In this document: positions 1 through 64,000 of the stretch, one piece after another | How positions within the stretch are numbered: position 1 is the stretch's first letter | How the letters are laid out: each line of letters begins with the position of its first letter | DNA from: Sphingopyxis sp. | Lineage (GTDB): Bacteria > Pseudomonadota > Alphaproteobacteria > Sphingomonadales > Sphingomonadaceae | DNA: 64,000 bases | Assembly: GCA_017745175.1 (NCBI GenBank) | Contig: JAGHZY010000014.1 | Location: 1-64,000 of the forward strand | Direction of reading: 5' to 3' | Position numbers and translations under genes: made by a program | Notes under the pieces: generated by a model | What the model saw: only the letters and a program-made list of their open reading frames with translations | Database searches by the model: none | What the model was told of the DNA's origin: nothing

Positions 1-286
1 GGCCCTTGCGATGACGCAGGCCGCGGTAGCAGGCGAGGTCCATCAGGCGCTTGATGTTCATCGCCGTGTTGCGGCGAAGGTCACCCTCGACCGTGTGGTC
101 GGCGTCGAGCGTTTCACGGATCTGCAACACTTCGGCGTCGCTCAGGTCCTGGACACGACGCGCGTGGTCGATACCGAGCTTGTCGGCGATGTCGACGGCG
201 GTCTTGCGACCGATGCCGTGGATGTAGGTGAGCGCGATGATCACGCGCTTGTTGGTGGGCAGGTTGACGCCCGCGATACGTGCCAT
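1..286 (-). CDS. rpsM: 30S ribosomal protein S13 (partial, runs off the window)
   Basis: S13 sits in the head of the small ribosomal subunit and contacts the large subunit and P-site tRNA. The visible 95 residues begin [19 protein letters not shown] and continue with [10 protein letters not shown], the helix-hairpin motif of S13, and end RGLRHRKG, where the RNA-binding tail starts. The ATG at 286 follows AGGAGAAAG. The C-terminal part lies beyond the left edge. In many relatives adk directly precedes rpsM; here the preceding same-strand gene is a phosphatase-family gene about 200 bp away, so this ribosomal block probably has its own promoter in 287-487, although I could not pick convincing boxes there. 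Confidence 0.97.
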
Positions 287-487
287 TGGTAACTTTCTCC
301 TGCTCCACAGGGCGCGCTGGCAATCGGCCCCATCTCAAAGCGTCTGAATTTCCAACGCAAAAAACGGACCACGATGCGCACGAAGACGCTTCGCCGTCCG
401 GTCAGGCTGTCGGAATGTCCGCGCAGTTAGGGTGAGTCGTGCCGAAAGTCAAGCGAACTGCGGTGAATGGCTTGCCGGAACGGGTGG

Positions 488-1279
488 TCACGAATGCGAT
501 GTAAGGGCGACGGCACGATCGTGCAAGCGGGCGACGACGGCGCGATGGATTCCGGGCGCGCAGGCGATCACGCCGAAGGCCTGCGCACGCGGCGTATTGA
601 ACTTCAACGGTTCGCCGAAGGCGTCGGTGACGATTGCGCCCGCCTCGGTCGCGATCAGCGCTGCGGCGGCGACGTCCCATTCGAAACCCCAGCGCAAGGT
701 TGCGACGAGGTCGGCGCGGTCGTCGGCGACGAGCGCCATCCGCAGCGCGATGCTGTTCGGCTTGGTCACCATGATCAGGTCGCGGTCGATCCTGGGCAGG
801 CTGTCCGCGGGGACGCGCGCGCCGTCGAAGATCATCCGGCGGCTCGCGCGCAGCGTTTCGCCATTGAGTGTCGCCCCCTTGCCCTTTTGCGCGACCCACA
901 GCTCGTCGAATGCAGGCGCGTAAAGGACGCCGAGTTCGGGGGCCCCGTCGATCACAAGCGCGACCGACACGCACCAGCCCGGTCTCCCGCGGATGAAATC
1001 GCGCGTGCCGTCGATCGGGTCGACGCACCACATCGCGCGGCAGGACAGCCGGTCCTCGTTGTCGGCGGTCTCCTCGGACAGCCATCCGGCCTCGGGCACC
1101 ATGGCGCCGAGCACCGCCTTCAGCCGCGCGTCGACTGCGAGGTCGACGTCGCTGACCGGATTGTCGTGTGACTTGTGCCACACATCGACCGGCCGCCCCT
1201 CGCCGCGCCAGCGCGCCATCGCCATGTCGCCGACCTCGCGGGTGGCGGCGATCACGGCTTCGAGGTTGCGGGCGGGCAA
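488..1279 (-). CDS. Inositol monophosphatase / CysQ family phosphatase
   Basis: A Mg-dependent phosphatase of the IMPase superfamily, 263 aa, the usual length. Metal-binding signatures are visible in order: WLSEET near residue 67, WCVDPIDGTRDFI near 84 (the DPIDGT metal/phosphate motif), and WDVAAAALIATEAGA near 200 (the second metal motif). The family includes inositol-1-phosphatase, histidinol phosphatase and 3'(2'),5'-bisphosphate nucleotidase; I cannot tell the substrate from sequence alone. The longest reading begins with TTG at 1279, four bases after the pmbA stop, which would give tight coupling; an in-frame GTG eight codons further in is an alternative start. It lies downstream of pmbA in the same unit. 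Confidence 0.88.
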   Translation of the reverse strand: MPARNLEAVIAATREVGDMAMARWRGEGRPVDVWHKSHDNPVSDVDLAVDARLKAVLGAMVPEAGWLSEETADNEDRLSCRAMWCVDPIDGTRDFIRGRPGWCVSVALVIDGAPELGVLYAPAFDELWVAQKGKGATLNGETLRASRRMIFDGARVPADSLPRIDRDLIMVTKPNSIALRMALVADDRADLVATLRWGFEWDVAAAALIATEAGAIVTDAFGEPLKFNTPRAQAFGVIACAPGIHRAVVARLHDRAVALTSHS

Positions 1280-1283
1280 GGAT

Positions 1284-2627
1284 TCAGCTCGACGCGACGG
1301 TCATGCCGTCGATACGCAGCGTCGGCGCGTTGGTGGCGTGGCGGAATTCAAGGTCGTTTGCGGGGGTCAGCGCAGCGAACATGTCGATCAGATTGCCGGC
1401 GATCGTGAACTCGGCGATCGGTCCGGCGATCGCGCCATCCCTGATCAGGAAGCCCGAGGCGCCGCGGCTGTAATCGCCGGTCACGGGATTGACGCCCTGG
1501 CCGATCAACTCGGTGATATAGACACCCTCGGCGACGCCTTCCATCAGTGCCGCCGGTGTGACGCTGCCCGCCGCGAGGTGGAGGTTGCTCGCACCGACAC
1601 CCGACGCGCCGCCGCCGCGGCTCGCATGGCCGGTCGGGGTCAGGCCGAGCTGTCTGGCCGATGCATTGTCGAGCAGCCAGCCCGTGATCTTGCCGCCGGT
1701 CACGATATCGCGCGCCGCGGTCGGCAGGCCTTCGCCATCGAAGGCGCGGCTGCGCAGTCCGCGCGGACGATGCGGCTCGTCGCGGATGACGATACCGCTG
1801 TCGAACAGCATCTCGTCTTCCTTGCCGAGAAGAAAGCTGGTGCCGCGCGCGATCGCGGGGCCGGCGATTGCGCCGAGCAGGTGGCCGACGATGCCGCCGC
1901 TGACTCGCGGGTCGAGAAGGACGGGAAGCTTGCCGTTCGGCGCCTTGCCCGGAGCCAGCCGCGCGACCGCCCGGGTGCCGGCGCGCGTACCGATGTCGGC
2001 CGCGCCTTCGAGATCGGCGAGATGGTGCGCGCTGTGCCAGCCATAGTCGCGCTGCATCGAGGCGCCTTCGCCCGCGATGACGCTTGCCGACAGGCTGTGA
2101 CCGCTTGACCCGTAGCCGCCGGCAAAACCGTGGCTGGTCGCGAGCGCGAAGCGCGTGCGGCTGTGGCTCGCCGAGCCGCCTTCGCTGTTCGTGACGCCCG
2201 TGACGGCGCGAGCCGCTTCCTCGACGGCGAGCGCGGCTTCCCGCAGGGCCTGTGGATCGGCTTCGCTGCCGTCGTCGAGATCGAAGTCGGGAACCGGGCC
2301 CTTGAAGAGCAATTCTTCGGGGGCAAGGCCGGCATAGGGATCCTCGGGGGCCTCGCGCGCCATCGCGACGCAGCGTTCGACCAGCTTGGCGAGTTCGCCT
2401 GCGTCCATGTCGGCGGTCGAGACGCTCGCGCTGCGCTGACCGACGAAAACGCGCAGCGAAATATCCTGCCCCTCCGACCGCTCGACATCCTCGAGCGCGC
2501 CGAGCCGCATCGAGACCGAGGTCGCGGCGTTGCAGTAATAGAGCGCGTCGGCAGCGTCGGCGCCGGCCTTGGTAGCGGCGTCGCACAGCATTTGCGCGCG
2601 GTCGAGGGCTTCGGAAACGGTGAGCAT
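1284..2627 (-). CDS. pmbA: PmbA/TldE-type protease subunit
   Basis: TldD/TldE (PmbA) complexes degrade unfolded or antibiotic peptides in the cytoplasm and process microcin B17. At 447 aa this is the usual TldE length. Family features are the N-terminal alpha/beta domain with DISLRVFVGQRSASVST, and the C-terminal region with GKLPVLLDPRVSGGIVGHLL, GLPTAARDIVTGGKITGWLL and GASNLHLAAGS. I see no HExxxH metal site, which fits the TldE/PmbA subunit and not the catalytic TldD partner; no tldD is in the window. Starts at ATG 2627. The following phosphatase gene begins four bases after its stop, suggesting one transcript. Confidence 0.92.
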   Translation of the reverse strand: MLTVSEALDRAQMLCDAATKAGADAADALYYCNAATSVSMRLGALEDVERSEGQDISLRVFVGQRSASVSTADMDAGELAKLVERCVAMAREAPEDPYAGLAPEELLFKGPVPDFDLDDGSEADPQALREAALAVEEAARAVTGVTNSEGGSASHSRTRFALATSHGFAGGYGSSGHSLSASVIAGEGASMQRDYGWHSAHHLADLEGAADIGTRAGTRAVARLAPGKAPNGKLPVLLDPRVSGGIVGHLLGAIAGPAIARGTSFLLGKEDEMLFDSGIVIRDEPHRPRGLRSRAFDGEGLPTAARDIVTGGKITGWLLDNASARQLGLTPTGHASRGGGASGVGASNLHLAAGSVTPAALMEGVAEGVYITELIGQGVNPVTGDYSRGASGFLIRDGAIAGPIAEFTIAGNLIDMFAALTPANDLEFRHATNAPTLRIDGMTVASS

Positions 2628-2675
2628 GTCCGCGCCCTAACCGGCGCCGGGCGAAGCGTCAAAATCTAAGTCGGA

Positions 2676-3074
2676 TCAGCGAATGATCGCGGCGATCGCG
2701 TCGGTGGCGGCCATCGTGCCGCTGACCCACAGAAAGGGCAATGACAGAGCGGCGATCCACAGGCGGCGCACGTCGCGGCGGAAGCGGGCATGGAGGCCCC
2801 AGCTGGCGAGCGCCTGACGGCTGAGACGATACCAGCGCCGTTCGGTCGAACGCGCGACCGGCAGGGCGAGTGCGAGCAGCATGACCAGCGCGACGACGAT
2901 GAGGGCCGAGGGAGCTCCCGCAGCGACCGCGCCCATGACGACCCAGATCTGCAATGCGGCAAAGGCGAGGAGGGCGGCGGCGGCGTGCCATGTCATTCGG
3001 CGACCCAGACTCCGCGCCGGCGGCACGCTGACTGCCGTGCGCCTCCACAGGCGCGGTCCGAATGCTGATGCCAT
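2676..3074 (-). CDS. Small integral membrane protein, unknown
   Basis: 132 aa, not recognised as a named family. A basic N-terminus (residues 1-27) is followed by hydrophobic segments at about 29-49 and 56-74, a basic cytoplasmic-looking stretch rich in Arg (75-105), and a last hydrophobic segment at about 107-127. This predicts an inner-membrane protein of three spans. ATG at 3074. It precedes pmbA on the same strand with a 48-bp gap and is divergent from the sulP gene. Function unknown. Confidence 0.7.
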   Translation of the reverse strand: MASAFGPRLWRRTAVSVPPARSLGRRMTWHAAAALLAFAALQIWVVMGAVAAGAPSALIVVALVMLLALALPVARSTERRWYRLSRQALASWGLHARFRRDVRRLWIAALSLPFLWVSGTMAATDAIAAIIR

Positions 3075-3347
3075 GTTACAGCCCCCTTAGGCTGGCGATT
3101 CCCAGAACCGCACGTTTTGCCCCAAAAATTCCCAAGTCAAGACACGCTGCCAGCGATTCGTTAATTTTTGCACTCGATTGGGCGCAGATTCGGAACATAA
3201 TCGCGGCAGGCCGCCGAATCTGACATAATTTGCCCGGCCGGGCGTGACCGAAAGAGCTGAAAACGGCATCAGCCGAATTGAAACAGCGGTCTTGACCGCG
3301 CCTCGGGCCGGGGCGTAGCGCCATTTCGTGCCGTGGATGGAGACCTG
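3075..3347. other. Divergent intergenic region
   Basis: About 270 bp between the divergent small membrane protein and sulP. It is locally richer in A/T than its surroundings (3110-3210), as expected of promoter DNA for both directions. I could not identify convincing -35/-10 pairs, a palindromic operator, or an RNA gene. Confidence 0.4.
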
Positions 3348-4610
3348 ATGCGTCGGCCCAAATTGTTCGATACGACACGCAACTATAGCTGGCCGCTCTT
3401 CCGCGCCGATGCGCTGGCGGGGATCAGCGTCGCGCTCGTCGCCTTGCCGCTCTGCATCGCGATTGCCATCGCATCGGGCAGCACGCCTTTCGTCGGGCTG
3501 GTCACCGCGATCGTCGGTGGCTTCATCATCTCGGCGACGAGCGGCAGCCGGGTGCAGATCGGCGGCCCGACCGGCGCCTTCATCGTCGTCGTCTATGGCG
3601 TTATTCAGGATCATGGCATGGACGGGCTGATCGTCGCGACGATCATGGCCGGCATCCTGTTGATCGTGGCCGGCTTCCTTCGCGCCGGACGGCTGATCGC
3701 GCTGGTCCCCGAACCGGTGATCGACGGCTTCACTATCGGCATCGCGGTGATCATCGCCGCCAGCCAGTTCCGGGATGCACTCGGCCTGTCGGCGGGCAAG
3801 GTTCCCGCCGACATGATCCCGAAGCTGGAAGCGCTGTGGGCGGCGCGTGCCACGCTGAGCCTCGCAGCCCTGGGCGTGACCGCGACGACGGTGGCCGCCA
3901 TCCTGCTGCTGCGCCGCTGGCGTCCGCACTGGCCGGTGCTGGTGATCGCCGTCGGCGCGGCGTCGCTTGCGGTGTTCCTGTTCGATCTGCCGGTCGATAC
4001 GGTGGGTTCGCGTTTCGGCGCGCTGCCGACCGGATTTCCGGTGCCGCACTGGCCCGATATGCCGCCGGGCCGGATCGTCGCGTTGCTCCCGTCGGCGATC
4101 ACGATCGCCTTTCTGGCGGGCGTCGAATCGCTGTTGTCGGCGATCGTCGCCGACCGCATGTTCGACGGTCGGCACCGTCCCAGCGCCGAACTGCTTGCGC
4201 AGGGCTATGCCAATGTCGTGACTCCGCTGTTCGGCGGGCTGCCGGTCACCGGCGCGATCGCGCGCACGGCGACCAACGTCCGCGCGGGCGGGCGCACGCC
4301 GGTCGCGGGTATGGTCCATGCGGCTGTGATCCTGATCGTCGTGCTCGCCGCCGGGCGGCTTGCCGGCGCGCTCGCGCTGCCCGCGCTGGCGGCGGTGTTG
4401 CTGGTCACCGCCTGCAATATGGCGGAGCCCGAGAAATGGCGCGAGCATGCGGCGCTGCCGCGGGACGAGCGGCTGCTGCTGTTCGTGACCCTGCTGCTGA
4501 CGGTATTCACCGACCTGACGATCGCGATCGGTGTCGGCGTGGCGCTCGGTTTCATCCTGCGCTGGCGGAAGCGGCGCGGCGCCAGGGTCTGGAACCCGCG
4601 CGAGCGCTAG
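3348..4610 (+). CDS. SulP-family inorganic anion transporter lacking STAS
   Basis: SulP proteins move sulfate, bicarbonate or other anions across the inner membrane. The start of the family is visible as RADALAGISVALVALPLCIA, followed by the conserved GSRVQIGGPTGAFIVVVYG (about residues 65-85), and 10 or more further hydrophobic segments to LGFILRWRKR at the end. The protein stops at 420 aa right after the membrane domain, so the C-terminal cytoplasmic STAS domain of typical SulP proteins (550-600 aa) is absent. I chose ATG 3348, which has GGAG six bases upstream; a GTG at 3333 is possible. Convergent with the next gene, eight bases apart. The substrate cannot be assigned. Confidence 0.88.
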   Translation: MRRPKLFDTTRNYSWPLFRADALAGISVALVALPLCIAIAIASGSTPFVGLVTAIVGGFIISATSGSRVQIGGPTGAFIVVVYGVIQDHGMDGLIVATIMAGILLIVAGFLRAGRLIALVPEPVIDGFTIGIAVIIAASQFRDALGLSAGKVPADMIPKLEALWAARATLSLAALGVTATTVAAILLLRRWRPHWPVLVIAVGAASLAVFLFDLPVDTVGSRFGALPTGFPVPHWPDMPPGRIVALLPSAITIAFLAGVESLLSAIVADRMFDGRHRPSAELLAQGYANVVTPLFGGLPVTGAIARTATNVRAGGRTPVAGMVHAAVILIVVLAAGRLAGALALPALAAVLLVTACNMAEPEKWREHAALPRDERLLLFVTLLLTVFTDLTIAIGVGVALGFILRWRKRRGARVWNPRER

Positions 4611-4618
4611 GCTCGCCC

Positions 4619-5224
4619 CTAGGGCTTCGGCGGGGTCGGCAGCGGCACGGCGTCGGCATCATCGGGTGCGGTTGGCGCGGGGTGTTGACCGCTGGCCTGG
4701 CGTTCGAGTTCCTCGGCCGCCTTTTGTCGCTCGGCGAGCGCGCGTTCCTCGGCGACGACGGCGGCTTCGACCTCATCCGCCGCTGCGTCGATCCCGGCTA
4801 TCCGCTTGGCGCGTTCGTCGGCGATCATCGCCTGCCAGTCGGTCTTGTTCGCGGCCTGGCGTTCGGCCTTCGCGCCCGCGACCAGCGCCTGCGTGCAGCC
4901 GGTGAAGCCGCCGAGCCCGGTCGGCGAGCAGCTGTCAGTGCCGAAGCGGCCGACGCGTTCGAGCGCGACGACCTTGTTCGCCCACGCTTCGTTGCGCACG
5001 TCGAGCGGATTGCCGCGCAGCATTTCGGGCACGCGATAGCGTTCGGTTTCGGGCAGCCGGTTACAGACGACGATTTCGTCGGGGCTCGACTGCTCGCACT
5101 TGTCGTTGCCGTAAACGATGACCTGGTTGATCTTTTCGGCGTCGACCGTCTGCTGCTGCGCCGCAGCGGGCGTGGCGGCGACGCTGCCGGCGAGGATCAG
5201 CGCGAACAGGGGGAGGCGGGTCAT
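4619..5224 (-). CDS. Secreted hypothetical protein
   Basis: 201 aa with a clear Sec signal peptide (MTRLPLFALILAGSVAATPA, cleavage near residue 22). The mature part has a short conserved-looking segment DEIVVCNRLPETERYRVPE around residues 48-66, two further cysteines around residues 97-109, then a long Ala/Glu/Arg-rich helical region (about 130-180) and a Pro-rich tail. This is probably periplasmic; I do not recognise a function. ATG at 5224 is preceded by AAGGAAG at ideal spacing; an upstream in-frame ATG would spoil the signal peptide. It follows coq7 on the same strand with a 77-bp gap. Confidence 0.75.
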   Translation of the reverse strand: MTRLPLFALILAGSVAATPAAAQQQTVDAEKINQVIVYGNDKCEQSSPDEIVVCNRLPETERYRVPEMLRGNPLDVRNEAWANKVVALERVGRFGTDSCSPTGLGGFTGCTQALVAGAKAERQAANKTDWQAMIADERAKRIAGIDAAADEVEAAVVAEERALAERQKAAEELERQASGQHPAPTAPDDADAVPLPTPPKP

Positions 5225-5301
5225 CGGGTCTTCCTTTGTCTGTCTGATGCGGCTTGGCATCGCCACCCTGCACCCGTCATGAACGGGGGCAGGGCTTTGT
5301 A

Positions 5302-5817
5302 TCAGATACGTTTGGACAGCGCGATGGCTGCGCGGCAGCCGGCGCGGATGGCGAAGCTCAGGACGGGATAGCCGGGTGCGCTTTCGGCGCCGGCCGCGAG
5401 CGCGGCTTCCTTGTGCTCGAGCTCTTCGGCCCGGAAATCCTCGACCGCGGCGCTGAGTTCGGGGTCGCTGTCGCCGAGCTCGTCGAGCTGATGCTGATAG
5501 TGACGGTCGATCTCGGTCTCGACCGCTGCGGTGCAGGCCATCGCAGCGCGCGGGCCCATCGCGGCGGTGACGGCGCCCAGCGCGAAGCCCGCAACGTTCC
5601 AGAAAGGCTGGAGCGCGGTCGGACGCACGCCGCGACGGGCGACCATCGCGTCGAAGAATTTGCGGTGCCGCTCTTCCTGTTCGGCCATATGCGCGATCTC
5701 GCGCGCCATCGGGTGGCGATCGCCCATCACCGCGAGCTGGCCGGCGTAGATGCGCGTCGCGCCATATTCGCCCGCTTGGTCGACGCGGATCATCGATGCG
5801 GTGCGCTTGTTCCTCAT
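5302..5817 (-). CDS. coq7: Demethoxyubiquinone hydroxylase (Coq7/Cat5 family)
   Basis: Catalyses the last hydroxylation of the ubiquinone ring (5-demethoxyubiquinol to 5-hydroxyubiquinol) with a carboxylate-bridged di-iron centre. The 171-aa protein shows the paired iron-ligand motifs of the ferritin-like fold: RVDQAGEYGATRIYAGQL, MAEQEERHRKFFD (ExxH), ETEIDRHYQHQL and FRAEELEHKEAA (ExxH). The ATG at 5817 overlaps the dsbB stop by four bases (ATGA), which supports this start over an upstream reading. Membrane associated in the family. Confidence 0.93.
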   Translation of the reverse strand: MRNKRTASMIRVDQAGEYGATRIYAGQLAVMGDRHPMAREIAHMAEQEERHRKFFDAMVARRGVRPTALQPFWNVAGFALGAVTAAMGPRAAMACTAAVETEIDRHYQHQLDELGDSDPELSAAVEDFRAEELEHKEAALAAGAESAPGYPVLSFAIRAGCRAAIALSKRI

Positions 5818-6296
5818 GCCGCCGATGTGGTCTTCCGGCGCAGCAAGGTCAAGACGAACGCGGCGGCACCGAGCGAGAAGATCGCGTTGAAACCCGCGAG
5901 CGAGATTCCGAACAGCGACCACTGCACCGCGTCGCAGCGGATCAGCGGTGCGTTCATGATCGAATCGAGCGTGACCGGGCCGTTGCTGCCCGTTGCACAG
6001 GTCGTAATGCCTTCCCAGAAACCATATTCGACCCCGGCATGGAAGATGCCGATCGCGCCGCTCACCGCGATCGCGATGGCGGCGAGCAGGGTCAGTGCGC
6101 GCATCGCCCCGTCATTGCGGCGGAGCAGCAGCGCGAGCAGCGCGAGCAGGATTGCCGCCTGATGCGGCCAGCGCTGCCAGTAGCACATTTCGCACGGGTG
6201 CAGGCCGAAGCCATATTGCGAGACGAGCGCGCCGCCATAGAGCAGCAAAGGCGCGAGGAACGCAACGACGGGCGCAGCAAGGCGCGATTTCAGCAT
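5814..6296 (-). CDS. dsbB: Disulfide bond formation protein DsbB-like
   Basis: DsbB reoxidises periplasmic DsbA and passes electrons to quinone. The 160-aa protein has four hydrophobic segments (about 7-24, 46-59, 65-85, 127-150). The first periplasmic loop carries CEMC (C35, C38) followed by YWQRWPH, the typical CxxC-YWQR quinone-linked motif; the second loop carries C100 and C121, the redox pair that meets DsbA. Start ATG 6296, 13 bp after the ctpA stop; its end overlaps coq7 by four bases. Being coupled to a ubiquinone biosynthesis gene is consistent with its quinone use. Confidence 0.92.
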   Translation of the reverse strand: MLKSRLAAPVVAFLAPLLLYGGALVSQYGFGLHPCEMCYWQRWPHQAAILLALLALLLRRNDGAMRALTLLAAIAIAVSGAIGIFHAGVEYGFWEGITTCATGSNGPVTLDSIMNAPLIRCDAVQWSLFGISLAGFNAIFSLGAAAFVLTLLRRKTTSAA

Positions 6297-6309
6297 GTCC
6301 GCCAGCCCC

Positions 6310-7710
6310 TTAGTTGCGGGCGGTCGGCTTGGCGGCGGGCTTGACCGGTAGCTTGCCGCCTTGCGCCATGCGAGCCGCCGTCGGGTTGATCCGTCCGATC
6401 GTCTGCAACGCATAGTGGAGCTGGAAGTCCTCGATGCCCTTTTCCTTGAGCTCGGCGGCCGTCGCGGTAAAACGCGGATCGGCCTTTTCGTCCTTTTCGA
6501 GCAGGCCGTTGTCGACCTTCTTCTCGTTGACGAGATGGCGGCGCAGATCGCTTTCGCGGAATTTCGGGCGCGATGCATAATCGGGGTCGGAGATCTGGGG
6601 CACGCGGATATCCGGCTCGATCCCGCCTTCCTGCACGCTGCGGCCCGACGGTGTGTAGTAGCGCGCGGTGGTCAGGCGGAGCGCGGTTGTGTCGGTCAGC
6701 GGAAGCACGGTCTGCACCGATCCCTTGCCGAAGCTGCGTTCGCCCATCACGACCGCGCGATGCTGATCCTGCAGCGCGCCGGCGACGATTTCGGATGCCG
6801 AGGCCGAGCCCGAGTCGATCAGCACGACGACCGGCGCGCCGCCAGCCATATCGCCGGGTTCGGCGAAATAGCGTTCGATATCGCCTTTCTTGCGGCCGCG
6901 CTGCGAGACGATCTCGCCGCGATCGAGGAAAAGGTCGCTGATCCCGACGGCCTCGTCGAGCAGCCCGCCGGGGTTCGAGCGCAGGTCAAGGATCCAGCCG
7001 CGCGGTTTCTTGCCGAGCGATTTTTCGACCGCGAGCATTGCGGCCTTGAGGTCGGTGGTCGCATCGGCCGAGAAGCTGGAGACGGTGAGCACGCCGACGT
7101 CACCGCTGACTTCCCATTTGACGGGCTTGAGGTCGATGATCTCGCGGGTGAGCGTCAGTTCCATCGGCTTGTCCTGCCCCTCGCGCACGACCGTGATGTC
7201 GATCTTGGTGCCCGGACGCCCGCGCATCTGTTCGACCGCCTCGTCGAGCGTCAGGCCGAAGATCAGTTCCTTGTTGATGTGCGTGATATAATCGCCGGCC
7301 TTGATTCCGGCCTTGGCAGCCGGGGTGTCGGCGGTCGGCGCGATCACCTTCACGACGCCGTCTTCCATCGTCACCGACAGGCCGAGCCCGCCATATTCCC
7401 CGTCGGTCTGGGTCCTGAGGTTCGAGAAGCCGCGTGCGTCGAGATAGCCCGAATGCGGGTCGAGGCTGGCGAGCATGCCGTTGATCGCGCCCTCGATCAG
7501 CTTCGAATCATCGACGGGTTCGACATAGTTGGATTTGACCTCGAGATACACGTCCATGAAGCGCGAGATTTCTTCCTGCGTCTTCGAATCGACGGTCGCC
7601 ATCGCGCCGGTCGCAAGCGGGATCAGCGCCAGCGTCGAGAGCGCGGCGGCGCCCTGCCACAAGGCAAAGCGGCGCTTGGGGGTGTTCTGGGTCTGGGTCG
7701 AGTCGGTCAT
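6310..7710 (-). CDS. ctpA: S41-family C-terminal processing protease
   Basis: A periplasmic serine/lysine-dyad protease that trims or degrades exported proteins and cell-wall hydrolase regulators. 466 aa: an N-terminal membrane anchor or signal (about 17-39), a PDZ domain (about 100-180, GGLGLSVTMEDGVVKVI and AKAGIKAGDYITHIN), then the S41 domain (about 190-370). The motif DSGSASASEIVAGAL includes the presumed nucleophile S304, and GERSFGKGSVQT the general base K329, the usual 25-residue separation. A Pro/Ala-rich tail ends the protein. ATG 7710. It lies downstream of envC, a common alphaproteobacterial arrangement linking both to septal peptidoglycan remodelling. Confidence 0.94.
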   Translation of the reverse strand: MTDSTQTQNTPKRRFALWQGAAALSTLALIPLATGAMATVDSKTQEEISRFMDVYLEVKSNYVEPVDDSKLIEGAINGMLASLDPHSGYLDARGFSNLRTQTDGEYGGLGLSVTMEDGVVKVIAPTADTPAAKAGIKAGDYITHINKELIFGLTLDEAVEQMRGRPGTKIDITVVREGQDKPMELTLTREIIDLKPVKWEVSGDVGVLTVSSFSADATTDLKAAMLAVEKSLGKKPRGWILDLRSNPGGLLDEAVGISDLFLDRGEIVSQRGRKKGDIERYFAEPGDMAGGAPVVVLIDSGSASASEIVAGALQDQHRAVVMGERSFGKGSVQTVLPLTDTTALRLTTARYYTPSGRSVQEGGIEPDIRVPQISDPDYASRPKFRESDLRRHLVNEKKVDNGLLEKDEKADPRFTATAAELKEKGIEDFQLHYALQTIGRINPTAARMAQGGKLPVKPAAKPTARN

Positions 7711-7831
7711 CTCAGTCTTTCACTCAGGCGAGAGCAAGCGCGCCTTATAGTCCCCGGCGCGCCATCCTCCTACGCATTTGTGCGGGCGTCAAGCGATGCA
7801 TCCCTATGCGCAACGAGGGGCGAACGGACGA

Positions 7832-9040
7832 TTAACCGATCATCGCGATGATATCGACGGGACGTCCGGCGCGGCGCAGTTCGACGGTTATACGGCTGTC
7901 GTCCGAACCCGCCCGGCCGACCGGCGCCCCGGCGTCGAGCGTGTCCCCAACGCCTGCCGACAGCGCGATCATGCCGGTGAGGAGCGACACCCAGCCGCCG
8001 CCATGGTCGATGATTACGATCTTGCCGTAGCCGCGATAGTCGCCCGCGAAGCTGACGCGGCCGGGGGCGGGGGCGACGACCTGTCCGCCGGGGCGCGCAG
8101 CGATCGTCACGCCGCGCGAACGCACGCCGCTCTCGTTGACCTCGCCCAGCCCCGCGACGATGCGCCCGACGACGGGAAGGCGATAGGCGCCCGGGGCCAG
8201 TTCGGCTTCGGCTGCCACCGACGGCCCGGCGCCGGTTATGCTGCTCTCGGGATTGCGCGGGCGCGGGAGCGGGCCCGCAAGCTGGACGAGTTCGGCGCGC
8301 ACGGCGCTATCGGCTTCGAGCGAGTCCATCAGGTCGACGATGTCGCGCGCCTTTTCGCCAAGGCCCAGCGCGCGGTCGGCCTCGAGCTGCGCGCTGCTCA
8401 TCAGTTCGCGCGAGCGCAGCCGGCCTTCATTCTCGAGCCGCGTCAGCGCATCGCGGCGCTGCGCGAGCTGCGCCTTGCTGGTCGAGAGCGCCTTCAATGC
8501 AATCGCCTGCTGGTGCCGAATCGAGTCGAGCGTGGTGAGTTCGCGCCTGACGCCGGCCGTGCGGCGTTCGATCACCGGCATCGCGGCGTCGATCACCGCG
8601 CGTGCGTGGACCATGTCGGTCAGCGACCCCGGCTGTGCGAGCACGCTGACCGGTGGCTGGCGGCTCAATTGCTGAAGCGAGGCGGCGAGCTCGAGCAGGG
8701 GTTGCTGCTGCTCGGCCAGCCGCGCGCGCTGTGCCGAAAGCCGGCGGGTGACGAGCGCGACACGCGCTTCGCCTGCGCTGATGTCGGCTTCGGCTGACTG
8801 GATGCGCGCGGCGAGTGCCGCGCTGCGCTTTTTGAGCCGGTCGGCTTCGCTGCTCGCGGCCGCCGCCTGTTTTTCAAGCAGCGTGCTGCGCGCCATTGCT
8901 GTCGCCGATTGCTGTTTCGCGTCGAGAAGCTGGGCGCGTTCACGGGCCGCAATGGCCTGCGGATCGAAAATGTCGCTCTGCGCCAGCGCGAGAGTTCCGC
9001 CCGCAAAGGTGGCGGCGAGGGCGAAAAGCGCGCGTCTCAC
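7832..9040 (-). CDS. envC: EnvC-like murein hydrolase activator (degenerate LytM)
   Basis: 402 aa starting at GTG 9040, which overlaps the rlmH stop as GTGA and has GAGGG upstream. A signal peptide (VRRALFALAATFAGGTLALA) leads into a long coiled-coil region (about 30-250) and a C-terminal M23/LytM-like domain (about 290-400, APAPGRVSFAGDYRGYGKIV, then IIDHGGGW). The usual Zn ligands appear lost: the HxxxD position reads SRGVTIAAR and the HxH position reads SLLTGM. That is the hallmark of EnvC, which does not cut peptidoglycan but activates amidases at the septum. Coupled to rlmH and followed by ctpA. Confidence 0.9.
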   Translation of the reverse strand: MRRALFALAATFAGGTLALAQSDIFDPQAIAARERAQLLDAKQQSATAMARSTLLEKQAAAASSEADRLKKRSAALAARIQSAEADISAGEARVALVTRRLSAQRARLAEQQQPLLELAASLQQLSRQPPVSVLAQPGSLTDMVHARAVIDAAMPVIERRTAGVRRELTTLDSIRHQQAIALKALSTSKAQLAQRRDALTRLENEGRLRSRELMSSAQLEADRALGLGEKARDIVDLMDSLEADSAVRAELVQLAGPLPRPRNPESSITGAGPSVAAEAELAPGAYRLPVVGRIVAGLGEVNESGVRSRGVTIAARPGGQVVAPAPGRVSFAGDYRGYGKIVIIDHGGGWVSLLTGMIALSAGVGDTLDAGAPVGRAGSDDSRITVELRRAGRPVDIIAMIG

Positions 9041-9465
9041 TGGCGACCCTCGCGGTGATAGGGGTGACCGGCGACGATACTTGTCGCGCGCCACAATTGT
9101 TCGGCGAGCATGGCGCGCGCCATCAGATGCGGCCAGGTCGCGCGGCCAAAGGCGATGACCTTGTCGGCGCCCTCGCGCTCCCGGGGTGTGAAACCGTCGG
9201 CAGCGCCGAGGCAGAAACGCGCCTCGCGCACTCCGCCGTCACGCCATTTTTCGAGCAATTTTGCGAATTCGAGCGATGACATCTGGTCGCCGCCCTCGTC
9301 GAGCAGCACAGTGCGGCTGTTGTCGGCCGCGGCGGGCATCCGCCCGCCGGTGTCGGGAAGCTCCGAAATCTTCTGCGCCCAGGTCACGCGCTTCATATAG
9401 CGCTCGACCAGTTCGGCCTCGGGCCCGCGCCCGATGCGTCCGCGCGCGATGATGTGCAGCAACAT
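9037..9465 (-). CDS. rlmH: 23S rRNA pseudouridine-1915 N3-methyltransferase
   Basis: RlmH is a SPOUT methyltransferase that modifies m3-pseudouridine 1915 in helix 69 of 23S rRNA. 142 aa, beginning MLLHIIARGRIGRGPEAELV at ATG 9465. Family motifs are LLDEGGDQMSSLEFAKLL (about 70-87) and FCLGAADGFT (about 101-110, the SAM-binding knot), with the C-terminal QLWRATSIVAGHPYHR. A long perfect inverted repeat lies between it and rsfS upstream. Its stop overlaps the GTG start of envC. Confidence 0.95.
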   Translation of the reverse strand: MLLHIIARGRIGRGPEAELVERYMKRVTWAQKISELPDTGGRMPAAADNSRTVLLDEGGDQMSSLEFAKLLEKWRDGGVREARFCLGAADGFTPREREGADKVIAFGRATWPHLMARAMLAEQLWRATSIVAGHPYHREGRQ

Positions 9466-9485
9466 GACGCCTCGTTCGTTCTCGG

Positions 9486-9578
9486 CAGAAGCGGCACCAG
9501 CCCGCTCCCCCACCCGGCCTCCCAGTCCAGTTTACCCTGTGGGCGGCCGGGTGGGGGAGCGGGCTGGTGCCGCTTCTG
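9486..9578. repeat. 34-bp perfect inverted repeat between rsfS and rlmH
   Basis: The arms 9486-9519 and 9545-9578 are exact reverse complements over 34 bases and flank a 25-base spacer. On the transcribed minus strand this would fold into a long, very stable hairpin about 20 bases before the rlmH start codon. There is no T-run on either side, so it is not a standard terminator. It may be a mobile palindromic (REP/MITE-like) element or an RNA-processing site inside the operon. Confidence 0.9.
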
Positions 9579-9609
9579 TTCGGACGTTAGTCCGAACCGA
9601 ACAACCACG

Positions 9610-10005
9610 TCAATTTGCGGCAGCAACCGGCGGCGCGTCGCCGAACGACCACATGCGCTCGAGATTGTAGAAGCTGCGCACCTCGGGGCGGAACAGATGA
9701 ACGATGACGTCGCCCGCATCGAGCAGCACCCAATCGGCATTGGGAAGCCCTTCGACGCGAACGCTGCGGCCCGCTTCCTGCTTGATCCGCTGCGCCAGTT
9801 TCTCGGCGATCGCCGAGACATGGCGCGTCGAGCGGCCGCTCGCGATCACCATATGATCGGCGATGCTGCTCTTGCCGGCAAGCGGGATGGAGATGGTTTC
9901 CTGAGCCTGGTCCTCGTCCAGCTGGTGGAGGATCAGCGCGTGGAGCGCGTCCACGTGGTCGTTGGCGGATGCGGCAGTGCCGGCATCCTGGGTGGCGGAG
10001 ATCAA
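9610..10005 (-). CDS. rsfS: Ribosome silencing factor
   Basis: RsfS binds ribosomal protein L14 and blocks subunit joining when nutrients are short. The family core is visible: ALHALILHQLDEDQAQ, ISIPLAGKSSIADHMVIASG, RHVSAIAEKLAQRIKQEAG, VEGLPNADWVLLDAGDVIVH and LFRPEVRSFYNLERMW. I chose TTG at 10005, giving 131 aa: it overlaps the nadD stop as TTGA and is preceded by AAGGAAAGGA. A GTG further in (before DALHALIL) would give a shorter protein. nadD-rsfS-rlmH is a widely conserved order. Confidence 0.93.
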   Translation of the reverse strand: MISATQDAGTAASANDHVDALHALILHQLDEDQAQETISIPLAGKSSIADHMVIASGRSTRHVSAIAEKLAQRIKQEAGRSVRVEGLPNADWVLLDAGDVIVHLFRPEVRSFYNLERMWSFGDAPPVAAAN

Positions 10006-10655
10006 ATGCGTCCTTTCCTTGTCGAATCCGCAAGCCGCGAACGCGTGATCGGGTCGCGCAACGCGCGGCCGGAATAGCGTTCGAACCAGCGGGGGTTGGC
10101 CTGCCGTATTGCAGTTGCGGATCGCACATCGGGCGAAAATCGCAGGAACACGAGGGCAGGCGGTCTCCAGTCCGTCCAGTGAAGTTTCTGGTCCGCGGGC
10201 CGGACGAAGCGCCGAAGCCAACCCATCGCCTGTGCGGCATGGGCCCGGCCATTATAGCCCGGACGCGCGATAACCGCAATCGGCATCAATCGCGCGATCG
10301 CCCGCCAGTCGCGCCATTGGGGCAACTGGGCCAGATTGTCGGCGCCCATGATCCAGATGAAGCGCCGGTTCGGGTAACGCCGGACGAGCTTTTTGAGCGT
10401 GTCGATGGTGTAGCGCGTGCCGAGTTCGGCCTCGATCGCCGTCGCGCGGATCGGCGAGCGGCGCGCCAAGCGCTGCGCCGATCCGAGCCGCGCGGGGAGC
10501 GACGCCATCCCCGCCTTGGGCTTCAGCGGATTGCCTGGCGACACCAGCCACCACAATTCATCGAGCCCCAGCGCCTCGATCGCATTGAGGCTGATCGCGC
10601 GGTGCCCGCCATGCGCGGGATTGAAGCTGCCGCCGAGGAGACCGGTGGGGATCAT
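10002..10655 (-). CDS. nadD: Nicotinate-nucleotide adenylyltransferase
   Basis: Transfers AMP from ATP to nicotinate mononucleotide in NAD synthesis. 217 aa beginning [19 protein letters not shown], with the GGSFNPxHxGH nucleotide-binding motif of the family, IWIMGADNLAQLPQW in the centre, and PDVRSATAIRQ at the end (the equivalent of the ISSTxIR motif). ATG 10655 overlaps the stop of the upstream small gene (ATGA). Its own stop overlaps the TTG of rsfS. Confidence 0.95.
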   Translation of the reverse strand: MIPTGLLGGSFNPAHGGHRAISLNAIEALGLDELWWLVSPGNPLKPKAGMASLPARLGSAQRLARRSPIRATAIEAELGTRYTIDTLKKLVRRYPNRRFIWIMGADNLAQLPQWRDWRAIARLMPIAVIARPGYNGRAHAAQAMGWLRRFVRPADQKLHWTDWRPPALVFLRFSPDVRSATAIRQANPRWFERYSGRALRDPITRSRLADSTRKGRI

Positions 10656-10999
10656 TCGGGGAATGACTTCACCACCCTGATATGCCCGACGACGGCCCGG
10701 TTGAAATTCGGCAGGTCCTCTGCCGGGATCCAATATTCCTCATGCTCGCGGCCCCCGGCCTGTTCGACCTTGTAGTTCGCGAGATAGTCGGCGCTTACAT
10801 CAAATTCGGTGACGAACCCGGACCCCGACGCCCGAACATTCCAGTCGCGCGCGATCTTCACGGCATATTCGTACGTCGTGACGGGATAGAAAATGGGCTG
10901 CTCAGGCAAGCGCGGCGGGAATTCGCTCATGGCGCTTTTGGTGATGAGCGCCAGTTCGTTCGGCCCCACCGGCCGCCAGAGGCGGATTGTATCGGTCAA
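10652..10999 (-). CDS. Small protein of the 'ADP-ribosylation/crystallin J1' annotation group, function unknown
   Basis: 115 aa from a TTG start at 10999 that overlaps the proA stop as TTGA. The sequence [33 protein letters not shown] and [18 protein letters not shown] matches my memory of a small conserved protein that pipelines label ADP-ribosylation/crystallin J1. That label is not evidence of function. It is likely cytoplasmic, with no membrane segment. It is translationally coupled on both sides, to proA and nadD. An alternative upstream ATG at 11032 would overlap proA by more than 30 bases. Confidence 0.7.
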
Positions 11000-12282
11000 G
11001 GCCGGACCTGCCCCGTCCCGCGCACCAGCCACTTATAGGTGGTGAGTCCTTCGAGCGCGACCGGGCCGCGTGCGTGGAGGCGGCCCGTCGCGATGCCGAT
11101 TTCGGCGCCGAGACCGAATTCGCCGCCGTCGGCGAACTGCGTCGAGGCGTTGTGCATCACGATCGCGCTGTCGACGCCCGTCAGGAAGCGTTCGGCGATC
11201 CCCGCATCTTCGGTCACGATCGCGTCGGTGTGCCTGCTCGAATGCGCGTCGATATGCGCAAGCGCGCCGGGAAGACCGTCGACCAGCGCGACCGAGACGA
11301 TCGCGTCGAGATATTCGGTGTCCCAGTCGCTCGCCGATGCGGGGTCGACATGCGGGCTCAACGCGGCGACGCCCTTGTCGCCGCGCACTTCGCAGCCCGC
11401 CTTGACCAGCGCGTCGATAATCGCGAGCGGCGCCGGATAGGCGCGGTCGATCAGGATCGTCTCGGTCGCACCGCAGACGCCGGTACGGCGCATCTTGGCG
11501 TTGACCGCGAGTTCGACCGCCTTTGCGGGGTCGGCGGCGCCGTCGATATAGAGGTGGTTGATGCCGTCGAGATGCGCGAGCACGGGCACGCGCGCCTCGT
11601 CCTGTACGCGCGCGACGAGGCCCTTGCCACCGCGCGGGATGATGATGTCGATCAGCCCCTGCGCGCGCAGCATCGCGCCGACCGCCGCGCGGTCCTGCGT
11701 CGGCACAAGCTGCACCGCGTCGGCAGGCAGACCCGCTTCGGCGAGCCCCGCCACGAATGCTGCATGGATCGCGCGGTTCGAATGCGCCGCTTCGCTGCCG
11801 CCGCGCAGGATCACGGCATTGCCGGACATGAAGCCCAGCGCGGCCGCATCGGCGGTCACATTGGGGCGGCTTTCATAGATGATGCCGACGACGCCCAGCG
11901 GCACGCGAACGCGGCTCAGCACCAGCCCGTTGGGCCGCGTCACGCGATCGATCTCGGCGCCCGACGGATCGGGGAGCGCGGCGACCGCATCGATCGCGTC
12001 GGCTATCCCGGCGAGCCGTCCTGCGTCGAGCCGCAGCCGGTCGAGCATCGCGCCCGACAGGCCGTTCTTTTGCCCGGCCGCCATATCCTCCGCGTTCGCG
12101 GCAAGGATCATGGCCGAACGGGCCCGGATTTGCGTTGCCGCCGCAACAAGCGCCGCCGCCTTGTCCGCCGACGGGGTGAGTGCGAGCCGTTTCGCGGCGG
12201 CGCGCGCGCGCGCGCCCATGCCGGCGATCAGCGCGGCGGCATCGCCGGGCAGCGGCGGGGCGGAGAGGGCTTCGGCGTTCAT
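10996..12282 (-). CDS. proA: Gamma-glutamyl phosphate reductase
   Basis: Second step of proline synthesis, reducing glutamyl-5-phosphate to the semialdehyde with NADPH. 428 aa, the usual length for this aldehyde-dehydrogenase-fold enzyme. Visible motifs are [48 protein letters not shown] and the catalytic-cysteine loop [16 protein letters not shown] 12282. No proB is directly upstream; the neighbour at 12361 runs the other way, so this gene heads the minus-strand operon that continues to nadD and beyond. Confidence 0.96.
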
Positions 12283-12360
12283 GGCGCCGCCCTATCATGC
12301 TTTGCGCGGGGCGCGAAAGTCCCGTTGCGCCATGCCACGCGCGTCTTTAGGCAGGGCACC

Positions 12361-13497
12361 ATGACAGGGGATATCGAGGGCATCGGAGCGGCGGTGACGG
12401 CAGGCTTGACGGCGCGTGCGGTCGAGCCGCGCCATGGGGGCGCCGGCGCGGCGCGTGGCGGTGGGCGCTGCCTGAACTGCGGTACCGGGCTCGCCGGTTC
12501 ACACTGCCATCATTGCGGGCAGCGTGCCGATGTGCACCGCAGTTTCGGTGCGATCGGGCACGATCTCGTTCATGCGATCTTCCATTTCGAGGGCAAGATC
12601 TGGAATACGCTGCCGCTGCTGACGTGGCGGCCGGGCGACCTGACGCGCCGCTATATTCACGGCGAGCGCGCGCGTTTCGTCTCGCCGCTCGCGCTGTTCC
12701 TGTTCGCGGTATTCCTGACCTATGCGGTGCTCGCGATGGTCGGCAGCGGCGGGGGGTTTGGCGAGGGGCTGAACAAGGCGGCGGCCGAGCAGACGCGCAC
12801 GACGGCGATCAAGGACAGCATGCAGGCGGAGGTCGACCGGATCGACGACGAACTGGCAAAGAAGGGCTTGTCCCCGACCGACCGGCGCGAGCTCGAGACC
12901 GAGCGCGATGTGCTCCAGAAGAGCGCCGACTATCTCGGCGTCGCGCGCAGCCGCAGCAAGGGCGAGCGCGCCGCCGATCGCGCCGCGGGACCGCCGGTGC
13001 TCGACGATCCGGTGAAGCAGGTGACGACGAGCGCCGACTTCATCTCGCAGAACAAGATCGACACGGGTGTGCCCTTCATCGACCATGGGTTGAAAAAGGC
13101 GTTCGCGAACCCGCAGCTCGTCCTCTATAAATTGCAGGCGAATGCCTATAAATTCGCATGGGCGCTGATCCCGCTGTCGCTGCCGTTCATGTGGCTGCTC
13201 TTTCCGTTCAGCCGCCGTTTCCACACCTACGATCATTTCGTCTTCGTCACTTATTCGATTTCGTTCATGCTGCTGCTGTTCATCGTGGTGCGGCTCCTGA
13301 ATCTCACAATCTTCGGCGACCTCGCGACCTTCTTCGCGATGCTTTTTGTCCCGTTCCATATGTACCGGCAGTTGCGCGGCGCCTATCGCTCGTCGCGTTT
13401 CGCGGCGCTCGTGCGCGCGGCGCTGCTCCTATTTTTCAGCCTGTTCGCGGTGATCTGGTTCATGCTGCTGCTACTCGCGCTCGGAATCAGCGGATAG
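12361..13497 (+). CDS. DUF3667 membrane protein with N-terminal zinc-ribbon
   Basis: 378 aa from ATG 12361. Near the N-terminus CLNCGTGLAGSHCHHCGQ forms a CxxC...CxxC zinc ribbon (about 38-55), followed by HAIFHFEGKIWNTLPLL and the LTWRPGDLTRRYIHGERARF block typical of DUF3667. A hydrophobic segment follows (about 104-126), then a charged, probably coiled-coil periplasmic or cytoplasmic stretch (about 140-230), and three to four hydrophobic segments at the C-terminus (about 265-378). Its biochemical role is not known. Transcribed alone, divergent from proA across a 78-bp gap. Confidence 0.85.
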   Translation: MTGDIEGIGAAVTAGLTARAVEPRHGGAGAARGGGRCLNCGTGLAGSHCHHCGQRADVHRSFGAIGHDLVHAIFHFEGKIWNTLPLLTWRPGDLTRRYIHGERARFVSPLALFLFAVFLTYAVLAMVGSGGGFGEGLNKAAAEQTRTTAIKDSMQAEVDRIDDELAKKGLSPTDRRELETERDVLQKSADYLGVARSRSKGERAADRAAGPPVLDDPVKQVTTSADFISQNKIDTGVPFIDHGLKKAFANPQLVLYKLQANAYKFAWALIPLSLPFMWLLFPFSRRFHTYDHFVFVTYSISFMLLLFIVVRLLNLTIFGDLATFFAMLFVPFHMYRQLRGAYRSSRFAALVRAALLLFFSLFAVIWFMLLLLALGISG

Positions 13498-13564
13498 GGC
13501 AGGGGCGGCGCGCGAAGCTGTAACAAAGACCGGCCACAGACCCGGCAACGCAGGAGAATATGCG

Positions 13565-15196
13565 ATGCATCAGTCGTGGAACGAAATCGATCGCCGCTTG
13601 CTGATCAAGCTCGGCACGGCCGGGCTCGCCGCGCTGTCGCTGCCCGGCGCCGCGGCGGCGGCGATGGCGCAGGGCTTTACGCACGGCGTCGCGAGTGGCG
13701 AGCCGGGAGCGAATTCGGTGCTGCTCTGGACGCGCTACGCCGCGGCGAGCGATGCGACGTTGACCGTCGAGCTCTCCGGAAGCGCCGATTTCGCGCGCGT
13801 CGTCGCGGGGGGCAGCGTCACCGCGAAGGGCGATCGCGATCACACCGCGAAAATCACCGTCGACGGGCTCGATCCCGGCCGCTGGTATTTCTACCGCTTC
13901 GTCGCGCCCGACGGGACAAGGTCGATCACCGGCCGCACGCGGACCTTGCCCGCCGGGCCGACGAGCGCCTTCACCCTCGCGCTCTTTTCCTGCGCGAACC
14001 TGCCGTTCGGCTGGTTCAATGCCTATGCCCATGCGGCGGCGCGGAACGATATCGACCTCGTCGCGCATGTGGGCGACTATCTCTACGAATATAAGGTCGG
14101 CGACTATCCGTCGCTCAAGCAGGCCTTGCCCGGCCGCGATATCCAGCCAACGCACGAGATGGTCAGCCTCGCCGACTATCGGCTGCGTTACGCCTCCTAT
14201 CGCGCCGATCCGGACCTCCAGCGCCTCCACGCGCTGTTCCCGATGATCGCGCAGTGGGACGATCATGAGTTCGCCAACGATGTATGGAAGGGCGGCGCCG
14301 AAAATCATAACGAAGGCGAGGGCGAATGGACCGCGCGCGCGGTCGCGGCCGAGCGCGCCTATCAGGAATGGATGCCCGTCGCCGACACGCGCTGGCGCGG
14401 CTATCAGGTCGGCGACCTCGCGACGATCTTCCTTCCCGAAACGCGCGTCACCGCGCGCGACCGCCAGTTCGAGGTTGACGAGATCATCGCGGGCGAAGGC
14501 GATCCCGCGGCGAAGCTCAGGCGGTTCGCCGAAGGGGCGTATCGCGATCCCGCGCGCCAGATGATGGGGGCGGAACAGGAGAAATGGCTGTTCGACGGCT
14601 TCGCCAGATCGACGAAAGCGGGGACGCGCTGGCAGGTGTGCGCGCAACAGGTGGTGATGGGCAGCCTGTTCACCCCGCCCGAGACGAAGGACTGGTTCGG
14701 TGGCGATCAGCCCGACTATGTCCGCCGCCGGGTCGAGACGGGGCAACTCGCCGCGCAGGCGGGGCTGCCGTTCAACCTCGACGCGTGGGACGGCTATCCC
14801 GCGGCGCGCTCGCGCCTGCTCGCCGCGGCGCAGCGTGCCGGCGCCGACCTCGTCACGCTGACCGGCGACACGCACAATGCCTGGGCGTTCGACCTTGCCG
14901 AAGACGGCCGGCCCGCGGGGATCGAGATCGCGGGGCAGAGCGTCACCTCGCCCGGCTATGAAAGCTATACCAAGGGTATTTCGGACGCGGCGCGCGTGTC
15001 GGCGCTGCGGCGCTCGTCGCCCGAACTCAAATGGGCGAATACCGAGGACCGCGGTTATGTGACGGTGCAGCTGGCGCGTGAGCGCGTGACCGCGAACTGG
15101 CACAGCGTCGAGACGATCCGTGCCCACAACCCCACCCTCAAGTCGACGCACAGTATGACCGCGCTGCGCGGCAAGCGGAGATTTGAACCGGCTTGA
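13565..15196 (+). CDS. phoD: PhoD-type alkaline phosphatase/phosphodiesterase, Tat-exported
   Basis: 543 aa. The N-terminus has a twin-arginine-like signal (DRRLLIKLGTAGLAALSLPG) and a cut near AAMAQG. An N-terminal Ig-like phosphatase domain (about 38-130, FTHGVASGEPGANSVLLWTR) leads into the metallophosphatase domain with FSCANLPFGWFNAYAHAA, LVAHVGDYLYEY, MIAQWDDHEFANDVW and LVTLTGDTHNAWAF as metal-ligand motifs. It should release phosphate from esters in the periplasm with Ca/Fe-type metals. ATG 13565 is preceded by AGGAG. Its TGA lies inside the -35 box of the arsR promoter. No Pho box was found upstream. Confidence 0.9.
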   Translation: MHQSWNEIDRRLLIKLGTAGLAALSLPGAAAAAMAQGFTHGVASGEPGANSVLLWTRYAAASDATLTVELSGSADFARVVAGGSVTAKGDRDHTAKITVDGLDPGRWYFYRFVAPDGTRSITGRTRTLPAGPTSAFTLALFSCANLPFGWFNAYAHAAARNDIDLVAHVGDYLYEYKVGDYPSLKQALPGRDIQPTHEMVSLADYRLRYASYRADPDLQRLHALFPMIAQWDDHEFANDVWKGGAENHNEGEGEWTARAVAAERAYQEWMPVADTRWRGYQVGDLATIFLPETRVTARDRQFEVDEIIAGEGDPAAKLRRFAEGAYRDPARQMMGAEQEKWLFDGFARSTKAGTRWQVCAQQVVMGSLFTPPETKDWFGGDQPDYVRRRVETGQLAAQAGLPFNLDAWDGYPAARSRLLAAAQRAGADLVTLTGDTHNAWAFDLAEDGRPAGIEIAGQSVTSPGYESYTKGISDAARVSALRRSSPELKWANTEDRGYVTVQLARERVTANWHSVETIRAHNPTLKSTHSMTALRGKRRFEPA

Positions 15197-15246
15197 CATA
15201 TTCATAACTGGATGGTTATGAGAAATCCATAACTGAGGAGTTATGG
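15193..15246 (+). promoter_or_regulatory. arsR promoter with two palindromic operators
   Basis: TTGACA at 15193-15198 and TATGAG at 15217-15222 (18-bp spacer) form a good promoter. Two palindromes share the half-site CATAAC: CATAACTGGATGGTTATG at 15203-15220 lies between and over the -35/-10 elements, and CATAACTGAGGAGTTATG at 15228-15245 (8-bp arms including the flanking C/G) contains the AGGAG ribosome site of arsR. The layout is that of an autorepressed ArsR gene in which repressor blocks the polymerase. Confidence 0.8.
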
Positions 15247-15251
15247 ATTAA

Positions 15252-15575
15252 ATGGAGTCGTCAACCGACCTTCTGTTCAAGGCGCTCGCCGACCCGACCC
15301 GGCGGGCGCTTTTCGAGCGGCTGTGCCTCGACGGCGAGGCGACGGTCGGGGCGCTCACCGCAGGTGCGGGTATTTCGCAACCTGCGGTGTCGAAGCATCT
15401 CGGCGTGCTGAAGCAGGCGGGGCTGGTGCTCGACCGGCACGAAGGCCGGCAGACGCATTACAGCGCGCAGCAACGCGCGCTCGCGCCGCTCGTCGACTGG
15501 ACGGGGCGCATGAACCGCTTCTGGGAAGCGCGGTTCGACGATCTCGAAGATTTGCTCAAAAGGATGGACCAATGA
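15252..15575 (+). CDS. ArsR-family winged-helix repressor
   Basis: 107 aa, a small dimeric repressor. The winged helix runs from LFKALADPTRRALFERLCL through VGALTAGAGISQPAVSKHL (recognition helix) to AGLVLDRHEGRQTHYSA (wing). The ELCVCDL metal site of arsenic-type ArsR is absent and only one cysteine is present, so it is probably of the group that is encoded with SRPBCC proteins and does not sense metal. It is translationally coupled (ATGA) to the SRPBCC gene and very likely binds the two palindromes upstream. Confidence 0.9.
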   Translation: MESSTDLLFKALADPTRRALFERLCLDGEATVGALTAGAGISQPAVSKHLGVLKQAGLVLDRHEGRQTHYSAQQRALAPLVDWTGRMNRFWEARFDDLEDLLKRMDQ

Positions 15576-15994
15576 CCGATACCGACGTGCGTAGCGTGAC
15601 CGTGGAGCGCGAGATTCCGCACCCGCCCGAAAAGATCTGGCGTGCGCTGACGACGCAGCATCTGATCGGGGAATGGCTGATGAAGAATGACTTCGGTCTC
15701 GATCTCGGCCACCGCTTCCAGCTGCGCGGCGATTGGGGCCATGTCGATTGCGAGATTCTCGATGTCGAGCCCGGGCGGAGCCTTTCCTATACGTGGAATT
15801 ACGCGCACGACGACCCTGCCTACCGGCTCGACAGCACGGTCACCTTCACGCTCGAGCCCACCGCAGCCGGCACGCTGCTGCGCATGGAACAGGTCGGCTT
15901 CCGCCCCGACCAGAAGCAGGCGTTCGGCGGCGCCAAGGGCGGCTGGAAGATCCACCTCGAAAATCTCGAGAAGGTCGTTGCGGGTCTCGACTGA
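15572..15994 (+). CDS. SRPBCC (AHSA1-like) domain protein
   Basis: 140 aa START/Bet v1-fold protein. Typical pieces are VEREIPHPPEKIWRALTT at the N-terminus, GEWLMKNDFGLDLGHRFQ, VDCEILDVEPGRSLSYTW and the C-terminal GGAKGGWKIHLENLEKVV helix. The fold makes a hydrophobic pocket; the ligand is unknown. ArsR-AHSA1 gene pairs are common in bacteria, and the four-base overlap with the repressor gene says the two are made together. It may serve as ligand carrier or stress protein under the control of its partner. Confidence 0.88.
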   Translation: MTDTDVRSVTVEREIPHPPEKIWRALTTQHLIGEWLMKNDFGLDLGHRFQLRGDWGHVDCEILDVEPGRSLSYTWNYAHDDPAYRLDSTVTFTLEPTAAGTLLRMEQVGFRPDQKQAFGGAKGGWKIHLENLEKVVAGLD

Positions 15995-16015
15995 CCTTCA
16001 GACAGGGAGAAGAAT

Positions 16016-16231
16016 ATGAACTGGAGCGTTTGGATCCGGCAATTTCACCGCTGGGTATCGATCCTCTTTTCGGCGATCGTGCTCGCCATTTTCGTGATGC
16101 TCGGCGCGGGGCAGGAGCCCGCCCAGTGGGTCTATTATCTGCCGCTGCCGCCGCTGTTCCTGCTGATATTCTCGGGCCTCTACATGTTCTTCCGGCCCTA
16201 TTTCAGGAAGCGCGGCGGCGCGGCGGGCTGA
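16016..16231 (+). CDS. Small two-span membrane protein
   Basis: 71 aa with an amphipathic start (MNWSVWIRQFHRWVS) and two hydrophobic segments (about 13-31 and 38-58) and a basic tail. PepSY-like transmembrane helices often begin with similar WxRxFHRW sequences, but the rest of such a protein is missing and I assign no function. It follows the ArsR/SRPBCC pair by 21 bp with GGGAGAAG upstream, so it is probably the third gene of that unit. Confidence 0.7.
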   Translation: MNWSVWIRQFHRWVSILFSAIVLAIFVMLGAGQEPAQWVYYLPLPPLFLLIFSGLYMFFRPYFRKRGGAAG

Positions 16232-16235
16232 GCCC

Positions 16236-17159
16236 TCAGCTATAGGGCGGCGTGTCCTCGAACTCGGCGAACCACGGATAGTCGTTCGCGACGCTGACGG
16301 TGAAGTTCGCGGGGCGCTTTTCGAGGAAGCTCGACACGCCCTCGGCGGCATCGGCGCTGCGCCCGCGTGCGAAGATTGCGCGGCTGTCCCAGCGATGTGC
16401 GCTCATCGGGTGCGGCGCGCCGAGCATCCGCCAGAGCATGTGGCGGGTGAGCGCGACCGATACCGGCGCGCTATGCTCGGTGAGTTCGCGCGCCTTGGCG
16501 ATCGCGGCGTCGATGAGGTCGCCGGGGGCGTGGACCGACTGGACGAGACCCTTTTCATGCGCCTCGGCGGCGTCGATCAGCCGTCCCGAATAGCACCAGT
16601 CGACCGCATTCTGGATACCGACGAGGCGCGGCAGGAACCAGCTCGACGCCGCTTCGGGCACGATGCCGCGGCGCGCGAAGACGAAGCCGTAGCGCGCGGT
16701 ATCGCTCGCGAGCCGTGCATCCATCGACAGCGTCATCGTCGCGCCGATGCCGACCGCCGCGCCGTTGATAGCGCCGAGCACGGGCTTCTTGCAGTCGAAG
16801 ATGCGCATCGAGACGCGCCCGCCCGAATCGCGGATCAGCGGATGCGACCAGTCGATCGTGCCATCCGCGGCGACGGGGCTCGCCGACATGCCGTCGGGCA
16901 GGGTCGCCTGCTTGTCGGTGCGCTTGTCATAATCGAAGGTCGCGGCGCCCTGGCCGAGATCTGCGCCGGCGCAATAGGCGCGGTCGCCCGCTCCGGTGAA
17001 GATCACCGCGCGCACGCCATCGTCGGCATCGCATTCGTCAAGCGCGGCGACGATTTCGAGCATCATTTCGGTGGTGAAGGCGTTCATCCGGTCGGGCCGG
17101 TGCAGCGTCAGCAGCGCGATGCCCTCGTGGCGGTCGAGGCGAATCTGGTCGAAGCTCAT
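16236..17159 (-). CDS. Enoyl-CoA hydratase/isomerase (crotonase) family
   Basis: 307 aa. Crotonase fold: IALLTLHRPDRMNAFTTEM near the N-terminus, AVIFTGAGDRAYCAGADLGQ (oxyanion-hole loop), KPVLGAINGAAVGIGATMTL (second oxyanion/CoA contact), FVFARRGIVPEAASSWFLPR (active-site Glu position) and AHEKGLVQSVH. It probably hydrates or isomerises an acyl-CoA in fatty-acid or aromatic breakdown; the exact substrate cannot be told. ATG 17159 has AAGGAGAG upstream and is preferred over an ATG 12 codons earlier. Convergent, four bases from the preceding gene. Confidence 0.88.
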   Translation of the reverse strand: MSFDQIRLDRHEGIALLTLHRPDRMNAFTTEMMLEIVAALDECDADDGVRAVIFTGAGDRAYCAGADLGQGAATFDYDKRTDKQATLPDGMSASPVAADGTIDWSHPLIRDSGGRVSMRIFDCKKPVLGAINGAAVGIGATMTLSMDARLASDTARYGFVFARRGIVPEAASSWFLPRLVGIQNAVDWCYSGRLIDAAEAHEKGLVQSVHAPGDLIDAAIAKARELTEHSAPVSVALTRHMLWRMLGAPHPMSAHRWDSRAIFARGRSADAAEGVSSFLEKRPANFTVSVANDYPWFAEFEDTPPYS

Positions 17160-17368
17160 CCATCTCTCTCCTTGGTTTCCGGCGCAGCGTTGCAAGCGAT
17201 GGCGCCGAGCGCAAGCACTTTACGTAAACGTAAGGGAAGGGGTGTCATGCCGGGGATGACGTGCGCAACCTTTGTCGCTATAGGCCGCCCGACTGCCCCG
17301 GTGCTGCGCTCGCTCATGAGTCGCCTTGCCGGGGCCAATCATTTGGTTCCGACAGAAAGTTGACCGCC

Positions 17369-18148
17369 ATGGCCCGTCGCCGCCAGATCTACGAAGGCAA
17401 AGCAAAGATCCTTTACGAAGGCCCCGAACCGGGCACGCTGATCCAGTATTTCAAGGACGACGCGACCGCGTTCAACGCGCAGAAGCGCGGGACGATCAAC
17501 GGCAAGGGTGTGCTCAACAACCGGATTTCGGAGCATGTCTTCACGCTGCTCGGCAATATCGGTGTGCCCACCCACTTCATTCGCCGCCTCAACATGCGCG
17601 AGCAGCTGATCCGCCAGGTCGAGATCGTGCCGATCGAAGTCATCGTGCGCAATGTCGCCGCGGGCACGTTGTCGAAGCGCCTCGGCATTGAGGAGGGAAC
17701 ACAGCTTCCCCGCACGCTGATCGAATATTGCTACAAGGACGACGCGCTCGGCGATCCGCTCGTCGCCGAGGAGCATATCGCCTGCTTCAACTGGTGCAGC
17801 CAGGATGAGCTTCACGACATCCAGGACATGGCGATCCGCATCAACGACTTCATGAGCGGGATGTTCGCCGCGGTCGGCATCCGCCTCGTCGACTTCAAGC
17901 TCGAATTCGGGCGCCTCTATGAAGGCGATTTCAGCCGCATCATCCTCGCCGACGAGATCAGCCCCGACGGCTGCCGCCTGTGGGACATGACGACGAACGA
18001 AAAGCTCGACAAGGACCGTTTCCGCCGCGATCTCGGCGGCGAGGTCGAGGCCTATCAGGAAGTCGCGCGCCGGCTCGGCCTGATGCCCGAGGGCAGCGAG
18101 AATGCCGTGCTGGACCTCGAGAGCCACCGGAAGAAAAAGGGCAACTGA
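17369..18148 (+). CDS. purC: Phosphoribosylaminoimidazole-succinocarboxamide synthase
   Basis: Purine synthesis: joins aspartate to CAIR using ATP. 259 aa, normal length. Motifs are [69 protein letters not shown] and the ATP/metal motif [18 protein letters not shown] 17369. About 210 bp separate it from the divergent enoyl-CoA hydratase. A strong hairpin follows the gene. Confidence 0.97.
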
Positions 18149-18184
18149 TCCCGGCGTACGCCGGACCAGCCCGAAGGATACAGA

Positions 18185-18207
18185 AACCCCGGCTTTGCCG
18201 GGGTTCT
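18185..18207. terminator. Hairpin between convergent purC and lipoxygenase genes
   Basis: A perfect 9-bp stem, AACCCCGGC (18185-18193) with GCCGGGGTT (18197-18205) and a TTT loop, followed by TCTCATTT on the plus strand. It sits in the 69-bp gap between two genes that end towards each other and may serve both. A second weaker GC palindrome lies at about 18150-18165. Confidence 0.75.
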
Positions 18208-18217
18208 CATTTGTGCG

Positions 18218-20206
18218 TCAGATATTGATGCTCGTCGGGATCAGGCTCGGCTGCAGATAGGGATAGGGCTGCGTCCGCCCGGCATTGCGTGCGACGATTT
18301 CCGCCTCGACGCCCCGCAGCGCCGCCTGAAACCACGCCAGCGGGCCTTGGGCTCCGGTCACGCGCGGGTCCTGAAACCACAGCGGATAGGGGAAGGCGTT
18401 GCTGCGATAGTCGCCGAGCGGGCGGTAATGCACCGAGCCCAGCAGCTCGAGCACGTTCAATTGTTCGAGCGCGAGCGCCATCGGCGGCATCATCGCGAGC
18501 CAGCCGGCCTTGTCGTGCCCGCGCTGGCCGTTCGGCGCCGCCTGCCAGCCCGCGCCGGTGACCGCGGGCGCGAAGGCCATGATATCCTTTTGCGGGAAGT
18601 TGACCGCGGCGTGCTGCGCGCTCGCGGTGAACATCACCATTGTGCAGATTTCGGCGAGCTGCGCGCGCGTCGTCACGGGCCCGAAGCCCGTGATCTTCGC
18701 CTCGCCCGCAAGGCACGCCGCCCACGCGGCGAGCTCGGTGTCGGCGGCGGCGTCGGCATCATTCGCGTAGTAGAGATCGACATATTGCCGGGCCCATTCG
18801 TGGATCGCGTCCCACACGAGCAGCGCGTCGTCGCGGTACGGATAATCGACGAGCGCCGAGTCCACCCCGACACCGCGCGCGGCAAAGTCCGCACGTGGCA
18901 TCTTGCCGTGGAAATCGAACGCGAGCCGGGCGTCGACGGTGGCGAGCTGGCTCGACGCGATCGTGCCGGCGAAAATATGGTCGATCGGGCCGCCGGCGGC
19001 GATCAGCGAGATTGCCGCCTGCTCGTTGATGAAGAGCGTGCCCTCGAAATGCGGGACGAGCAGCGCCCAGACCGGGTGGGCCTCGGCGAGGTGGCGGTGC
19101 GTCGCGACCGCGAAAGCCTCGATCACGAGGTGCGTGCGCGCGAGATGCGTGAAGAGTTCATGATAATTGCCATCGGCGACCTGCACGACGAATTTCGCCA
19201 TCTCCCAGCCCCAGCCCTTGTCGGCGACGGGCGAGGGCGTGAAGATCGGCCAGTCGATCGGATCCTGCCCGCACTGGATCGCGACGGAGACCAGCGACGA
19301 CCCGCCCGGCGGCACAGCAAACAGCGCCATCGGTTGCCAGGCATATTTGGCGAAAGATCCGTATGTGCCCGGGTCGAGCACGTCGAGCGGCTTGTAGTCG
19401 AGCAGGAAGAGGCGCTCGTCCGCAAGCGCGGCGGCGAGCGTGTCGCCGTTCACGACGGCGGCATATTGGGCGGCGCTCAGCGGGAAGTTGTCGGGCAGCG
19501 CATCGCCGACCGCAGTGATCAGCATGTTGTTCGGCCCCTGCACGCGCAGGCGGGCGAATTCGGCGTCGGCCTGGAACATCCAGGAAATGCCGGGGACCGG
19601 GAGCGTCGCGAAGAGCGCACGATAGGCTTCGATGCTGCGCGGGGTCTTGCCGCCGAGCCCGTCGGCGTCCTCGACCTTCATCAGGTCTTCGAGGCGATCC
19701 TTATACCCCTTGAGCAGCGCGACGTGCGCGTCGCGCTCGGCGGCGGCAATGGTATTTTCGACATCGCCGATCATCCGTTCGAAGATATTGCCGCCGGTGT
19801 GGACGCCATGTTCGGCCGCGATCTTCTCCGTCGATGCCTCGATCGCGTCGCACTCGGCCAGCGCGGCGTCATAGCTGGCGGGCGGGCTGTCGAGTTCGCC
19901 CCTGTCGACGCCGCCGAGCTTCACTGTCAGCGCGTTGCGGACGATATCGAGACCGACCCCGATCAGGATGAGGAACCAGGCAATCGTCGGTTCGTCATTC
20001 TTCGGCACGCTCGTCGCGAGTGGCACCCCGGGGAGCGTCGGGACATCGGTCGTCCAGGTATAGATGGCCTGCGTCGCAGCAAGCTGCGCCGCGCGGGCGG
20101 CTTGCTGCGCGGGACTGTCATTCTGTGGTAGCGTCGGATCGGCCGACGGCATCGGTACGGTCGGTGCGATCGCGTCTCCGGCAACCTGCGGCATCGGGTA
20201 GGACAT
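18218..20206 (-). CDS. Bacterial lipoxygenase
   Basis: Non-heme iron dioxygenase that adds O2 to polyunsaturated fatty acids. 662 aa from ATG 20206 (AAGGAG upstream). All five iron ligands of the plant/animal family can be placed. HLARTHLVIEAFAVATHRHL gives H354 and H359 (5 apart, as H499/H504 in soybean LOX-1), followed by LLVPHFEGTLFIN. SAQHAAVNFPQ gives H532 and N536 (as H690/N694). The protein ends PTSINI, giving the C-terminal isoleucine I662. There is no obvious PLAT domain, and the N-terminal 50 residues are Pro/Ala rich without a clear signal peptide. It stands alone between purC and a diguanylate cyclase. Confidence 0.92.
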   Translation of the reverse strand: MSYPMPQVAGDAIAPTVPMPSADPTLPQNDSPAQQAARAAQLAATQAIYTWTTDVPTLPGVPLATSVPKNDEPTIAWFLILIGVGLDIVRNALTVKLGGVDRGELDSPPASYDAALAECDAIEASTEKIAAEHGVHTGGNIFERMIGDVENTIAAAERDAHVALLKGYKDRLEDLMKVEDADGLGGKTPRSIEAYRALFATLPVPGISWMFQADAEFARLRVQGPNNMLITAVGDALPDNFPLSAAQYAAVVNGDTLAAALADERLFLLDYKPLDVLDPGTYGSFAKYAWQPMALFAVPPGGSSLVSVAIQCGQDPIDWPIFTPSPVADKGWGWEMAKFVVQVADGNYHELFTHLARTHLVIEAFAVATHRHLAEAHPVWALLVPHFEGTLFINEQAAISLIAAGGPIDHIFAGTIASSQLATVDARLAFDFHGKMPRADFAARGVGVDSALVDYPYRDDALLVWDAIHEWARQYVDLYYANDADAAADTELAAWAACLAGEAKITGFGPVTTRAQLAEICTMVMFTASAQHAAVNFPQKDIMAFAPAVTGAGWQAAPNGQRGHDKAGWLAMMPPMALALEQLNVLELLGSVHYRPLGDYRSNAFPYPLWFQDPRVTGAQGPLAWFQAALRGVEAEIVARNAGRTQPYPYLQPSLIPTSINI

Positions 20207-20364
20207 GGCGTGGCTCCTTCGGGGCGCGAGACAAGTGGTGCGCTTGTCGGATAACATGGTTAATATTTCGCAAGTCATGCGTTTCGGCGAAGGGCTTAGA
20301 GCCGTGATAAGACGGGCTTTCGTTCCTTAACTCCTGCTTTACCCGGCCTTGCTATCCCGCCCCC

Positions 20365-21510
20365 ATGACGGGGGTCTATCACTGGCTGCGCACGCGCTTT
20401 TTTCCGCCGATTCCGGATGCGATCCGGGACGACGTCGCCTTGCTGCGCGCCAATCGCGTCGAAACGCTGACCCCGATGCTCTTCCTGATGCTGGCGGCGA
20501 CGACGCCGACCGCCATCTATGCCGGGGTCGAGACGGTTCATCCGATCGTCCGCGTCGGCTTCCCGGTGATACTCGCGATCATCGGCTTGCTCGGCTTCGT
20601 TTTCCTGATGCACAATCGCGGCCGGCGGATGAGCCTGCGCCGCGCGCGGCGGATGATCAGCGAATCGATGTGGCTGTCCGGCACGACGGGCGCCATGTGC
20701 AGCAGCTGGACCGTGATCAACTGGCTCGCGGCACCGCCTGCGACGCACAGCTATTACGCGATGATCATGGCGATGGGCTCGCTCGCGACCGCCTATTGCC
20801 TGTCGTCGATCCGCCTCGCGACCTTCATCAACCTGCTCATCGGCCTCGTTCCGATCTCGTTCCTGATGCTGACGTCGGGCATCGCGGCGGAAATCGCCGC
20901 GGGGACCAGCCTCGTCGTCGCGACGCTCTTCCTCCTCCGCATGATCCTGCAGCAGCACGACCAGCTGATCGACCTGCTGCAGCTCCAGCACCAGATGCGC
21001 GACCTCGCGCATACCGATCCGCTGACCGGCCTCGCCAACCGCCGCGAGTTCGACATGCGGCTCGACGAGGAAATCGCGAAGGGCGACGCGGCGCGCCCGT
21101 TCGCGATCGCGCTGCTCGACCTCAACGGCTTCAAGCCGATCAACGACCGGCACGGCCATGCGATCGGCGACGGCGTCCTGTGCGAGCTCGCCGAGCGGCT
21201 GCGCCGCGCATGCGGCGACCATGCGGTGGTCGCGCGGCAGGGCGGCGACGAGTTCGCGATTCTCGTGCCCGCCGGATCGATCCTGCTGGGGACCTCGCTC
21301 GCCGACCATCTCCTCGCCGCACTCGCCGCGCCCTATCGCATCGGCAGCCTTTCGATCGCCGTCGGCGCCGGGATCGGCACTGCGAGCTGGCCCGAACATG
21401 GCGACAGCGCGCGCAAATTGCTCGAGATCGCCGACCGTGCGCTCTATGCCGCCAAGGCCGCCGGTCGCCCCCGGACGTCGCCCGTCGAAAGCGTCGACCG
21501 CGTCGCATGA
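20365..21510 (+). CDS. Membrane-bound diguanylate cyclase (GGDEF)
   Basis: 381 aa. An N-terminal membrane region with about six hydrophobic segments (roughly 34-56, 61-84, 100-122, 128-147, 152-170, 174-192) precedes a short helix and a GGDEF domain (about 215-375). LTGLANRREFDMRL and LLDLNGFKPINDRHGHAIGD are the canonical substrate loops, and RQGGDEFAIL carries the active GGDEF (293-297). No RxxD inhibitory site is seen five residues before it, so product inhibition may be weak. Makes c-di-GMP at the inner membrane; the signal sensed is unknown. Divergent from the lipoxygenase gene with a 158-bp gap. Confidence 0.93.
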   Translation: MTGVYHWLRTRFFPPIPDAIRDDVALLRANRVETLTPMLFLMLAATTPTAIYAGVETVHPIVRVGFPVILAIIGLLGFVFLMHNRGRRMSLRRARRMISESMWLSGTTGAMCSSWTVINWLAAPPATHSYYAMIMAMGSLATAYCLSSIRLATFINLLIGLVPISFLMLTSGIAAEIAAGTSLVVATLFLLRMILQQHDQLIDLLQLQHQMRDLAHTDPLTGLANRREFDMRLDEEIAKGDAARPFAIALLDLNGFKPINDRHGHAIGDGVLCELAERLRRACGDHAVVARQGGDEFAILVPAGSILLGTSLADHLLAALAAPYRIGSLSIAVGAGIGTASWPEHGDSARKLLEIADRALYAAKAAGRPRTSPVESVDRVA

Positions 21511-21552
21511 CGATGGCTTGACCGCCCGCGGGGCGGCCGCCACATCTCGTCC

Positions 21553-24447
21553 ATGACCAAATCCCTTGTCCGGCGCGCATCGACCGCGCTGTCGCCCCTC
21601 GTTTTCCTCGTTGCCAGCACCGCCCCGACCCATGCGAAGGAGGCGCCCGCGAAGGCCACGACCGTCACCGCGGTCAATCCGCAGGGCGAGGCGGCGAAGG
21701 CGTGGAACTTCGCTACCAGCGACGTGCCGGTCGATCCGAACATCGTCTTCGGCGTGCTGCCCAACGGGATGAAATATGCGCTGCTGAAGAACAGCACGCC
21801 GAAGGACAGCGTCGTGCTGCGCATGCGCTTTGCGGTCGGCAGCTTTGCCGAGGCCGAGGACCAGCGCGGTCTGGCCCACTTCCTCGAGCATATGGCGTTC
21901 AATGGCTCGAAGGGCGTTCCCGAGGGCGAGATGATCAAGCTGCTCGAACGCAAGGGGCTGGCGTTCGGCGCCGATACCAATGCGTCGACCGGGTTCGACG
22001 AGACGGTGTACAAGCTCGACCTGCCCAATGCGTCGGACGACCTGATCGACACCGGGCTGATGCTGATGCGCGAGACGGGGAGCGAGCTGACGATCGATCC
22101 CGCCGCGGTCGACCGCGAGCGCGGGATCATCCTGTCCGAACGGCGCGCGCGTGACACCTATCAGCTGCGCAGCCTGATCGACCAGCTCGACTTCCAGATG
22201 AAGGGGATGAATGTCGCGAACCGTATCCCGGTCGGCACCGAAGAGGTGATCAAGACCGCGCCGGCTGCGCGGCTGCGCGACCTCTACGATCGCTATTACC
22301 GTCCCGAACGCGCGACCTTGGTGATGGTCGGCGATTTCGACCCCGCGGCGGTCGAGGCGAAGATCAGGGCGCGTTTTGCCGACTGGAAGGGGCGCGGCCC
22401 TGCGGGTGCGGACCCCGAAATCGGCAATGTCGATTACAGGCGTGCGGCCGCCGCCGACGATTTCGTCGATCCCGCGATCCAGGATTCGGTGACGATCGCG
22501 AGTTTCAGGCCATGGGTCGACGAGCCCGATACGAAGGCGACGCGCGCGCGCAAGCTGGCCGAGGATATCGGCGAGGCCATCATCAGCCGCCGGCTGGCGA
22601 AAATCGCGCTGAACGAGGATTCGCCGATCCTGACCGGCTATTTCAGCGACGCCGAGGGGTGGAAGAAGTTCGACCAGGTCACGATCGGTGCGGTCGCCAA
22701 GGAGGGCGCGTGGAAAGAGGCGCTCGCGCTCGTCGAGCAGGAACAGCGCCGCGCGCTCGAACATGGTTTCACGCAGGCCGAGGTCGACGAGCAGATCGCG
22801 AACCGCCGCACCGCTTTCAAAAATGCCGTCGCGGGCGTGACGACGCGGCGCAGCGACGGCCTTGCCGACGCGCTGGTGTCGGCGGCCGAGGGCGATTTCG
22901 TCTTTGCGCGCCCCGAAACCTCGCAGGCGCTGTTCGAGGCGACCGCGCCGGGATTGAGCGCCGCAACGGTCACCGCGGCGTTCCGCGCGCGCATGGACGG
23001 GCTGAGCCCGCCGCTGGTGCGCGTCACGACCAAAAAGCCCGTCGCGGGTGGCACGGCGGCGATCCTCGCCGATCTGCAGGCGTCGGCGAAGGTTGCGGTC
23101 GCGGCGCCCGCCGCGGCGGCGAACGCGGCCTTCGCCTATGACAGTTTCGGTACGCCCGGCAAGATCGTCAGCGACGAACGCGTCGACGATCTGGGCATCC
23201 GGCGTATCCGTTTCGCCAACAATGTGATGCTCAACATCAAGACGACCGATTTCCAGAAGGAAACGGTCTATCTGTCGCTGCGCGTCGACGGCGGCAATCT
23301 GCTCGCGACGCGCGACGATCCGACGAAGGTGTCGCTCGCGGGTTCGCTGATGCTGGGCGGGCTCGAGGCGCATAGCCTCGACGAACTGCGCTCGATCCTT
23401 GCGGGGAAGACGATCAGCCCGGTGTTCGGCAACTCCACCGACGCGTTCGGCGGCTCGGCGGTGACCTCGCCCGAGGATTTCGCGCTGCAGGCGAAGCTGA
23501 TGGCGGCCTATCTGACGCATCCGGGTTATCGTGCCGACGGGCTCGCGCTGATCCGCCGCGTGCTGCCGCAGCAATATGCCGCGAACGACGCGACGCCGGC
23601 GGCGGTGCTCGGGCGCGACGTCGGCGGCATCCTCGCCAATGACGATCCGCGTTCGCAGACCCCGCCGCTCGAAAAGGTGATGGCGCTCGACTGGGCGCAG
23701 CTCAAGCCCGTGATCGCCGACAGCTTCGCGCATGGCGCGATCGAGATCGGCGTCGTCGGCGACATCGGCGAGCAGTCGGCGATCGACGCGATCGCGGTGA
23801 CCTTCGGCGCGCTGCCCGAGCGGCGCGCGGCGTTCGATCCACGCGCCGAGGCGCGGATCCGCCAGTTCGCGACCGACCGCAGCGAGCGCACGCTGATCCA
23901 CAAGGGCCCCGCCGAACAGGCCGAGCTGCGCGTCTATTGGCCGGCGCGCGACGACAGCGACCTTGCCGAGGCGATGCAGCTCACCCTGTTGTCGCGCGTG
24001 ATGCAGCTGATGCTGACCGAGGAATTGCGCGAGAAGCTGGGCGAAAGCTACAGCCCCGGCGCGGCGGCAAGCCTGTCGGACGAGTTTCCGGGCTATGGTC
24101 ACCTCTTTGCCGCGAGCAACGTCGACTACAAGGATCTCGCGACGACGCGCGCCGCGATCTTCGCGATCGCGAAGGAGTTGCGCGACAAGCCCGTCGATGC
24201 CGACCTGCTCGACCGCGCGCGGAGGCCGCTGCTCGAAGCGATGGTGAAGTCGCGGCGCGAGAACGGCTATTGGCTGAACTATGTCGCCGAGGCGACGAGC
24301 CACGCCGATCGCCTCGACCGCAGCCGCAAGGGGATCGGCGAGGTCGAGGCGGCGACGCCGGCTGAACTGCAGGCGCTCGCGAAGCGCTATCTGGTCGACG
24401 GCAAGGCGCTGGTGATCAAGGCGGTGAGCGACAAGGCGGGCAAATAA
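21553..24447 (+). CDS. M16-family zinc metalloprotease, two-domain, secreted
   Basis: 964 aa with an N-terminal signal (hydrophobic to about residue 30, THA-K cleavage). Two tandem M16 repeats make the clam-shell of pitrilysin-type proteases. The first holds the inverted zinc motif HFLEHMAFNGS (H109, E112, H113) and the downstream ERGIILSERRARD glutamate. The second (about 520-960) lacks HxxEH but has the REKLGESYSPGAAASL substrate-binding RxxxxxxY-like motif. It probably degrades peptides in the periplasm. ATG 21553, 42 bp after the diguanylate cyclase; co-transcription is possible. Confidence 0.92.
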   Translation: MTKSLVRRASTALSPLVFLVASTAPTHAKEAPAKATTVTAVNPQGEAAKAWNFATSDVPVDPNIVFGVLPNGMKYALLKNSTPKDSVVLRMRFAVGSFAEAEDQRGLAHFLEHMAFNGSKGVPEGEMIKLLERKGLAFGADTNASTGFDETVYKLDLPNASDDLIDTGLMLMRETGSELTIDPAAVDRERGIILSERRARDTYQLRSLIDQLDFQMKGMNVANRIPVGTEEVIKTAPAARLRDLYDRYYRPERATLVMVGDFDPAAVEAKIRARFADWKGRGPAGADPEIGNVDYRRAAAADDFVDPAIQDSVTIASFRPWVDEPDTKATRARKLAEDIGEAIISRRLAKIALNEDSPILTGYFSDAEGWKKFDQVTIGAVAKEGAWKEALALVEQEQRRALEHGFTQAEVDEQIANRRTAFKNAVAGVTTRRSDGLADALVSAAEGDFVFARPETSQALFEATAPGLSAATVTAAFRARMDGLSPPLVRVTTKKPVAGGTAAILADLQASAKVAVAAPAAAANAAFAYDSFGTPGKIVSDERVDDLGIRRIRFANNVMLNIKTTDFQKETVYLSLRVDGGNLLATRDDPTKVSLAGSLMLGGLEAHSLDELRSILAGKTISPVFGNSTDAFGGSAVTSPEDFALQAKLMAAYLTHPGYRADGLALIRRVLPQQYAANDATPAAVLGRDVGGILANDDPRSQTPPLEKVMALDWAQLKPVIADSFAHGAIEIGVVGDIGEQSAIDAIAVTFGALPERRAAFDPRAEARIRQFATDRSERTLIHKGPAEQAELRVYWPARDDSDLAEAMQLTLLSRVMQLMLTEELREKLGESYSPGAAASLSDEFPGYGHLFAASNVDYKDLATTRAAIFAIAKELRDKPVDADLLDRARRPLLEAMVKSRRENGYWLNYVAEATSHADRLDRSRKGIGEVEAATPAELQALAKRYLVDGKALVIKAVSDKAGK

Positions 24448-24460
24448 CGGGGCGCCGGAC

Positions 24461-25042
24461 GTGTCCAGCCTGACTGCGAACCCGGTCGGCCGGTACCGGA
24501 GCGGGGCAGCGGCGTTGCTCGCCGGTGCGTCCGTCGCACTGGGCCCGGTGCCCGCATCGAGTGCGCCTCCGGATTCGCGTGCCGCGGCGGAGCAGCCGGA
24601 TGTGCCCGAGGCGGAGACCCTGAGGATGACCGAGGCCGCCCCGCTGACGCCCGACGAGGCGCTCGATGCGCGGCATATCGGCGAGCGGGTCCGATGGGCC
24701 GGCGGCGTTTATGCCATCGATGGCGGCTGCCTGACGATCAACTATGCGCGGAGCGGCGATCATGGCGAACCGCGCTGGACGCCGGAGCCCACCTATCAGA
24801 GCTTTGTCGCCTGCGGTCCCGGAACCTATGACCCCGAACTCGTCCACCCCTACAGCAATGTGACGATCATCGGCCGCATCACCGGCAAGCGATATATCGG
24901 AATGGGCGGCGGCGGATCCGATGGCCCCGCCATCAGCATCGAGAAACTTTATCGCTGGTCGGACTGTCTGGCCGGTGACGACAGTCCCGTGTGCAGGCAA
25001 GGATTTCTGGGGGCAGAGCCGGACATGGGCGAACAGGGCTGA
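24461..25042 (+). CDS. Secreted Slp-like protein
   Basis: 193 aa from GTG 24461, 13 bp after the protease gene. A signal peptide (AAALLAGASVALGPVPASSA) is followed by a domain whose order, ARHIGERVRWAGGVYAI then FVACGPGTYDPELVHPYSNV, TIIGRITG and ISIEKLYRW, resembles the starvation lipoprotein Slp family. No lipobox cysteine is present, so it would be soluble or loosely attached in the periplasm. Two cysteine pairs might form disulfides. The Slp assignment is from pattern memory and is moderate. Confidence 0.6.
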   Translation: MSSLTANPVGRYRSGAAALLAGASVALGPVPASSAPPDSRAAAEQPDVPEAETLRMTEAAPLTPDEALDARHIGERVRWAGGVYAIDGGCLTINYARSGDHGEPRWTPEPTYQSFVACGPGTYDPELVHPYSNVTIIGRITGKRYIGMGGGGSDGPAISIEKLYRWSDCLAGDDSPVCRQGFLGAEPDMGEQG

Positions 25043-25168
25043 GTGCCGGAAATTTCCAGCCAGCATAATCCGATTGGCCTCGGACTTCGAAATTCACCAT
25101 ATAGGTTATTTTTATTGACATCGTGACGCTGTTATGGCACAAAAGTCGCATCATGAAGAATTGCGATT

Positions 25169-25209
25169 CGGGCCGGCGCCTTTCCGATGCGGAAGGGTGT
25201 TCCGGCCCG
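25169..25209 (+). promoter_or_regulatory. Structured leader ahead of the GTA cluster
   Basis: CGGGCCGG at 25169-25176 pairs exactly with CCGGCCCG at 25202-25209, and an inner CCTTTCC/GGAAGGG stem (25179-25197, one mismatch) closes a five-base loop. The hairpin ends eight bases before the GGAGG ribosome site of the first GTA gene. There is no T-run. Upstream, TTGACA at 25115-25120 stands in an A/T-rich patch, but I could not find a matching -10 box. Confidence 0.5.
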
Positions 25210-25228
25210 ATCGCGTTGGAGGTGGGCG

Positions 25229-25735
25229 ATGGATGAGGCAGTTGGCGGTATCAAGAATCAGTTGCTGGCAAGGAGGCGGCGGTCGTCGCGCGAGATTTCG
25301 CAGGGCAAGCGCGACGATTTCATCCGGCATCTGAGCGAGACTTGCAACGTGACGCTGTCGGCCGAACGTACCGGGGTCGCGATCACGACATTCTACCGGA
25401 TCCGCCGCCGCGACGCCGTCTTTGCCGCGGCATGGCAGGGTGCGCTCGAGGACGGCTATCACCGGCTTGAAATGGGGCTGGTGCAGGCGGCGCTGGCGGT
25501 GGTCGAGGGCCGGCGCGCCGGCGCGGACGAAGGGGAAGCGCGGCCGGTCATCGAGCCGATGACCATGGAGCAGGCGCTCCGCCTGCTGGGGCGGCACGAG
25601 GAGGCCGTTCGCAGCGGACGATCGAGGCCCAACCGGGGAGGGAAAGGGCCGATGCCGACGTCGGAAGAGACCGACGCGGCGATCCTGAAGCGGCTGGCGA
25701 TACTGCGCCGCCAGCGCGGCTGGGACCAGCTGTGA
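25229..25735 (+). CDS. GTA g1-position protein, putative small terminase
   Basis: 168 aa, not a clear match to a named family. The N-terminal half looks like a helix-turn-helix DNA-binding unit (LSETCNVTLSAERTGVAITT, then FYRIRRRDAVFAAAWQGAL), as in many phage small terminase subunits, and the C-terminal half is charged with a basic linker and an ILKRLAILRRQRGW tail. Its position just before the large terminase gene supports a DNA-recognition role in packaging. ATG 25229 follows GGAGG; an upstream ATG at 25187 lies in the leader hairpin and is less likely. Confidence 0.7.
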   Translation: MDEAVGGIKNQLLARRRRSSREISQGKRDDFIRHLSETCNVTLSAERTGVAITTFYRIRRRDAVFAAAWQGALEDGYHRLEMGLVQAALAVVEGRRAGADEGEARPVIEPMTMEQALRLLGRHEEAVRSGRSRPNRGGKGPMPTSEETDAAILKRLAILRRQRGWDQL

Positions 25736-25738
25736 CCG

Positions 25739-27073
25739 ATGGCGCAGGCAGTGCGCGACGTCGTCGGCGACGTTCTGAAAATCATGTCGGGGCTGAGCCC
25801 GGGGCAGCTCCGGCGGCTGATGCGCGACCTGCCGGCACGGCACCGGCGCGAACTGATCGAGCGTTGGCAGGGCTGGGCGCAGGACGGGCAATGCGAACCG
25901 CCGGGCGACTGGCGCATCTGGATGATCCGCGCCGGGCGCGGGTTCGGCAAGACGCGCGCCGGGGCGGAGTGGATCAGCGAATGGGCGCGCATGGTGCCGG
26001 GCGCGCGGATCGCGCTCGTCGCCGCGAACGATGCCGACGGGCAGCGTGTGATGATCGAGGGACCGAGCGGATTGCTCGCGGTCGCGCGATCGGAAGAGGG
26101 GCCGCACTGGATGGGCGGGCGGCGCGAACTGTATTTCGACAGCGGCGCGGTCGCGACGCTGTATTCGGCGGCGGCGGCGGAAAATTTGCGCGGCCCCGAG
26201 CATCATGTCGCCTGGTGCGACGAGCTGGCGAAATGGCCGCGAGGCGATGCGGCGTGGGACAATCTGATGATGGGGTTGCGGTTGGGCGATAACCCGCGCG
26301 CACTGGTGACGACGACGCCGCGCCCCACCACGCTGATGCGGCGGATCATGGCGCTGCCGGGGTTTGCGGAAACGCGTGGCGGGACGAACGACAATCCCTA
26401 TCTGCCGTCGAATTTCGTCGAGGCGATGGTTGCGAGTTACGGCGGGACGCGGCTGGGGCGGCAGGAGCTCGACGGCGAGTTGCTCGAGGATGCCGAGGGG
26501 GCGCTGTGGACGCGTGCGCTGGTCGAGCGGTGCCGGATTGCTGCGGACGGAATCGGCAAGCCGGTGCGCGTGGTGATCGGCGCGGATCCGCCGGCGACGG
26601 CGACCGGCGATGCGTGCGGGATCGTCGTCGCGGCATTGCTGCGCGACGGACGGCTCGCGGTGGTCGAGGATGCGAGCGTCGAAAATCCGCCGCCGGGGGT
26701 GTGGGCGCAGGCGGTCGCGGCGGCCGCGGCGCGCTGGGGCGCCGACCGGATCGTCGCCGAAAGCAATATGGGGGGCGACATGGTCGAGGCGACGCTGCGC
26801 CAGGCCGATTGCACGCTGCCGGTGGTGCCGGTGCATGCGAGCGTCGGCAAGGCGCGAAGGGCGGAGCCTGTCGCGATTGCGTATGAGCGCGGGCAGGTGG
26901 TGCATGCGGGGAGTTTCGCCACGCTGGAAGACCAGCTTTGCGGGTTGCAGATCGGTGGCGGCTATGCAGGGCCGGGGCGCTCGCCGGATAGGGCCGATGC
27001 GTGCGTGTGGGCGCTGGCGGCTTTGCTGGAGGGGATAAGGAAGGGAAAGGCGCCGGGGGTGCGGGTGGTTTGA
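25739..27073 (+). CDS. GTA large terminase (DNA packaging motor), g2
   Basis: 444 aa. ATPase domain with Walker A IRAGRGFGKTRAG (K71) and Walker B-like HHVAWCDELAKW. The RNase H-like nuclease domain has acidic positions in VVIGADPPATATGD, IVAESNMGGDMV and SPDRADACVWAL. The protein cuts and pumps DNA into the procapsid; in GTAs the cut is headful and sequence-nonspecific. Starts three bases after the previous stop. The following 116-bp gap holds a palindromic repeat. Confidence 0.93.
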   Translation: MAQAVRDVVGDVLKIMSGLSPGQLRRLMRDLPARHRRELIERWQGWAQDGQCEPPGDWRIWMIRAGRGFGKTRAGAEWISEWARMVPGARIALVAANDADGQRVMIEGPSGLLAVARSEEGPHWMGGRRELYFDSGAVATLYSAAAAENLRGPEHHVAWCDELAKWPRGDAAWDNLMMGLRLGDNPRALVTTTPRPTTLMRRIMALPGFAETRGGTNDNPYLPSNFVEAMVASYGGTRLGRQELDGELLEDAEGALWTRALVERCRIAADGIGKPVRVVIGADPPATATGDACGIVVAALLRDGRLAVVEDASVENPPPGVWAQAVAAAAARWGADRIVAESNMGGDMVEATLRQADCTLPVVPVHASVGKARRAEPVAIAYERGQVVHAGSFATLEDQLCGLQIGGGYAGPGRSPDRADACVWALAALLEGIRKGKAPGVRVV

Positions 27074-27116
27074 GAGGGAAGCGCATTTGCAGCGTTGATT
27101 CGCTCGGCCGACAGCG

Positions 27117-27143
27117 GGACCCCGGGTCAAGCCCGGGGGTGAC
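27117..27143. repeat. Dispersed palindromic repeat copy (family A)
   Basis: GGACCCCGGGTCAAGC and the following CCGGGGGTGAC make a GC-rich palindrome. The same unit, with few changes, occurs twice in opposite orientation at 50572-50597 and 50617-50642. This is a short chromosome-wide repeat of a type common in alphaproteobacteria. Here it lies between terminase and portal genes of the GTA. Confidence 0.75.
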
Positions 27144-27189
27144 GTTGGCCTGGATCGCGGTGTCGCGGGCACGATAACAGGAGATCATC

Positions 27190-28296
27190 ATGAACTGGTT
27201 TGGCCGCAAGGCCGTGCAGGTGCCTGCGCGGCCCGCTTTGTCGCGTGTGTATGGAAGCTGGGGCGCGCCGGCGCCGCTCTCGTGGGAGGCGCAGGTGCGA
27301 GAAGGGTATCTCGCCAATGCGATCGTGCAGCGCGCGGTACGGCTGGTTGCCGAGGCGGCGGGGTCGGCGCCGGTGGTGGCGAGCGATCCGGCGCTGGCGG
27401 CGCTCGTTGCCGCGACATCGGGCGGGCAGGGGTTGGTCGAGACGCTGGCATCGCAGTTGCTGCTGCACGGCAATGGCTATGTGCAGATCCTGACCGATGG
27501 CGCGGGGGCGCTGGCGGAGCTGTTCGCACTGCGGCCCGAGCGGGTGACCGTGGAGGCCGACGCGCGCGGGTGGCCGGTCGCCTATCGCTACAAGGCGGGC
27601 GGGTCGGCGGCAGTGCTGCCCGCCGAGGATGGCGCGGGGCGCACCCAGGTGGTGCATGTGAAGGCGCTGCATCCGCTCGACGATCATTATGGCGCGGGAT
27701 GCCTGGGTGCGGCGGCGCGCGCGATCGCGGCGCATAATGCGGCGGCCGGATGGAATGCGGCTTTGCTGGAGAATGCGGCGCGGCCTTCGGGCGCGCTGGT
27801 GCACGATCCGGGCGACAAGGGCATGCCGTTGTCGGCGGAACAGGTCGACCGGCTGCGTGAGGAGCTGGCCGAGGGTTTTGCGGGCGGGGCGAACGCGGGG
27901 CGGCCGTTGCTGCTCGAGGGCGGGCTCAAATGGCAGGCGCTGTCGCTGTCGCCGGCGGAGATGGATTTTCTGGCGCTGAAAGACAGCAGCGCGCGCGAGA
28001 TTGCGATGGCGTTCGGGGTGCCGCCGATGCTGCTCGGACTGCCGGGGGATGCGACCTATGCCAATTACCGCGAGGCGAATCGCGCGCTCTGGCGGCTGAC
28101 GGTGTTGCCTTTGTGCGCGAAGATCCTGGGGGCGGTGGCGCAGGGGCTCTCGGGGTGGTTCGAGGGTGCGGATTTGCGCGTCGATCTCGATCGGGTGCCG
28201 GCGCTCGCGGAGGACCGGATGGCGCTGTGGCGCGAGGTGTCGGCGGCGGACTGGCTGACGGCGGACGAGAAGAAGGCGCTGCTGGGGGTGGATTAG
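27190..28296 (+). CDS. GTA portal protein (HK97-type), g3
   Basis: 368 aa. Portal proteins form the dodecameric ring at one capsid vertex through which DNA enters. Family features are VQRAVRLVAEAAGSAP near the N-terminus, LLLHGNGYVQIL, VVHVKALHPLDDHYGAG and the central FGVPPMLLGLPGDATYANY with REANRALWRLTVLPL, ending in a helical region. Normal length for the group. ATG 27190 follows CAGGAG. Confidence 0.93.
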   Translation: MNWFGRKAVQVPARPALSRVYGSWGAPAPLSWEAQVREGYLANAIVQRAVRLVAEAAGSAPVVASDPALAALVAATSGGQGLVETLASQLLLHGNGYVQILTDGAGALAELFALRPERVTVEADARGWPVAYRYKAGGSAAVLPAEDGAGRTQVVHVKALHPLDDHYGAGCLGAAARAIAAHNAAAGWNAALLENAARPSGALVHDPGDKGMPLSAEQVDRLREELAEGFAGGANAGRPLLLEGGLKWQALSLSPAEMDFLALKDSSAREIAMAFGVPPMLLGLPGDATYANYREANRALWRLTVLPLCAKILGAVAQGLSGWFEGADLRVDLDRVPALAEDRMALWREVSAADWLTADEKKALLGVD

Positions 28297-28304
28297 CTCC
28301 CGCC

Positions 28305-28371
28305 GTCCCGGCGAACGCCGGGATCGCCCGCGGCGTGCCACGACGATAGCGATCCCGGCTTTCGCCGGGAC
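28305..28371. repeat. Pair of inverted GC palindromes (family B)
   Basis: GTCCCGGCGAACGCCGGGAT (28305-28324) and GATCCCGGCTTTCGCCGGGA (28351-28370) are two hairpin units in opposite orientation separated by 26 bases, a BIME-like arrangement. A related single unit follows purC at about 18148-18166. They fill the gap between the portal gene and the next small gene. Confidence 0.7.
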
Positions 28372-28392
28372 GATGATTTGAGGGACATCGAC

Positions 28393-28701
28393 ATGGACGA
28401 GGAAGAGGCGCTGGCGCGGTTGATCGCGCTGGCGGGGACGAGTGCGCCCGATGCGGCGCTGCTGCGTGCAGTCGTGGAGGAAGCGAGTGAGCTGGGGGCG
28501 CGGCGGGCGCTGGCGCGGCTCGGGCTCGCCGACGAGGCGGCGCGCGACGATGTGAGCGATTTGCGGCAGCTGCTCGGTGCGTGGCGCGATGCGAAGAAGA
28601 GCGCTTGGAAGGCGGCGGTCGACTGGGCGGTGCGGTGCGGGCTGGCGCTGCTCGTCGTCGGCCTGGCGATGAAGCTGGGGTTGCCGGGGCTTTTGAAGTG
28701 A
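28393..28701 (+). CDS. Small GTA-associated membrane protein (DUF6127-like)
   Basis: 102 aa. An acidic, helical N-terminal part (MDEEEALARLIALAG to about residue 60) precedes one hydrophobic helix (about 81-100, CGLALLVVGLAMKLGLPGLL). A small protein at this place, between portal and prohead protease, is common in sphingomonad and related GTA clusters and is called DUF6127; the name is from memory. Its role is unknown. ATG 28393 has GAGGGA upstream. The stop overlaps the protease start as GTGA. Confidence 0.75.
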   Translation: MDEEEALARLIALAGTSAPDAALLRAVVEEASELGARRALARLGLADEAARDDVSDLRQLLGAWRDAKKSAWKAAVDWAVRCGLALLVVGLAMKLGLPGLLK

Positions 28702-29180
28702 GGGTGGCGAGTGCCGCTGCCCACCCCCCGGCCCCCTCCCGCAAGCGGGAGGGGGAGGTGCGGTTCGCGGGCTATGCTTCGGTGTTCGACCGGGTCGACC
28801 GCGGGGGCGATGTGGTGCGGGCGGGGGCTTTTGCCGCGAGTTTGAAGACGGCGCGCGCGGTGCCCTTGCTGTGGCAGCATCGGCCGGGGGTCAGCATCGG
28901 CGTGATCGAGGCATTGGCCGAGGATGCGCGGGGCTTACGCGTGGTGGCGCGAGTGACGCACCCGACGGCAGCGGCGCTGGTCGCGCGCGGGGCGCTGACG
29001 GGATTGAGCTTTGGATATCGGGTGACGGCTTCGCGCGGGACTGGCCCGCGCGAATTGCTGGGGCTCGATCTGGCGGAGGTGAGTCTGGTCGCGGCGCCGA
29101 TGCAGCCCCTGGCGCGGATCGTGGCGCTTGATGTGTGTGCGGCACCGAATGGCGCCGCGGGGGATTTTCAGAAGGAGTGA
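28698..29180 (+). CDS. GTA prohead protease (HK97 family), g4
   Basis: 160 aa from GTG 28698, overlapping the previous stop. Core of the S78-type protease: VRFAGYASVFDRVDRGGDVV, VPLLWQHRPGVSIGVIE (catalytic His region) and ALTGLSFGYRV (catalytic Ser region), then DLAEVSLVAAPMQPLARI. It cleaves the delta domain of the capsid protein during maturation. Odd point: residues 9-19 (HPPAPSRKREG) are encoded by a perfect palindromic repeat, so the mature-looking protein may start with inserted repeat sequence. Confidence 0.9.
   Translation: MRVASAAAHPPAPSRKREGEVRFAGYASVFDRVDRGGDVVRAGAFAASLKTARAVPLLWQHRPGVSIGVIEALAEDARGLRVVARVTHPTAAALVARGALTGLSFGYRVTASRGTGPRELLGLDLAEVSLVAAPMQPLARIVALDVCAAPNGAAGDFQKE
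28732..28755. repeat. Palindromic repeat inside the prohead protease gene
   Basis: CCCCCTCCCGC (28732-28742), a two-base AA loop, and GCGGGAGGGGG (28745-28755) are perfect reverse complements. The repeat is read in frame near the N-terminus of the protease. Palindromes of this sequence type are frequent between genes in sphingomonads, so an in-frame copy is notable. Confidence 0.8.
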
Positions 29181-29185
29181 CGGGC

Positions 29186-30328
29186 ATGGATATGGATATG
29201 GAAGTGAAGGCCGATGCGCTCGAGGGGGCGTTCGACGCGGTGCTGGCGGCCGAGGCGGTCGATGAGCTGAAGGCGTCGGTCGCGGCGCTGCAGCGCGAGG
29301 TCGAGCGCCAGGCGGTGGCGGCGTCGCGGCTGCCGCTCGATGGCGCGAAGGCTGCCGATCCGGCGCTGGGTGTCTTTGTCGAACGCTATCTGCGGCGCGG
29401 AATCGACGCGGGGGTCGAGATGAAGAGCCTGTCGGGCGCGTCGGGCGGCGAGGGCGGCTATGCGGTGCCGCGCGAGATCGACGGGAGCATCGCGGCGACG
29501 CTGAAAGCGTTGTCGCCGATCCGCAGTATCGCGACCGTCGTGCAGACGGGGACGAGCGGCTATCGCAAGCTGGTCGCGACGGGATCGATGGGTGCAGGCT
29601 GGGTCGGCGAGACCGCGGCGCGGCCCGAGACGGCGACGCGCAGCTTTGCCGAGATCGCGCCGCCGTCGGGCGAGCTCTATGCCAATCCGGCGGCGAGTCA
29701 GGCGATGCTCGACGATGCGATGTTCGACGTCGAGGACTGGCTGGCCGAGCAGTTGGGGCGCGAGTTCGCGGTGGCCGAGGGCGCGGCCTTCGTGAACGGC
29801 AATGGCACGAACCGGCCCAAGGGCTTTCTGACCTATGCGACGACGAACGAGCTCGACGGCGTGCGCGCGTTCGGGACGCTGCAGCATCTCGCGACGGGGA
29901 CGGCGGGCGCCTTTCCCGCGTCGAACCCGCAGGACAGGCTGGTCGAGCTGGTCCATTCGCTGAAGGCGCCGTACCGGCAGGGCGCGTGCTGGGTGATGAA
30001 CAGCGACACGCTGGGCCGCATCCGCAAGTTCAAGACCAGCGACGGCGCCTTCATCTGGCAGCCGGGGATGGTCGAGGGGCAGGCGGCGACGCTGCTCGGT
30101 TATCCGGTGATCGAGGCCGAGGATATGCCTGACGTCGCGGCGAACAGCCTGTCGATCGCCTTCGGCAATTTCCGCGCGGGCTATCTGGTCGCCGACCGCG
30201 GCGAAACGCGCATCCTGCGCGATCCGTTCAGCAACAAGCCCTTCGTGCATTTCTATGCAACCAAGAGGGTCGGCGGCGCGATCATCGATTCACAGGCCAT
30301 CAAACTGATGAAATTCGCCGCCAGCTAG
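29186..30328 (+). CDS. GTA major capsid protein (HK97 fold), g5
   Basis: 380 aa. An N-terminal helical delta domain (to about residue 85, including ELKASVAALQREVERQA) is followed by the HK97 capsid core: SLSGASGGEGGYAVPREIDG, SPIRSIATVVQTGTSGYRKL, MGAGWVGETAARPETATRSF, FVNGNGTNRPKGFLTYAT, ACWVMNSDTLGRIRKFK and FGNFRAGYLVADRGETRIL. The delta domain is probably removed by the protease encoded upstream. ATG 29186 follows AAGGAG. Confidence 0.95.
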   Translation: MDMDMEVKADALEGAFDAVLAAEAVDELKASVAALQREVERQAVAASRLPLDGAKAADPALGVFVERYLRRGIDAGVEMKSLSGASGGEGGYAVPREIDGSIAATLKALSPIRSIATVVQTGTSGYRKLVATGSMGAGWVGETAARPETATRSFAEIAPPSGELYANPAASQAMLDDAMFDVEDWLAEQLGREFAVAEGAAFVNGNGTNRPKGFLTYATTNELDGVRAFGTLQHLATGTAGAFPASNPQDRLVELVHSLKAPYRQGACWVMNSDTLGRIRKFKTSDGAFIWQPGMVEGQAATLLGYPVIEAEDMPDVAANSLSIAFGNFRAGYLVADRGETRILRDPFSNKPFVHFYATKRVGGAIIDSQAIKLMKFAAS

Positions 30329-30437
30329 ACGCGGCTGGCGCGCGATGCGGTGCCCGGTCATGCTCTCCCCTTTCGGGCGGGCCGGGCGCCAATTTCCGAC
30401 CGAATAGACAAACCGCGAGGGCGGTGGAGGAGCGGCG

Positions 30438-30983
30438 ATGGCGGAGAGCCTGTTTCCGGGGGATGCCCCGGTGAGCCTTGAGGAAGCGCGCAGCTGGCTG
30501 CGACTGGGCGCCGGGGCCGACGATGCGGTGATCGAACGGTTGATCGATGCCGCGACCAATATTTGCGAAGCCTATATCGGCGGACGGCTGATCGTTCGCG
30601 GGGCGGAGGACATATGGCCGATCGGCGATGCGCCGGTGCGGCTTCGCGCGCGTCCTGTTGTCGCGGTCGACGCGGTGACATTGCTGGCGGACGGCGGCGG
30701 GGAGACGGCGCTGGAGGCGGACGATTATCGCGTGACGATTGCGGCCGACGGCTATGCGCGGCTGGCGATCATCGCGCGCGGCGAAGCGCAGCAGGTGCGC
30801 GTCGCCTATCGCGCCGGCATGGCGAACGAAGCAAGGGGGGTGCCCGAAGCGATCCGGCAGGGCATCGTCCGCATGACGCAGCATCTGCACGAGGCACGCG
30901 ACGGTGCGGGCACGGCCCCGCCGGCGGTAATCGCGGCGCTGTGGCAGCCGTGGCGGCGGCTGACGCTGGGGAGCGGTCAATGA
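30438..30983 (+). CDS. GTA head-tail connector (adaptor), g6
   Basis: 181 aa. Phage connector fold: PVSLEEARSWLRLGAGADDA and VIERLIDAATNICEAYIGGR in the N-terminal helical part, a beta-rich middle (PVVAVDAVTLLADGG, DYRVTIAADGYARLAI), and RVAYRAGMANEARGVPEAIR before a final helix with MTQHLHEARD. It would form the ring below the portal. ATG 30438 follows GGAGG. The stop overlaps the next start (ATGA), leaving no room for a g7 stopper gene. Confidence 0.88.
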   Translation: MAESLFPGDAPVSLEEARSWLRLGAGADDAVIERLIDAATNICEAYIGGRLIVRGAEDIWPIGDAPVRLRARPVVAVDAVTLLADGGGETALEADDYRVTIAADGYARLAIIARGEAQQVRVAYRAGMANEARGVPEAIRQGIVRMTQHLHEARDGAGTAPPAVIAALWQPWRRLTLGSGQ

Positions 30984-31372
30984 CGAGCGCGGAAGGTGCG
31001 GTGCGCGCGCGGGCGATCGACCTGCTGGCGCGCGATGACGCGCTGGCGTTGATGGTCCACGGAATATTCGATGGCACGCCGCCGCGGGCGAGCGCGCCCT
31101 ATGTCGCGGTCGGTACGGCGGACGGCGTTGATTGGGGGACCAAGGACCGGGCCGGGCGCGAAGTCCGCCTGACGCTGACATTGGTCGGCGTGGGCAGCGC
31201 GATCGATGATCGGGCCGCGGCGCGCGTCGAGGCGGTCGTAGCCACGCTACGCGGAGCGGCGGACGGCTGGGCCGTGGTCGGTGTGCGGACGATACGGACG
31301 CGTTTCACCTTCGCGCGCGATGGCGGTTGGCGGCATGAGGTCGTCGTGCGGTGTCGGTGTTTAGCTCAATAA
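30980..31372 (+). CDS. GTA tail terminator (DUF3168), g8
   Basis: 130 aa. DUF3168 fold: AVRARAIDLLARDDALALMV, the APYVAVGTADGVDWGTKDR loop, REVRLTLTLVG and a C-terminal strand region FARDGGWRHEVVVRCRCLA. It caps the tail tube where it joins the head. Coupled to g6 by a four-base overlap; the usual intervening g7 gene is missing. Confidence 0.87.
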   Translation: MTSAEGAVRARAIDLLARDDALALMVHGIFDGTPPRASAPYVAVGTADGVDWGTKDRAGREVRLTLTLVGVGSAIDDRAAARVEAVVATLRGAADGWAVVGVRTIRTRFTFARDGGWRHEVVVRCRCLAQ

Positions 31373-31498
31373 TCCTCCCTGCCGCGTAGCGGTGGGGAGG
31401 CGGCAACGCGAAGCGCTGACGGAGGGGCTATAGCGCCGCCCCTCCACCATCCGCTACGCGGACGATCCCCCTCCCCATGGCTTCGCCACAGGGAGGAT
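31372..31498. repeat. About 127-bp palindromic element between g8 and g9
   Basis: The ends ATCCTCCCT (31372-31380) and AGGGAGGAT (31490-31498) are inverted repeats, and the centre has a second inverted repeat GGAGGGGC (31421-31428) with GCCCCTCC (31438-31445). Between them lie further partly complementary segments. It resembles the large palindromic intergenic elements of sphingomonads and could be a MITE. It begins at the g8 stop codon and ends just before the opposite-strand gene. Confidence 0.75.
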
Positions 31499-31510
31499 CA
31501 GATCGTTCGT

Positions 31511-31846
31511 TCAGTCGCCAGGCATCGTGTTGGTCGACTTGTAGTCCTTGAATTTGTCGGTGAAATTGGCGTGATAGTCGTCGATCTGCATGTCGGCGTC
31601 TTCGGAAGCGACCTTTTCGGAATCGCCGCCCGACTTGCCGAGCGCGATCACCGCCTTGCGGAACGCATCGCGTTCGGTCGCGCAGTTCGATTTCACCTGC
31701 ATCTCATATTCGGCCTCTTCCATCTTGGCCTCGAGCGCCTTCTTCATGTCGGTGCGCAGGCATTTGGTGAAAGCGGCGCGCGTCGTGTCGACCGCCGCCG
31801 AAGGCGACTGCACCATCAAGGCCAGACTCAATGTCATGATCAGCAT
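31511..31846 (-). CDS. Secreted hypothetical protein inserted in the GTA cluster
   Basis: 111 aa on the strand opposite to all GTA genes. A signal peptide (MLIMTLSLALMVQSPSAA) is followed by a mostly helical, charged mature part with two cysteines (in TKCLRT and KSNCATE) that may pair, and an acidic C-terminus. I do not recognise the family. It has a good ribosome site (GGGGAG before ATG 31846), so it appears to be a working gene and not a shadow. It lies between the palindromic element and g9 and starts 47 bp from g9, divergently. Confidence 0.8.
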   Translation of the reverse strand: MLIMTLSLALMVQSPSAAVDTTRAAFTKCLRTDMKKALEAKMEEAEYEMQVKSNCATERDAFRKAVIALGKSGGDSEKVASEDADMQIDDYHANFTDKFKDYKSTNTMPGD

Positions 31847-31893
31847 CCTGCGACTCCCCGTTAGCAGTATTTTTTCCCCGAGGAGATTAGACG

Positions 31894-32301
31894 ATGGCGA
31901 TTGAAAATGGGAGCGATTTTCTGCTCAAGATCGGCGACGGCGAAGCGCCGCCCACCTATCGGACCGTCGCAGGTCTGCGTACGACGCAATTGTCGGTGAA
32001 CGGCGAGGCGGTGAACGTCACGACCAAGGATTCGGGCGGCTGGCGCGAACTGCTGTCGGGCGCCGGCGTGCGGTCGGTTTCGGTCAGCGCGGCGGGCATC
32101 TTTACCGGTTCGGACGCCGAGGTGCGGCTGCGCGGCCATGCGCTGTCGGGCATCATCGACGATTATGAGCTGAGTTTCGAGAGCGGCGAGCGGATGCGCG
32201 GGCGCTTCCTCGTCACGCGGCTCGACTATGCCGGCGATTATAATGGCGAGCGCAACTACACGCTGAACCTCGAGTCGAGCGGCGCGGTGGTGAGCCTGTG
32301 A
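31894..32301 (+). CDS. GTA major tail tube protein, g9
   Basis: 135 aa. TP901-1/GTA type tail tube protein: GSDFLLKIGDGEAPPTYRTV, AGLRTTQLSVNGEAVNVTTK, GWRELLSGAGVRSVSVSAAG, IFTGSDAEVRLRGHAL, GRFLVTRLDYAGDYNGERNY and a final YTLNLESSGAVVSL strand. It stacks as hexameric rings to make the tail. ATG 31894 follows GAGGAG. Because the opposite-strand gene sits just upstream, transcription must read through it or start in the 47-bp gap. Confidence 0.93.
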   Translation: MAIENGSDFLLKIGDGEAPPTYRTVAGLRTTQLSVNGEAVNVTTKDSGGWRELLSGAGVRSVSVSAAGIFTGSDAEVRLRGHALSGIIDDYELSFESGERMRGRFLVTRLDYAGDYNGERNYTLNLESSGAVVSL

Positions 32302-32609
32302 GCGGTGCAAACATATTGCGCGGCGAGGCGGAGCTGCGGGTCGGCGAGCGGGCCTATGTGTTGCGCCCGAGCTTTGCCGCGCTTGTGGCGGCAGAAGCCG
32401 AGCTGGGGCCGCTGTTCGCGCTGGTCGAGCGTGCGGCGGACGGAAAGCTGGGGCTGGGCGAACTCGTCGGCCTGTTCTGGCACTGTATGAAGGAGCGGCC
32501 GGAACAGCTCTCGCGCGAGGCGGTGGGCGAAGCGGTGGTGGGGCAGGGGCTGGCGGCGGTGACGCCGGCGCTGCGCATCCTGCTGGGACAAATCCTGCAA
32601 GGGCGATGA
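32298..32609 (+). CDS. GTA g10-type tail protein (gene transfer agent family)
   Basis: 103 aa from GTG 32298, overlapping the g9 stop as GTGA. The sequence ILRGEAELRVGERAYVLRPS, FAALVAAEAELGPLFALVER and LGELVGLFWHCMKE is that of the small GTA-family (GTA_TA-like) protein that follows the tail tube gene, thought to be a tail assembly chaperone. Helical throughout after the first beta hairpin. Confidence 0.88.
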   Translation: MSGANILRGEAELRVGERAYVLRPSFAALVAAEAELGPLFALVERAADGKLGLGELVGLFWHCMKERPEQLSREAVGEAVVGQGLAAVTPALRILLGQILQGR

Positions 32610-32610
32610 G

Positions 32611-32814
32611 GTGGCGGACGATCGGCTGGGACCTGCGGCGATCACGCTCGCGGGCGTGATGGCTCGTGTTGCGGGCTGGCGCCCGGACGAATTCTGGGCG
32701 GCGACGCCTGCGGATGTGCGCGCGGCGTTGGCGGGCTGGGCCGAAGCCGGTGGCGATGCGGGGGTCGACGGGGCGGCGTTGGCGGCGATGATGGAGAGAT
32801 TTCCCGATGGGTGA
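32611..32814 (+). CDS. GTA g10.1-type tail assembly chaperone
   Basis: 67 aa from GTG 32611, one base after the g10 stop. GPAAITLAGVMARVAGWRPD, EFWAATPADVRAALAGWAE is the usual pattern of the very small phage tail assembly chaperone encoded before the tape measure, sometimes made as a frameshift extension. It overlaps the tape measure start by eight bases. Confidence 0.85.
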   Translation: MADDRLGPAAITLAGVMARVAGWRPDEFWAATPADVRAALAGWAEAGGDAGVDGAALAAMMERFPDG

Positions 32815-33385
32815 CGAGATCGACGAAATGGTCGTTGCGGTGCGCGCCGATTCGGGTGCGTTCCGGCGCGATATCGCAGCGATGCGTGCCGAACTTGGCG
32901 GACCGCTGGTTGCCGGCGCGGAGGATGCCGGGCGCGCGATCGAGCGGGCGCTGACGCGCGCGATCGTCAGCGGCAAGATGGGGTTCGAGGACCTGAAGCG
33001 GCTCGCGCTGTCGGTAATGGCCGACATCGCGCGCGCAGCGATTTCGAACGGGATCAGCGCGGCGGCCGGCAACGGGGCGGGCGGTGGCGGGGGCAATTTG
33101 CTGTCGCTCGGCACCTCGATCGCGATGGCGCTGTTCGGCGCGCCGGGCCGCGCGACCGGCGGGCCGGTGAGTGCCGGGCGCGCCTATCGTGTCGGCGAGC
33201 GCGGGCCCGAGCTGTTTGTGCCGACCGCGAGCGGGCGGGTCGAGGCGGCCGTCGGGACCGTGCGCAACATCGCGATCACGGTGAATGTGCGCGGTGACGC
33301 GGGGAGCGAACCGCAAAGGCTGGCGCAGACCGGGCGGCAACTGGCGCGCGCGGTGCGGCGTGCCGTCGCGAGCGGAGAGGATTGA
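32807..33385 (+). CDS. GTA tail tape measure protein, g11
   Basis: 192 aa, short as in other GTAs. An N-terminal coiled-coil-prone region (MVVAVRADSGAFRRDIAAMR, ALTRAIVSGKMGFEDLKRLA), a Gly-rich segment, then the conserved tail-tip motif ATGGPVSAGRAYRVGERGPE LFVPTASG split by a space here only for length, and a helical basic end. The length of this protein sets tail length. ATG 32807; its stop shares bases with the g12 ATG. Confidence 0.9.
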   Translation: MGDEIDEMVVAVRADSGAFRRDIAAMRAELGGPLVAGAEDAGRAIERALTRAIVSGKMGFEDLKRLALSVMADIARAAISNGISAAAGNGAGGGGGNLLSLGTSIAMALFGAPGRATGGPVSAGRAYRVGERGPELFVPTASGRVEAAVGTVRNIAITVNVRGDAGSEPQRLAQTGRQLARAVRRAVASGED

Positions 33386-35706
33386 TGGGCTGGGCGCTGG
33401 TAGCCGCGGCCGAGCCGCATCATCGCAAGGGCTGGTTCAAGCGGTTCGACCCGCGGTTCTGGACGGTCGATTTCGCGCGGCCGATGATGGCGGGCGTGAC
33501 GAGCGATACGCCGGGGGCGCTGCGCGTCGAGGCGGTGTTCTACCGGAAGGAGGATCTGGCGGGGCTGATCTGGGAGGCCGAGGACCGGTGGGATCATCCG
33601 CTGCTCGCTTATGAGACCAGTCGCGATTTCCGGCATACGCAGCTCCGTTTCCGCTGGCGGTCGGGCGGGTTGAAGCCGCTCGATGCGCTGCACGGGCCGA
33701 CGCTGACGATCGAGGGGCGCGACGCGGCCGGAAATCCGCGCGCCTGGTATGTCCGTTTGTGGAACTATGCCGAGGGAACGGGCGAGGACGCGGTCGTCCG
33801 CATCGACTTCGATGCGCTCGACGGTGGCTTCCTGTTGCCGGGAGAGGCCGACCGGTTGTGGGCGGGCGACATCGACCGGATGTTCATTTCGCTGGTTCCG
33901 CCGACCTATGACGGCGGCGCGGGCGTGCTTCCGGCGCCCGTCGCCGGGTGGGCCGAGATGAGCGAGATCCTGTGCTCGGGGTCGGGATCGGTGCTGGCAG
34001 TCGGCGATGTCGTGATGCCCGAGCACGGGCTGGGCATGACCAACGGCTATGACGATTGCTATCATCTGACCCCGGCGCGTGTTGTGCGGCAGATCGTGCA
34101 ACTGGGCTATCGCGGCGACGTCGTCCATTATGTCGGGATGAGCCATTATATGCGGCTCGAGGCCCAGGGCGGCGGATTTTACATCAGCCTCGCGGGCGGG
34201 GTGCTGAACGCACCCTGCGCGGCGTGGCATGCGGATCTTGCCGCGGCGTGCCGCGCGGCGGGGCTGGGGCTGATATGGTCGCTCTCCTACGAATTGTTCG
34301 ACGCCTATTGCTGGAACGACTGGAAGCAGCGCGGGCGCGACGGATCGTCGGCGCTGACCGGGTGGACGCCGCCGTCGACGCTGCTGTCGCCGGCGAATGC
34401 TGCCGCGATGGGATATCTGCAGCTCGTCGCGCGCGCGTTCGTCGCGATCGGCGCGGCGGCGGGCCTGGCGCCGAAGTTTCAGGTCGGCGAGCCCTGGTGG
34501 TGGATCGCGGGCGGCGGGCGGATCTGCGCCTATGACGCGGCGACGACGGCGGCACTCGGCGCGGCCAGTGTGCCGATCGCGGACGTCGGCGGCGCGCTGA
34601 CGGCGCCGCAGCTTGCGATGCTCGATGCGCTCGGCGCCTTGCTTTCGGCATCGACCGCCGCGCTCGTCGCGGCGGCGCGCGATGAGGCGGCGGGCGAGCT
34701 GGTCAGCCACCTGCTCGTCTATTTGCCGACGGTGCTCGACCCCGCGGCGCCGGCGGTGCGACGCGCCAATGTGCCGCTCGGCTGGGCGGCGCCGGCCTTC
34801 GATGTGCTGCAGCTCGAGGATTATGACTGGGTGACCGGTGGACGAAGGGGCGAGACGCCAGGCGCGCGCGCAGCGATGGTATTGCGATTGGGCTACGCCG
34901 TTGAAGAGCAGCATTATTTTTCGGGTTTCGTGTTGCGGCCGGATGATCGCGCCGGGTGGGCGGCGATCGCGGACGCCGCCCGCGACGCGCGGCGGACGGG
35001 CGTCGCGCGGACCTTCGTCTGGGCGCTGCCGCAGGTGGCGCGCGACGGCTTCGTGACCTTTGACGGGGAGGATGATGTGCAGGCTTTCGATGCCGTGGAT
35101 TTCCCGCTTGCGATCGGGCGCGAGGCGGTGGCCGTGACCGAATTTTCGACGCAGATCGTGAGCTCGCCGGCCGGGCACGAGCAGCGGGCGAGCGAATGGG
35201 CCGATGCGCGGATGCGTTACGATGCGGGGCCGGGGATCGGTGCCGAGGCCGATGTGCGCACGCTCGCCGAATTTTTCCGGGCGCGAAGGGGCGCGGCGCG
35301 GGCGTTCCGCTTTCGCGATCCGTTCGACAGCAGCTCGGCGGGCGATGGCGGGTTGCCGGCAGCGGACGACCAGCTGCTCGGGCTGGGCGACGGGGCGCGG
35401 CGGCAGTTCGCGCTGGTGAAGGGGTACGGGAGCGGCGACGCCGGGCAGCTGCGCCGGATTCGCCTGCCGGTGGCGGATAGTGTGCGCGTGTCGGTCGACG
35501 GGCTGGAGACGGCAGCCTTTCTGTTGACCGACGACGGCGAGATCCTGCTCGACGCGGCGCCGGCGGCGGGCGTCGCGGTGCGCGCGGGCTATCTGTTCGA
35601 CGTGCCCGTCCGCTTTGCCGAAGACCGGCTGGAGGTGAGCCGCGCCACCTTTCTGGCGGGCGAGATGGCGAGCGTGCCGCTGATCGAGGTGCGGGCGCCA
35701 TGGTGA
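33385..35706 (+). CDS. GTA distal tail protein g12 (DUF2460/TIGR02217) with large N-terminal extension
   Basis: 773 aa, about 3.5 times the Rhodobacter g12. The C-terminal 209 residues (565-773) are the DUF2460 distal tail protein: QAFDAVDFPLAIGREAVAV, GHEQRASEWADARMRYDAG, EFFRARRGAARAFRFRDPF, RRQFALVKGYGSGD and VSRATFLAGEMASVPLIEVR. Residues 1-190 look like a beta-sandwich (TQLRFRWRSGGLKPLDALHG). Residues about 205-555 look like a TIM barrel (GLGMTNGYDDCYHLTPARV, GLGLIWSLSYELFDAYCW, FQVGEPWWWIAGGGRICAYD, VLQLEDYDW), possibly with acidic residues of glycosidase type. I think annotation families named 'non-contractile tail sheath' cover such N-termini, but this is memory. ATG 33385 follows GGAGAGG. 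Confidence 0.85.
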   Translation: MGWALVAAAEPHHRKGWFKRFDPRFWTVDFARPMMAGVTSDTPGALRVEAVFYRKEDLAGLIWEAEDRWDHPLLAYETSRDFRHTQLRFRWRSGGLKPLDALHGPTLTIEGRDAAGNPRAWYVRLWNYAEGTGEDAVVRIDFDALDGGFLLPGEADRLWAGDIDRMFISLVPPTYDGGAGVLPAPVAGWAEMSEILCSGSGSVLAVGDVVMPEHGLGMTNGYDDCYHLTPARVVRQIVQLGYRGDVVHYVGMSHYMRLEAQGGGFYISLAGGVLNAPCAAWHADLAAACRAAGLGLIWSLSYELFDAYCWNDWKQRGRDGSSALTGWTPPSTLLSPANAAAMGYLQLVARAFVAIGAAAGLAPKFQVGEPWWWIAGGGRICAYDAATTAALGAASVPIADVGGALTAPQLAMLDALGALLSASTAALVAAARDEAAGELVSHLLVYLPTVLDPAAPAVRRANVPLGWAAPAFDVLQLEDYDWVTGGRRGETPGARAAMVLRLGYAVEEQHYFSGFVLRPDDRAGWAAIADAARDARRTGVARTFVWALPQVARDGFVTFDGEDDVQAFDAVDFPLAIGREAVAVTEFSTQIVSSPAGHEQRASEWADARMRYDAGPGIGAEADVRTLAEFFRARRGAARAFRFRDPFDSSSAGDGGLPAADDQLLGLGDGARRQFALVKGYGSGDAGQLRRIRLPVADSVRVSVDGLETAAFLLTDDGEILLDAAPAAGVAVRAGYLFDVPVRFAEDRLEVSRATFLAGEMASVPLIEVRAPW
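35065..35079 (+). promoter_or_regulatory. Internal ribosome site and GTG start inside g12
   Basis: GGGGAGG at 35065-35071, five bases, then an in-frame GTG at 35077 exactly where the DUF2460 domain begins (VQAFDAVDFP, against MAFHEVRFP-like starts of stand-alone g12 as I remember them). Initiation here would make a free 209-aa distal tail protein besides the 773-aa fusion. Confidence 0.55.
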
Positions 35707-36521
35707 TGGAGCGGGCGCCCGACTGGATGCGGGAGGAGCTTGTGACGCTCGCCTGGTGCTGGCGGCTGTCGCGCCGCGACGGCGTGGTGATCGGCCTGAC
35801 CTCGCACGACCGCGACCTGACGGTCGGCGGAATTGTGTATCGCGCGGCGCCGGGGATGAAGCCTTCGGCGCTCGAGACGAGCGACAGCCTCGACGCCGCG
35901 ACGATGGATTTGGAAGGCGCGGTGACGAGCGATGCGATCGCGGCGCGCGATCTCGACGCGGGACGCTGGGACGGCGCGGAGCTGGAGCTGTTCGTGACCG
36001 ACTGGCGTGCGCCCGGGCTGGCTCCGGTGATCGTCGCGCAGGGATCGCTGGGCGCGATCGAACGTCGCGGACCGGCCTTTGCCGCCGAACTGCAGGGTGT
36101 AACGCGCTGGCTTGACCGGCCGGTATGCCCGGCAACGTCGCCTTCGTGCCGCGCGGCGCTGGGCGATCGGGCGTGCCGCGTCGATCTGGGGCCGCGGACG
36201 CATATGCGCCATGTGGTTGCGGTCGACGGCCGCGTGGTGACGCTCGACGCCGCGGCGGGCGGCCTGGCCTTCGGCGAGCTGGTGTGGATGGAGGGTGCCA
36301 ATTGCGGATTGGCGAGCCCGGTGATTCTGGTCGAAGGGGCGGTGCTGCATCTCGCGGAGGCGCCGCCTTTCGCGCCGGGCGCCCCCGTTCGTGTGCGCCT
36401 GACCGAAGGCTGCGACAAGCAGCTTGCGACGTGTCGCGACCGCTTTGCCAACGCGGTCAATTTCCGTGGCGAGGCGCATCTGCCCGGGAACGACCTGCTG
36501 ACGCGTTATCCCGGTGGATGA
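35700..36521 (+). CDS. GTA baseplate hub protein g13 (DUF2163)
   Basis: 273 aa. DUF2163: LVTLAWCWRLSRRDGVVIGL, TSHDRDLTVGGIVYRAAPGM, ATMDLEGAVTSDAI, then a cysteine-rich C-terminal part with C143, C150, C159, C238 and C245, ending GEAHLPGNDLL. In Rhodobacter GTA and related phages this hub protein carries an iron-sulfur cluster held by cysteines; the pattern C150-x8-C159 with C238-x6-C245 fits. Overlaps g12 by seven bases and g14 by eight. Confidence 0.92.
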   Translation: MVMERAPDWMREELVTLAWCWRLSRRDGVVIGLTSHDRDLTVGGIVYRAAPGMKPSALETSDSLDAATMDLEGAVTSDAIAARDLDAGRWDGAELELFVTDWRAPGLAPVIVAQGSLGAIERRGPAFAAELQGVTRWLDRPVCPATSPSCRAALGDRACRVDLGPRTHMRHVVAVDGRVVTLDAAAGGLAFGELVWMEGANCGLASPVILVEGAVLHLAEAPPFAPGAPVRVRLTEGCDKQLATCRDRFANAVNFRGEAHLPGNDLLTRYPGG

Positions 36522-36915
36522 GCCCGGCGCGCGCGCCTTCGCGGCGGCGCGGACGATGGTCGGCACGACGTTCCGGCCGCAAGGCAGCGATCCCGCGACG
36601 GGGCTGGACTGCGCAGGGCTGGTTCACGCGGCCTATGCGGCGGCAGGACGATGCCTTGTACGGCCCGCCGGTTATCCGCTGCGGGGCTGGTCGCGGGACC
36701 GGATCGAGGCCGCGCTCGCGCTCGCGGGATTCGTGCCGGTCGCCGATAGAATGCGCGCCGGCGACGTCGCCCTGTTCGCGCAGGCGGCGCGGCAATTTCA
36801 TCTCGGGCTGCTCGGGTACGAGACGCTTGTCCACGCGCATGCCGGGCTTCGCCGGGTGGTCGAAACGCCGCTCGACGCGGCGACGCGGTCGGCGCCCCGG
36901 TGGCGGCTTTCATAA
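36514..36915 (+). CDS. GTA cell-wall peptidase g14 (NlpC/P60)
   Basis: 133 aa from GTG 36514. NlpC/P60 fold: VGTTFRPQGSDPATGLDCAG carries the catalytic C33, and QFHLGLLGYETLVHAHAGLR carries H96 with the following acid/amide position. It should cut the peptidoglycan stem peptide so the particle can inject DNA. Overlaps g13; 10 bp before g15. Confidence 0.93.
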   Translation: MDEPGARAFAAARTMVGTTFRPQGSDPATGLDCAGLVHAAYAAAGRCLVRPAGYPLRGWSRDRIEAALALAGFVPVADRMRAGDVALFAQAARQFHLGLLGYETLVHAHAGLRRVVETPLDAATRSAPRWRLS

Positions 36916-36925
36916 GGGAACAGCG

Positions 36926-39103
36926 ATGGCGACTCTGGTACTGACAGTGGTCGGCGGGATCGTCGGCGGGCCGGTGGGGGCCGCGATCGGCGCCGCAGTG
37001 GGGCAACAGATCGACGCGGAGATTTTCAAGCCCAAGGGGCGCGAGGGACCGCGGCTTGCGGACCTGAAGGTGCAGGCATCGACCTATGGCCAGCAAATTC
37101 CGCAGCTGTTCGGGACGATGCGCGTTGCCGGCAGCGTGATCTGGGCGACCGACCTGATCGAAAGGCGCAACAAGCGCGGTGGCGGCAAGGGACGGCCGTC
37201 GACGACCGAATATAGCTATGCGGCGTCGCTGGCGATCGCGCTGTCGTCGCGTCCGATCCGCGCGATCGGCCGTATCTGGGCCGACGGCAACCTGCTGCGC
37301 GGATCGAGCGGGGCGTTCCAGGAGCGCTGCACCTTTCGCTGGCACGACGGCGGCGAGGATCAGGCCCTCGATCCGTTGATCGCGTCGGCAGTCGGCGTTT
37401 CGTCGGCCAGTGCGTTCCGCGGGCTCGCCTATGCGGTGTTCGAGGAGCTCGAGCTGGGTGCATTCGGTAACCGGATTCCGTCACTGACCTTCGAGGTCGA
37501 GGCCGATGCCGGGAGCGTCGATGCGGGACTGGTCGGCGATGGCCTGCTCGGACAAGAGGGGCGCTGCGCAGGCGACTGGCCCTTTGCGGGGTATGCGGCT
37601 TCGGGCGACCGTGCGCGCGACGCGCTCGCACCGTTGTTCGAAGTAGACGGCGTCCGTCTGGCGAGCGGACCGGACGGCTGGCATCTCGGCTCGATCCTGC
37701 CAGCTGCGGGGCAGCAGGCGCTCGCCGGATTTCGCGAAGCGCGGCGGGCCGATGCTTCAGGCGACCCGGTCGAGCATCGCCGTGCGCCGCTGTCGTCGCT
37801 GCCGGGCACGATCCGGCTGCGGCATTATGAGCCCGAACGCGATTATCAGCTTGGCCAGCAGACGAGCCAGGTCGCGGGCGGCGGCGTGCGCGACGAGCGG
37901 ATCGATTTGCCCGCAGTGCTGCCGGCGACGTCGGCGCGCGCACTGGCCCAGCGGCTCGCCGCCGCCGCAGCCGACGGGCGCGAGACATTGCTTTGGCAAG
38001 GCGACATCGCGGCGTTGGCGCTGACGGTCGGCCAATTGCTGAGCCTCGCCGACGGCAGCCGCTGGCGGCTGGCCGGGAGAACGGTCCGCGGGAACGAAAT
38101 ATGGCTCGAACTCGTGCGCCACCAACCGCTGCCCGCCGTCGAAATCCCGGCCGAGCCCGGGGTTCCTGTCCGCGCGCCCGACTGGCCCGACGCCACGGCT
38201 ATGGTTTGCCTGTTCGATCTTCCCAATATGGGCAGTCCGGCGGCGTCGGCGCCGCGGATCGCGGTCGCCGGAGCCGGGAGCAATAATGGCTGGCGCGGCG
38301 CCGATTGCTGGGTTGTTCCGGCCGTTGGCGCGGAACCCATTCCTGTGGGAACGGTGCGTCCCGCGATGGCGCTGGGCCGGCTTGCCGAGCCGCTGGCTCC
38401 GGGAAGTAACTGCCTGTTCGACCTGTCGGGAGCCGTCGTGGTCGAGCTGGTAAATCCCGCGATGACATTGGAATCGGTCGGCGACGCCGCGCTGCTTGGC
38501 GGCGCAAACCAGGCGATGGTCGGCGGCGAATTGTTGCAATTCGGCGTCGCCGATCCGGTGGGGCCGGCCGTCTGGCGGCTGTCGCGGCTGCTTCGCGGGC
38601 GCGCCGGGACCGAGGCGGGGATGACCCATGCGACGGGCGAACCCTTCGTCCTGCTCGACGATCCGGCGCTGTTGTTGTTGCCCGACGCGATCGCCGGGCT
38701 GGTCGAGGGCGGCGGAGCGGTTCTCCAGTGGGTGGGGCGCGGCGGGACGGATATGACGGAGGCAGGTTTCCCCGCGGTCGGTCGGGCCATGCGGCCACTG
38801 GCTCCGGTGCATGGGCAAATCCTCCCCGACGGCGGGGGAGGCGTGACGATCGGCTGGACAAGGCGCAGTCGTGTCGATGCGGGCTGGCGCGACCATGTCG
38901 ACCAGCCCTTCGGCGAAAGTCGCGAAGCATGGCATATCATGCTGTCGCCGCCGGTGCCGGGCATCGGGCCATGGGAGCGTGCATCGCCTTCGCTGGTCAT
39001 CGACGCCGGCGATCGGACGGCTTTACCGCCCGGCTGCGTGATCGAAATCCGCCAGGCGGGCGATCTTGCGCCGTCACTGCCGCTTGTCTTGCCTTTGGAA
39101 TAA
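36926..39103 (+). CDS. GTA host specificity/tail fibre protein g15, short form
   Basis: 725 aa. The N-terminus is the GTA g15 type: a Gly-rich hydrophobic start (LVLTVVGGIVGGPVGAAIGA), then YGQQIPQLFGTMRVAGSVIW and IRAIGRIWADGNLLRG. A phage-tail_3-like central part (about 180-420) and a beta-rich C-terminal half follow, ending in a fibronectin-like region (about 615-720). Rhodobacter g15 is about 1,300 aa with a TIM-barrel domain; no such domain is visible here. ATG 36926 follows AAGGGA. Probably the tail tip and receptor contact. Confidence 0.88.
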   Translation: MATLVLTVVGGIVGGPVGAAIGAAVGQQIDAEIFKPKGREGPRLADLKVQASTYGQQIPQLFGTMRVAGSVIWATDLIERRNKRGGGKGRPSTTEYSYAASLAIALSSRPIRAIGRIWADGNLLRGSSGAFQERCTFRWHDGGEDQALDPLIASAVGVSSASAFRGLAYAVFEELELGAFGNRIPSLTFEVEADAGSVDAGLVGDGLLGQEGRCAGDWPFAGYAASGDRARDALAPLFEVDGVRLASGPDGWHLGSILPAAGQQALAGFREARRADASGDPVEHRRAPLSSLPGTIRLRHYEPERDYQLGQQTSQVAGGGVRDERIDLPAVLPATSARALAQRLAAAAADGRETLLWQGDIAALALTVGQLLSLADGSRWRLAGRTVRGNEIWLELVRHQPLPAVEIPAEPGVPVRAPDWPDATAMVCLFDLPNMGSPAASAPRIAVAGAGSNNGWRGADCWVVPAVGAEPIPVGTVRPAMALGRLAEPLAPGSNCLFDLSGAVVVELVNPAMTLESVGDAALLGGANQAMVGGELLQFGVADPVGPAVWRLSRLLRGRAGTEAGMTHATGEPFVLLDDPALLLLPDAIAGLVEGGGAVLQWVGRGGTDMTEAGFPAVGRAMRPLAPVHGQILPDGGGGVTIGWTRRSRVDAGWRDHVDQPFGESREAWHIMLSPPVPGIGPWERASPSLVIDAGDRTALPPGCVIEIRQAGDLAPSLPLVLPLE

Positions 39104-39115
39104 AGGATTGAAATC

Positions 39116-39568
39116 ATGACCGACATGCCGACGACACCGCGCTTCGCGTTACCGTTACTCGCCGTTTCACAGGCGCAAAAGGAGGTTACGCATAACGAAG
39201 CGCTCACCTTGCTGGACGCGCTGGTTCATGCGGCGGTCGAAGCGGGACCGATCGCCGTGCCGCCAACGGGTCCCGCTGCGGGGCAAAGCTGGATCGTCGG
39301 TGCGGCACCGACGGGCGCGTGGGCGGGGAAGGATCATGCGATCGCGATCTGCACCTCGGGCGGCTGGCGATTCGCCGCACCGCGAGAGGGCATGGCCGTG
39401 GTACGGCTGACCGACAAGGTACGGCTGCGCTTCGAGGGTGGCGCATGGGTTGCGCCGGCCTTGGTCGCTGCACCCGCCGGCGGGTCCGTGATCGATTCCG
39501 AGGCGCGCAGCGCGATCTCCATGCTGCTTCTTCACCTCGCGGCGCAGGGCCTTCTGATTTCAGGCTGA
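39116..39568 (+). CDS. DUF2793 tail-associated protein
   Basis: 150 aa. DUF2793 pattern: TPRFALPLLAVSQAQKEVTH, NEALTLLDALVHAAVEA, PPTGPAAGQSWIVGAAPTGA and WAGKDHAIAICTSGGWRF. Proteins of this kind sit at the ends of alphaproteobacterial phage and GTA tail operons and probably form fibre or spike parts. ATG 39116 follows AAAGGA, 12 bp after g15, so it belongs to the same unit. The gene ends the cluster; a 130-bp gap with an A/T-rich stretch follows. Confidence 0.85.
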   Translation: MTDMPTTPRFALPLLAVSQAQKEVTHNEALTLLDALVHAAVEAGPIAVPPTGPAAGQSWIVGAAPTGAWAGKDHAIAICTSGGWRFAAPREGMAVVRLTDKVRLRFEGGAWVAPALVAAPAGGSVIDSEARSAISMLLLHLAAQGLLISG

Positions 39569-39698
39569 ATTTCTGTTCTTTGGCGAGCCGAGTGCGACTT
39601 TTTGGCAACATATTGACGATTTGTTAGCTTGCACGGAACCAAAGCGGCGAGTAGGACGTCTGCCGAGACGTATATCTCAACTTGAAAGGGGAATTACT

Positions 39699-40817
39699 AT
39701 GAGGAAGCTTGCCGTCGCTATGGCATTGGCCTCCACCGCCCTGGCGTCGCCTGCTCTGGCGCGCGACAACTCCTGGTATGTGGGTGTTGGTGCCGGTGTA
39801 ATGCTGGTCGAGGATCTGGATCTCGATATCGGCACCGCCAGCAATGCCGGGACGCTCGATCATCGCGCTGGCTATGATGCCGAAGGCACTGTCGGCTATG
39901 ACTTCGGTGGTTTCCGTGCGGAAGTCGAAGTCGGTTTCCGCGAAGCCGACATCAAGTCGGGTCGCTTCACGGCTCCGGGTATCCCGCAGACCGTCAACGG
40001 CGCGGGCCCGCTCGGAACAGGTACGCTTGATCTCGCCGGCGATACGAACGCGCTGAGCTTCATGGTCAACGGCCTGCTCGACTTCGGTGACGACGACGGC
40101 CTCCAGGGCTTTGTCGGCGGCGGTGTCGGTGTCGCTCGCGTTTCGGTCGAGCCGGTCTACGCCGGTAATTTCCTCGACGATTCGGACACGGGCTTTGCCT
40201 GGCAGGCGATCGCGGGTGTCCGCGCTCCGCTCAGCGACAACATCGACGTTGGCCTGAAGTATCGTTTCTTCAACGCCGACAGCATCGATCTGGTCGACCA
40301 GCTCGGTCGCGACGTTTCGACGCGCTTCCGTTCGCACTCGATCCTCGGCACGCTGACGTTCAACTTCGGTGGTGCACCGGCTCCCGTGGAACCGGCTCCG
40401 CCTCCGCCGCCGCCTCCGCCGCCGCCTCCCCCGCCGCCTCCGCCGCCGCCGCCGGTCGTGGAATGCGCGCCGGGACCGTATATCGTGTACTTCGACTGGG
40501 ATAAGTCGGACATCACGCCGGAAGCGGCTTCGACGCTCGACAACGCGATCAGCGCCTACAACCGTGGTTGCACGGGTACGCAGGTCATGCTCGCCGGTCA
40601 CGCTGACCGTTCGGGTTCGGCCAAGTACAACGTCGGCCTGTCGGAACGTCGCAACACCGCGGTTCGTGGTTACCTGACCGCTCGCGGCATCTCGGATGGT
40701 TCGATCAGCGCGCAGGCGTTCGGCGAAACCCGTCCGGCCGTTGCGACCGCCGACGGCGTCCGCAACGACCAGAACCGTCGTGTGGAAATCACTTACGGTC
40801 CGAACTCGGGCATGTAA
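39699..40817 (+). CDS. OmpA-family outer membrane protein with polyproline linker
   Basis: 372 aa. Signal peptide (MRKLAVAMALASTALASPAL, cut after ALA), an eight-strand beta-barrel domain (about 25-228, NSWYVGVGAGVMLVEDLDLD to LTFNFGG), a linker with 19 prolines in a row, and a peptidoglycan-binding OmpA domain (about 260-370, YFDWDKSDITPEAASTL, LAGHADRSGSAKYNVGLSER and NRRVEITYG). It ties the outer membrane to the wall. ATG 39699 follows AAAGGGG. Codon use differs from its neighbours (more GGT, CGT, GCT), as expected of a highly expressed gene. Confidence 0.95.
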   Translation: MRKLAVAMALASTALASPALARDNSWYVGVGAGVMLVEDLDLDIGTASNAGTLDHRAGYDAEGTVGYDFGGFRAEVEVGFREADIKSGRFTAPGIPQTVNGAGPLGTGTLDLAGDTNALSFMVNGLLDFGDDDGLQGFVGGGVGVARVSVEPVYAGNFLDDSDTGFAWQAIAGVRAPLSDNIDVGLKYRFFNADSIDLVDQLGRDVSTRFRSHSILGTLTFNFGGAPAPVEPAPPPPPPPPPPPPPPPPPPPVVECAPGPYIVYFDWDKSDITPEAASTLDNAISAYNRGCTGTQVMLAGHADRSGSAKYNVGLSERRNTAVRGYLTARGISDGSISAQAFGETRPAVATADGVRNDQNRRVEITYGPNSGM

Positions 40818-40856
40818 GACCGGTTTCCATCCCCGACGGGGACTGGAAGAAAAAGA

Positions 40857-40888
40857 GGGGCGGTACCGAAAGGTGCCGCCCTTTCTTT
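40857..40888 (+). terminator. Rho-independent terminator of ompA
   Basis: GGGCGGTACC (40858-40867), GAAA tetraloop (40868-40871), GGTGCCGCCC (40872-40881), then TTTCTTT (40882-40888). The 10-bp stem has a single G-U wobble. It lies 40 bp after the ompA stop. Confidence 0.93.
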
Positions 40889-41049
40889 GTGCGTGTCCTG
40901 TGTGGCGATATCCGGTCGCCGTCATTTCCAGATTCTGCTTGCTCGCCATTCATTATGTTATACCATCACGTTGAGGGCGCGAGATGGTCTTGCGCCCTTG
41001 TCCGGGGCGGATGCCTGACAATCGCGGGCACCCCTTTGCGGGGAGAGAG

Positions 41050-41493
41050 ATGATGGCAAGACGCCGCAGCATGTTTCATCGCAGCATTTTTCGGACCGAC
41101 CCGAGCGGCGGTCCCGACATCAACACCACACCGCTGATCGACGTTATGCTGGTGATGCTGGTGATGTTCATCATCACCATCCCGCCGCCGACGCATAGTG
41201 TCGACGTGACGCTGCCCGGTCAGCCGCCGCTGGACGCCAAAGTGTTCGAAGAAAATCGCGTGACGATCGACACGTCCGATGTGATCCGGTGGAACGACGA
41301 GGCCGTCGATCTGGCCCAGTTGGGGATGCTGGTCAAACAGGCGGCCGATCGGCCCGAACCGGCGGCGATCCTGCTCGAGCCCGAAGCGCGGGCGCGTTAC
41401 CTGCGCGTTGACCAGGCGATCGGTACGATACGGCGCAACGGCGGGTCGAAGCTCGCCTTCCCCGGTATCCGGAATTACGCAGGGCTGATCTGA
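41050..41493 (+). CDS. ExbD/TolR-family biopolymer transport protein, stand-alone
   Basis: 147 aa. One N-terminal membrane helix with the family motif DINTTPLIDVMLVMLVMFII, whose Asp in TPLIDV is the proton-path residue, then a periplasmic domain (THSVDVTLPGQPPLDAKVFE, VTIDTSDVIRWNDE). ExbD works with ExbB to power TonB. No exbB or tonB lies beside it, so it must use partners encoded elsewhere. Two ATGs (41050, 41053) follow GGAGAGAG; either may be used. Confidence 0.88.
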   Translation: MMARRRSMFHRSIFRTDPSGGPDINTTPLIDVMLVMLVMFIITIPPPTHSVDVTLPGQPPLDAKVFEENRVTIDTSDVIRWNDEAVDLAQLGMLVKQAADRPEPAAILLEPEARARYLRVDQAIGTIRRNGGSKLAFPGIRNYAGLI

Positions 41494-41514
41494 CGATTTG
41501 CGGTGTTCGTCGCC

Positions 41515-42051
41515 TCAGGCGGCAGGCGCCGTTCCCGGCCGGAGGTGGCGCATCATACAGGCGACATAATCCGCCTTGCCGAGCGGGACTCCCATATGGC
41601 GGAGTATGGCATAGGCGGCGGTGCGGTGGAAGGCGAACTGCGGGCCGGCCCAGTCGCGTACATAGTCGAACGCGCTCATGTCAAAGATCATGCCGTTGGG
41701 CAGTTCGAAGCTGACCGTCCGGTCGATGTCGCCGTCTATCGCGGCGGGCCCAACCGTTTCGAGGAACGCCAGCGTTGCGGCAATCTGGTCCTGCATGCCT
41801 GCGAAGTCCGTCGCATCCTCCGGAAATTCCGGAACGTCGATCTCGCCGAGGCGGCGCAGCGGTTGAAGCGCCTGCACACACGCGAAGCGGACCTGCGATG
41901 CCAGCGGAAACATGTCGGGCGCCAGACGTGCAACGGCGAACTGCAATTCGCCGATGCCGTTGTCGGCGCCCCATGCGCTCGCCTTTGACAACTCTCCCGA
42001 CAGGGCCTCCAGGCCATTCTGGTACGCGGGCACGGTCAGATCGTAGAGCAT
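41515..42051 (-). CDS. DUF1993-family protein
   Basis: 178 aa. The start MLYDLTVPAYQNGLEALSGE and FPLASQVRFACVQALQPLRR are typical of DUF1993, a helical-bundle family related to DinB-like folds. PNGMIFDMSAFDYVRDWAGP and FHRTAAYAILRHMGVPLGKA follow. Function unknown; probably cytoplasmic. ATG 42051 has GAAGG eight bases upstream; a second ATG two codons earlier is possible. It is downstream of the ABC exporter on the same strand with a short gap. Confidence 0.85.
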   Translation of the reverse strand: MLYDLTVPAYQNGLEALSGELSKASAWGADNGIGELQFAVARLAPDMFPLASQVRFACVQALQPLRRLGEIDVPEFPEDATDFAGMQDQIAATLAFLETVGPAAIDGDIDRTVSFELPNGMIFDMSAFDYVRDWAGPQFAFHRTAAYAILRHMGVPLGKADYVACMMRHLRPGTAPAA

Positions 42052-42079
42052 CGTCATATCCTTCGGTCGATCGAGTGGG

Positions 42080-43879
42080 TCAGGCGGCGGCCAGATTGTC
42101 CTGGAATTGCAGCCGCGCGAGGCGGGCGTAGAGGCCGTCGGCGGCAACGAGGGCGTCATGTCTGCCCTCTTCGACGATACGTCCATCGTCCATCACGATG
42201 ATGCGGTCGGCGGCACGCACCGTCGCGAGACGGTGAGCGATGACGATCGTCGTGCGATCGGTCATCAGCGTTTCGAGTGCATCCTGAACGAGCTTTTCGG
42301 ACTCGGCGTCGAGCGCCGATGTTGCCTCGTCGAGCAGGAGGAGCGGTGCGTGGCGGAGCAGCGCACGGGCGATCGCAACGCGTTGGCGCTGGCCGCCCGA
42401 CAGGCGGGCGCCGCCTTCGCCCATGAAGGTGTCGAGGCCTTGCGGCAGCTTGCGGAGAAACTCCTCGGCATTGGCAGCGCGCGCGGCGTCCCATAGGTCT
42501 TCGTCCGTGGCGGCCCAGTTGCCGTAGCGCAGGTTGTCGCGCGCCGAGGCCGCGAAGATCACGGTTTCCTGCGGGACCATCGCGATGCGCGCGCGGATGT
42601 CGGCGGGATCGGCGTCGGTAAGCGGCACGCCGTCGAGCAGGATCCGGCCAGCCTGGGGGTCGTAGAAGCGCTCGGCGAGCTGAAAGAGCGTCGACTTGCC
42701 CGCGCCCGACGGGCCGACGATGGCGACCGTTTCACGCGGGTTGATGGCAAGCGAGAAATTGTGGAGCGCCGGCGCGTCGGGACGCGTTGGATAGTGAAAC
42801 TCCACATTTGCGAATTCGAGTGTGCCCGGCGCTGGCTCGGGGAAGCGCTGCGGGTTCGCCGGCGGCGCGATGCTGGCCTCGGCATTCAGCAGCTCGCTGA
42901 GCCGCTCCGCCGCGCCGGCGGCGCGGAGAAGATCGCCATAGACTTCGGTAAGCGCCCCGAACGCTCCGGCGACGAGGCCGCCGGTCAGGACGAACGCCGC
43001 GATCGTCCCGCCGGTGATCGTACCTTGCGCGACACCTTCGGCGCCGTACCAGAGCAGGGTCGTGATCGCGCCGAATAGCAGGCCGATCACCGTCGCGGTG
43101 ATGATCGCACGAAGGCGGATGCGGCGCTTTGCGGTCGCGAAATTGGCCTCGACCGCGACCGAAAAGCGATCGGCCTCGCGCGCTTCCTGACCGAAGGCCT
43201 GGACGATCTTCATCGCACCCATCTGTTCGGCGGTGGTCGCGCCGATGTCGGCGACGCGGTCCTGGCTCGTCCGCGAGACTTTCTGGAGGCGCCTGCCGAG
43301 GAGGACAATCGGGAGGATGATGACGGGAATACCGAGCAATATGCCGGCGGTCAGTTTGGGCGACAGGCTGAACAGATAGATGATCCCGCCGATGCCCATC
43401 ACCGTGTTGCGAAGCGCGACCGAAACGGTGGTGCCGACGACCTGTTCGATGATCGCGGTATCGGACGTCATGCGCGACGCGATCTCGGAGGGGCGATTCT
43501 CTTCGAAGAAGCCGGGGGCGAGGCGCAGCAGATTCTGCTGCACGGCTTGGCGGATGTCCGCGACTGTACGTTCGCCAAGCCAGCTCACGAAATAGAAGCG
43601 CAGTGCGGTAGCAAGGGCGAGCGCGACGCAGATCGCGTAGAAGAGCCGGAAATGCGGCGCGACATCGCCGCCGCCGGCGATGAAGCCGCTGTCGATCATT
43701 GCCTTGAATTGATAAGGGATGGCGAGCGTCGCGAGCGCAGCAATCCCAAGTGCGATCGCCGCGATGACGAGCTGCAGCGGATAGCGGCTGGCATAATGCC
43801 ATACCATGCGCAGGCTGCCGAGCTTGCGGCGAGGTTCGGCGGACGCTTTCGCAGCGGCAGGGTCGGGTTGGCTGGCCAT
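42080..43879 (-). CDS. MsbA-like ABC exporter (fused membrane and ATPase domains)
   Basis: 599 aa half-transporter that works as a homodimer. The membrane domain (about 30-320) has six helices (LVIAAIALGIAALATLAIPY, MGIGGIIYLFSLSPKLTAGI and others) and an ATPase domain (about 350-590): Walker A VAIVGPSGAGKSTLFQLAER, Q-loop MVPQETVIFAAS, signature ARLSGGQRQRVAIARAL, Walker B LLLLDEATSALDAES and H-loop IVIAHRLATV. Likely exports a lipid or hydrophobic compound; substrate unknown. ATG 43879, in the context MASQPDPAAAK, gives the usual length. Confidence 0.94.
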   Translation of the reverse strand: MASQPDPAAAKASAEPRRKLGSLRMVWHYASRYPLQLVIAAIALGIAALATLAIPYQFKAMIDSGFIAGGGDVAPHFRLFYAICVALALATALRFYFVSWLGERTVADIRQAVQQNLLRLAPGFFEENRPSEIASRMTSDTAIIEQVVGTTVSVALRNTVMGIGGIIYLFSLSPKLTAGILLGIPVIILPIVLLGRRLQKVSRTSQDRVADIGATTAEQMGAMKIVQAFGQEAREADRFSVAVEANFATAKRRIRLRAIITATVIGLLFGAITTLLWYGAEGVAQGTITGGTIAAFVLTGGLVAGAFGALTEVYGDLLRAAGAAERLSELLNAEASIAPPANPQRFPEPAPGTLEFANVEFHYPTRPDAPALHNFSLAINPRETVAIVGPSGAGKSTLFQLAERFYDPQAGRILLDGVPLTDADPADIRARIAMVPQETVIFAASARDNLRYGNWAATDEDLWDAARAANAEEFLRKLPQGLDTFMGEGGARLSGGQRQRVAIARALLRHAPLLLLDEATSALDAESEKLVQDALETLMTDRTTIVIAHRLATVRAADRIIVMDDGRIVEEGRHDALVAADGLYARLARLQFQDNLAAA

Positions 43880-43995
43880 GGCAACGGCCCTAGCAGCGGC
43901 GGGGACCGTGCTCAACGATACAGAATGCGGCTGCGCTTCAAGCGCCTTGAAGCGTAGCCGCAGGGAGCGCGGCGATTGGGCCGCGCTCCCCTCCG

Positions 43996-44253
43996 TCAGC
44001 GATTGTCGAGCTGCGCCCGCACGGCGCGAAGCCCCGCCTGCGTAATGCGATACGGCCCGCCGCCGTGCGAACCGATGAAGCCGCGCCGCCGCAGCCGGTT
44101 GAAGAGCGACAGGCCTGTGTTCGCGAGGACGAAACCGTCGCGGGTGAAGCAGAGCGCCTCGATGATATGGCCGTCTTCGCCGCGGCGATGGCGGATCATG
44201 CCGCCCTGCGCCAGCACATGGAGCATCCGCTGCTCCGCTTTCGATATATTCAT
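43996..44253 (-). CDS. YjhX-family (UPF0386) protein
   Basis: 85 aa, exactly the length of E. coli YjhX. MNISKAEQRMLHVLAQGGMI, ALCFTRDGFVLANTGLSLFN and GGPYRITQAGLRAVRAQLDN align along the whole protein with my memory of YjhX, which has been listed as the toxin of a YjhX/YjhQ pair. A winged-helix-like small fold is expected. No GNAT-type YjhQ partner gene adjoins it. ATG 44253. Confidence 0.85.
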   Translation of the reverse strand: MNISKAEQRMLHVLAQGGMIRHRRGEDGHIIEALCFTRDGFVLANTGLSLFNRLRRRGFIGSHGGGPYRITQAGLRAVRAQLDNR

Positions 44254-44528
44254 GCGATATGTCCGGATTGATATGCGACAACGGCGCGCGAACCTGCTGG
44301 TTCGCACGCAGCGCACATCCCGATTGCGCCGGGATGTTAGCGGTTGCCCGCAATCTCGGACATATTCACTCCATGGGCGCATCTTGCACCGCTCGAAGCA
44401 GATTATTCGACTTCGATACGCCCCGCAATGATTTTGATGCATTGCACAATGGGACGGAGCCCCTAGACTGCTAACCAATGAGCAGGCGCCGGAGAGCGCC
44501 GCCGGGCAACGCAAGGAATGATCCGAAT

Positions 44529-45749
44529 ATGCTGTATCACGCGTTTGACATGCAGAAAAACTGGCTGGCCGGGGCGAGCGCGCTCGCCACAGCGGGCGCG
44601 CAGGTGATGCAGCACCCGGCGAATCCGCTCGGCTATTTCGGTGGCAGCCCCATGTTCGCCTCGGCGCTGGAAGTCTTTGCACATGCCGCGGCACCGCGCG
44701 GCAAGCCGGGGTTCGAGCTGTATGAGACCGTCGTCGACGGCGAAACGGTGCGCGTGACCGAGGCGATCGAGGCGCGCAAGCCGTTTGGCCAGCTCAAGCA
44801 TTTCAGGCATAGGGGCACGAAAGACGCGCCCAAGCTGCTGATCGTCGCGCCGATGTCGGGCCATTATGCGACGCTGCTGCGCGGCACGGTCGAACGCATG
44901 CTGCCTGGCCACGACGTGTGGATCACCGACTGGCGCGACGCCCGCAACGTGCCGCTCGCAGCCGGCAAGTTCGATCTCGACGATTATGTCGATTATATCA
45001 TCGCGTGGCTCGAACATATCGGGCCCGGCGCGCATATGCTCGCGGTGTGCCAGCCGTCGGTGCCGAGCCTTGCCGCCGCGGCGGTCATGGCGGCGAACAG
45101 GCACAAGTGCCGGCCCAAGACGCTGACGATGATGGGCGGCCCGATCGACACGCGCGAGGCGCCGACCGCGGTCAACGAGCATGCCACGACGCGGCCCTAT
45201 GCCTGGTTTCAGGAAAATGTGATCGCGACCGTTCCGGCCTGGTACCCGGGCGCGGGACGCCGCGTCTATCCGGGCTTCCTGCAGCTCGCGGGCTTCATGT
45301 CGATGAACCTCGGAAATCACATGATGAGCCATTGGGAGATGTTCAAGCATCTGGTCGAGGGCGACGGCGAGAGCGCCGACAAGACCAAGGAATTCTATGA
45401 CGAGTATCGCGCGGTGTGCGACATGACTGCCGAATTCTATCTGCAGACCGTCGACATGGTGTTCCAGCGCCACCTGTTGCCGAAGGGTGAAATGCTGCAT
45501 CGCGGGCAGCCGGTCGATGTCGGCGTGATCGAGGATATCGCGATCCTCGCTATCGAGGGCGAGCGCGACGATATTTCGGGGATCGGGCAGACCAAGGCAG
45601 CGCTGACGATCGCCAAGGCGCTCCCCGCCGACAGGAAGAAATATCTGATGGCGAAGGGGGTAGGCCACTACGGTATCTTCAACGGCCGAAAATGGCGCGA
45701 GGATATCGCGCCGGTGGTCGAGAAATGGATTCGCGCCAACGGCGGGTGA
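44529..45749 (+). CDS. phaZ: Intracellular polyhydroxyalkanoate depolymerase
   Basis: Breaks down stored polyhydroxybutyrate. 406 aa, the typical length of the intracellular i-PHB depolymerase family, whose nucleophile is a cysteine. Start MLYHAFDMQKNWLAGASAL; LLIVAPMSGHYATLLRGTVE; DVWITDWRDARNVP; and HMLAVCQPSVPSLAAA, with C174 as nucleophile; the later MKGVGHYGIFNGRKWRED-like end provides the His. ATG 44529 follows AAGGA. No phaC or phasin is adjacent. A 255-bp gap without a recognised feature follows. Confidence 0.94.
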   Translation: MLYHAFDMQKNWLAGASALATAGAQVMQHPANPLGYFGGSPMFASALEVFAHAAAPRGKPGFELYETVVDGETVRVTEAIEARKPFGQLKHFRHRGTKDAPKLLIVAPMSGHYATLLRGTVERMLPGHDVWITDWRDARNVPLAAGKFDLDDYVDYIIAWLEHIGPGAHMLAVCQPSVPSLAAAAVMAANRHKCRPKTLTMMGGPIDTREAPTAVNEHATTRPYAWFQENVIATVPAWYPGAGRRVYPGFLQLAGFMSMNLGNHMMSHWEMFKHLVEGDGESADKTKEFYDEYRAVCDMTAEFYLQTVDMVFQRHLLPKGEMLHRGQPVDVGVIEDIAILAIEGERDDISGIGQTKAALTIAKALPADRKKYLMAKGVGHYGIFNGRKWREDIAPVVEKWIRANGG

Positions 45750-46004
45750 AGTTCGGCTGTTTTCGCCCGGTAGCCGGCAAGCTGTTTCAGGACCGCAATT
45801 CGCCGAAGCAGGCATTTTCGGCCGTTACACACGTCGACCGGATCAATCGGGAGCACGCCGCTCGGCACCGGGCATTTTTCCTGCGAAGTGTGCTGGCCAT
45901 TCCCGAAAACAATATGTGCGCTGCGCAGGACAATGGCGGGCTGGCGACGATGGCGAGCGGCAGCCATAACGATCCCTCCCTCTTCCGGGTAACGGAGTGT
46001 CGCC

Positions 46005-47036
46005 ATGCCCCCGCAGATCATCAATCGCCAATGGCTGTTGGCACGCCGTCCCGAGGGGCAGGTGCTTGTTGACGATTTCCGGCGATATGATGCGCCTCTT
46101 CCCCGCCCCGATCTGACCGCGGGTGAAATTCTCGTCCGCAACCTCATGTTCGGTTTCGACCCTGCCCAGCGCGGCTGGATGGACGACGTGCAGGGTTATA
46201 TGCCGCCCATGGCCATCGATGCGCCGGTGCGCGGCAGCGCCGCCGCGCGTGTCGTAGCTTCGGCCAACCCCGCCTATCCCGAGGGGGCGATGGTGCGCGG
46301 ACTGTTCGGCTGGCAGGACTATGCCGTCGCGGGACGGGCCGGCGAAGCCGATCCGGTACGAATAGCCCCCGACATCCTACCCGAAGAGGCGCTGGGCGTG
46401 CTGGGGGCGGCAAGCATCACCGCCTATGTCGGGATGCTTGATGTCGGGCGGCTCGGTGCGGGTGATTGCGTGCTGGTTTCGGGCGCAGCTGGTGCTGTCG
46501 GGTCGGTCGCAGTGCAGATCGCACGCCTCTATGGCGCGCGCGTCATCGGGATCGCTGGCGGGCCCGAGAAATGTCGCTGGCTGATCGAGGATTATGGCGC
46601 CGACGCTGCAATCGACTATCACAACGAGGACATACGGGCGCGGCTGAGGGCGCTTGCGCCGGCCGGGATCGACCTGTTCTTCGACAATGTTGGCGGCTCG
46701 ACCCTCGAAGCGGGAATTGCGCATATCGGGCGTTTCGGCCGGATCGTCCTGTGCGGCGCAATCGCGGGCTACAATGACGAGCGCCCTGCGCCCGGCCCGC
46801 GCAATCTGATGCGCCTGATCTCGCAGCGTGCGGAAATGCGTGGCTTTATCCTGCTTGATCATCTGGATCGGCTGGCCACGGCGACGGAGCAGCTCAGGCA
46901 ATGGGTTCGCGATGGCCATATACGCTATCGTACGGATATTCAGCATGGCTTCGAGACCATCCCGCAAACATTCCTGCGTCTGTTCAGCGGCGCCAGCCGG
47001 GGCAAGCAGTTGTTGCGGATCGACGGCGCGGAATAG
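46005..47036 (+). CDS. NADP-dependent oxidoreductase (MDR, leukotriene B4 dehydrogenase-like)
   Basis: 343 aa, zinc-free medium-chain dehydrogenase. Start INRQWLLARRPEGQVLVDDF and LVRNLMFGFDPAQRGWMDD are typical of the PTGR/curcumin reductase group; AASITAYVGMLDVGRLGAGD leads to the nucleotide loop VLVSGAAGAVGSVAVQIARL, with FFDNVGGSTLEAGIAHIGRF after it. It should reduce alpha,beta-unsaturated carbonyls with NADPH. Its proximity to a lipoxygenase some 26 kb away is not meaningful by itself. ATG 46005. Confidence 0.9.
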   Translation: MPPQIINRQWLLARRPEGQVLVDDFRRYDAPLPRPDLTAGEILVRNLMFGFDPAQRGWMDDVQGYMPPMAIDAPVRGSAAARVVASANPAYPEGAMVRGLFGWQDYAVAGRAGEADPVRIAPDILPEEALGVLGAASITAYVGMLDVGRLGAGDCVLVSGAAGAVGSVAVQIARLYGARVIGIAGGPEKCRWLIEDYGADAAIDYHNEDIRARLRALAPAGIDLFFDNVGGSTLEAGIAHIGRFGRIVLCGAIAGYNDERPAPGPRNLMRLISQRAEMRGFILLDHLDRLATATEQLRQWVRDGHIRYRTDIQHGFETIPQTFLRLFSGASRGKQLLRIDGAE

Positions 47037-47083
47037 TCGGGAGTCATCGGACGTCGACCCTGCTCACGGGACTGCGCGCCGGA

Positions 47084-47479
47084 TCAATGCCAGGGTGAGG
47101 TCCGTACTCCCCAATAGGCAATGTAAAGCAGACCTGCCCACAAGAGCAGGATGAAGACCATGCCGGCACGGCTCGACGGGCGTTCGCTCGCGGCCTCGGC
47201 GACGGCATGGAGCTCGGCCCAGAGCGGCGGGGGGATGAGCCGCCGGACGGCGAGCAATCCGAGCGGGACGATGATCAGATCGTCGAGCCATCCGAGCACC
47301 GGAATGAAATCCGGGATCAGGTCGATCGGCGACAACGCGTAGGCCGCGACCGCCACCGCAAGGATGCGCGCGAGCAGCGGCACGCGCGGATCGCGCGCGG
47401 CGAACCAGGCGGTGTGCGCCTCGACCGCGAGGCGGCGGCCAAGATCGCCGATGTGTTCGGAAAGGGATTTGCCGCTCAT
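47084..47479 (-). CDS. YkvA-family (DUF1232) membrane protein
   Basis: 131 aa. DUF1232 core: RDPRVPLLARILAVAVAAYA with LSPIDLIPDFIPVLGWLDDL, the invariant SPIDLIPDFIPxLGxxDD motif, then LIIVPLGLLAVRRLIPP and a C-terminal hydrophobic segment (about 107-127). Function unknown. An ATG four codons earlier (47491) is an equally possible start. It is divergent from the epimerase gene with a gap of only 12-24 bp, so one of the two promoters must lie in the other gene. Confidence 0.88.
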   Translation of the reverse strand: MSGKSLSEHIGDLGRRLAVEAHTAWFAARDPRVPLLARILAVAVAAYALSPIDLIPDFIPVLGWLDDLIIVPLGLLAVRRLIPPPLWAELHAVAEAASERPSSRAGMVFILLLWAGLLYIAYWGVRTSPWH

Positions 47480-47503
47480 CGCATCCCTCATTACTGTTCC
47501 TGC

Positions 47504-48496
47504 ATGGCTATCCAACTGAAAAGCGCGCGTGTCGAACGCTGGCCCGTTGCCGGCGAGTTCGTCATCAGCCGCGGCGCCAGGACGCATGTCGACGTCGTCG
47601 TGGCGGAAATCGAGGGCGAAGGCGAGCTCGGGCGCGGTGAAGGCACGCCCGTCTATTATCTGGGCGAGGATGCGGCGGGATGCCGCGACCAGCTATTGCT
47701 TGCGGCGGCGCATATCACCGGGCTGGATGCCGTCGGCGCGCGCGCGGCGGTGCAGGAAATCATGGCACCGGGCGCGGCGCGCAACGCGCTCGACTGTGCG
47801 TTGTGGGATCTGGAGGCGCGGCAGCGCGGGCTTCGTCTCTGGCAGCTCGCGGGATGCGATGGCGCGCCCACCGCGCGCGTCACGGCCTATACCATCTCGC
47901 TCGGCACGCCGGGTGCGATGGCGGAACAGGCGGCGACGGCCGCCGCGGACGGCTATCGTCTGCTCAAGATCAAGCTGACCGGCGAGGGCGACCGGTTGCG
48001 CGTCGCCGGCGTGCGCAAGGGGGCGCCGGACGCGCGGCTGATCGTCGACGCAAACGAAAGCTGGGGCGAAATCGACATACTGAGCGAGGCCGAGGCGCTG
48101 GCCGACATGGGAGTCGAAATGATCGAGCAGCCGGTGCCGGTGGGCGCCGACGCGCTGCTCGATCCCGTCTATGCTCCGTTGCCCTTCGTGGCCGACGAAA
48201 GCTGCCAGACCGCCGCCGATATCGCGCGGATCGGCCCCTTTTACGACGGCGTCAATATCAAGCTCGACAAGGCAGGCGGGCTCACCGAGGCGCTGAAGAT
48301 TGCTGATGCTGCCGACGCGGCCGGCCTGTCGATCATGGTCGGATGCATGCTCTCGACCAGCCTTGCGATCGCTCCGGCCTTCGTGCTCGCGCAGCGCGCG
48401 CGATGGGTCGATCTTGACGGTCCCGCGCTTCTGGCGCGCGACCGTGCGGCCGGCTTCGAATTTCGCGAAGGGCGCATCGGGCCGCCCGCCGTCTGA
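47504..48496 (+). CDS. L-Ala-D/L-Glu type dipeptide epimerase
   Basis: Enolase-superfamily enzyme that epimerises dipeptides, often in recycling of murein peptides. 330 aa. Motifs: RNALDCALWDLEARQRGL; RLLKIKLTG (KxK base); LIVDANESW, MIEQPVPVG and FVADESCQ (three metal acids); GVNIKLDKAGGLTEAL (second base); and VGCMLSTSLAIAPAF. ATG 47504. It lies between YkvA and a convergent flavin-binding gene. The exact dipeptide is not certain; the family has many specificities. Confidence 0.88.
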   Translation: MAIQLKSARVERWPVAGEFVISRGARTHVDVVVAEIEGEGELGRGEGTPVYYLGEDAAGCRDQLLLAAAHITGLDAVGARAAVQEIMAPGAARNALDCALWDLEARQRGLRLWQLAGCDGAPTARVTAYTISLGTPGAMAEQAATAAADGYRLLKIKLTGEGDRLRVAGVRKGAPDARLIVDANESWGEIDILSEAEALADMGVEMIEQPVPVGADALLDPVYAPLPFVADESCQTAADIARIGPFYDGVNIKLDKAGGLTEALKIADAADAAGLSIMVGCMLSTSLAIAPAFVLAQRARWVDLDGPALLARDRAAGFEFREGRIGPPAV

Positions 48497-48498
48497 TC

Positions 48499-48963
48499 CT
48501 AGAGCGCCACTTCGGCATGCTTGCCGAGATCGCCGGCCTTCATGGTCATGCCGGTCGCAAGCTTGAACCGGCCCGTGATCCCGGGATCCGCCGTCCAGAT
48601 TTCGGCATCGTCGAGGTCGAAGCGAAGGAGGACGAGCCCGGGGTCGTCCTTTCCGCCCTCGTACCAGGCCGCGATGCTGTTGTTCCACAGTCTGTCGAGC
48701 ACGGCGCGGTCGGACTCGCGGCGGAGCGTTCCCGATATGCAGGCGAAGAGGTCGTGGCCCTTCGAAGCGAATTGCGCCATTGCGGGGCCGCCGCCCGCGA
48801 GCCGGTTGTCAGTCGCGGTGAAGAACCAGAAGGCGCTGTGCGCATCCTTGTCGAGCTGGGCGTGCATCGGGATATGATGCTCGCGCTCGCCGGTCGCGCC
48901 GATCATGACATGGGGGCTGTCGGCCAGCGCCTTCCAGAACTGCTTCCTGATATCCTCGTTCAT
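48499..48963 (-). CDS. Pyridoxamine 5'-phosphate oxidase-like general stress protein
   Basis: 154 aa split-barrel flavin-binding protein: FWKALADSPHVMIGATGERE, HIPMHAQLDKDAHSAFWFFT, MAQFASKGHDLFACISGTLR and DRLWNNSIAAWYEGGKDDPG are the usual blocks of the general stress protein 26 group. It likely binds FMN or F420-like cofactor; function not proven in the family. ATG 48963 follows AAAGGA. Stops two bases from the convergent epimerase gene. Confidence 0.88.
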   Translation of the reverse strand: MNEDIRKQFWKALADSPHVMIGATGEREHHIPMHAQLDKDAHSAFWFFTATDNRLAGGGPAMAQFASKGHDLFACISGTLRRESDRAVLDRLWNNSIAAWYEGGKDDPGLVLLRFDLDDAEIWTADPGITGRFKLATGMTMKAGDLGKHAEVAL

Positions 48964-49027
48964 GGGACGGTTCCTTTCGTCCCCTCGATAATCGATCAAC
49001 GTAGCGGCCGGACGGTTGTTGCCCGGT

Positions 49028-49423
49028 TCATCGCAGCCGCGGCTCCGCATAGCTGACGACTTCATATTCGATGCCGTCGGGGTCGAAGAAATAGAAGCGG
49101 CGGCCGGGTTCATAATCGCCGTGGTTGAACGGCGTGAGGCCGACCGCCTTGACGCGCATCTCGATCGTATCGAGGTCGTCGACCTGCACGCCGATATGGT
49201 TGAGCGGTTCGCCCTTCGGATAACGAATGCTCTGATCCTCGCCGTCGGGGCCGGTGTAGAGCGCGATATAGGCGGCGTCGCTGCCGAGGTGAATCGTCCG
49301 CCCGCCGTCGCGTGCGGGACCGCGCCAGCGCTCGTGCCAGCCGAAGATCGCCGACAGGATGCCGGCGGTACGATCGGGATCGCTGACCGTCAGATTCACG
49401 TGCTCGATGAAGGGATGCGTCAC
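49028..49423 (-). CDS. VOC/glyoxalase-fold protein, predicted SoxR target
   Basis: 131 aa from GTG 49423 (AGGAG upstream). Glyoxalase/bleomycin-resistance fold: PFIEHVNLTVSDPDRTAGIL, FGWHERWRGPARDGGRTIHL, AYIALYTGPDGEDQS, LNHIGVQVDDLDTIEMRVKA and RRFYFFDPDGIEYEVVSY. H and E residues at the two conserved metal positions (HVN, NHIG, EYE) suggest a metal site. Divergent from soxR and driven by a 19-bp-spacer promoter with a dyad, so it should be induced by redox-cycling compounds. Confidence 0.88.
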   Translation of the reverse strand: MTHPFIEHVNLTVSDPDRTAGILSAIFGWHERWRGPARDGGRTIHLGSDAAYIALYTGPDGEDQSIRYPKGEPLNHIGVQVDDLDTIEMRVKAVGLTPFNHGDYEPGRRFYFFDPDGIEYEVVSYAEPRLR

Positions 49424-49454
49424 CTGTCTTCTCCTGATTCGCGTTGACGCGGGG

Positions 49455-49485
49455 CTTATGAAAGCTAAAGTCAGGTTTAGATCAA
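49455..49485 (-). promoter_or_regulatory. SoxR-type promoter of the glyoxalase-fold gene
   Basis: On the minus strand TTGATC (49485-49480) and CATAAG (49460-49455) are 19 bp apart, the overlong spacer that MerR/SoxR activators act on. The spacer holds the dyad CTAAACCTGACTTTAG (49480-49465, arms CTAAA/TTTAG). Geometry matches the E. coli soxS promoter. The transcript would begin about 25 bases before the GTG start. Confidence 0.7.
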
Positions 49486-49507
49486 GCAAAAAGCAGGAGC
49501 GCGGGCC

Positions 49508-49978
49508 ATGCACCGGACCGACCTGATCGCGATCGGCGAGCTCGCGGCGCGCACCGGCGTCGCGGTGTCGGCGATCCGCTTTTATGAGGCGAAAGGCCTG
49601 GTCGAGGCGCTGCGCACGACCGGCGGGCAGCGCCGTTTCCTGCGCGCCGACATTCGCCGCGTCTCTTTCATCCTGATCGCGCAACAACTGGGGCTGAGCC
49701 TTGAGGAGATCGCTGCCGAGCTGGCACGGCTTCCGGCCGGGCGGACGCCCAACGGCGCGGACTGGACGCGGATCAGCACCGGGCTCGGCGCGCGGATCGA
49801 TGCGCAGATCGCGGCACTGGAACGGACGCGCAAACTGCTCGGCAACTGCATCGGCTGCGGGTGCCTGTCGCTGAAGAAATGCGGGCTGTACAACCGCGAG
49901 GACAAGGCGGCGCAGCGCGGCGCGGGGCCGCGCTATTTGCTCGGCGACCGGGCAGGCCAGATTGCCGAGATCGGGTAA
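49508..49978 (+). CDS. soxR: Redox-sensing transcriptional activator SoxR
   Basis: 156 aa MerR-family dimer. N-terminal winged helix (IGELAARTGVAVSAIRFYEA, TGGQRRFLRADIRRVSFILI), dimer helix (about 75-112), and the [2Fe-2S] cluster motif CIGCGCLSLKKC with C114, C117, C119 and C125, the same spacing as E. coli C119/C122/C124/C130. Oxidation by redox-active compounds turns on target promoters. No soxS lies nearby; in alphaproteobacteria SoxR acts directly on its targets, here most likely the divergent gene. Confidence 0.95.
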   Translation: MHRTDLIAIGELAARTGVAVSAIRFYEAKGLVEALRTTGGQRRFLRADIRRVSFILIAQQLGLSLEEIAAELARLPAGRTPNGADWTRISTGLGARIDAQIAALERTRKLLGNCIGCGCLSLKKCGLYNREDKAAQRGAGPRYLLGDRAGQIAEIG

Positions 49979-50045
49979 TGCTTGCCCGGTTCTGGCATGA
50001 TATGTAGCATCACTTCATATCGTGCTAACTGTCTGGAGAGGCTGA

Positions 50046-50528
50046 ATGAAAGCACTCTATGCTGCCTTGCTTGCCGTTGCCGCGACGAACGCCGCGCCAG
50101 CGTTCGCCGCGCCGACGTCCGCATCCCCGCTGATCGGCAGCTGGGCGGTCGATACGTCGCGCCTGACGATGCCGCCCGAAGCGCGGCCGAAGAGCGTCAC
50201 CATTTCCTATGAGGATGTCGGCGGCGGCAAGTGGCGGACGAATGTCGAAGTCGTGCTGCCCGACAGCAAGAAGGTCCAGGCGATATCGACCTATGTCCCG
50301 GACGGAACCGCGACACCGGTCGAAGGCAATCTGGAAGCCGACATGGCGGCGACGCGGCTGCCCGAACCGGGCGTGATGGTGACCGCGCTCGCATTGCACG
50401 GCAATCCGGGGTCGATGCGGACCTATACCGTGTCCGCCGATGGCAAGACGATGACCGAGACCGTGGTCTATTTCACGCAGGAGGGCGTGCCCGCGATGCG
50501 GACGAATTATTTCAATCGCGTGCGTTGA
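50046..50528 (+). CDS. Secreted hypothetical protein
   Basis: 160 aa. Signal peptide MKALYAALLAVAATNAAPAF with cleavage after AFA. The mature part looks like a beta-rich lipocalin-like domain: PLIGSWAVDTSRLTMPPEAR, VTISYEDVGGGKWRTNVEVV, NPGSMRTYTVSADGKTMTET and VYFTQEGVPAMRTNYFNR. No cysteines and no known catalytic motif. Probably periplasmic. ATG 50046 follows GGAGAGG. Transcribed alone; a pair of palindromic repeats follows. Confidence 0.75.
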   Translation: MKALYAALLAVAATNAAPAFAAPTSASPLIGSWAVDTSRLTMPPEARPKSVTISYEDVGGGKWRTNVEVVLPDSKKVQAISTYVPDGTATPVEGNLEADMAATRLPEPGVMVTALALHGNPGSMRTYTVSADGKTMTETVVYFTQEGVPAMRTNYFNRVR

Positions 50529-50571
50529 GGGCGGTTGGCGAAGGTCGGCTTTGGGTGGATTCCAGACATTC

Positions 50572-50642
50572 GTCATCCCGGACTTGATCCGGGATCCATC
50601 GCAGCGCTGAAGTCATGGACCCCGGATCAAGTCCGGGGTGAC
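50572..50642. repeat. Two inverted copies of the family A palindrome
   Basis: GTCATCCCGGACTTGATCC (from 50572, unit to 50597) and its reverse form ending in AAGTCCGGGGTGAC (50617-50642) face each other across 19 bases. Each unit is itself a palindrome. Another copy lies at 27117-27143. The pair sits between two convergent genes and may also act in transcription ending. Confidence 0.8.
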
Positions 50643-50699
50643 GACAAAAGAGAGTGGCCGCTTCCGGCAGTTAGCAGCCGTCCCGCCTCCAACCGACAG

Positions 50700-50990
50700 T
50701 CAGACCGCGCCGAGCGTCTCGATCTCGGGCGCGCCGGCGAGGCAGGGGCCGAGGCGCGCGCCGATCGACCGGAAATGGTCCGAGGCGCGGTGCGCGTCGA
50801 GCGCAGTCTGGTCGTCATAGCATTCGAGCACCTTGTAGGCGCCCGCCTCGCCCGTCTTGAACAGGCGGTAATAGCTGTTGCCCGCTTCGTTCGCGTTCAC
50901 GGCGGCGGCGAGTTCGGCGAAGATGCCCTCGAATTCGGCTTCCTTGCCGGACTGGACGCGCAGCGTAGCGATCACACCGATGGCACTCAT
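50700..50990 (-). CDS. Putative quinol monooxygenase (ABM domain)
   Basis: 96 aa ferredoxin-like alpha/beta barrel protein: SAIGVIATLRVQSGKEAEFE, FAELAAAVNANEAGNSYYRL, YKVLECYDDQTALDAHRASD and HFRSIGARLGPCLAGAP are typical of antibiotic-biosynthesis-monooxygenase (YgiN-like) proteins. They oxidise quinols or phenols without a cofactor, as dimers. ATG 50990 follows GGAGAGAGAC. It is 15 bp after the gene at 51006 in the same unit. Confidence 0.87.
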   Translation of the reverse strand: MSAIGVIATLRVQSGKEAEFEGIFAELAAAVNANEAGNSYYRLFKTGEAGAYKVLECYDDQTALDAHRASDHFRSIGARLGPCLAGAPEIETLGAV

Positions 50991-51005
50991 GTCTCTCTCC
51001 TTGTT

Positions 51006-51590
51006 TCAGGCCTTGAGGTCGGGGTCGACGGTCCAGCCGTCCTCGACCTGGATGCCGAAGCTGTTCAAAATCATCGAAACCTGCGTGTACTGACCGACGG
51101 TCATGACGAGGTCCATGCGGCCCTTGTCGCCGAGCGGCGCGAGCGCGGTCCAGCTGGCGTCGGTCACGAAATGGTTGGTCGTGAGCTCGTCGGTCGCGCG
51201 CAGCATCGCGCGGTCGAGGTCGTTCCAGCCGTCCGCGTCGGGGCCGGTCTTTATGCGCGCGATCTCGTCTTCGGCAAGGCCGCAGTCGAGGCCGATGCGC
51301 TTGTGCTGGGTCCACTCATAACCCGAGCGGCAGTTGTAGCCGGTGCGCAGGATGACGAGTTCGCGGTCGCGCGGGGAAAGCGCGTTGCGCTTCGAGAGGA
51401 TATAATTACCCCAGCCGAGGAAGGCGGTGAGCGCCTTGGGTGCGTGGGCGAGGGTTCGGAAAATGTTGAGGATCCTGCCGCCCCCGACCTTGCCGCCTTC
51501 GGAAGCAAGGAAGGGTTCGAGCGCGGCGCGCTGGTCGGCATCGAGCCGGCCCAAATCGACCGGCTCGATACGCGGAACGCTCAGGCGCAA
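51006..51590 (-). CDS. Carboxymuconolactone decarboxylase-family (AhpD-like) protein
   Basis: 194 aa from TTG 51590, one base after the thiolase stop and with GAGG upstream. CMD fold: GGGRILNIFRTLAHAPKALT, FLGWGNYILSKRNALSPRDR, ELVILRTGYNCRSGYEWTQH and DELTTNHFVTDASWTALA. The CxxC of true AhpD is not present (NCRSGYEWTQH has one Cys), so it is probably not a peroxidase. The role in a fatty-acid or aromatic module is suggested only by the adjoining thiolase, MaoC and monooxygenase genes. Confidence 0.85.
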   Translation of the reverse strand: MRLSVPRIEPVDLGRLDADQRAALEPFLASEGGKVGGGRILNIFRTLAHAPKALTAFLGWGNYILSKRNALSPRDRELVILRTGYNCRSGYEWTQHKRIGLDCGLAEDEIARIKTGPDADGWNDLDRAMLRATDELTTNHFVTDASWTALAPLGDKGRMDLVMTVGQYTQVSMILNSFGIQVEDGWTVDPDLKA

Positions 51591-51591
51591 A

Positions 51592-52773
51592 TCAGAAGAC
51601 CTCGAACAGGCCCGCTGCGCCCTGGCCGCCACCGATGCACATGGTGACGACGGCATATTTGACGCCGCGGCGCTTGCCTTCGATCAGCGCGTGGCCGACG
51701 CAGCGCGCGCCGGTCATGCCGAAGGGGTGGCCGATCGAGATCGAGCCGCCGTTGACGTTGAGCAGTTCGTTCGGGATGCCGAGCTGATCGCGGCAATAGA
51801 GGACCTGCACGGCAAAGGCTTCGTTGAGTTCCCAGAGGCCGATGTCGTCCATCTTGAGGTCGAAGCGTTCGAGCAGCTTCGGGATCGCGAAGACGGGACC
51901 GATGCCCATTTCGTCGGGCTCGGTGCCCGCGACCGCCATGCCGACATAGCGGCCGAGCGGCTGGAGGCCCTTCTTTTCGGCGACCTTGGCTTCCATCAGC
52001 ACCGCGGCCGACGCACCGTCGGCGAGCTGGCTGGCGTTGCCCGCGGTGATCGAGAAGCCTTCGCCCATCACCGGCTTCAGGCTCGACAGCCCTTCGAGCG
52101 TCGTGTCGGGACGGTTGCACTCGTCCTTGTCGGCGACGACGTCCTTGAAGGTGACCTCCTTGGTTTCCTTGTTCACGACAGCCATGGTGGCCGGGCACGC
52201 GACGATCTCGTCGTCATATTTGCCGGCGGCCTGTGCCGCGGCGGTGCGCTGCTGCGACTGGAACGAATATTCGTCCTGATATTCGCGGCTGATGTTGTAG
52301 CGCTTCGCGACGACCTCTGCGGTGCCGATCATCGGCATATAGGTGTCCTTGTGCATCGCGATCAGCTCGGCGTCGGTCTCGATGAACACCTTGCCGCTGC
52401 CGCTGACCTTCGAGATCGACTCGATGCCGCCGGCGACCGCGATGTCCTGACGATCGACGATGATCTGCTTCGCGGCGGTCGCGATCGTCATCAGGCCCGA
52501 CGAGCACTGGCGGTCGATCGACATGCCGGGGACGGTGACAGGCAGGCCCGAACGCAGCGCGATCAGGCGCGCGACGTTCATCGTCTGCGATCCCTGCTGC
52601 ATCGCGGCACCGAAGACGACGTCGTCGATCTCGCCGCCCTCGATACCGGCGCGCTCGACCGCGGCGCGGACCGCATGGGCGCCGAGCGTCGGGGCGAGGG
52701 TGTTGTTGAACGAGCCGCGCGCCGCCTTGGTCAGCGGGGTGCGGGCGGTGGAAACGATGACGGCGTCACGCAT
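51592..52773 (-). CDS. Acetyl-CoA C-acyltransferase (thiolase)
   Basis: 393 aa. Thiolase fold with the three catalytic regions: [19 protein letters not shown] (C90, acyl carrier), [16 protein letters not shown], and [16 protein letters not shown] (H349) with [19 protein letters not shown] (C379). It cleaves 3-ketoacyl-CoA with CoA, or runs in reverse. Similar to degradative FadA/PcaF-type enzymes; precise chain length not known. ATG 52773 follows AAGGA. Upstream of the AhpD-like gene, downstream of MaoC. Confidence 0.95.
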
Positions 52774-52838
52774 GATAGGAGTCCTTCTTTCTGGTTCCGG
52801 TTATCTTAACGGGGGAGGTCAGCCGGGAAAGCCATGCT

Positions 52839-53297
52839 TCAGACGAAAAACTGGCTGATCCATTCGGCAATCAGGGCAGGCTTTTCCTCGCCCTCGATCT
52901 CGATCGTCACTTCATTGGTCTGCTGCCACTGGCCGGGGCGCTTCTCGTCGAGTTCGAGCAGCTTTACATGGCTGCGCACGCGCTTGCCCGAGCGGACGGG
53001 AGCGAGGAAGCGGACCTTGTTGCCGCCGTAGTTGACGCCCATCTTGACGCCCGCGATGCGGGGGCCGTCGGTCTTTGCGCCGAGCATCGGGATCAGCGAC
53101 AGTGTCAGAAAGCCGTGCGCGATCGTGCCGCCGAAGGGCGTGAGCTTCGCCTTTTCCTCGTCGATATGGATGAACTGATGGTCACCGGTTGCATCGGCGA
53201 ACTTGTTGATCATGTCCTGATCGACGAGCACCCATTCGGAGGTGCCGATATTCTGCCCGACCTTGGTCTGCAGTTCCTGCGGCGTGATGGTGGCCAT
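52839..53297 (-). CDS. MaoC-family (R)-specific enoyl-CoA hydratase-like protein
   Basis: 152 aa hot-dog fold: SEWVLVDQDMINKFADATGD followed by HQFIHIDEEKAKLTPFGGTI and AHGFLTLSLIPML. The hydratase-2 motif (D and H of FADATGDHQFIH, then GTIAHGFL) is intact, so it is probably active on acyl-CoA. In phaZ-bearing organisms such enzymes can link beta-oxidation to PHA, or act in fatty-acid breakdown with the neighbouring thiolase. ATG 53297 follows GAGGGG. Confidence 0.92.
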   Translation of the reverse strand: MATITPQELQTKVGQNIGTSEWVLVDQDMINKFADATGDHQFIHIDEEKAKLTPFGGTIAHGFLTLSLIPMLGAKTDGPRIAGVKMGVNYGGNKVRFLAPVRSGKRVRSHVKLLELDEKRPGQWQQTNEVTIEIEGEEKPALIAEWISQFFV

Positions 53298-53391
53298 GTT
53301 TCATCCCCTCAATTGCTGGTTCGGGGCGCGTTCTAGGCCGCTCTTGCCGCGTTGCACAAGAGCCAAGCCCTGCGCCCGCGGCGCCGTAGCG

Positions 53392-54597
53392 TCAGCCGGG
53401 CTTCGCTGTCTTCACCGCCGCCGCTCCCGGCTTCGGAGACTCGGAATAGGGCATGATCATCGTCCCGTCGGGCGCCGCGGTAAAGGTGGTCTGGGTCGGA
53501 TAGGCGAACCCGTACCCGGCCTTCGCCATCGCTTCGAACAGACGGATGCCGATATCGGTGCGCGCCGCGGCGACGACGTCGAATTCGTCGCTGAACACGT
53601 CGAAGAGCAGTTCGAAATCGAGGCTCGACGGCCCGAAGGTCAGAAAGCTCGAGCGGATGAATTCCTGGCCGCCGGCGATAACCTGTTCCTCGAGCAGCGC
53701 GGGAAGGTCGCGAAGCATTTCGGGGGTCGTCTGATAGATCACGCCGATCCTGAAGGTGATGCGGCGGCGGTGGAGATGCGCGAAATTGGTGATCTCCTTG
53801 CTCAGCAGATTGGTGTTCGAGATGACGAGCAGTTCGCCATTGAGCGAGCGCAATCTTGTGCTTTTCAGTCCGATGCGCTCGACCGTCGCGGTGCTCGTGT
53901 CATATTTGATCGTCTCGCCGACGCGGAACGGCCGGTCGAAGATGATCGACAGCGAGGCGAAGAGGTCCGAGAAAATGCCCTGCGCGGCGAGGCCGATCGC
54001 GATGCCGCCAATGCCGAGACCGGCGATCAGGCCGGTGACGTTCACCCCCATATTGTCGAGGATGACGATCGCGGCGATCGCGAACAGCGCGACGCTGATC
54101 AGCAGGCGAATGATGCCCATCGCATTGCTGAGCGTCTCGTTGTTGCCTTCGGCGGCGCGGCGCTGGATCAATCCGAGCACGATCTCGCGCGCCCAGATCG
54201 CGACCTGCAGCACGACCGCGACGGTGAAGACGAACTGGATGATCTGCATGATCACCGCGGGCGGCTGCGCATAGCCCGCGACCATGCGGATCGCGATGAT
54301 CGCGAGGACGCCGGACCGCGTCTTGTGGATCACCTGCCCGGCGATATGCGTCAGCGTCATCTCGCCCTCGGCTCGCCGGGCATGTTTGAGTGCGAAGGTG
54401 CGGACCATCGACAACAGGAAATAGATGGCGAGGCCGAGACCGATCGCGATGCCGATCTGCAGCCAGTGGCTGTTCACCCATGCGACGCTCAGATCCCAGT
54501 AGCGTTGCAGGTCGTCAAGCGGGTTGGGCGCAGCGGCTCTTGCGGGCGCGGCTTTCGGGGCGGCGGATGTGGCGGCGGCAAGCAGGGAGAAAGTCAT
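53392..54597 (-). CDS. MscS-family mechanosensitive channel
   Basis: 401 aa. A signal-like N-terminus (TFSLLAAATSAAPKAAPARA), a short periplasmic stretch, and hydrophobic segments at about 44-67, 93-113, 122-145, 163-185; then the pore helix and beta domain: VTGLIAGLGIGGIAIGLAAQ, GIFSDLFASLSIIFDRPFRV and GETIKYDTSTATVERIGLKS, LLVISNTNLLSKEITNFAHL. It opens under membrane tension to release solutes. A Pro/Ala-rich tail ends it. ATG 54597. Confidence 0.92.
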   Translation of the reverse strand: MTFSLLAAATSAAPKAAPARAAAPNPLDDLQRYWDLSVAWVNSHWLQIGIAIGLGLAIYFLLSMVRTFALKHARRAEGEMTLTHIAGQVIHKTRSGVLAIIAIRMVAGYAQPPAVIMQIIQFVFTVAVVLQVAIWAREIVLGLIQRRAAEGNNETLSNAMGIIRLLISVALFAIAAIVILDNMGVNVTGLIAGLGIGGIAIGLAAQGIFSDLFASLSIIFDRPFRVGETIKYDTSTATVERIGLKSTRLRSLNGELLVISNTNLLSKEITNFAHLHRRRITFRIGVIYQTTPEMLRDLPALLEEQVIAGGQEFIRSSFLTFGPSSLDFELLFDVFSDEFDVVAAARTDIGIRLFEAMAKAGYGFAYPTQTTFTAAPDGTMIMPYSESPKPGAAAVKTAKPG

Positions 54598-54627
54598 GCG
54601 GGAGTCCTTGGGGGTCCTCTGGTCGGA

Positions 54628-55638
54628 TCAGGCGGATTGAAGCAAGTCCGCGGCCGCGGGTGCCTGTTCCAGATAGGCCAAAAATCCGCGTTCGTAACGC
54701 GAAAGATAGCGCGTTGCGCGGGGCAGGGGGCCGGATGCGGCGGCAAGGTCGCCCCGTTCCTGAACCGCGGCGAGCATCGCGGGGTGTACATAAGCCTTGC
54801 GCGCGATGGCGGGCGTGTTGCCGAGCCGATCGGCGACATGTTCGAGCATCGCCTTCAGCGTCGGCGGATCGGGCGTATCGTAGAGAAAGGCAAAGGCCTC
54901 GACGCTGGCGGTCCATGTCCGGAAATGCCTGGCGCTGAATTCGTCGCCCATCGCCTCGCGGATATAGGCGTTCACATCGTCGGACGCGACGGCGTACAGG
55001 TTTCCGTCGTCCTCATATTGGAAGAGTTTCTGGCCGGGCAGATCCTGCAGCCGCCGGACCAGCGTCGTCAGGCTGCGGTCGCTGATCGTGACCTCGCGCT
55101 TCGCACCGCCCTTGGCGACGTAGCTGAGGCGGAGTGTCTTGCCCGACAGTTTTGCGTGACGTTGGCGCAATGTCGTTGCGCCGAAGCTCCTGTTCGCCGC
55201 GACATATTGCTCGTTTCCGATACGCAGTGCCGCGAGATCGAGCAGGCGTACGACCGCCGCGACGACGCGATCGGCGCACAGGGTTCGCCGCGCAAGATCA
55301 TCGGCGAGGCGCGCGCGGAGCAGCGGAAGCGCGTGGCCAAAAGCAGCGCAGCGATCATATTTGTCGGCGTCGCGCGCTATCCGGAAATCGGGGTGATAGC
55401 GATATTGCTTGCGTCCGCGCGCGTCGTATCCGGTGGCAAGGATATGACCGTTGGCTGCGGGGCAGAACCACGCATCCTGATAGGCGGGCGGCAGCGCGAT
55501 CGCATTGAGCCGGTCGATCTCCTCACGATCGCGAATGATCCTGCCCTTGGCGTCGCGGTAGCGCCAGCCGGCGCCAGAGCGTTCGCGGCCGATGCCGGGC
55601 AGGCTGTCGTCGACATGGACAAGGTGCGGGGCGGGCAT
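54628..55638 (-). CDS. Bacterial DNA topoisomerase IB
   Basis: 336 aa. Type IB enzymes relax supercoils by a 3'-phosphotyrosine intermediate. N-terminal domain: GWRYRDAKGRIIRDREEIDR, IALPPAYQDAWFCPAANGHI, ATGYDARGRKQYRYHP. Catalytic domain: LRIGNEQYVAANRSFGATTL (Arg), LSGKTLRLSYVAKGGAKREV (Lys), SARHFRTWTASVEAF (Arg/His) and ARKAYVHPAML with nucleophile Y283. These poxvirus-like enzymes are common in sphingomonads and are probably for stress or repair. ATG 55638. Confidence 0.95.
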   Translation of the reverse strand: MPAPHLVHVDDSLPGIGRERSGAGWRYRDAKGRIIRDREEIDRLNAIALPPAYQDAWFCPAANGHILATGYDARGRKQYRYHPDFRIARDADKYDRCAAFGHALPLLRARLADDLARRTLCADRVVAAVVRLLDLAALRIGNEQYVAANRSFGATTLRQRHAKLSGKTLRLSYVAKGGAKREVTISDRSLTTLVRRLQDLPGQKLFQYEDDGNLYAVASDDVNAYIREAMGDEFSARHFRTWTASVEAFAFLYDTPDPPTLKAMLEHVADRLGNTPAIARKAYVHPAMLAAVQERGDLAAASGPLPRATRYLSRYERGFLAYLEQAPAAADLLQSA

Positions 55639-55695
55639 GAGGCCATAGCGCCTCGCCGCCGTCGATGGTTCCCGGCCGTAATGTCTGTCGGTGGG

Positions 55696-56826
55696 TCAGG
55701 TCTCGCTGCGGCCGGCAGCGAAAAGCGTGCGCGGTGCTGCGCGCACGCGGTCGCCGGCGCGCTGGGCGATACGCCGGGCTGGCACTTCGAGGGCGATATG
55801 AAGCAAATGCGATGCCGCCAGCGTCAACAGGATGAAGGCCAATATCTTCGCCGGGTGGACCATCGCCGGATCGTTGACGAAGAAAAGCTTGAAGAGGATC
55901 CACAGGAAGAAGTGCGACAGATAGACGGCATAGCTGATGTCCCCCAGCCATTGTGCGATCCGGCCCGACAGCAGCGGCCGTGGCGCCGTCGAGGCCTGCA
56001 GTGCTAGGATGACGATACTTGCCATGATCAGCGGTACGGCCGCGGGCTGCGACCCTGTTACGCCGAACAACAGCGCTGCGACTGCGGCGAGGCCGAGCGC
56101 GGTGGCATGGATGATTATCGCGCTGCGCGGCTTTTCGCGTTGCGCCGTCCACCATTGGCAAAGCAGGATGCCGATGCCGAATTCGACGAGGCAGCGCAGC
56201 AGCCCGGTCGCGGGAATATCGTCGCCGATGCTGGCGCGGCCGGTTGCCGCGAACCACCATCCGAGACCCGCCGCCATCGCGATGACCAGCAGCGGAAAGC
56301 TCCACGCACCGCGCGGCAGGCGCACCAGCCAGCCGCCCGTACCCGCCAGCAGCAGATAGGCCGCCCATTCGGTCGAGATCGACCACGCCGGGTCGTTCCA
56401 GGCCAGCCGGTCGCCGAACCCCCAGTTCTGGACGAGCAGATAGTGGGCGGGAAGTTCCGCAAAGCTGTAATGCTCGCCCGGATCGCGCCCGCTGACGATC
56501 AGCGCAGCCGCGAACAGGACCATCGCCGACAGGATCGCCATGTGAAGCGGGAAGATACGGGCAAAGCGGCGGACGATGAAATGCGGCGCGGCGCGCACGC
56601 CCCGATCGCGAAATTCGCCGCCATAGGTCCACCAGAGGACGAAGCCCGACAGGACGAAGAACAGGTCGACCGCCAGATAGCCCTGCGCCAGCACCGCGAT
56701 CGCGTGTGCGGGCAGGAAACCGGTCATCCCGCCGCGGATATGGTAGAATAATACCATCAGCGCCGCGAAACCGCGCAGGCCGGTGAGCGTCGGCAGTATC
56801 CGCCCGGGCGTGACGGCGGCGCTCAT
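55696..56826 (-). CDS. Acyltransferase family 3 membrane protein
   Basis: 376 aa. Start of the acyltransferase-3 fold: PTLTGLRGFAALMVLFYHIR, with the catalytic H in VLFYHIRGG, YLAVDLFFVLSGFVLWW, and HFIVRRFARIFPLHMAILSA; then DPAWSISTEWAAYLLLAGTG and about 10 membrane helices. It O-acylates a surface sugar or lipid. ATG 56826 overlaps the stop of the O-ligase gene by four bases, so the two are made together and this protein probably acetylates the same glycan. Confidence 0.92.
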   Translation of the reverse strand: MSAAVTPGRILPTLTGLRGFAALMVLFYHIRGGMTGFLPAHAIAVLAQGYLAVDLFFVLSGFVLWWTYGGEFRDRGVRAAPHFIVRRFARIFPLHMAILSAMVLFAAALIVSGRDPGEHYSFAELPAHYLLVQNWGFGDRLAWNDPAWSISTEWAAYLLLAGTGGWLVRLPRGAWSFPLLVIAMAAGLGWWFAATGRASIGDDIPATGLLRCLVEFGIGILLCQWWTAQREKPRSAIIIHATALGLAAVAALLFGVTGSQPAAVPLIMASIVILALQASTAPRPLLSGRIAQWLGDISYAVYLSHFFLWILFKLFFVNDPAMVHPAKILAFILLTLAASHLLHIALEVPARRIAQRAGDRVRAAPRTLFAAGRSET

Positions 56827-58157
56827 GCGGCGATCGTCCGGGCGGTCAGGGGGCGCCAGCCCGCTTCCTGCTCGCGGCGGCGGCAATAGGTCGTCAGCCC
56901 GATCTCGAGCGCGAGCATCATATAGATGAAGGGCTGAAAGGCGATCGCGACGAACAGCGACCCGACCAGATAGACGATATGCCCGTGCTGCAGCGCGGTC
57001 GCCAGCGGCGCGATCCATTGCTCTTCGCCGCGCCGCGTTTTCAGATAGCGTCGCCGGACGCGCTCCATCCGGAACAGCCCAGCGAAATGGAGAAGCAGCC
57101 ACATCGCCGTGCCCGGGTAGCCCTGCTCGCCCAGCATCTCGAAATAGCTCGAGTGATAGGCGCGCGATTCCTCTTCATAGACGCTCGCCGTCTCTTCGGG
57201 GCTGCTCGCTTCCTTCTCGACGCGGACGCGGTTCTGCAGATAGGCGTTGAAGCCGCCGCCGAACGGATGATCCTTGGCATATTCCCACGTCCACGCCCAC
57301 ACCGCGACGCGCGTCGAGGCCGACTGGTCGGACTTGTAGCCGCGGATCGTTTCCATGCGTTCGGTATAGCTTTGGGGCAGGAAGGGGATGGCCGCGGCGG
57401 CGAGCAGCCCGGCGCCGGCGATATAGAGCAGGCGATGCTTGACCGCGCGCAGCGACAGCAGGCCCAGCACGACGAGACAGACGAGCCCCGTGCGCGCCTG
57501 TGTCCCAACGGGCAGCAGCGCGCAAGCGAAGACCAGCGCGAAGCAGAAGAGCGAGACCATCCAGTCGGGGGGGAAGATTGTCCCGTGACGGCGATACCAG
57601 AGGATCAGCGGGATGATCGATATGGCGACGCACGACATGGTGCTGCCCTCGTACAATCCGTAATTTTCCGAGAGCAGCAACTGAAGCGCACCATAGCCCC
57701 CGCCGCCTGCCGCGGTCTTGATACCCCCCGCGATCGCGATCGCCGCCGCCGAGAGCAGCAGCATCAGCGCCAGTGCCTCGATCCGCAGCTTGGTCCGCAG
57801 CGTCAGCGGCAGGAAGATGGCCCAGATCAGCGCCTTCCACACCCAGCTCCACTTGTCCGCTGCCTCGACGGGAAAGTCGGCATAGATGGTCGTCATCCAG
57901 CAATAGACAAGCAGGAGGACGAGCAGGGTCTGCCGTCCCGACCAGCGCGTGTCCTTCTTGTCGTCGGCCGCGAGCCAGCCGGCGATCGCGAGTCCGAAGA
58001 CGATCAGCGAGATCGGGATCGAATTGATCAGGAAATAGCTGAGCCGCTGCGGCGCGACGACGTCGATGTAGCAAAAGCACAGCACGAACAGGAACGGTTT
58101 CCGGAAACCGATCCCGATGAAGGCAAAGAGAAAGGCGACAAAGGCGATGTCACGCAT
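56823..58157 (-). CDS. O-antigen-ligase-like O-glycosylation ligase, exosortase A-associated
   Basis: 444 aa, about ten membrane helices with a large loop near the C-terminus. MRDIAFVAFLFAFIGIGFRK, LFVLCFCYIDVVAPQRLSYF and the loop motif HPFGGGFNAYLQNRVRVEKE with ESRAYHSSYFEMLGEQGYPG match my memory of the exosortase-A-associated ligase family (TIGR03097). Such proteins are thought to transfer oligosaccharide to PEP-CTERM proteins or exopolymer. ATG 58157 overlaps the small upstream gene by eight bases. Confidence 0.88.
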   Translation of the reverse strand: MRDIAFVAFLFAFIGIGFRKPFLFVLCFCYIDVVAPQRLSYFLINSIPISLIVFGLAIAGWLAADDKKDTRWSGRQTLLVLLLVYCWMTTIYADFPVEAADKWSWVWKALIWAIFLPLTLRTKLRIEALALMLLLSAAAIAIAGGIKTAAGGGGYGALQLLLSENYGLYEGSTMSCVAISIIPLILWYRRHGTIFPPDWMVSLFCFALVFACALLPVGTQARTGLVCLVVLGLLSLRAVKHRLLYIAGAGLLAAAAIPFLPQSYTERMETIRGYKSDQSASTRVAVWAWTWEYAKDHPFGGGFNAYLQNRVRVEKEASSPEETASVYEEESRAYHSSYFEMLGEQGYPGTAMWLLLHFAGLFRMERVRRRYLKTRRGEEQWIAPLATALQHGHIVYLVGSLFVAIAFQPFIYMMLALEIGLTTYCRRREQEAGWRPLTARTIAA

Positions 58158-58314
58158 CGACGCGGCCGTGCTCTTCAGGATGTTCGGCATCGCGGCGCTG
58201 CTGCCACAGCATGCGCGGGCTGACCTCGCGGTCGAGATCGTCGCGGTGGAGCAGGCGCCAGAGTGCAATCGCCATCAAGACGTGCGTCAGGACAATGGAA
58301 AAATTGTCGACCAT
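58150..58314 (-). CDS. Small single-span membrane protein coupled to the ligase
   Basis: 54 aa, MVDNFSIVLTHVLMAIALWR as an N-terminal membrane helix, then LLHRDDLDREVSPRMLW and a charged tail. ATG 58314 has GGAG six bases before, and the stop overlaps the ligase start (ATGCGTGA), so it looks translated and coupled. A homologous small gene at this place is what I recall from other sphingomonads. Function unknown; may assist the ligase. Confidence 0.65.
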   Translation of the reverse strand: MVDNFSIVLTHVLMAIALWRLLHRDDLDREVSPRMLWQQRRDAEHPEEHGRVDA

Positions 58315-58378
58315 GTCCGCTCCGCTACGCGATCGGGGTTGACGCCGCGTTAAGGCTTGTATGTCAGTGCACTGGCCC

Positions 58379-59584
58379 ATGACACGCATCCTGCACGTCC
58401 TCGATCATAGCCTGCCCGCGCACAGCGGCTACACCTTTCGCACGCGCGCGCTGATGAAGGCGCAGGTGGCGAAGGGATGGGAGGTCGCGGGCGTCACCGG
58501 CGTGCGGCATCCCGAGCCCGGCCCTGACGGCGAGACCGTCGACGGGCTGACCTTTTACCGCACGCCGCTGATCGCGCCAGCGCGCGCGCCGATCCGCGAA
58601 TGGCGCGAGATCGGGGCGCTGGCCAAGCGCGTCGAGGCGCTGGCGCGCGAATGGAAACCCGATGTGCTGCATGCACACTCGCCCGTGCTCGACGGGCTCG
58701 CGGCGCTGCGCGTCGGCAAGAAACTCGGCATCCCGGTCATTTATGAAATCCGCGCCTTTTGGGAGGATGCGTCGGTGGGCAATGGCACCGGGCGCGAGGG
58801 CAGTTTGCGATACTGGCTGACCAAGCAGCTCGAAACCCATGCGGTGAAATCGGCCGACGCGGTCGCGGTGATCTGCGAAGGATTGCGCGGCGATTTGATC
58901 GCGCGCGGCATCGACGCGGACAAAATCACCGTATCGCCTAACGGCGTCGACCTCGAATTGTTCGGCGATCCGACCCCGCGCGACGATGCGCTTGCCGACA
59001 CGCTGGGCCTCGCCGCCGACGACGCGGTAATCGGCTATATCGGCAGTTTCTACGATTATGAGGGGATCGACGATCTGATCGCCGCAATACCCGCGCTGGT
59101 CGCGGCGCAGCCGAGGGCGCGGCTGCTGCTCGTCGGCGGCGGGCCGATGGAGATGGCGCTGAAGGCGCAGGCTGCGGCATCACCCGCCGCGGCGCATATC
59201 CATTTTGTCGGCCGCGTGCCGCATCAGGAGGTCGAGCGTTATTATTCGCTGATCGATATCCTTGCCTATCCGCGCAAGAAAATGCGGCTGACCGACCTTG
59301 TCACGCCGCTGAAGCCGCTCGAGGCGATGGCGCAGGGCAAGCTGGTGGCGGCGTCGGATGTCGGCGGTCACCGCGAGCTGATCGAGGATGGTGTGACGGG
59401 AACGCTGTTCGCGCCCGACCACCCCCGCGCGATCGCGGATGCCCTCGCCAAATTGCTGGAAAATCGGGATATGTGGGCCGAACGCCGGCGCGTCGCACGT
59501 ATTTTTGTCGAAACCCATCGTAACTGGTCATCAAACATTTTACGTTACGAGCCGGTTTACCAGCAATTGCTGCGCGGAGCCTGA
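58379..59584 (+). CDS. Exosortase A-associated glycosyltransferase (GT4, TIGR04063-like)
   Basis: 401 aa GT-B enzyme. N-terminal Rossmann domain starts TRILHVLDHSLPAHSGYTFR, the sugar acceptor side typical of the TIGR04063 group; VIYEIRAFWEDASVGNGTGR; and the C-terminal donor domain has VSPNGVDLELFG, YIGSFYDYEGIDDLIAAIPA, RLLLVGGGPM and PLKPLEAMAQGKLVAASDVG (the EX7E region). ATG 58379. It faces away from the ligase unit across 64 bp, and both likely serve one exopolysaccharide or protein-glycan pathway. No exosortase gene lies in the window. Confidence 0.9.
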   Translation: MTRILHVLDHSLPAHSGYTFRTRALMKAQVAKGWEVAGVTGVRHPEPGPDGETVDGLTFYRTPLIAPARAPIREWREIGALAKRVEALAREWKPDVLHAHSPVLDGLAALRVGKKLGIPVIYEIRAFWEDASVGNGTGREGSLRYWLTKQLETHAVKSADAVAVICEGLRGDLIARGIDADKITVSPNGVDLELFGDPTPRDDALADTLGLAADDAVIGYIGSFYDYEGIDDLIAAIPALVAAQPRARLLLVGGGPMEMALKAQAAASPAAAHIHFVGRVPHQEVERYYSLIDILAYPRKKMRLTDLVTPLKPLEAMAQGKLVAASDVGGHRELIEDGVTGTLFAPDHPRAIADALAKLLENRDMWAERRRVARIFVETHRNWSSNILRYEPVYQQLLRGA

Positions 59585-59641
59585 CCGTCGCAGTTCGACA
59601 GACGACTTGGCGGCCTGGCAAGCCGGTGGATTTGGGACGAT

Positions 59642-60466
59642 ATGGAAGAGACCAGCGAAAACCGGGGCAACGGGATGGCGATTGCGTTGCTGCGCGCGCT
59701 TCGGCCTGCGATTCCGGCGGTAATCGGGGCCGCGGCTCTGACCTTTCTGTTCGCCGCCGTGATGCCCTTTTCGTGGGTCTCGGCGATCAGCTGGAATCTC
59801 TATCTCGATCGCCTGTCGGACCTGTTCGTGCCGCCCGTGGGCAATGGCGGGCGGTTGGCGCTGGCGCTCGGCATGTCGGCCGTCGCTGCGGTCATCGCCG
59901 GCCTTGTCGCGTTGCTGATCACAAAGCCCGAGGCGGCGGGCCTCGCGTCGCTGCGCAATCCGTTTCGTCGCACTTCGGTCGCGGCCGACGATGGTGACGA
60001 ACCCGTTCTGACGCGCCGCCGCGCCGACCTGCATCCCGATGATCCGCCGCGTCCGCCGATCCGTGCGGGCCGCGACCTGCCCGCGGGCGGGTTGGGCCCG
60101 GTCGAAACGGGCGGACGTTACGAACCCGGGCTTGCTCAATGGCCCGGCGAAGCGGGTGCGCCGGACGAGGAAGAGTTCATCCTTGCCGATCTCGCTCCCG
60201 AGGAGGAGTTCGACGGCGATGCGCCCTGGCTGCAGCCCGCCGAGATGACCGCGCCCCCGCCGATGCCTGACCCGGCCGACAAGTCGCTCGGCGCCATGGT
60301 CGCGCGTTTCGAAGCCGGGTTGACGCGGCGCCGGCAGGAGTCGGTCGCCACGGCGGCGATTCCCGTGGTGCAGGCCGAGGTGATCGAGGATGAGCCCGAA
60401 GTCGATTTCGCGCTCGAAGCCGCGCTCGGGACTCTGCAGCGGATGACACGCCAGTCGGTCGGCTAA
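59642..60466 (+). CDS. Membrane-anchored acidic hypothetical protein
   Basis: 274 aa with two hydrophobic segments (about 23-45 and 71-95) and a long, cytoplasmic, Pro/Glu/Asp-rich C-terminal part (about 100-274) that is probably disordered up to about 210 and helical at the end (MVARFEAGLTRRRQESV, FALEAALGTLQRM). No known domain. ATG 59642, 57 bp after the glycosyltransferase gene; possibly in the same transcript. The stop overlaps the convergent gene by four bases. Confidence 0.7.
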   Translation: MEETSENRGNGMAIALLRALRPAIPAVIGAAALTFLFAAVMPFSWVSAISWNLYLDRLSDLFVPPVGNGGRLALALGMSAVAAVIAGLVALLITKPEAAGLASLRNPFRRTSVAADDGDEPVLTRRRADLHPDDPPRPPIRAGRDLPAGGLGPVETGGRYEPGLAQWPGEAGAPDEEEFILADLAPEEEFDGDAPWLQPAEMTAPPPMPDPADKSLGAMVARFEAGLTRRRQESVATAAIPVVQAEVIEDEPEVDFALEAALGTLQRMTRQSVG

Positions 60467-60789
60467 TCCTCGACGGTCAATATTTCGATCCGGATCGAGT
60501 CCTCGCCGGCTCCGCACTCGACCACGATATCGGCTACGATATGGCCGGGGAGCGTCCACTCGGTCGCGTTCAGCCGGTCGTGCAGCGCACGGCGCATCGC
60601 TTCGCTTTCCCCGGTTGCGAGCGTGCACGGGAATATGTGCCGCGCGCCCACAAAACTCGCACTCGCCCACGGACGAAAGGTCGAAGCGCCCGCCGCGAGG
60701 CCGAGGGGCAGTTCGCGAAGCAGAAGATGGCGCAGCCGGCGATGCGGACAGCCCGGGCGCGGGGGCAAGGCAGGGGACCAGCGCATCAT
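60463..60789 (-). CDS. Hypothetical protein, partner of 60786-61049
   Basis: 108 aa. Two parts: a basic N-terminus with cysteine and histidine (PGCPHRRLRHLLLRELPLGL) and a more ordered C-terminal half with FVGARHIFPCTLATGESEAM, RRALHDRLNATEWTLPGHIV and ADIVVECGAGEDSIRIEILT. Not recognised. ATG 60789 overlaps the stop of the upstream gene (ATGA). The pair may be a regulated two-gene module, since both lie opposite an S24 repressor gene. Confidence 0.6.
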   Translation of the reverse strand: MMRWSPALPPRPGCPHRRLRHLLLRELPLGLAAGASTFRPWASASFVGARHIFPCTLATGESEAMRRALHDRLNATEWTLPGHIVADIVVECGAGEDSIRIEILTVED

Positions 60790-61049
60790 GGCCGCACCCC
60801 GGCGCCGAGCGCGCGCATGGCTCTGGTTCGCCGGTCGCCTCGCGGCACAACGCGGCCCGAATGGCGATCGGCACGCCATTTGTTCATGAAATGTTCTACT
60901 CGACATATCAGCTCGCGGCCCGGTTCGCGGCCGCCGCGCAGGTCGCTGACGAGGCGCGGATCGCGCACGGCGGCGCGGCCGAACACGCTCGGCGGCATCG
61001 CCGATTCCTTCAGGAAGGCCTCGATCCTCTGCAACAGGCTACGCTCCAT
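60786..61049 (-). CDS. Small helix-turn-helix-like hypothetical protein
   Basis: 87 aa. MERSLLQRIEAFLKESAMPP, SVFGRAAVRDPRLVSDLRGG and REPGRELICRVEHFMNKWRA suggest a small helical DNA-binding fold like that of Cro or of a sphingomonad HTH group; the C-terminal third is basic and probably disordered. ATG 61049 follows GGAGG with ideal spacing. Divergent from the S24 gene over 135 bp that contains palindromic operators. Confidence 0.65.
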   Translation of the reverse strand: MERSLLQRIEAFLKESAMPPSVFGRAAVRDPRLVSDLRGGREPGRELICRVEHFMNKWRADRHSGRVVPRGDRRTRAMRALGAGVRP

Positions 61050-61089
61050 TTTTTCCTCCCGGATCGCAAATAACCGGGCGACTCACCCG

Positions 61090-61165
61090 ATAGGATATTT
61101 CCTATTTGAGATCCATTTTCCTACTTGTCTAGGAAAAATCCGTTTGCTAGAGACGAAATAGGAAG
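61090..61165. promoter_or_regulatory. Palindromic operators between the S24 repressor and the small-gene pair
   Basis: Three related sites with CCTA/TAGG half-sites lie in this A/T-rich gap: ATAGGATATTTCCTAT (61090-61105), TTTTCCTACTTGTCTAGGAA (61116-61135, 8-bp arms running to 61137), and a single half-site AATAGGAA (61157-61164). They are placed to control both divergent units, as in lambda-like repressor regions. Confidence 0.65.
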
Positions 61166-61184
61166 GACCAGCCCCAGCGACCCC

Positions 61185-61853
61185 ATGGCCGATCTTGCTC
61201 ACGACCCGCGCGCCGCGCTCGACCGGCTCCTGACCGACAGGGGGATCGACTATGCGCGCCTGTCGCAGGTGATCGGACGCAACCCCGCCTATATCCAGCA
61301 ATATATCAAACGCGGCTCGCCGCGGCGGCTCGCCGAGCAGGACCGCGCGCGGATCGCCGCCTATCTGGGGGTGTCCGAGGCGATGCTGGGCGGGCCGGTG
61401 CAGCGCGTGGCGCGCCCGGTGCGTATGCGCGGGCCCGGAATGATCCTGGTGCCCAAACTGGCGATCGGAGCCTCGGCCGGTGCGGGGGCAAGTGTTGACG
61501 GCGAACCGGTCGAGGGCGAGGTCGCTTTCGATCCCAAATGGCTGCGCGATCTTGGCGCCGATCCGCGTGCGCTCAGCATCATTCGCGTCGAGGGCGATTC
61601 GATGGCGCCGACGCTCGACGATGGTGACGACATCCTCGTCGATGGCGGCGACACCGCGGCACGCCTGCGCGATGGTATCTATGTGCTGCGCATGGACGAT
61701 GCGCTGATGGTGAAACGCGTCGCGCGCGCGCCGGGGCAGGGGCGGATTTCGGTGATCAGCGACAATCCGCATTATCGCAGCTGGGATGACCTGCCGATGG
61801 CCGCGGTCCGGCTGGTCGGCCGTGTCGTCTGGACCGGCCGCCGGGTGCGATAG
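61185..61853 (+). CDS. S24 (LexA/CI-like) transcriptional repressor
   Basis: 222 aa. N-terminal helix-turn-helix (RLSQVIGRNPAYIQQYIKRG, RIAAYLGVSEAML) and a C-terminal S24 peptidase-like domain with IIRVEGDSMAPTLDDGDD (Ser) and GIYVLRMDDALMVKRVARA (Lys), ending NPHYRSWDDLPMAAVRLVGR. LexA, CI and RdgC-like regulators with this fold are cleaved in the RecA-dependent SOS response; an Ala-Gly pair in the linker (GASAGAG) could be the cut site but I cannot be sure. ATG 61185; a TTG at 61125 in the operator is unlikely. Probably binds the palindromes just upstream. Confidence 0.85.
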   Translation: MADLAHDPRAALDRLLTDRGIDYARLSQVIGRNPAYIQQYIKRGSPRRLAEQDRARIAAYLGVSEAMLGGPVQRVARPVRMRGPGMILVPKLAIGASAGAGASVDGEPVEGEVAFDPKWLRDLGADPRALSIIRVEGDSMAPTLDDGDDILVDGGDTAARLRDGIYVLRMDDALMVKRVARAPGQGRISVISDNPHYRSWDDLPMAAVRLVGRVVWTGRRVR

Positions 61854-61856
61854 CGT

Positions 61857-62162
61857 CTAGCGCGGCGCGGCCATTTCGGCTTCGATCTCGTGCTCGATCA
61901 CTTCGGCGCGCTGGCATTGCTCCTCGTTGCCGTCGCGGCATTTCGCGAGCGCCTTGTCGCGCTGGCGCGACAGCTTGCCGACGCGCTCCTCGCTCTGGCG
62001 CATCTCGCGGCCACGGTTGCGATCAGCCTCGTCCTGGCTTGTCGTCGACCAGTCGGCGACCTGGCCGACGGCCTTCACCGGTGCGGTCACCACGGTCTTC
62101 ACCGCGCTGACGCAGCCGGCGAGCAGGGGCGCGGCCATAACCGCAACGATCAAAGCGCGCAT
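61857..62162 (-). CDS. Small lipoprotein with coiled coil
   Basis: 101 aa. Lipobox: MRALIVAVMAAPLLAGCVSA, with the modified Cys at 17. Then AVKTVVTAPVKAVGQVADW and a charged helical region (about 45-95, SEERVGKLSRQRDKALAKC) ending in EHEIEAEMA. Probably an inner- or outer-membrane lipoprotein of unknown role. ATG 62162 follows AGGAGAAG. Convergent with the S24 gene, three bases apart. Confidence 0.82.
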   Translation of the reverse strand: MRALIVAVMAAPLLAGCVSAVKTVVTAPVKAVGQVADWSTTSQDEADRNRGREMRQSEERVGKLSRQRDKALAKCRDGNEEQCQRAEVIEHEIEAEMAAPR

Positions 62163-62342
62163 TTTCTTCTCCTCACCGACGTGGCGCCCCATTGCATAAT
62201 CGCCGCGATCTGAACAGGATATTGCGACGGGACGACCGCGCATCTGGTCCATGTGTCACATTACTGAAATAAATGGTTAAATTGCTATTTACCAACTGCC
62301 CGTAGGCGTGCGGGCACAAGATAGCAGCTTGAAGAGAGTCGG

Positions 62343-63629
62343 ATGAACGCGATGGGATATGCCTTTACGCCGACGTCGGGCGACGCGTCCGCGATCGGCG
62401 CCGACGCGCATATGTCCGAAGTCATCGACCTGTTCCGCGGCAATCCCCAATTGCGTGCGCTTGCGGTCGTCGACGAGGGTGATCGGCCGGTCGGCATCAT
62501 CCGCGAGCAGCGCGTGCGCGAGCTGCTCTTCTGTCCATTCTGGTTTTCGCTGATGCAGAACCCGACCATCGGCGGCTCGATCTCCTCGATGATCGAGCCG
62601 TGCGCGACCGCCGACGTTGCGCGATCGACGACGGACCTGTTGCGAATCGCGGCGCAGTCGGCAGGGCAGCAGGAGCTTGTCCTGACGCGCGCGGGGCGGT
62701 TCGTGGAAACGCTCGACAGTGGCCAGCTTGCGAGGCTTGCGATGCTGCGCGAGGTCGAACTGGCGCAGGAGCGCGCGGCGCGATCGACGCATATCGATGA
62801 AGCCGGGCGGCAGTTCCAGCAGGACATCACCGCGCTCACCGGCGCGCTGTCCGAAATGGCGAGGAAGGTCGAGGCCGTTGCCGGCACGCTGTCCGAACGC
62901 GCGAAGCAAACGGGCCGCGATGCGGTGACCGTTGCGGGCGCGACGGCGCAGACGCTCGCCGGACTGCAGGATCTCGGCGATCGCGGTCATGCGCTGGCGG
63001 CGACGATGACGAAGATCGTCGAGGACGGGTCGCGCGCGCGCGCCGTTCGCGGCGATGCCTATGTCAAGATCAAGCAGGCCGGCGAACGGGCGACCGCCCT
63101 GAAGGCCGCGAGCCAGTCGATCGAACAGATGCTGGCACTGATCATCGACATGGCCAGCCGCACCAACATGCTCGCGCTCAACGCGGGAATCGAGGCCGCG
63201 CGGGCGGGCGACGCCGGCCGCGGCTTTGCCGTCGTGGCGTCGGAAGTGAAGACGCTGGCCGGCCAGACACGCATCGCGGCGGGCGACATCACCCGATATG
63301 TCGACCGGATCCGCGACATCGTCGGTCAGGTCGCGGCGGGCTTCGACGAAGTCGAACGGGCGATCGATGCGAACAACGGCTTTTCCGACGCGATCGATCG
63401 CGCGGTCGACGGACAGAGCGCAACGACGCTGACGATCGCAAGCTATGTCGAACAGGCGGTGTTCGCGGGGCGCGAGATCGACGCGCGGGTGCGCGAAATC
63501 GGGCATGGGGCGACCGCAGTGGGGGATGGCGCCCAGACGCTCGGCCGGTTGTCGGCCGGGCTCACCGAGGCCGCGCAGTCGCTGCATCACCGCGCACGGC
63601 ATTTCGTCGAAGCCGTCGCGGGGGCCTGA
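62343..63629 (+). CDS. Soluble chemoreceptor-like protein with N-terminal CBS-like domain
   Basis: 428 aa without membrane helices or signal. The N-terminal part (about 20-125) has one CBS-like repeat ([27 protein letters not shown]) and a second similar one near 110, as in a CBS pair. Residues about 150-428 are helical with the chemoreceptor hairpin: [40 protein letters not shown] and [20 protein letters not shown]. It would signal to a CheA/CheW complex from the cytoplasm, perhaps sensing a nucleotide. ATG 62343 follows GAGAG. No other chemotaxis gene is close. Confidence 0.88.
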
Positions 63630-63729
63630 TTCCTCGCGTCAGGACAAGGGCTTGCCCGATCCTGCAACGCTGATAGGATGGCGTCCGCGCCGGAGGCGTC
63701 TGAGGCCATCGGCGGGGAGGAGGGTCATC

Positions 63730-64000
63730 ATGACGAATATCCAAAAGGGTTTGGCCGAATTTATCGGCACTTTCTGGCTTGTGTTCGGCGGTTGCGGCAG
63801 CGCGGTTCTCGCTGCAGCCTTTCCCGACGTCGGTATCGGATTGCTCGGCGTATCGCTCGCTTTCGGCCTGACCGTCGTGACCATGGCCTATGCGATCGGT
63901 CATATTTCGGGGTGCCATCTCAACCCGGCCGTCACCGTCGGGCTGTGGGCGGGCGGGCGCTTCGAAGCGCGCGATATCCCGCTCTATGTCGTTGCGCAGG
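63730..64000 (+). CDS. aqpZ: Aquaporin Z (partial, runs off the window)
   Basis: Water channel; 90 residues visible. [20 protein letters not shown], the glycine-rich first helix, [20 protein letters not shown] with the first NPA motif, and [19 protein letters not shown]. In AqpZ the residue after helix 2 and the HLNPAVT context are as expected. ATG 63730 follows GGAGGAGGG. The second NPA and the selectivity filter are beyond the right edge. Confidence 0.94.

Follow-up and report, generated by a model that had tools for sequence, protein, structure and literature searches.

A conserved internal start codon makes the sphingomonad GTA tail gene g12 a probable gene within a gene

In RcGTA, the distal tail protein (Dit) forms a hexameric ring at the tail end (PMC7296036), and in phage N4 gp64 and gp65 together build a six-fold sheath that surrounds the tail (PMC12633501). 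The Dit chains of RcGTA (g12 product Rcc01695, 6tba/6teh) and R4C (8gtc) comprise 210 and 214 residues, whereas the sphingomonad gene studied here, carried on a stretch of 64,000 nucleotides from Sphingopyxis sp. (the window), adds a 564-residue N-terminal arm. The short form predicted from an internal start codon of this gene matches RcGTA and R4C Dit in length, in start (within 1-2 residues) and in domain. Based on the comparison of related sequences, we consider it highly probable that g12 is a gene within a gene with two starts and two products, from which we infer a mixed Dit ring.

All features described below lie on the + strand of the window. The long form of g12 (33385..35706) is an open reading frame of 773 aa without internal stop, in which profile matches identified NCTSP_N, TIM-barrel and Dit (DUF2460) parts; its SD (GGAGAGGA, -6.6 kcal) and ATG (33374..33387) overlap the stop codon of g11. 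The NCTSP_N domain (PF23844, residues 19-207, 33439..34005) matched with an E value of 7.5e-95, and the TIM-barrel_NCTSP domain (PF23845, residues 212-556, 34018..35052), homologous to N4 gp64, follows it by profile match. The sheath module is complete with its domains in order (PF23844 2-191 of 191, PF23845 1-348 of 348), and Glu369 (GEPWWW) and Glu478 (EDYDW) of the TIM barrel are invariant in the 55 sequences compared. The extension, for which a recently fused upstream gene had been one of two options, consists of two named domains, and the fusion is not recent.

Next comes a linker (35053..35076), acidic in the window and variable among relatives in the junction comparison, which contains the internal ribosome site. 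It consists of the Shine-Dalgarno (SD) sequence GGGGAGG (35065..35071), ATGAT (35072-35076) and GTG (35077-35079), the latter being in frame as codon 565, as (35077-33385)/3 = 564. With -10.8 kcal to the anti-SD, GGGGAGG was the strongest SD when nine start sites of the window were compared. The anti-SD was taken from relatives, because the 16S 3' end was not found in the window's own assembly (it was found in only 4/21 genus genomes). The predicted short form, a free Dit of 209 aa, would run from GTG 35077 to the stop common to the long form (35077..35706). The sequence-only reading had placed GGGGAGG, the five bases and the GTG exactly to the base; the N-terminal extension that it gave as 560 residues is present and measures 564. 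Its DUF2460 domain beginning at residue 565 held as far as the GTG stands at the domain edge, while the Pfam match (PF09343, 230 bits) covers residues 570-770 (35092..35694) and the TIGR02217 match, whole and above the curated cut-off (182 bits vs 137), residues 568-770. Residue 2 of RcGTA Dit (6tba) aligned to residue 567 of the 773-aa protein, so the internal start lies at most 1-2 residues from the start of a free-standing Dit, and the site is indeed where a stand-alone g12 would begin. A search for repeats gave nothing relevant.

g12 is located between the tape measure and the hub, in the order g11-like, g12, g13, NlpC, megatron. The short g11-like tape-measure gene upstream (32807..33385) was assigned from weak tape-measure matches, its best PHROG being of unknown function. 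Downstream are g13, the baseplate hub (TIGR02218, 35700..36521), identified by profile matches, and, by annotation, g14, an NlpC/P60 peptidase (36514..36915), and g15, a short megatron of 725 aa without GTA_TIM (36926..39103). The tail families are homologous to RcGTA and kept among relatives, making this an RcGTA-like cluster by its tail genes, and g12 was matched in 79/119 relatives. When g15 was compared with the RcGTA megatron, residues about 206-842 were without match. Relocation of the megatron TIM barrel into g12 by descent was rejected, the NCTSP extension having an hhalign probability of 0.5% against the 1299-aa megatron profile. The extension could thus be at most a functional replacement, as no homology to this profile was found.

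To describe the conservation of the internal start, 174 species-level junctions were compared, covering 48 genus labels and 6 families at 41-100% identity. The Dit domain began with a start codon in frame (ATG, GTG or TTG) in 174/174. This count is slightly inflated, as the picks allowed the start to lie at either of two registers and treated three cases specially. An SD of -4 kcal or lower accompanied the internal start in 173/174, and the background for a start codon with such an SD was 1.9% per in-frame codon over 129,795 codons of these genes. At the domain edge, a start codon was present in 75/75 junctions of the first set (for L052 through a rule written by hand) and in 99/99 of the second, 96 of them at the fixed place of the script; of the others, two were misanchored and one (L214) carried start and SD five codons upstream. 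In an alignment blind to the picks, a single column contained start codons in 172/174, the two junctions outside it having the start one residue on or, in L214, start and SD together five codons upstream. Among the named-genome loci the start was in register in 79/80, the remaining one being a codon later, and all 79 spanning IMG/VR contigs (of 80) had the internal start; both sets overlap the first junction set. The fixed-place and blind-column counts (96/99, 172/174, 79/80) are not helped by the two-register picks. The internal ribosome site proposed from the window alone thus holds up between related species, being kept at all 174 junctions.

These data bear directly on the idea that the site is a relic of an upstream gene recently fused into g12, whose old start has not yet decayed. 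The site does sit where the free-standing Dit of RcGTA and phages begins. However, the fusion spans 6 families of the order. A site left as a relic would no longer be intact, whereas this one is kept in 174/174 at down to 41% identity, with the codon changes in its column staying within start codons in 172/174, and L214 has both its start and its SD five codons further upstream. The relic reading, which had been offered earlier as the alternative to two products, is therefore rejected and given next to no credence.

Codon use at the junction was then compared with the rest of the gene. Where the internal start column encodes Val, the codon was GTG in 56/56, vs a mean of 0.58 over 57 Val columns, and where it encodes Leu, TTG in 2/2, vs a background of 13%. 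By SD energy, columns 565-567 took ranks 1-3 of 764, and likewise ranks 1-3 of 760 when the 20 distant sequences were used alone. About 30 parsimony changes between start codons were counted in the start column, a tree count that lessens but does not remove the dependence among sequences of one order; the next of 52 hydrophobic columns had non-start codons in 39/168. In the column test, column 565 scored 0.97 (n 79; 80 named-genome loci plus the window). The runner-up among the internal columns of g12 reached 0.53, and the annotated starts (g11, g12, g15) reached 0.87-0.90. The column tests together with the SD background ruled out an internal SD arising by chance from the G-richness of the coding sequence.

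Could the nucleotide pattern be a by-product of the protein, with an acidic linker and then a hydrophobic residue needed at the joint? Many linkers are indeed rich in Glu/Asp, but DQGSD, PPTGTSD, NASQGSA and YTKDQENI also occur, and the distance from the RDG of the TIM barrel to the start ranges from 11 to 24 residues across 172 loci. Moreover, Ile and CTG-Leu never appear in the start column, and in the single-codon test GGG561 and GCT567 are far more frequent than the codon usage of the gene itself would give. Such a protein-level constraint is very improbable, and the ribosome site is conserved more strongly than coding constraint accounts for, even though linker sequence and length vary. 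The single-codon evidence carries less weight than the tests of start codon and SD, because codons 562 and 565 reach only the 63rd and 82nd percentile (561, 89th; 567, 99th). A ten-codon sliding window of synonymous constraint did not single out the junction, its six best windows starting at codons 298, 193, 250, 244, 299 and 579. At the RNA level, the 45-nt window at the internal start was on average more open, by 7.6 kcal, than control windows taken within the gene and fell below them in 0/174, a signal of which part is local base composition.

The long form also appears to be maintained. Upstream of the internal start, the frame stays open over at least 545 codons in 161/174 relatives, dN/dS was 0.23 in the extension and 0.19 in Dit, and the long-form start has an SD of -4 kcal or lower in 136/148 loci. 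Such purifying selection on the extension and its open frame indicate that the long form is kept too. The extension was broken in 12 loci, of which 10 can still be read through Dit without interruption when starting at the internal site, although these loci were found through the junction and are hence biased. They would agree with only the short Dit being the working tail part and the 564-residue extension acting separately, for example after proteolytic release, as would the fact that the N4 sheath and TIM-barrel parts are separate proteins, gp65 and gp64. A stop would be an easy route to two proteins, but no separating stop is present in 161/174 relatives, making this arrangement unlikely.

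A module of the same kind is found in another fusion, which served as a control. In the NCTSP-hub fusion (PHROG 6040; L071, L086 and 11 further loci), the same sheath module occurs in a GTA-like tail cluster but is joined to the hub (g13) instead of Dit, and the Dit of L071 is a separate upstream gene. Between barrel and hub, no start with an SD of -4 kcal or lower was found in 13/13 loci; three near-identical ones (L073, L227, L400) have GTG and ATG with an SD of -5.6 within the final TIM-barrel motif, about 17 residues upstream of the hub and outside the stretch counted.

The conserved start and SD, the open RNA, the column score above that of annotated starts and the hub-fusion control together make two products from g12 very likely, while ribosomes may make little use of an SD and start codon located within a gene. 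The 773-aa and 209-aa products proposed from the sequence thus gain comparative backing from conservation, codon use and open RNA. A simpler translational role would be that the internal start only boosts Dit supply, safeguarding translation in a polar operon, with no structural meaning in how much of each form is made. This would suit an internal SD that is stronger on average (-8.8 kcal, n = 174) than the long-form SD (-7.5 kcal, n = 148), in sets that partly differ, but an RcGTA particle needs only six copies of Dit (PMC7296036), and 0/13 sheath-hub fusions have such a site at the joint. We regard supply alone as a real, though minor, possibility.

Under the two-product reading, ribosomes starting at ATG 33385 would make the 773-aa protein, with the sheath-type N domain and TIM barrel on the Dit N-terminus, and independent starts at GTG 35077, via GGGGAGG in open mRNA, would yield the 209-aa bare Dit with the same C-terminus. 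Co-assembly would be the simplest function, because both forms share the Dit domain, which forms hexamers at the RcGTA tail end. In the resulting Dit ring, only some subunits would have a sheath/TIM-barrel arm next to the tail tip, in a number set by the translation ratio, and this mixed ring may be the function in those lineages in which the TIM-barrel region of RcGTA is missing from the megatron.

The contacts of Dit with hub and megatron differ between odd and even subunits in RcGTA, and the N-terminal Ala2 of Dit is at that joint. A more specific and rather doubtful proposal is that the ring is an encoded mosaic, for example three 773-aa armed and three 209-aa bare subunits alternating, the arms replacing three megatron domains. 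If true, three TIM-barrel arms on Dit would stand in for the peripheral megatron domains absent in sphingomonads, and the internal start would encode how symmetry changes from six to three where the tail ends. Independently of the mosaic, conservation alone points to a second, hidden product from a core structural gene of a large GTA group, one that reading g12 as a single 770-aa protein conceals. The locus bears on how a six-fold tail is joined to a three-fold baseplate and ties GTA tails to the N4-type sheath, and codon-usage and energy-cost studies as well as GTA-versus-phage classifiers may need to allow for two g12 products.

Viswanathan 2017 is said to concern a Sphingomonadales 'ancient prophage'; that paper and Shakya 2017 lay outside our literature search, in which no paper joining a gene transfer agent with an internal start codon was found. 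Passages on g12 and related terms in PMC9765227, PMC11409702, PMC6821227 and PMC10883770 make no mention of an internal start, and in the wider literature on the distal tail protein or internal translation no such case appeared by title or abstract opening among the matches listed. In the phage collection, only one of 361 matching records covered the NCTSP-Dit fusion to 80%, an unannotated 5.4-kb 'Bacteriophage sp.'.

Of the two N4 sheath proteins (9lc0, 9yf4), gp64 is homologous to the TIM barrel (E 3.5e-78 with the A1 profile) and gp65 to parts of the extension (two stretches, E 1.5e-27). N4 keeps its sheath proteins apart from the tail tube, whereas here the module is the N-terminal part of Dit.

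Cas11 is internally translated, and Rpn provides genes-within-genes, although the proteins and roles are unrelated to g12. In the endolysins LysP7951, LysIME-EF1 and CTP1L, an in-frame internal start within a single gene gives a full-length and a C-terminal product that co-assemble 1:3, 2:2 or 1:5 (PMC9430671). These are lysis enzymes from phages of Gram-positive hosts, whereas g12 encodes a structural tail protein of a GTA, with putative co-assembly of its two forms.

The g12 gene of the window (33385-35706) encodes a 773-aa protein with three named domains, identified by profile matches: NCTSP_N (PF23844) at residues 19-207, TIM-barrel_NCTSP (PF23845) at residues 212-556, and DUF2460 (PF09343) at residues 570-770, with TIGR02217 matching 568-770. 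By homology, NCTSP_N and the TIM barrel belong to the non-contractile tail sheath protein (NCTSP) family of phage N4. N4 gp64 matched the g12 TIM barrel with an E value of 3.5e-78 in a 55-sequence profile (A1), and N4 gp65 matched parts of the extension in two stretches. Two glutamates of the barrel, Glu369 (GEPWWW) and Glu478 (EDYDW), were invariant across the 55 sequences, and both motifs are also present in N4 gp64. These glutamates are reminiscent of glycoside hydrolases, so binding or cleavage of surface glycans is a possible role of the TIM-barrel arm. The DUF2460 part is assigned by its profile matches as the distal tail protein (Dit) of the gene transfer agent (GTA). Its relatives in the PDB are Rcc01695 of the reference agent RcGTA (6tba) and the Dit of phage R4C (8gtc), and g12 residues 567 and 568 align with residue 2 of 6tba and residue 3 of 8gtc, respectively. 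An antisense ORF of 983 aa (33184-36135, minus strand) spans all of g12 and is probably a by-product of GC-rich codons.

The sequence-only reading had described an internal ribosome site at the extension-Dit junction, and its positions, spacing and frame were all exact: GGGGAGG at 35065-35071, five bases, and an in-frame GTG at 35077, which is codon 565 of g12. In a first set of 75 relatives, a start codon was found at the junction in 75/75 (GTG 56, ATG 18, TTG 1), with the junction of L052 placed by hand because its ATG lies one residue later. A second set of 100 further loci across the order gave 99 junctions, the remaining locus (L227) being of phage type, and 96/99 had a start codon at the fixed place. 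L146 and L153 were misanchored by the extraction pattern and both have ATG; L214 has alanine at the fixed place and carries GGGGAGGATGGC-GTG five codons upstream (Shine-Dalgarno (SD) energy -10.8), start and SD lying together elsewhere. By our own tally, the 174 junctions represent 48 genus labels and 6 families. When the alignment was built blind to these picks, the junction column held Val 86, Met 84, Leu 2, Pro 1 (L052) and Ala 1 (L214), that is, 172/174. Among 80 loci from named genomes 79 were in register and L313 was one codon later, while the start was present in 79/79 IMG/VR contigs spanning the junction (of 80); both sets partly overlap the 174 junctions.

Conservation of the site in relatives exceeded codon constraint, which was the check proposed with that reading. 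An SD of -4 kcal or stronger accompanied the junction in 173/174 genes (exception L229, at -3.3), compared with 1.9% of 129,795 codons for an in-frame start with such an SD in the 174 genes. Val in the junction column was GTG in 56/56, making it the sole one of 57 Val-rich columns without another Val codon (mean 0.58), and both junction Leu codons were TTG, which has a 13% share of Leu codons. Ranked by SD-anti-SD energy, columns 565-567 occupied the top three places of 764, with 565 second, and again the top three of 760 when only the 20 most distant sequences of that set were used. Within the genus set, GGG561 (94% vs 38% background), GAG562 (100% vs 73%), GTG565 (100% vs 56%) and the rare Ala codon GCT567 (73% vs 6%) were enriched; this codon-usage line is supporting only, because the junction was not picked out by a ten-codon sliding window of the synonymous-codon measure in the genus set. 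Parsimony on a 174-tip tree gave 30 changes of the picked start codon (31 if the raw column, with its 2 non-start codons, is used). The runner-up among the 52 hydrophobic columns had non-start codons in 39/168. RNA around the start was comparatively open: the 45-nt window there averaged 7.6 kcal/mol less structure than control windows sampled from the rest of the gene (up to 80 per gene); the opposite direction occurred in 0/174 genes, and in the median gene 1.25% of controls were weaker. Part of this signal is base composition.

Annotated starts were used for calibration in the window and the 80 named loci together (78-81 sequences per gene). A start codon with an SD was present in a fraction of 0.97 at codon 565; the annotated start of g12 reached 0.90 and those of g11 (tape-measure-like) and g15 (megatron) 0.87, and no other column of g11-g15 exceeded 0.53. 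For g13 (hub) and g14 (NlpC/P60 peptidase), the annotated starts did not stand out in this set, perhaps because they are wrongly placed. The GTG at 36514, taken as the g14 start, is without an SD (+0.7 kcal), and the true start may be elsewhere.

As judged from sequence comparison, the long form is kept as well as the short one. At least 545 codons were open upstream of the internal start in 161/174 relatives (a further one, L189, has 538), dN/dS was 0.23 for the extension vs 0.19 for Dit (1128 pairs each), and the long-form start, as the best available pick, had an SD of -4 or stronger in 136/148 loci. The extension was broken in 12 loci, and 10/12 retained an intact Dit frame beginning at the internal site. 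This count is biased, since it was by their junction that the loci were identified, and assembly errors may account for some of the breaks.

The site had alternatively been read as a relic of an upstream gene recently fused into g12. NCTSP_N was found in 130/246 genomes sampled from the order, covering 49/71 genera; the fusion is old and order-wide, and a recent origin is rejected. A match to the g12 protein was present in 79/119 relatives. The best 80 named loci, from 584 encoding a relative, include Sphingopyxis, Sphingobium, Sphingomonas, Novosphingobium, Erythrobacter, Blastomonas and Polymorphobacter, the closest named relatives being Sphingopyxis genomes (identity up to 85%). PF23845 was rare in the class (4/289 genomes sampled), and only 1/361 matching records in the phage collection covered 80% of the 773 aa. 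The fusion is carried by MT840053.1 (hits H1, H41, H66), a 5.4-kb entry labelled "Bacteriophage sp." and derived from human faeces that is probably a GTA fragment, and by 80 IMG/VR "viral" contigs (L317-L396), many of which are probably sphingomonad GTA clusters, not viruses. L250 (QDFQ01000001.1), titled Arthrobacter sp. TPD3018, has a sphingomonad-type g12 (61% identity), and its organism label is probably wrong. The sheath module seems also to exist alone, from the ORFs of 576-669 codons in L413-L415, which stop directly after the TIM barrel.

In phage-type loci (L071, L072, L073, L086, L227, L399-L406), the sheath module is joined to the hub (g13 homologue), not to Dit, which makes them a natural control. 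L071 and L086 were checked against PHROG profiles, and eleven more, several of them near-identical, were assigned by motifs and ORF end. Between the TIM-barrel end and the hub, a start codon with an SD of -4 or stronger was found in 0/13 loci. Against this stand the near-identical L073, L227 and L400, which have a GTG and an ATG with an SD of -5.6 inside the barrel's last motif, about 17 residues ahead of the hub. L071 encodes Dit separately, in an upstream gene, and some phage-type loci share a genome with the NCTSP-Dit type (G064, G082, G093, G584).

The megatron gene g15 (36926-39103, 725 aa) aligned with residues 21-205 and 843-1246 of the RcGTA megatron, leaving the part between 205 and 843 unmatched. 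This part contains most of the peripheral domain, placed at residues 230-744 in PMC7296036. GTA_TIM (PF13547) was absent from the window's g15 and found in 0/119 relatives; it occurred in 29/289 class genomes, which did not include any of the 4 carrying PF23845. No homology between the two TIM barrels was detectable by profile comparison. A g15 match was present in 79 named loci. In 75 of these the stop-to-stop ORF was complete, at 301-936 codons (707-870 in 66 cases); in the remaining 4 it continues past the end of the locus, which would also have truncated an ORF of 1300 aa. After the megatron, 39116-40817 holds genes for a DUF2793 protein and an OmpA-type outer-membrane protein.

Direct support exists for the conserved second ribosome site, the conserved open fusion and the homologies; both the long and the short protein are very probably made from g12, and both would enter the Dit ring. 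According to PMC7296036, the tube of RcGTA, which is six-fold, is connected to a three-fold baseplate by one Dit hexamer, hub and megatron contacts differ between odd and even Dit subunits, and the N-terminal Ala2 of Dit belongs to the joint. If each subunit bore a 564-residue arm at its N-terminus, the arms might collide with the baseplate; a ring in which only some subunits are armed would fit there. The RcGTA hub is a trimer; a hub fusion would need no such mixture, and the internal start was not found at that joint. A mosaic Dit ring, the reading suggested by this joint geometry, the possible clash and the hub-fusion contrast, is one that we consider rather unlikely.

We found no distal tail protein or GTA reported to have an in-frame internal start in the literature searched. 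The gene logic itself is that of two-polypeptide endolysins, for which PMC9430671 describes an in-frame internal start that yields a C-terminal chain in addition to the full-length one, the two co-assembling at ratios of 1:3, 2:2 or 1:5. With this precedent, and within the literature searched, g12 appears to be a new case of a known gene logic.
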